NCBI GenBank assembly: GCA_025935155.1
Contig: JAICVV010000024.1
Location: 1-13,342, forward strand
Length of the DNA: 13,342 nt
Source: Alphaproteobacteria bacterium
Lineage (GTDB): Bacteria; Pseudomonadota; Alphaproteobacteria; Micropepsales; Micropepsaceae
Direction: 5' to 3'
Part shown: one piece after another, positions 1 to 13,342 of the stretch
Numbering within the stretch: position 1 is the first letter of the stretch
Layout: the number at the start of each line of letters is the position of its first letter
Translations under genes and position numbers: made by a program
The notes under the pieces: model-generated
What the model saw: the letters and a program-made list of their open reading frames with translations, nothing else
Database searches by the model: none
What the model was told of the DNA's origin: nothing

Positions 1-426
1 GCCGGCGATGCGGTCGCGCGGCGCGGAGGCCAGCGCGTTTTGGACGGCCGCAAACAATTGCGTGCCGGTATCTTCGCCCGGATGGGTGGTGACTTCCGCG
101 CGGCGTACCTCCCGCGATTTGTCGGCGGCGAGGGTTTTGCGGATTTGCTCGGCTGCGGCATCTGCCTGAGCCCGGCGGCCGCGAATATCCATGCTCTGCG
201 AACGATCGACGATCAGCGCGATCACATCCGGCAACCCCTGCCGGCTTTCCTTCACCATCAGCGGATTGGCGAGCGCCAGCAGCACGATGGCGAGCGCCAG
301 CCCCCGCGCCCAGGCGCCGGGCGCGCGCAAGGCAAGCGCAAGGCCTGTCAGCGCAATGGCGATGGCAAGGAGGATCCACAGCAGCGCCAGCGAAACATGC
401 GGAGCGAAATCGAGCGCGTAATGCAC
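1..426 (-). CDS. Membrane-anchored VWA-domain protein, C-terminus beyond window (partial)
   Basis: The frame starts at a GTG one base after the stop of the DUF4159 gene and stays open to the left edge, giving 142 residues of a longer protein. No in-frame ATG lies nearby; the first internal one is beyond the second helix. Residues about 11-32 and 41-56 are hydrophobic and look like two membrane helices. They are followed by VIALIVDRSQSMDIRGR, where D74, S76 and S78 form the DxSxS part of a von Willebrand A metal site. The layout (two helices, then VWA) matches the large membrane proteins that usually close MoxR/DUF58/DUF4159 operons in alphaproteobacteria; those are, from memory, several hundred residues long with a glutamine amidotransferase-like part, which would lie outside this window. 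Location is inferred as inner membrane with the VWA domain on one face. The ligand and precise role are unknown. Intact metal-site residues contrast with the degenerate site in the preceding gene. Confidence 0.8.
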   Translation of the reverse strand, partial: MHYALDFAPHVSLALLWILLAIAIALTGLALALRAPGAWARGLALAIVLLALANPLMVKESRQGLPDVIALIVDRSQSMDIRGRRAQADAAAEQIRKTLAADKSREVRRAEVTTHPGEDTGTQLFAAVQNALASAPRDRIAG

Positions 427-427
427 G

Positions 428-3160
428 TCAGTGCCCCATGCGTTCGAGCAGCGCCGGGGCGTGCACCTGGTCGGTTTTGTAGTTGCCGGTGAGCGCGTAC
501 ATCACGACATTGATGCCGAAGCGCACCGCCATCTCGCGCTGCTGATCGCCGCCGGATACATCCGCAATCGGCTGGCCGGACGCATCGACGGCCCAGGCAG
601 ACGCCCAATCGTTGCCGCCGATGATGACGGGCGAAACGCTGTCGCCACCGCGTGCCGGCGCCGGTCCGGCATCCGGATCGGGCGGCGGCAAAGCTTCCAC
701 CCAAACTTTGGTGTTGTCCCAGCGGCCGGGAAAATCCTGCAGCAGGTAAAAGGATTTCCGCAGCACATGATCCTGCGGTACCGGCTGCAGCGGCGGCAAA
801 TCGAGCTTGCCGATCAGGCGGCGGAGCGTCTGCTGCCCGGGCGAATTTGCGCCGCCGCCGGAGCCGCCATCGCGCGTGTCGATTAGAATGGTGCCGCCGT
901 TGCGCATGTAGTCGGCAATCTTGGCGAGCGCCTGCGGCGAGAGATTTTTTTCGCGCGTATCCATCGGCCAGTACAGCAGCGGGAAGAAGGCGAGGTTGTT
1001 TTTCTCCAGATCGACACCGATGGGCTCTTTGGGGTCGTAGGAGGTACGCGCTTTGAGATAGAGTCCGAGGCCGGTAAGCCCCGCCTTGCTCATCTGATCC
1101 ACATCGGGCACGCCGGTGATGACATAGGCGAGGCGCGTGTCCAGGGCCGCCTGCATGTCGAACGAAAGGTCTTCCGCGCGCGCATTCGGAACCGACACGA
1201 GTGCGAGAAGCAGGAGCGCGGCCGTTCCGGCGGGAAGCCAGCGCCGCGCATTCGCAAGATAGCCGCGCATCCACAAGGAGAGGATCACGTCAACAAACAA
1301 CAACAGCAGCGCGAATGCCAGCAGCGGTGCCTGCAACGCTTTCGCGGCGCTGCCGTTGTAGCCGCGCGCGCTCACACCCGCTTCGCTAAGGGGCGTGAGC
1401 GTCGTGTTCGCATCGATCGCATTCAGCGCAACTTCACTGCCGCTGACGCCATAGAAGCCCGGCGGGTGGACGGCGGACGGTTTCGTGTGCCGCAGCTGCG
1501 CGCCGTGAATCGGCAAGGCTTCTGCCGGCGGCTTCTGCAAGCGGCCGAAACCGTCCAGCGTGCTCACAGGCGCGAATACGGCGTTGGCATCCGCGCCGAG
1601 TTCGCTAGGCCGCGCGCCACCTGAGAGATCGAGCAGCCGCCGCAACATATCGACATACAATCCGGAGAGCGGCAGCGACGACCACGACGGACTCGCCGTC
1701 ACATGGAACAGCACAATCCATCCCCTGCCGCGTTGTACGGCGGTAACGAGCGGCGTTCCATCGGTGAGGCGTGCCCAGGTGCGGTCGCCGAGCTCGACGG
1801 ATGGTTCGGCGAGCACCTGCCGCGACACGGTCACTTCGCGCGGGATGGCAAGCCCGCGGAACGGGCTTGCGTCGGGGAACGGTGCAAGATGCTGCGGCGT
1901 CGCCCACGCCAGTGCTCCGCCCAGATAGCGGCCGCCGGTGCGCAGCCGCACCGGCACGAGGTCATCGGCGCCTTCCGTCATGCGGCCGCCGGCGAAGCGC
2001 ACCAGCACGCCGCCATTGCTGACGAATTTCGCGACGCGGTCATGATCGGCGCCGGCGATCTTGCCAATGTCGGCCAGCACCAGCACCGAGACATTGCGGC
2101 TTATCGCGTCTTCAATGGTGCCCTTGTGCACCTCTGCGTAGGGCGAGAGCGCGCGTTCGAGATAGTACACATCGGACAACAGCGGCTGCTCGTTCTCCAG
2201 ATTACTGGCGGAGACGAGTCCGACGGCACGACGTTTTGAGCCCACATCCAGCAGGCGCACTGCGCCGGCCGAATCTTCATTCGCGATAGCAATGCGCTGC
2301 GTTTCATTCCGCACTTCCAGCGGCAGGCGGAGTTTTGCCGTGGCGGTGTGGGCGCCGCGTGCAAAGCGGAACGGCGCGGTGGCGAGCGTCTCGCCGCGAT
2401 CCCCCAAGGCCAGCACGTCGCCTTGCCGCTCGCCAGCGCCGCCCGAACGAATGACAGTCGCCTTGAATCCATCCGCCTGATTGGCTTCCGGTTTAAGGGC
2501 CAAAGGCACTTTGCCAGCCGGGTCCGCGAAAATGGTGAGATGACCCAGTTTGCCGAGCGCCTCCGCAATCTTGTTCGATTCGCCGTAATCGAGGCCGTCG
2601 CTCAACCAGAAAATCTGCGGCGTGCCCTCGAAATGGGCCTTGCCCAGTGCGGCAACCGCTCGGCTGCGATCCGGCAACCACGGCTCCGGCGCAAGATCGC
2701 GGGCGGTGCGCATCGCCTTGCCGGCATCGAGCAGCGTGATGGCCGGTGCGTTCGCCGTTGCCGTAGGCACAATGGCGACGGGACGTACGGCGCGTGCGGC
2801 GTTGCCCAGCGCATCGGAGATCGCCGTTTCGCGATCGGTCCATGCGTGCGCCGCAGGCCAGCCATTGTCCACAAACAGAATGAGAGGGCCGGAGCCGCGC
2901 CACGGCGGCGCTGCGCCCAAAATCGGATCGGCCAACGCAACGACGATCAAGGCCGCCACAATCATGCGGAGAAGCAGCAGCCACCATGGTGTGCGCGCCG
3001 GTGTTTCTTCGGATGCTGTAAGACCGCGCAGCAAACGCAATGGCGGGAAAAGCACGCGCTGCGGCGCGGGCGGCGTGACGCGCAAGAGCCACCAGATCGC
3101 CGGAAGCACCATCAGTCCGGCCAATACCCATGGCGTTGTGAAACTCAATCCCGCAAACAT
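428..3160 (-). CDS. DUF4159 domain protein with BatA-like N-terminus
   Basis: This 910-residue protein has three recognisable parts. Residues 1-82 match the BatA / aerotolerance-regulator N-terminal domain, with helices at about 9-27 and 59-81 and a typical LFPPLRLL stretch between them. Residues about 90-500 hold a VWA-like region whose metal motif is degenerate (VDNGWPAAHAW at 97-107 instead of DxSxS) and a segment near 315-395 that resembles a class I glutamine amidotransferase-like fold. Helices at about 611-630 and 645-660 precede the C-terminal DUF4159 domain (about 664-905), with LAFFPLLYWPMD and GGTILIDTRDG as landmarks. The ATG overlaps the DUF58 stop (TGATG), and the next gene begins one base after its stop, so translation is probably coupled. 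The family occurs with MoxR and DUF58 in many alphaproteobacteria. Its biochemical activity is not established; a membrane scaffold or substrate of the MoxR complex is an inference. Confidence 0.9.
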   Translation of the reverse strand: MFAGLSFTTPWVLAGLMVLPAIWWLLRVTPPAPQRVLFPPLRLLRGLTASEETPARTPWWLLLLRMIVAALIVVALADPILGAAPPWRGSGPLILFVDNGWPAAHAWTDRETAISDALGNAARAVRPVAIVPTATANAPAITLLDAGKAMRTARDLAPEPWLPDRSRAVAALGKAHFEGTPQIFWLSDGLDYGESNKIAEALGKLGHLTIFADPAGKVPLALKPEANQADGFKATVIRSGGAGERQGDVLALGDRGETLATAPFRFARGAHTATAKLRLPLEVRNETQRIAIANEDSAGAVRLLDVGSKRRAVGLVSASNLENEQPLLSDVYYLERALSPYAEVHKGTIEDAISRNVSVLVLADIGKIAGADHDRVAKFVSNGGVLVRFAGGRMTEGADDLVPVRLRTGGRYLGGALAWATPQHLAPFPDASPFRGLAIPREVTVSRQVLAEPSVELGDRTWARLTDGTPLVTAVQRGRGWIVLFHVTASPSWSSLPLSGLYVDMLRRLLDLSGGARPSELGADANAVFAPVSTLDGFGRLQKPPAEALPIHGAQLRHTKPSAVHPPGFYGVSGSEVALNAIDANTTLTPLSEAGVSARGYNGSAAKALQAPLLAFALLLLFVDVILSLWMRGYLANARRWLPAGTAALLLLALVSVPNARAEDLSFDMQAALDTRLAYVITGVPDVDQMSKAGLTGLGLYLKARTSYDPKEPIGVDLEKNNLAFFPLLYWPMDTREKNLSPQALAKIADYMRNGGTILIDTRDGGSGGGANSPGQQTLRRLIGKLDLPPLQPVPQDHVLRKSFYLLQDFPGRWDNTKVWVEALPPPDPDAGPAPARGGDSVSPVIIGGNDWASAWAVDASGQPIADVSGGDQQREMAVRFGINVVMYALTGNYKTDQVHAPALLERMGH

Positions 3161-4080
3161 CAGGCGGTACGCTGCGCAATGTCGCCGCCGATCGCGGCGT
3201 AAAGCGCAATCAGAGCGAGGTCGGGACTTTTGTCTGTACGGTGTGCGAGATAGCTCCAGCCGAACCGGCGCGCTAGCGCGGCGACGACTTCAGCATGCGC
3301 CTTGAATCGATCCCGGTAGGTCGCCTGTATCGATTCGGCGCGGCCGAACAGCGCGTGCTCGCCGCCTGTCAGTGCTTCAAAGCGTGTGCGTCCTTGAAAC
3401 GGAAAATCCTCTTCCGCCGGATCAATAATATGCACGAGGTGGCCGGAAAGCTCCGCACCTGCCAACCGGCGCATCGATGATTCCACCTGTTTCAGCGGCG
3501 AAAGGAAATCGCTGAACCAGACAAACTGGCTCCTGCGGGAAATTTGTCCCTCCGGGGCCAATGCTTGTTCGCGAGGAGGCAGATCGATCAGTTCGTGCGC
3601 GATCCGGCGCAGACTGTTGCGCCCGGAAAGCGGCGCATGCGTGCCGCCCAAGAGTGCCACCCGTTCGCCGCCGCGCACCAGCAGCGATACCAGGGCTAGC
3701 GCCAGCACCGTGGCGCGATCGATCTTCGTCACCGTTGCGAATTGCGATTTGAATCGCATGGCCGGCGAGGCGTCCCGCCAGAACCACACCGCTTGTGCCG
3801 CCTCCCATTCGCGCTCGCGCACAAACAGGTGCTGCGATTTGGCGGATTGCCGCCAATCGACGGCCGTTGCCGGATCTTCCGGCGCGTAACGGCGGAATTG
3901 CCAGAAGCTCTCGCCCATGCCGGCCTTGCGACGCCCGTGCACACCAACACTCACGGAATTGGCAAGCCGTTCTGCTTCCACCAACAATGGCGGCAGCGTG
4001 GCCCCAAGCTGCTCTGCCTGCTCCGGGATACCGGCCGCTCTGGTGTTGTGGCGCGCGTCCAAGGCGGACGAAGAGCTCAA
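3160..4080 (-). CDS. DUF58 domain protein (MoxR partner)
   Basis: The protein has about 306 residues, normal for the family. The diagnostic motif VDWRQSAKSQHLFVRE lies about a third of the way in, preceded by VHGRRKAGMGESFWQFRRY, both typical of DUF58 proteins encoded beside moxR. The domain has a VWA-like fold; many members bind or deliver clients to the MoxR ATPase. The open frame runs further upstream inside moxR, but that part has no family character. I chose the TTG at 4080-4078 because it overlaps the moxR stop as TTGA, has a weak GGA about 7 bases upstream, and gives an N-terminus (SSSSALDARHN...) resembling homologues. A GTG at 4095 and a TTG at 4062 are alternatives. The stop overlaps the ATG of the DUF4159 gene. 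Function in this organism is inferred only from context. Confidence 0.88.
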   Translation of the reverse strand: MSSSSALDARHNTRAAGIPEQAEQLGATLPPLLVEAERLANSVSVGVHGRRKAGMGESFWQFRRYAPEDPATAVDWRQSAKSQHLFVREREWEAAQAVWFWRDASPAMRFKSQFATVTKIDRATVLALALVSLLVRGGERVALLGGTHAPLSGRNSLRRIAHELIDLPPREQALAPEGQISRRSQFVWFSDFLSPLKQVESSMRRLAGAELSGHLVHIIDPAEEDFPFQGRTRFEALTGGEHALFGRAESIQATYRDRFKAHAEVVAALARRFGWSYLAHRTDKSPDLALIALYAAIGGDIAQRTA

Positions 4081-5099
4081 AGATATGTCCGGCACAGCCG
4101 GTCGATCACGCTGCTGACCGTCGTGCCATGCGCGCGCGCCGAGAAATTCAGCGCCATGCGGTGCCGCAGCACCGGACCGGCCAGCGCTTCCACATCGTCC
4201 GTGGACGGAGCGAAGCGGCCTTCGATCAGCGCCTTGGCGCGGATCGCCAGCATGAAGGCTTGGCTGGCACGCGGCCCCGGCCCCCATGAAATCAGGTCAC
4301 GGAATTCCTTGGCGCCGTTTTCGTCCGGGCGCGCCGCACGCACCAGCCGCAGCACGGAATTCACCACTTTCTCGCCCACGGGCAGCCGCCGCACCAGATG
4401 CTGTGCTTCGACGAGATCGTCCGGCGTGCAGATCGCCTGCGGCGGGGTTTCCTCGCCGAACGTGGTGGCGATAAGCATGCGCCGCTCGGCTTGTTCATCG
4501 GGGTAGTTCACATCGATCTGCAACAGAAAGCGGTCGAGTTGCGCTTCCGGCAGCGGATAGGTGCCTTCGTGCTCCAGAGGATTTTGCGTGGCGAGCACAT
4601 GAAAGGGCGAGGGCAGATCGTGGCGCTGTCCCGCGATGGTCACGTAGCGCTCCTGCATTGCCTGCAGCAGCGCAGATTGCGTCCGCGGGCTGGCGCGGTT
4701 AATTTCGTCCGCCATCAGCAGCTGCGTGAATACCGGCCCTCGAATAAAACGGAACGAGCGCCGCCCGCCTTCGTCTTCCTCCAGCACTTCCGAGCCCACA
4801 ATGTCCGCTGGCATAAGGTCCGGCGTGAACTGGATGCGCTTCCAGCCCATGCCAAGCACGATGCCAAGCGTTTCAACCAGGCGCGTCTTGGCCAGTCCCG
4901 GCACGCCGATCAGCAAACCGTGCCCGCCGGCCAGCAGCGTGATGAGCGTTTGATCTATGACTTCGCGTTGCCCCAGAATGACGTGGCCTACCGCTTCGCG
5001 TACGCGCCCGAATCGTTCCGCGATGCGGCGCGCACGCGCCACGGCATCTTCCTCATCTCGTCTGTCAATAATTTCGGCTTCCGACATCAACTCGTCCAT
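4077..5099 (-). CDS. MoxR-family AAA+ ATPase
   Basis: This 340-residue protein is a MoxR-type AAA+ ATPase (AAA_3 type). Visible motifs are Walker A GVPGLAKT (65-72), Walker B LLMADE (127-132), INRASPRTQSALLQAMQE after it, the sensor-1 region ATQNP (170-174) and LPEAQLDRFLL with a likely arginine-finger position. Such proteins form ring-shaped chaperones that remodel or insert cofactors into client proteins, usually with VWA-type partners, which are encoded immediately downstream here. It is the first gene of the minus-strand operon and is divergent from the DUF1285 gene. The ATG at 5099 has little Shine-Dalgarno sequence; a second ATG at 5087 is preceded by GGACGAG at close spacing and could be the true start, shortening the protein by four residues. 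The client protein cannot be told from the sequence. Confidence 0.95.
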   Translation of the reverse strand: MDELMSEAEIIDRRDEEDAVARARRIAERFGRVREAVGHVILGQREVIDQTLITLLAGGHGLLIGVPGLAKTRLVETLGIVLGMGWKRIQFTPDLMPADIVGSEVLEEDEGGRRSFRFIRGPVFTQLLMADEINRASPRTQSALLQAMQERYVTIAGQRHDLPSPFHVLATQNPLEHEGTYPLPEAQLDRFLLQIDVNYPDEQAERRMLIATTFGEETPPQAICTPDDLVEAQHLVRRLPVGEKVVNSVLRLVRAARPDENGAKEFRDLISWGPGPRASQAFMLAIRAKALIEGRFAPSTDDVEALAGPVLRHRMALNFSARAHGTTVSSVIDRLCRTYL

Positions 5100-5138
5100 T
5101 GTGCGCCGCTAACGCGATCCTTCGTTGCCGATGCGCCG

Positions 5139-5203
5139 GCCGCCACCTATCTTCTTCGGAACACGCGGCGCGCCGTCTTCATGGCATTTCGACAGGTGGC
5201 GGC
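5139..5203. repeat. Spaced 10-base inverted repeat between moxR and DUF1285 genes
   Basis: GCCGCCACCT at 5139-5148 is the exact reverse complement of AGGTGGCGGC at 5194-5203, with 45 bases between the arms. It sits in the 175-base divergent region that must hold the promoters of both operons. It could be a paired operator or a transcript hairpin. It could also be chance in GC-rich DNA, and I could not identify convincing -35 and -10 boxes around it. Confidence 0.35.
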
Positions 5204-5274
5204 GCAACCGCAAAGGGCTTTTGCGGCCGCCGCTGGCGCCGCACAACGCCGTGAGGCCGGATTACGTGACCGTT

Positions 5275-5838
5275 ATGCCTAAACCTCTGCTGGGATTGGC
5301 GAGCCTCCAGCGCGAATTGGCGGAAGGCCGCAAGCTTCCGCCGGTGGAGAAATGGAACCCGGCGCATTGCGGCGAGATCGATATCCGCATTGCCCGCGAT
5401 GGCACCTGGTTTCATCAGGGCACACCCATCGGCCGCCGCGAACTGGTGCGGCTGTTTTCGACCATTCTGCGAAAGGAAGCTGACGGCTTCTACCTGGTAA
5501 CACCGGCGGAGAAGATGCGGATTCGTGTGGACGATGCGCCGTTCACCGCCGTGCTGCTAGAGGTGAGAGGCACGGGACGGGATCAACGATTGCAGTTCAC
5601 CACCAATGTCGGCGATGTGGTGACCGCCGGGAAAGCAAATCTCCTGCGCGTGGAATTCGCGCGCGAAACCGGGGAGCCCTCGCCGTACATTCACATTCGT
5701 TCTGGTCTGGAGGCACGCATCGGCCGCAACGTGTTTTATCAACTGGCCGATATAGCTGCGCCAGGCAATGGCGAGTTTTCGGATTATCTCGGCGTCTGGA
5801 GCGGCGGACAATTCTTCCCGCTGGCGAGACCCGCGTGA
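5275..5838 (+). CDS. DUF1285 domain protein
   Basis: The protein has 187 residues from the ATG at 5275. The central stretch IDIRIARDGTWFHQGTPIGR (35-54), followed by LVRLFSTILRKEADGFYLVTPAEK, is the hallmark of DUF1285; the C-terminal FSDYLGVWSGGQFFPL is also typical. Structures in this family show two small beta-rich domains, but no enzyme activity is known to me. The frame is open upstream to 5125, but those fifty residues are rich in R and P and resemble no DUF1285 N-terminus I know. GTG codons at 5251 and 5266 are possible alternative starts, the latter with GAGG about ten bases upstream. The gene heads a four-gene operon in which the next start overlaps its stop as GTGA. Linkage with NUDIX and CCA-transferase genes is common in alphaproteobacteria, from memory. 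Confidence 0.9.
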   Translation: MPKPLLGLASLQRELAEGRKLPPVEKWNPAHCGEIDIRIARDGTWFHQGTPIGRRELVRLFSTILRKEADGFYLVTPAEKMRIRVDDAPFTAVLLEVRGTGRDQRLQFTTNVGDVVTAGKANLLRVEFARETGEPSPYIHIRSGLEARIGRNVFYQLADIAAPGNGEFSDYLGVWSGGQFFPLARPA

Positions 5839-6479
5839 ATATATCGAGGGCTGTGGCGGAAATCGGCCGAGGCGACAGTTCATTCCTGCGCGCGCGCCTG
5901 TCTGCGGAACCGCCCACGATTTCGCTGGCGCCCGTGCGCAGCGATTACGATCTCAATCCGGATGCCCGGCCCGGCGGCGCCCGCGAACTCGCGCCGGCCG
6001 CCGTGCTGCTTCCGATCGTCGTTCGCGCCGAACCGGCCGTGTTGTTCACACGCCGCACCCCCCATTTGTCCCGCCATGCCGGACAGGTGAGTTTTCCCGG
6101 CGGCCGTATGCATGCGGACGATCCTTCTCTCGTCCGGACTGCGCTGCGCGAGACGGGGGAGGAAACGGGCATTGACGCCAATTTTGTTGAGATTGCCGGT
6201 TTCCTTGACTGCTACGAAACCGGCACCGGCTTTGCGATCCTGCCCGTCGTCGGCTTGTTGAAAGAGGGATTCGCCCTCGTACCAGATCCCAACGAGGTGG
6301 AAGAAATCTTCGAAGTGCCGCTTGGCTTCCTGATCGATCCCGCCAATCGCAAGCGCCGCAGCATGGAATGGCAGGGCCGTCAGCGGCAGTTCTACGCCTT
6401 CACCTATGGCGTCCATTATATCTGGGGCGCGACGGCGGGGATTCTGGTGAACTTTGCCGATAAACTGCTGGCGGAATGA
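5835..6479 (+). CDS. CoA pyrophosphatase-type NUDIX hydrolase (NudL-like)
   Basis: This 214-residue protein carries the coenzyme A NUDIX signature: LFTRRTPHLSRHAGQVSFPG (70-89), then a NUDIX box ending LRETGEETGI (104-113) with the metal-binding E residues in place. The C-terminal YIWGATAGIL (195-204) is also shared with E. coli NudL. Enzymes of this group hydrolyse CoA, oxidised CoA or short acyl-CoAs to phosphopantetheine derivatives and 3',5'-ADP in the cytosol. The glutamate of the general NUDIX consensus seven residues into the box is a proline here, but NudL-type proteins also depart from the consensus at this point, so activity is still expected. Translation starts at a GTG overlapping the DUF1285 stop by 4 bases, which implies coupling. 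The substrate is an assignment from family similarity. Confidence 0.9.
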   Translation: MNISRAVAEIGRGDSSFLRARLSAEPPTISLAPVRSDYDLNPDARPGGARELAPAAVLLPIVVRAEPAVLFTRRTPHLSRHAGQVSFPGGRMHADDPSLVRTALRETGEETGIDANFVEIAGFLDCYETGTGFAILPVVGLLKEGFALVPDPNEVEEIFEVPLGFLIDPANRKRRSMEWQGRQRQFYAFTYGVHYIWGATAGILVNFADKLLAE

Positions 6480-6748
6480 TTCGGGTCCTGCTGCTTCGCG
6501 CGCTCCTGTTCGCGGTACCGTTTGCGATTTACGGCGCGTACCTGTTGCTGTCGCGCGCGCGTTCCATTGTACCCCAACATGACACGCCATGGACTGTTCT
6601 TTTCATCAGCGGACTCGCCTTGGTGGCGGCCAGCTTCATCTATGTCGGGCTGACGGAAGGTGAAAGTACGCAAGGCCGCTATGTGCCGCCGCATGTGGTG
6701 AACGGGAGGATCGTGCCCGGCCATGTGGAAAAGGATCGTTCGCCGTGA
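6476..6748 (+). CDS. Small two-helix membrane protein, DUF6111-like
   Basis: This is a 90-residue protein with two hydrophobic segments at about 5-25 and 40-58, separated by a short basic loop, and a soluble tail containing GRYVPPHVVNGRIVPGHVE. That tail and the position between NUDIX and CCA-transferase genes match the small alphaproteobacterial family I know as DUF6111. Its function is unknown. Its ATG overlaps the NUDIX stop (ATGA) and its stop overlaps the GTG of the next gene (GTGA), so it is embedded in a coupled operon. The family name is from memory and could not be checked. Confidence 0.82.
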   Translation: MIRVLLLRALLFAVPFAIYGAYLLLSRARSIVPQHDTPWTVLFISGLALVAASFIYVGLTEGESTQGRYVPPHVVNGRIVPGHVEKDRSP

Positions 6749-7986
6749 AGCTCAATCCGGCGCGCGAACCATGGATGACCGCGCCGGAAACCCGCGCGGT
6801 GATTGGTGCGCTGACGAGTGACGGCAGCGAGGTGCGGTTTGTGGGAGGCATGGTGCGCAACGCGCTGATGCATCGCCACGTGACCGACATCGACATTGCT
6901 ACGCCCCTGATGCCCGGGGAGGTGATGCGGCGTTTGCAAGCGGCGGGGCTTGGCGCCGTGCCAACCGGAATTGAGCACGGCACCATCACCGCTATTGCCA
7001 ATGGCAAGCCGTTCGAGATTACCACTTTGCGCCGCGATGTGAGCACCGATGGCCGCCGTGCCACCGTGGCCTTTACCAGCAACTGGAAGGAAGACGCCGC
7101 GCGGCGCGACTTCACCATCAACGCGCTCTACGCCACTCCGGATGGCAAGGTGTTCGACTATTTCGGCGGGCTGGCAGATTTGCAGGCTGAACGCATTCGT
7201 TTCGTTGGTGATCCGGTCACCCGCATTCGCGAAGACTATTTGCGCATCCTGCGGCTGTTCCGCTTTCACGCCTGGTACGGTCGCGGCGATCTCGATGCAG
7301 ACGCATTGCGCGCCTCCACAGCGGAAAAGGGCGGTATCGCGAGACTTTCCGGCGAGCGCCTGCAAAAGGAGATGCTGAAGCTTCTGGAAGCGGAGAATCC
7401 TGTCCCTGTTCTTCAGGTGATGGCGGCCTCGGGCATTCTCGCCGAAATCTTGCCTGCGGGCTTGGAGCACCCGCGGCTGGAAAAACTGGCCGAAATCGAC
7501 CGCGCCAATTTCTTTGCACCCGATGCTGTGCTCCGGCTGGCGGCGATGCTGCCGGACGACATCGCCGCGGCGCATGCGGTGTCGGATCGCCTGAAATTGT
7601 CCAATGTAGATCGCGAGCGGCTGCATGACCTCGCGGCGGCTGACGAAAAGATCGCGAGCGACCTGTCACCCGGTGAGGCGCGTAAGCTGCTCTATCGCCT
7701 TGGGTTACAGCGCGTCAGAGATCGCGTGCGGCTTGCTTGGGCGGAAGATCCGAAAGACTCGAACGCGGTTCAATGGCGTGCGCTACTGGCGATGGCGGAT
7801 GCGTGGAAGCGTCCTGTCTTCCCGCTCTCAGGCCGAGACGTGATGAATGCCGGTGTCGCGCAAGGGCCGCTGGTCGGGCACATTCTCGGCGAAATGGAGC
7901 AATGGTGGATCGATTCCGACTTCACCGAAGACGAATCCTCGTTGGCCCAACGTCTCAAGGCGGTCGTGCAAGCCGTCGCGTATTGA
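6745..7986 (+). CDS. cca: CCA tRNA nucleotidyltransferase (class II)
   Basis: This 413-residue enzyme adds or repairs the 3'-terminal CCA of tRNAs from CTP and ATP in the cytosol. The class II head-domain motifs are visible in order: FVGGMVRNALM (32-42), the catalytic DID of TDIDIAT (47-53), GIEHGTITAI, DGRR (102-105), ARRDFTINAL (119-128) and EDYLRILRLFRF (163-174). The usual GGxVRD aspartate is an asparagine, as in many alphaproteobacterial members I recall. The C-terminal helical part is divergent, as expected. The GTG start overlaps the previous stop by 4 bases and has AAGGA nine bases upstream, which favours it over the ATG at 6775. It is the last gene of its operon and runs convergently towards the TerC gene with only 10 bases between the stops. 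Whether it adds all three nucleotides or only part cannot be settled from motifs alone. Confidence 0.94.
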   Translation: MKLNPAREPWMTAPETRAVIGALTSDGSEVRFVGGMVRNALMHRHVTDIDIATPLMPGEVMRRLQAAGLGAVPTGIEHGTITAIANGKPFEITTLRRDVSTDGRRATVAFTSNWKEDAARRDFTINALYATPDGKVFDYFGGLADLQAERIRFVGDPVTRIREDYLRILRLFRFHAWYGRGDLDADALRASTAEKGGIARLSGERLQKEMLKLLEAENPVPVLQVMAASGILAEILPAGLEHPRLEKLAEIDRANFFAPDAVLRLAAMLPDDIAAAHAVSDRLKLSNVDRERLHDLAAADEKIASDLSPGEARKLLYRLGLQRVRDRVRLAWAEDPKDSNAVQWRALLAMADAWKRPVFPLSGRDVMNAGVAQGPLVGHILGEMEQWWIDSDFTEDESSLAQRLKAVVQAVAY

Positions 7987-7996
7987 AGCTGCAAAA

Positions 7997-8680
7997 TTAT
8001 CGCGCGCTCAGGACCAGCGTAGAAGCAGCACGGTTGTCCCGCATCGTATCATCCTGCGCGTGGTAGATTTCCATTCCGCCGAGCCAGACCATGCGGATCG
8101 AGACATACAGAACGATAATCAGCCCGGCATAGCTGATCCAGGGATGACGCTGAAGCAGGTTCGCGATCATGGTGGCGGCAATTCCCATCAGGGCGATGGA
8201 AAGGAGCAGGCCAATCGTCAGCACCCAGACGTGATCCATCGCCGCGCCGGCGACGGCCAGCACATTGTCCAGCGACATTGACAGATCGGCAAGCGCAACC
8301 TGGAAGATGGCGCGGCGTAATGTAACGCCGGGCTGCCCGTCTTCTGCTTCATCCCCGGCATCCCGAATTTTCTGGAGATCGACTTTCTTTTCTTCGGCAT
8401 GGCGGATTTCGCGCCATAGCCGCCATGTCACCCAGAGCAGCAGCAGGCCGCCTGCGAAGGTGAGGCCAATGATGTCGAGAAGCGTGGCGGTGATGGTAGC
8501 CAGAATGATCCGCAGGACCACCGCGACCACAAGCGCCCAGAAGATCACCCGTTTGCGGCTCGCTTTGGGCACCCGCGACGCAACAAGGCCGATGACGACC
8601 GCGTTGTCGCCCGCCAGCACAATATCGATGAGGATGACCTGAAGCAGGGCGGCCAGTGCGGGAGACAAGAAATCGAACAA
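7997..8680 (-). CDS. TerC/YjbE-family integral membrane protein
   Basis: This 227-residue membrane protein has the two signature acidic helices of the TerC superfamily: IDIVLAGDNAVVIG (18-31) and ADLSMSLDNVLAVAG (131-145). A charged cytoplasmic loop lies between the halves (about 90-120). Around six or seven helices are visible. Length and motifs suit the YjbE branch; several TerC relatives export manganese or support metalation of secreted enzymes, but tellurite resistance should not be assumed. The start is a TTG; it is supported by GAGG six bases upstream and by the hydrophobic N-terminus FDFLSPALAALL. The gene follows hemF on the same strand with a 20-base gap, so it is probably cotranscribed. 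No manganese riboswitch has room ahead of it. The transported ion is not decided by the sequence. Confidence 0.9.
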   Translation of the reverse strand: MFDFLSPALAALLQVILIDIVLAGDNAVVIGLVASRVPKASRKRVIFWALVVAVVLRIILATITATLLDIIGLTFAGGLLLLWVTWRLWREIRHAEEKKVDLQKIRDAGDEAEDGQPGVTLRRAIFQVALADLSMSLDNVLAVAGAAMDHVWVLTIGLLLSIALMGIAATMIANLLQRHPWISYAGLIIVLYVSIRMVWLGGMEIYHAQDDTMRDNRAASTLVLSAR

Positions 8681-8686
8681 CGCCGG

Positions 8687-8690
8687 CCTC
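8687..8690 (-). promoter_or_regulatory. Ribosome binding site deciding the TTG start of the TerC gene
   Basis: Read on the minus strand, GAGG is followed by six bases (CCGGCG) and then TTG at 8680-8678. No in-frame ATG exists near the required N-terminus, so this site fixes the unusual start. Confidence 0.65.
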
Positions 8691-8700
8691 GCCCCTCAGC

Positions 8701-9570
8701 TCATGGCCAGCGGACGGCGGGCGGCAGGCTCATTAGAATGGCGTCCACGTTCCCCCCCGTTTTCAGCCCGAACTGGGTGCCCCGGTCGTACAGCAAATTG
8801 AACTCCGCATAACGGCCGCGCCGCACCAGCTGATGCTCCCGCTCGGCTTCGGTCCACGGCTGCCCCATCCGCCTCCGGACGATTTGGGGATAAATGTCGA
8901 GAAATGCCAGCCCCACGTCGCGAGTGAAGGCGAAATCGCTCTCCCAATCCCCGGTGTCGAGATAATCGAAGAAGATGCCGCCGGCCCCGCGCGGCTCATT
9001 CCTGTGGGGCAGGAAGAAGTATTCGTCGCACCATTTCCTGAATCGGGGATAATAGCCGGGATCGTGAGCATCGCAGGCGTGCTCTAGCGCGGCGTGGAAA
9101 TCCTCAGCGTCCCCGTCGTTCGGAAACACGGGCGTGAGATCGGCGCCGCCGCCGAACCATCCCTTCGTGGTGACGATATGGCGGGTGTTCATGTGAACGG
9201 CCGGCACGTGGGGGTTCTGCGGGTGAACCACCACCGAAATCCCGCTGGCCCAGAAGCGGGGGTCTTCCGCAGCGCCCGGGATCTGTTTCGCGAACTCGGG
9301 CCCGAAGTTGCCGTAAACCGTGGAAATATTCACGCCGGCCTTTTCAAACACTCGCCCGCGCAGAATGCTTGTTTCTCCGCCGCCGTAGTCTTCGCCACTC
9401 TCGGAAGGACGCTCCCAGGCCTTCCGCTGGAACCTGCCGGGGGGCTTTTCCGAAAGCTGGCCGAATTTGTACTCGCCCTCGATCGCCTCGAACGCGGCGC
9501 AAATCCGGTCCCGCAGCTCCCCGAACCACGCCGCCGCTTTCTGTTGCTGAACAGATGCAACTGTTGACAT
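8701..9570 (-). CDS. hemF: Oxygen-dependent coproporphyrinogen III oxidase
   Basis: This 289-residue enzyme oxidatively decarboxylates coproporphyrinogen III to protoporphyrinogen IX using oxygen, a late step of haem synthesis in the cytosol. Family signatures are plain: [15 protein letters not shown] (106-120), PAVHMNTRH (123-131) with conserved histidines, [11 protein letters not shown] (140-150), [14 protein letters not shown] (182-195), and [12 protein letters not shown] (253-264) running on into TQFGLKTGG (265-273). Length is normal and no key motif is missing. The ATG at 9570 lies only 45 bases from the start of the divergent antitoxin-like gene. TATAAA just upstream would make a leader of only about 8 bases. 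The gene is followed by the TerC-family gene. Haem from this pathway serves the bc1 complex encoded to the right. Confidence 0.97.
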
Positions 9571-9592
9571 AATAGGAAATTTCCTTTATAGG
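9564..9592 (+). promoter_or_regulatory. Candidate sigma-70 promoter of the antitoxin-toxin pair
   Basis: TTGACA at 9564-9569 is a perfect -35 hexamer, followed after exactly 17 bases by TATAGG at 9587-9592, a fair -10. Transcription would begin near 9599, leaving a short leader with AGAGG at 9604-9608, seven bases before the ATG at 9616. The -35 box overlaps the start codon of hemF on the other strand. Confidence 0.6.
9574..9585. promoter_or_regulatory. Perfect 12-base palindrome in the promoter spacer, candidate operator
   Basis: AGGAAATTTCCT is its own reverse complement and lies between the -35 and -10 boxes of the toxin-antitoxin promoter, and next to the TATAAA of hemF. Autorepression through a palindrome in this position is standard for type II toxin-antitoxin modules. 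Which protein binds it is inference; the antitoxin-like product of the next gene is the first suspect. Confidence 0.5.
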
Positions 9593-9612
9593 AACACGAA
9601 GATAGAGGCAAT
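9585..9612 (-). promoter_or_regulatory. Candidate hemF promoter overlapping the divergent promoter
   Basis: On the minus strand TATAAA occupies 9590-9585 and ATTGCC / TTGCCT lies at 9612-9606, a 15 to 16-base spacer. The -10 is good, the -35 weak. It would start transcription about 8 bases before the hemF ATG. A longer transcript from upstream is an alternative. Confidence 0.35.
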
Positions 9613-9615
9613 TCC

Positions 9616-10095
9616 ATGGGCAAATATGATCGATTGGGTGCCTATTTGCGAGAACAGGGCCACGATCAAGTTCCAATGACCTTTGCGGAAATAGAAGGGG
9701 TGGTTGGCACAAAGCTGCCCAGCTCGCAAAAGCATCAGGCGTGGTGGAGCAACAGCACCTCCAATAACGTGATGACACAGGTGTGGCTGGATGCCGGATA
9801 CCGAACCGAGCAGGTGGATACGGCTGCGAGAAAATTGGTGTTCAGACGGATATCAGGTTCGGCAAGACCCCGGGGAATGGCTGAGTCAGCCAAGGAATTC
9901 ACATACCCGGAAGCAGGCGAAAAAAAACCACGCCGTTCGCCGTTGTTTGGCGCGCTGAAAGGCACATTCACATTCGCGCCGGGCTACGATCCCACCACTT
10001 CCATGTTCACGGATGAGGAATGGGCCGAGATCGAGAAGGAGATGGATGAGGATTGGGATCAGATTGAGCAGGGCATGACGAGCTGGAAGAAATGA
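9616..10095 (+). CDS. DUF7662-domain protein with antitoxin-like tail, putative antitoxin
   Basis: The 159-residue protein is read in two parts. Residues 2-79 fit the small family I know as DUF7662: KYDRLGAYLREQ, MTFAEIE, LPSSQKHQAWWSN, WLDAGYRTEQVD and KLVFRR fall in the family order. A basic, proline-containing linker (about 80-108) follows. The tail, 109-159, begins FGALKGTFTFAPGYD and continues with an acidic stretch rich in E, D and W. That resembles the toxin-binding ends of Phd/VapB-type antitoxins, which often read G-x-x-K/R-G, then acidic or hydrophobic residues. The PIN toxin gene starts within its stop (ATGA). AGAGG seven bases before the ATG supports the start. The role as antitoxin, and DUF7662 as its DNA-binding or dimerising part, is inference. 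A run of eight A at 9920-9927 sits in the linker. Base composition is lower in GC than hemF. Confidence 0.72.
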   Translation: MGKYDRLGAYLREQGHDQVPMTFAEIEGVVGTKLPSSQKHQAWWSNSTSNNVMTQVWLDAGYRTEQVDTAARKLVFRRISGSARPRGMAESAKEFTYPEAGEKKPRRSPLFGALKGTFTFAPGYDPTTSMFTDEEWAEIEKEMDEDWDQIEQGMTSWKK

Positions 10096-10508
10096 GCCGG
10101 CCGCTTCTGCTCGATAGCTGTGCCGCGCTATGGGTGATGGCCAACGATAAAATGCGCCCAACAGCAGTCGATGCGATCGATGAAGCTTCTGATCGACGGG
10201 AAACGGTTTTCGTATCGCCCATCACCGGCTGGGAAATCGGCCTCAAAGCCAAAAAGGGCAAATTCATCTCCCCGTACTCCCCGCAAAGGTGGCTGAATCT
10301 GCTTCTTGCGTTGCCGCAGATCACGTTGGCTGAAATGCCACCGCGTGTGTTGCTGGAATCTTCATTCTTGCCCGGGAATTTGGTGGGCGATCCTGCCGAT
10401 CGGATCATCGCGGCGACTGCCCGTGAATATGGATTTACGGTGATCACAAGGGACCGCGCGTTGCTCGACTACGCGGCGCAGGGGCATCTTGCTGTGATCG
10501 AATGCTGA
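10092..10508 (+). CDS. PIN-domain (VapC-like) ribonuclease toxin
   Basis: This 138-residue protein is a PIN-domain nuclease of the COG3744-like type. The opening LLLDSCAALW gives D8; SPITGWEIGLK gives E48; GDPADRIIAATA gives D103; and VITRDRALLDYA gives D121, so all four metal-binding acidic positions are present and the enzyme is probably active. Such toxins cut RNA, frequently tRNAs or rRNA, and stop growth when their antitoxin is lost. The ATG overlaps the stop of the upstream gene by 4 bases, a normal antitoxin-toxin arrangement that links their synthesis. Length is usual and there is no frameshift. The RNA target cannot be predicted. It lies between hemF and petABC, genes of core metabolism, and looks like a later arrival. 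Confidence 0.9.
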   Translation: MSRPLLLDSCAALWVMANDKMRPTAVDAIDEASDRRETVFVSPITGWEIGLKAKKGKFISPYSPQRWLNLLLALPQITLAEMPPRVLLESSFLPGNLVGDPADRIIAATAREYGFTVITRDRALLDYAAQGHLAVIEC

Positions 10509-10536
10509 GACGCTTCGTGGAATCGGCCGGATTTCT

Positions 10537-10551
10537 GCGGCATCGTGCCGC
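10537..10551 (+). other. Short GC-rich hairpin after the toxin gene
   Basis: GCGGCA and TGCCGC pair across a TCG loop, 29 bases after the toxin stop. No T-run follows, so it is at best a weak terminator or transcript 3'-end stabiliser. Confidence 0.25.
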
Positions 10552-10578
10552 GACGACCCCCCACACCCGACTCACTAT

Positions 10579-10592
10579 TTTGCGCCCGCAAA
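10579..10592. repeat. Inverted repeat upstream of petABC, possible operator
   Basis: TTTGCG and CGCAAA are perfect reverse complements separated by CC. The site lies about 83 bases ahead of the petA start, where an operator for the bc1 operon could be. I do not recognise the motif as belonging to a particular regulator. Confidence 0.35.
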
Positions 10593-10598
10593 TCGACC

Positions 10599-10627
10599 CG
10601 CGCAGGGATTTACCGGGGGCCTGCGCG
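10599..10627 (+). other. Leader hairpin before petA
   Basis: CGCGCAGG (10599-10606) pairs with CCTGCGCG (10620-10627), an 8-base-pair stem with a 13-base loop, ending 47 bases before the petA start. Another AGGGAT / ATCCCT pairing overlaps it and could compete. Whether it lies in the transcript depends on the unknown transcription start. Confidence 0.4.
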
Positions 10628-10661
10628 CGTGAGTATCCCTCCACCCCGGCGCGCCTGATTC

Positions 10662-10666
10662 AAGGG
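10662..10666 (+). promoter_or_regulatory. petA: Ribosome binding site deciding the petA start
   Basis: AAGGG is placed about eight bases before the GTG at 10675. The in-frame GTG at 10666 overlaps this site and has no Shine-Dalgarno of its own, which is why the later start was taken. Confidence 0.6.
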
Positions 10667-10674
10667 TGATCTCT

Positions 10675-11229
10675 GTGGCAACCACGACAGCGGACGAACC
10701 GACACGCCGCGACTTCATATACATCGCGACGGGGGCCGCGGGCGCCGTTGGGCTGGGCCTGCTAGCCTGGCCGCTTATCGACCAGATGAACCCGTCAGCC
10801 GCGGTGCTGGCGCTGTCCTCTGTCGAGTTCGACCTTTCGCCCGTTCAGGCAGGCCAGCAGGTCACCGTGATGTGGCGCGGCAAGCCGGTTTTCGTGCGGC
10901 ACAGGACCCCAAAAGAGATTGCCGAAGCCCGTGCGGTACCGGTCTCCAGCCTTCCCGACCAACTCGCGCGCAACGCCAACCTCCCGGATAGCGCCCCCGC
11001 CACCGATCAGGACCGCATGTTCAAGCCGGAGTGGCTGATCATGATCGGTATCTGCACGCATCTGGGCTGCATTCCGCTCGATCACGAGGGCGATTACGGC
11101 GGTTATCTCTGCCCCTGCCATGGCTCGCAGTACGACACGGCAGGACGAATCCGCAAAGGTCCGGCGCCGGAAAACATGTACATTCCGCCGTACTCTTATC
11201 TGAGTCCCACCAAGATCAAGATCGGCTGA
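10675..11229 (+). CDS. petA: Ubiquinol-cytochrome c reductase, Rieske iron-sulfur subunit
   Basis: The 184-residue Rieske subunit passes electrons from ubiquinol to cytochrome c1 in the bc1 complex. The N-terminus has a twin-arginine signal-anchor ([16 protein letters not shown]) and a single membrane helix ending near [11 protein letters not shown], as in all alphaproteobacterial members. The 2Fe-2S cluster boxes are CTHLGC (127-132) and CPCHGS (146-151), supplying C127, H129, C146 and H149, with C132 and C148 for the disulfide. The start at GTG 10675 is chosen from Shine-Dalgarno spacing and the N-terminus [13 protein letters not shown], which resembles homologues. It is first in the petABC operon; petB begins 11 bases after its stop. 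No defect is visible. Confidence 0.96.
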
Positions 11230-11240
11230 CGGAGCGAAAC

Positions 11241-12524
11241 ATGGCCGGACAATCGACCTACGTTCCGACGACAGGGTTCACCCGCTGGCTCGATGCGCGC
11301 CTACCCATCCTGCGGCTGGCGAACGATACGATCATAACCTACCCGACACCGCGGAACCTGAATTTCTGGTATTCGTTCGGCGGCATTCTCTCATTCATGC
11401 TGGGCATCCAGATCGTTACCGGCATCGTGCTGGCAATGCATTATGTGCCGGCCGCAAACATGGCTTTCGATTCCGTCGAGAACATCATGCGCGACGTGAA
11501 TTATGGCTGGCTGTTGCGCTACATGCATTCCAACGGCGCGTCGTTTTTCTTCCTCGCCGTTTACATTCATATTTTCCGCGGCCTCTACTATGGCTCTTAC
11601 AAATCACCGCGCGAAGTGCTATGGATTCTGGGCGTCATCATTTATGTGCTGATGATCGCCACAGCCTTCCTTGGGTACACGCTGCCCTGGGGCCAGATGT
11701 CGTTCTGGGCGGCGACTGTCATCACCAATCTTTTCACCTCGATCGATCAAATCCTGCCCGGCGTGGGGACCGCAATCGCGCACTGGCTTTGGGGCGGCTT
11801 CGCGGTGGGCGATCCCACGCTCAACCGTTTCTTCTCGCTCCACTACCTGCTGCCATTCGTGATCGCGGGCGTGGTGGTGCTGCACATCTGGGCGCTCCAT
11901 GTGCCGGGCAATAACAATCCGCTCGGCATCGATGTGAGGGGGCCGCAGGACACCGTGCCCTTCCATCCGTATTACACGGTGAAGGACCTCTTCTATCTCT
12001 GCCTTTTTGTGATCCTGTACGCGATTGTTGTGTTCTATCTGCCGAATGCGCTGGTGGAGCCCGACAATTACGTTCCGGCCAACCCGCTGGTGACGCCGCC
12101 GGAGATCGTGCCGGAATGGTACCTGCTGCCATTCTACGCCATGCTGCGTTCCATTCCACAGAAGCTGATCGGCGTCATCGTGTTGTTCGGCGCGCTCGCG
12201 ATCCTGCTGTTCGTGCCATGGCTCGATACGTCTCGGGTGCGCTCGATGCGCTTCCGGCCCCTGGCGAAACAGTTCTTCTGGGCGCTTGTTGTCGATTGCC
12301 TGCTGCTGGGCTACCTCGGCGCGCACCGGCCGGACGCCGTGTTCCCCGGCACAGGTATTCCCATGCTGCCCTTCGCGCGACTCGGCACTGCCTACTATTT
12401 CGCCTACTTCCTGCTCATCCTGCCGCTGCTTGGGCTGCTGGAAACTCCGCGGCCGCTGCCGCTCACCATCGCGACCTCCGTCACCGGCACAGGTGTCGAG
12501 CAGGTCAACGCACCCGCCGAGTGA
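11241..12524 (+). CDS. petB: Cytochrome b of the bc1 complex
   Basis: This 427-residue integral membrane protein carries both b haems and the two quinone sites. The haem ligands are H96/H110 and H201/H215, each pair fourteen residues apart, as in true bc1 complexes rather than b6f. The Qo-site PEWY motif is at 291-294 within [16 protein letters not shown]. About eight membrane helices are present, and it is the fused, full-length form of bacteria and mitochondria. GGAG six bases before the ATG gives a strong ribosome binding site. The start is internal to a longer open frame beginning in petA, but only the ATG at 11241 gives the expected [18 protein letters not shown] terminus. petC begins eight bases after its stop. 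Confidence 0.97.
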
Positions 12525-12532
12525 GGTCGAAC

Positions 12533-13342
12533 ATGCGCTTCTCCCGGTTGGCACTCACACTCGGATTTTTTCTCGCGGCCGCTGGTGCGAACGCCGCTAT
12601 CGATACCAGCCCGCTGCCGCCAAAACATCCCGGCTGGTCGTTCGATGGGCCGTTCGGCATGTACGACCGCGCTTCGCTGCAGCGCGGCTTTCAGGTTTAC
12701 AAGGAGGTCTGCTCCGCTTGCCACAGCCTGAACCGCGTATCGTTTCATGCGCTGTCTTCGGACAACGGGGGAGATGGCTTTTTCACCGAGCCGCAGGTGA
12801 AAGCGATTGCGGCTGGTTACAAGATTCCGCAGGAGCCCAACACCAACAACAAAGGGCAACTCACCGGCGCAAACGGTGAGCCACTGACGCGCCCGGGCAT
12901 TCCCGCCGACCATTTTCCGCCGCCCTTCCCCAATGAGTATGCGGCGAAGGCGGCAAATGGGGGGGCTGCTCCGCCCGACCTCTCGCTGATTGTGAAGGCG
13001 CGTACCGGAGGACCGAATTACGTCTATTCGATCGTTACGGGCTTCCATCAGACGCCGCCGGCCGGGTTCAAGGTGCTGCCGAACAAGTACTACAACCCTT
13101 ATTTCAACGGCTGGAACATCTCGATGCCGCCGCCGCTTGCACCGAACCAGGTGACGTACTCCGACGGCACCAAGGCGACGGTGGATCAGATGGCGCACGA
13201 TGTGGTGACGTTCCTCTCCTGGGCGGCTGAACCCACCATGGAAGACCGCAAGCGCATCGGTTTCGGCGTGATGTTGTTTCTGATTGCCTTTGCCGGCCTG
13301 CTTTATCTCTCCTACCGCCGCGTCTGGGGCGGCATTCACTGA
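12533..13342 (+). CDS. petC: Cytochrome c1 of the bc1 complex
   Basis: This 269-residue protein receives electrons from the Rieske centre and hands them to cytochrome c. It starts with a Sec signal peptide (MRFSRLALTLGFFLAAAGAN), probably cut after ANA at about residue 21. The haem site is CSACH (60-64), and M198 in NISMPPPLAP is the likely sixth ligand. A C-terminal membrane anchor runs from about 242 to 261, followed by RRVWGGIH on the cytoplasmic side. GAGG six bases before the ATG supports the start. The gene is complete; its TGA is the last codon of the window. Order petA-petB-petC is the classic alphaproteobacterial fbc operon. Confidence 0.97.
   Translation: MRFSRLALTLGFFLAAAGANAAIDTSPLPPKHPGWSFDGPFGMYDRASLQRGFQVYKEVCSACHSLNRVSFHALSSDNGGDGFFTEPQVKAIAAGYKIPQEPNTNNKGQLTGANGEPLTRPGIPADHFPPPFPNEYAAKAANGGAAPPDLSLIVKARTGGPNYVYSIVTGFHQTPPAGFKVLPNKYYNPYFNGWNISMPPPLAPNQVTYSDGTKATVDQMAHDVVTFLSWAAEPTMEDRKRIGFGVMLFLIAFAGLLYLSYRRVWGGIH

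What the first reader, a model, noticed from the sequence alone, without database searches (positions are those of the whole stretch)
9616..10508. Toxin-antitoxin module with a DUF7662 domain in the antitoxin position
The sequence shows a PIN-domain gene with intact D8, E48, D103 and D121, overlapped by 4 bases by an upstream gene whose N-terminal 79 residues fit DUF7662 instead of the AbrB, Phd, MetJ/Arc or HTH domains that normally precede VapC-type toxins. The upstream protein ends in an acidic tail starting FGALKGTFTFAPG, similar in style to PIN-neutralising tails. The reading is that a domain of unknown function has been joined to a standard antitoxin tail. DUF7662 would then be a DNA-binding or sensing module, giving a role to an otherwise uncharacterised family.
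Basis: partly seen in the sequence, partly recalled or inferred. Interest (0 to 1): 0.8.

Follow-up and report, generated by a model that had tools for sequence, protein, structure and literature searches.

The report
Antitoxin with a swapped-in DUF7662 switch
Two overlapping bacterial genes look like a toxin-antitoxin pair in which a domain of unknown function, likely a DNA-binding switch, sits where other antitoxins of the same toxin family carry their usual DNA-binding part, which would give that orphan domain family its first role.

Summary
Window 9616-10095 encodes DUF7662 plus an acidic tail and overlaps by ATGA a PIN gene (10092-10508) with all four acidic residues. In 398 phylum genomes searched with DUF7662 itself, 10 of 10 DUF7662 proteins with a C-terminal extension precede a PIN gene and 0 of 16 without one do; in 289 class genomes, 5 of 8 with an extension do. 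The same PIN subfamily elsewhere mostly follows Phd/YefM antitoxins. A profile of those antitoxins' tails finds 35 of 49 DUF7662 tails, 0 of 24 other DUF7662 C-termini and 0 of 490 shuffles. DUF7662 also occurs with VapB-type and other tails before other PIN groups. It is predicted as a winged helix (weak fold matches). The 14-mer palindrome TTCCTTTATAGGAA overlaps the promoter; in 41 genus genomes it occurs four times, each just before this antitoxin gene. Against: the co-fold left the tail at low confidence, the window's own tail and palindrome are marginal when tested alone, and toxicity and DNA binding are untested. Best reading: a VapBC-like type II system with an undescribed DNA-binding module; a new variant of a known kind.

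The parts
9564..9592 (+). Promoter-like sequence TTGACA (9564-9569), 17 nt, TATAGG (9587-9592)
   Evidence: Read from sequence; the consensus scan reported none, since its rule demands T as last -10 base; untested
9581..9594 (.). Predicted operator: inverted repeat TTCC-TTTATA-GGAA over the -10 region; overlaps palindrome GGAAATTTCC (9575-9584)
   Evidence: the 14-mer occurs 4 times in 41 genus genomes, each about 20-30 nt before this antitoxin gene (at 4 of its 18 places there); backward control 0 times
9604..9608 (+). AGAGG, ribosome-binding-site-like
   Evidence: Sequence; inference
9616..10095 (+). Predicted antitoxin, 159 aa
9616..9855 (+). DUF7662 part (residues 1-80), predicted winged-helix operator-binding module
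   Evidence: Pfam; AlphaFold2 (pLDDT 87-97 by blocks of ten; H-E-H-h-h-H-E-E)
9856..9945 (+). Variable linker (residues 81-110)
   Evidence: Low conservation, low pLDDT
9946..10092 (+). Acidic tail (residues 111-159), predicted PIN-neutralising, of the GxxKGTxxxxxDxTxPxxxEW kind
10092..10095 (+). ATGA overlap of stop and start codons
10092..10508 (+). PIN-domain gene, predicted VapC-like RNase toxin, 138 aa
   Evidence: fold matches to VapC and FitB chains for a relative

Best explanation
This is a predicted VapBC-like type II toxin-antitoxin operon in which the antitoxin's DNA-binding part is likely DUF7662 instead of the Phd/YefM domain found in most other antitoxins seen with the same PIN subfamily. 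The PIN protein would be an RNase toxin. The acidic tail of the upstream protein (residues 111-159) would bind and block it. DUF7662 (residues 1-80) would fold as a winged helix, bind a palindrome over the operon's own promoter (9581-9594) and repress it together with the toxin. Shown: gene pair, overlap, intact PIN residues, recurrent pairing, family-level tail homology with Phd-type antitoxins, several DUF7662-tail combinations, promoter palindrome. Inferred: toxicity, neutralisation, DNA binding, autoregulation.
Confidence: 0.82

Rival explanations
1. The pair is a toxin-antitoxin system, but DUF7662 would serve dimerisation, antitoxin stability or ligand sensing, and regulation would come from elsewhere.
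For: Fold matches are weak. Standalone and otherwise fused DUF7662 proteins exist. Operator similarity does not track DUF7662 beyond the tail.
Against: Winged-helix order, basic N-part (pI 9.2), palindrome over the promoter, and its place where other antitoxins of this PIN group have a Phd domain.
Confidence: 0.13
2. The PIN protein is a domesticated RNase with little toxicity, kept as a regulator beside the cytochrome bc1 operon.
For: The pair sits directly before petA in 12 of the 18 antitoxin places found in 41 genus genomes.
Against: Only 17 of 41 genomes have it, sites without it exist, and the active-site residues are invariant.
Confidence: 0.1
3. The upstream protein is not the antitoxin; the neighbourhood is accidental.
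For: No experiment; the co-fold did not dock the tail.
Against: 10 of 10 against 0 of 16 adjacency, tail shared with Phd antitoxins at family level, ATGA overlap, tail-PIN co-divergence.
Confidence: 0.03

Closest known systems
Phd/YefM-PIN pairs of Alphaproteobacteria (same PIN subfamily; L097, L098, L104, L110, L112, L113)
   Same: PIN subfamily, gene order, tail of the GxxKGS/T...P...EW kind
   Different: N-terminal Phd/YefM domain (PF02604) instead of DUF7662
VapBC, FitAB
   Same: PIN toxin with four acidic residues, antitoxin gene first, toxin-binding tail; the PIN fold of a relative matches VapC and FitB chains
   Different: Their antitoxins use AbrB or ribbon-helix-helix domains (recalled; AbrB and RHH partners of PIN also listed in PMC2701414 passages)
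DUF433/COG2442-PIN (Makarova 2009, PMC2701414; passages seen)
   Same: A domain of unknown function recognised as PIN antitoxin by neighbourhood; some members fused to winged HTH
   Different: Another domain family; no tail exchange with Phd in the passages seen
Panacea/NetFlax network (PMC10440598; passages seen)
   Same: Antitoxin modularity and partner exchange
   Different: Panacea pairs with dozens of unrelated toxin domains; DUF7662 joined to a recognised antitoxin tail was seen here only with PIN

Membership tests
DUF7662 (PF24698) | Profile match above the curated cut-off | tested here: met
   52.4 bits against cut-off 26, residues 4-78
PIN domain, VapC-like (PF01850) | PIN profile match and conserved acidic residues | tested here: met
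   51.7 bits against 23.6; D8, E48, D103, D121 invariant in 32 rows
Mtu_PIN_fam VapC subfamily (TIGR00028) | Match above the NCBIfam cut-off | tested here: not met
   12.6 bits against cut-off 73.6; not filed there
Type II toxin-antitoxin operon | Antitoxin gene first, overlapping or closely followed by the toxin gene, pairing conserved | tested here: met
Type II toxin-antitoxin operon | Antitoxin tail homologous to tails of known antitoxin families | tested here: met
   Family level: 35 of 49 DUF7662 tails found by the Phd-tail profile; the window's own tail is marginal (8.7 bits, E 0.95)
Type II toxin-antitoxin operon | Tail contacts the toxin | tested here: inconclusive
   Co-fold of a relative left linker and tail at pLDDT 39-67; no coordinates to count contacts
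Type II toxin-antitoxin operon | Toxin arrests growth, antitoxin rescues | not testable with these tools
   Needs expression tests
Type II toxin-antitoxin operon | Antitoxin binds its own operator | not testable with these tools
   Palindrome found; binding untested
Winged-helix domain (DUF7662) | Fold match to solved winged helices | tested here: inconclusive
Catalogued anti-phage defence system | Match to a PADLOC model | tested here: not met
   0 families for both proteins at E<=0.1

The most novel reading that the evidence does not exclude
DUF7662 is a portable winged-helix operator-reading cassette that evolution has plugged onto at least four different PIN-neutralising tails (Phd-type, VapB-type, FitA-like and a further type), so one undescribed DNA-binding family runs several unrelated VapC lineages; in the VapB-type fusions it may have taken over from the DNA-contacting ribbon.
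Probability: 0.65. Interest if true: 0.65.

Novelty: new variant of a known kind. Interest (0 to 1): 0.52.

Why it matters
It would give a first role to a Pfam family without one: no paper in the held library contains 'DUF7662'. It would also add a DNA-binding class to PIN antitoxins and let hundreds of genes now called 'hypothetical protein' or left unnamed (596 homologues) be annotated. It shows antitoxin halves being exchanged, with the toxin-binding tail kept and the presumed DNA reader replaced. The proposed binding site and both halves of the protein are short enough to test directly.

Tried and rejected
Tail-only protein search: 93 hits, 89 with PF24698; the other four (P0125, P0126, P0143, P0159) begin inside DUF7662, so no other N-terminal domain was found that way; the Phd link came from searching with the PIN. 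Viral contigs: no relative. Profiles against solved structures by sequence: none for PIN (E<=0.01) or antitoxin (E<=1). Operator against DUF7662 co-divergence: not discriminating. Sigma-70 scan: no site by its rule. PADLOC: nothing.

VapB-type tails: in seven proteins scanned, the PF09957 match begins at profile position 8 or later, which suggested that the ribbon strand is absent. But L109, an antitoxin that starts at its own N-terminus, also matched only from position 10, so the start of a local match is weak evidence and I do not lean on it.

Co-fold: the aim was to see the tail in the PIN groove. The tail stayed at low confidence; tail and PIN are joined by only a few residues and only three rows of 32 span both, so it neither supports nor excludes docking.

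Considered and rejected: chance ORF overlap (596 homologues); a pseudogene pair (both frames open, invariant residues present).

Rows left out: for the Phd-tail profile, 18 of the 30 loci were used; L091-L093 are DUF7662 pairs, L115-L119 have another Phd tail kind, L102 and L107 have truncated or unclear tails, L114 and L120 show no upstream antitoxin. Ten of the 18 were scanned with Pfam. The 24 controls are those of the 31 other genome-contig loci with a C-terminal part, less L080. Of the 20 genome-contig loci counted as without PIN, 15 were read for downstream ORFs; L071, L072, L073, L075 and L080 were tested only with the group 1 PIN profile; several end near contig ends. The 16 PIN-less places were tested with that profile and by reading downstream ORFs, not with Pfam one by one. 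The class-survey places were read by eye, L084 and L085 also with Pfam.

Full report
WHAT IS THERE. The window lies in a 2.46-Mb, 465-contig genome. Named close relatives are Rhizomicrobium and other Alphaproteobacteria. Two + strand ORFs, 9616-10095 and 10092-10508, overlap by ATGA. The first has DUF7662 at residues 4-78 (E 4.5e-14) and nothing else in Pfam; the second has PIN (E 1.6e-13). NCBIfam names neither above cut-off, and PADLOC has neither. D8, E48, D103 and D121 are invariant in 32 aligned PIN sequences, the window's included. The antitoxin candidate is basic in its first 80 residues (pI about 9.2) and acidic in its last 49 (pI about 4.05; 12 D/E, 4 K/R).

PAIRING. The full protein has 596 homologues at E<=0.01; all 120 listed carry PF24698. 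Of 79 loci from named genomes, 48 have the same PIN group directly downstream. Eleven more have another PIN-domain gene there, all above the Pfam cut-off. Part of that scan's patterns came from the tail, so it favours tail-bearing genes. The fairer survey used the Pfam family itself on 398 phylum genomes: 26 places in 22 genomes. Ten of the 26 proteins, the window among them, have a C-terminal extension of 40 or more residues, and all ten have a PIN gene next: eight in group 1 by profile, L161 above the Pfam cut-off, and L164 just below it (20.8 against 23.6 bits). The 16 with little or no extension have none seen. The class survey is less clean: of 11 places in 289 genomes, eight have an extension; five of these are followed by PIN (L001, L081, L082, L084, L085) and three are not (L083, L086, L087). 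L083 and L087, like L069 and L074, end in another conserved motif. Pooling both surveys without double counting gives 14 of 17 with an extension and 0 of 18 without. In 41 genomes of the genus, 17 have the antitoxin, at 18 places. PIN follows in 17 of the 18; the exception, L136, is an 84-aa open frame matching only 68 residues.

DUF7662 IS RE-USED WITH OTHER TAILS. L050 joins DUF7662 to VapB_antitoxin PF09957 (28.4 bits, cut-off 23.4). L059, L060, L063, L065, L068 and L077 show matches to the same model below its cut-off. In all seven the match begins at profile position 8 or later, as if the N-terminal strand (recalled to be the DNA-contacting ribbon) were gone, but L109 matches from position 10 too, so this is weak. 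L040, L042 and L043 have longer tails; only L043 shows a weak FitA-like RHH match (E 0.022), and L042's antitoxin was not scanned. L084 and L085 have another tail and another PIN. L064 and L161 differ again. DUF7662 also occurs alone, with DUF4268 (L073 by Pfam; L075 looks alike) and beside a sub-threshold GIY-YIG match (L071). So the domain is not confined to antitoxins.

PROMOTER. TTGACA (9564-9569) and TATAGG (9587-9592) lie 17 nt apart, and the inverted repeat TTCC-TTTATA-GGAA covers 9581-9594. Upstream regions of the 49 group 1 pairs are rich in palindromes: 19 of 49 reach p<=0.05 against 60 dinucleotide shuffles each, binomial 8e-13. That value is too good, as the loci are related; and some of the 19 (L027, L035, L037, L061) lie further upstream or are G+C-rich and may be unrelated. 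The window's own best hit is p 0.13. The sequences differ by lineage, for example ATAGTTAC-GTAACTAT, ACACACTGTGTGT and ATATGTTAACATAT (read by eye). The window's 14-mer occurs four times in 41 genus genomes, each about 20-30 nt before this antitoxin gene; the backward control occurs zero times, and 14 of the 18 antitoxin places have other sequences. Shared descent may explain part of this. A Mantel test did not separate DUF7662 from the tail as the partner of the operator.

LOCATION. (The names hemF, trmL and petA are recalled from the sequences, not from a call.) In 12 of the 18 genus places the pair sits directly before petA, the Rieske gene, with 577-667 nt between the antitoxin match and the petA match. 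In the four carriers examined (L140, L143, L145, L147), trmL lies on the other side. In four genomes without the pair (L142, L144, L148, L149), trmL is next to petA and no antitoxin or PIN match lies between. The pair thus looks like a present-or-absent insert at a fixed site. In the window no trmL lies there and hemF is the neighbour.

MECHANISM. Committed reading: PIN is a VapC-like RNase; the acidic tail would clamp it; DUF7662 would bind the palindrome over the promoter and repress the operon with the toxin as co-repressor; loss of the labile antitoxin would free the toxin. Gene structure, family-level tail homology, domain exchange and palindrome are shown. Toxicity, neutralisation, binding and lability are inferred from what is known of VapBC and Phd systems.

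KNOWN OR NEW. No paper in the held library contains 'DUF7662', and none holds both 'Rhizomicrobium' and 'toxin-antitoxin'. Four further searches on PIN antitoxins and antitoxin modularity were seen as listings, and two of the papers were seen in passages. Makarova 2009 (PMC2701414) lists RHH, AbrB, Phd, COG2442/DUF433, COG2880, COG1753 and MerR partners for PIN. NetFlax (PMC10440598) establishes partner exchange in general. The system is therefore of a known kind; within these searches, the antitoxin module and its exchange with Phd parts appear undescribed.

AFTER CHECKING.

Noticed in passing
P0024, P0119, P0140, P0178 (proteins; read): DUF7662 antitoxin relatives with two tail-like segments in a row, as if one antitoxin could hold two toxins or had just duplicated its tail.
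   Followed up: no
P0165 (264 aa): A single protein fuses most of DUF7662, tail and PIN; it has lost PIN residues that are otherwise invariant (such as W47 and R111) and may be decaying.
   Followed up: partly
window 9570-10666; loci L140, L142-L145, L147-L149: The pair sits between trmL (in the window, hemF) and petA as a present-or-absent insert; no trmL lies at this site in the window, and a second, partial SpoU methylase hit lies on contig C69.
   Followed up: partly
L069 1368-1820, L074 4001-4390, L083, L087: DUF7662 proteins ending in a conserved LxIxEAKAGLAxxFGxxxxxIEITI motif with no PIN seen next to them; role unknown.
   Followed up: no
L058, L062, L067, L079, L080 (Chloroflexota and Dehalococcoidia): DUF7662 with a shared C-terminal part of about 90 residues (ending FPxMLAxLGYxxxNWETxESW) and no PIN seen.
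   Followed up: no
L073 3974-4738, L071 3989-4765, L057 541-1173: DUF7662 joined to DUF4268 (above cut-off), to a stretch with a sub-threshold GIY-YIG match, and to an uncharacterised part: perhaps the DNA-reading part of other effectors.
   Followed up: partly
L175, L176, L178-L181, L183-L185: Short standalone DUF7662 proteins (about 90 aa) recur across one genus of large genomes without a PIN seen next to them; perhaps stand-alone regulators.
   Followed up: no
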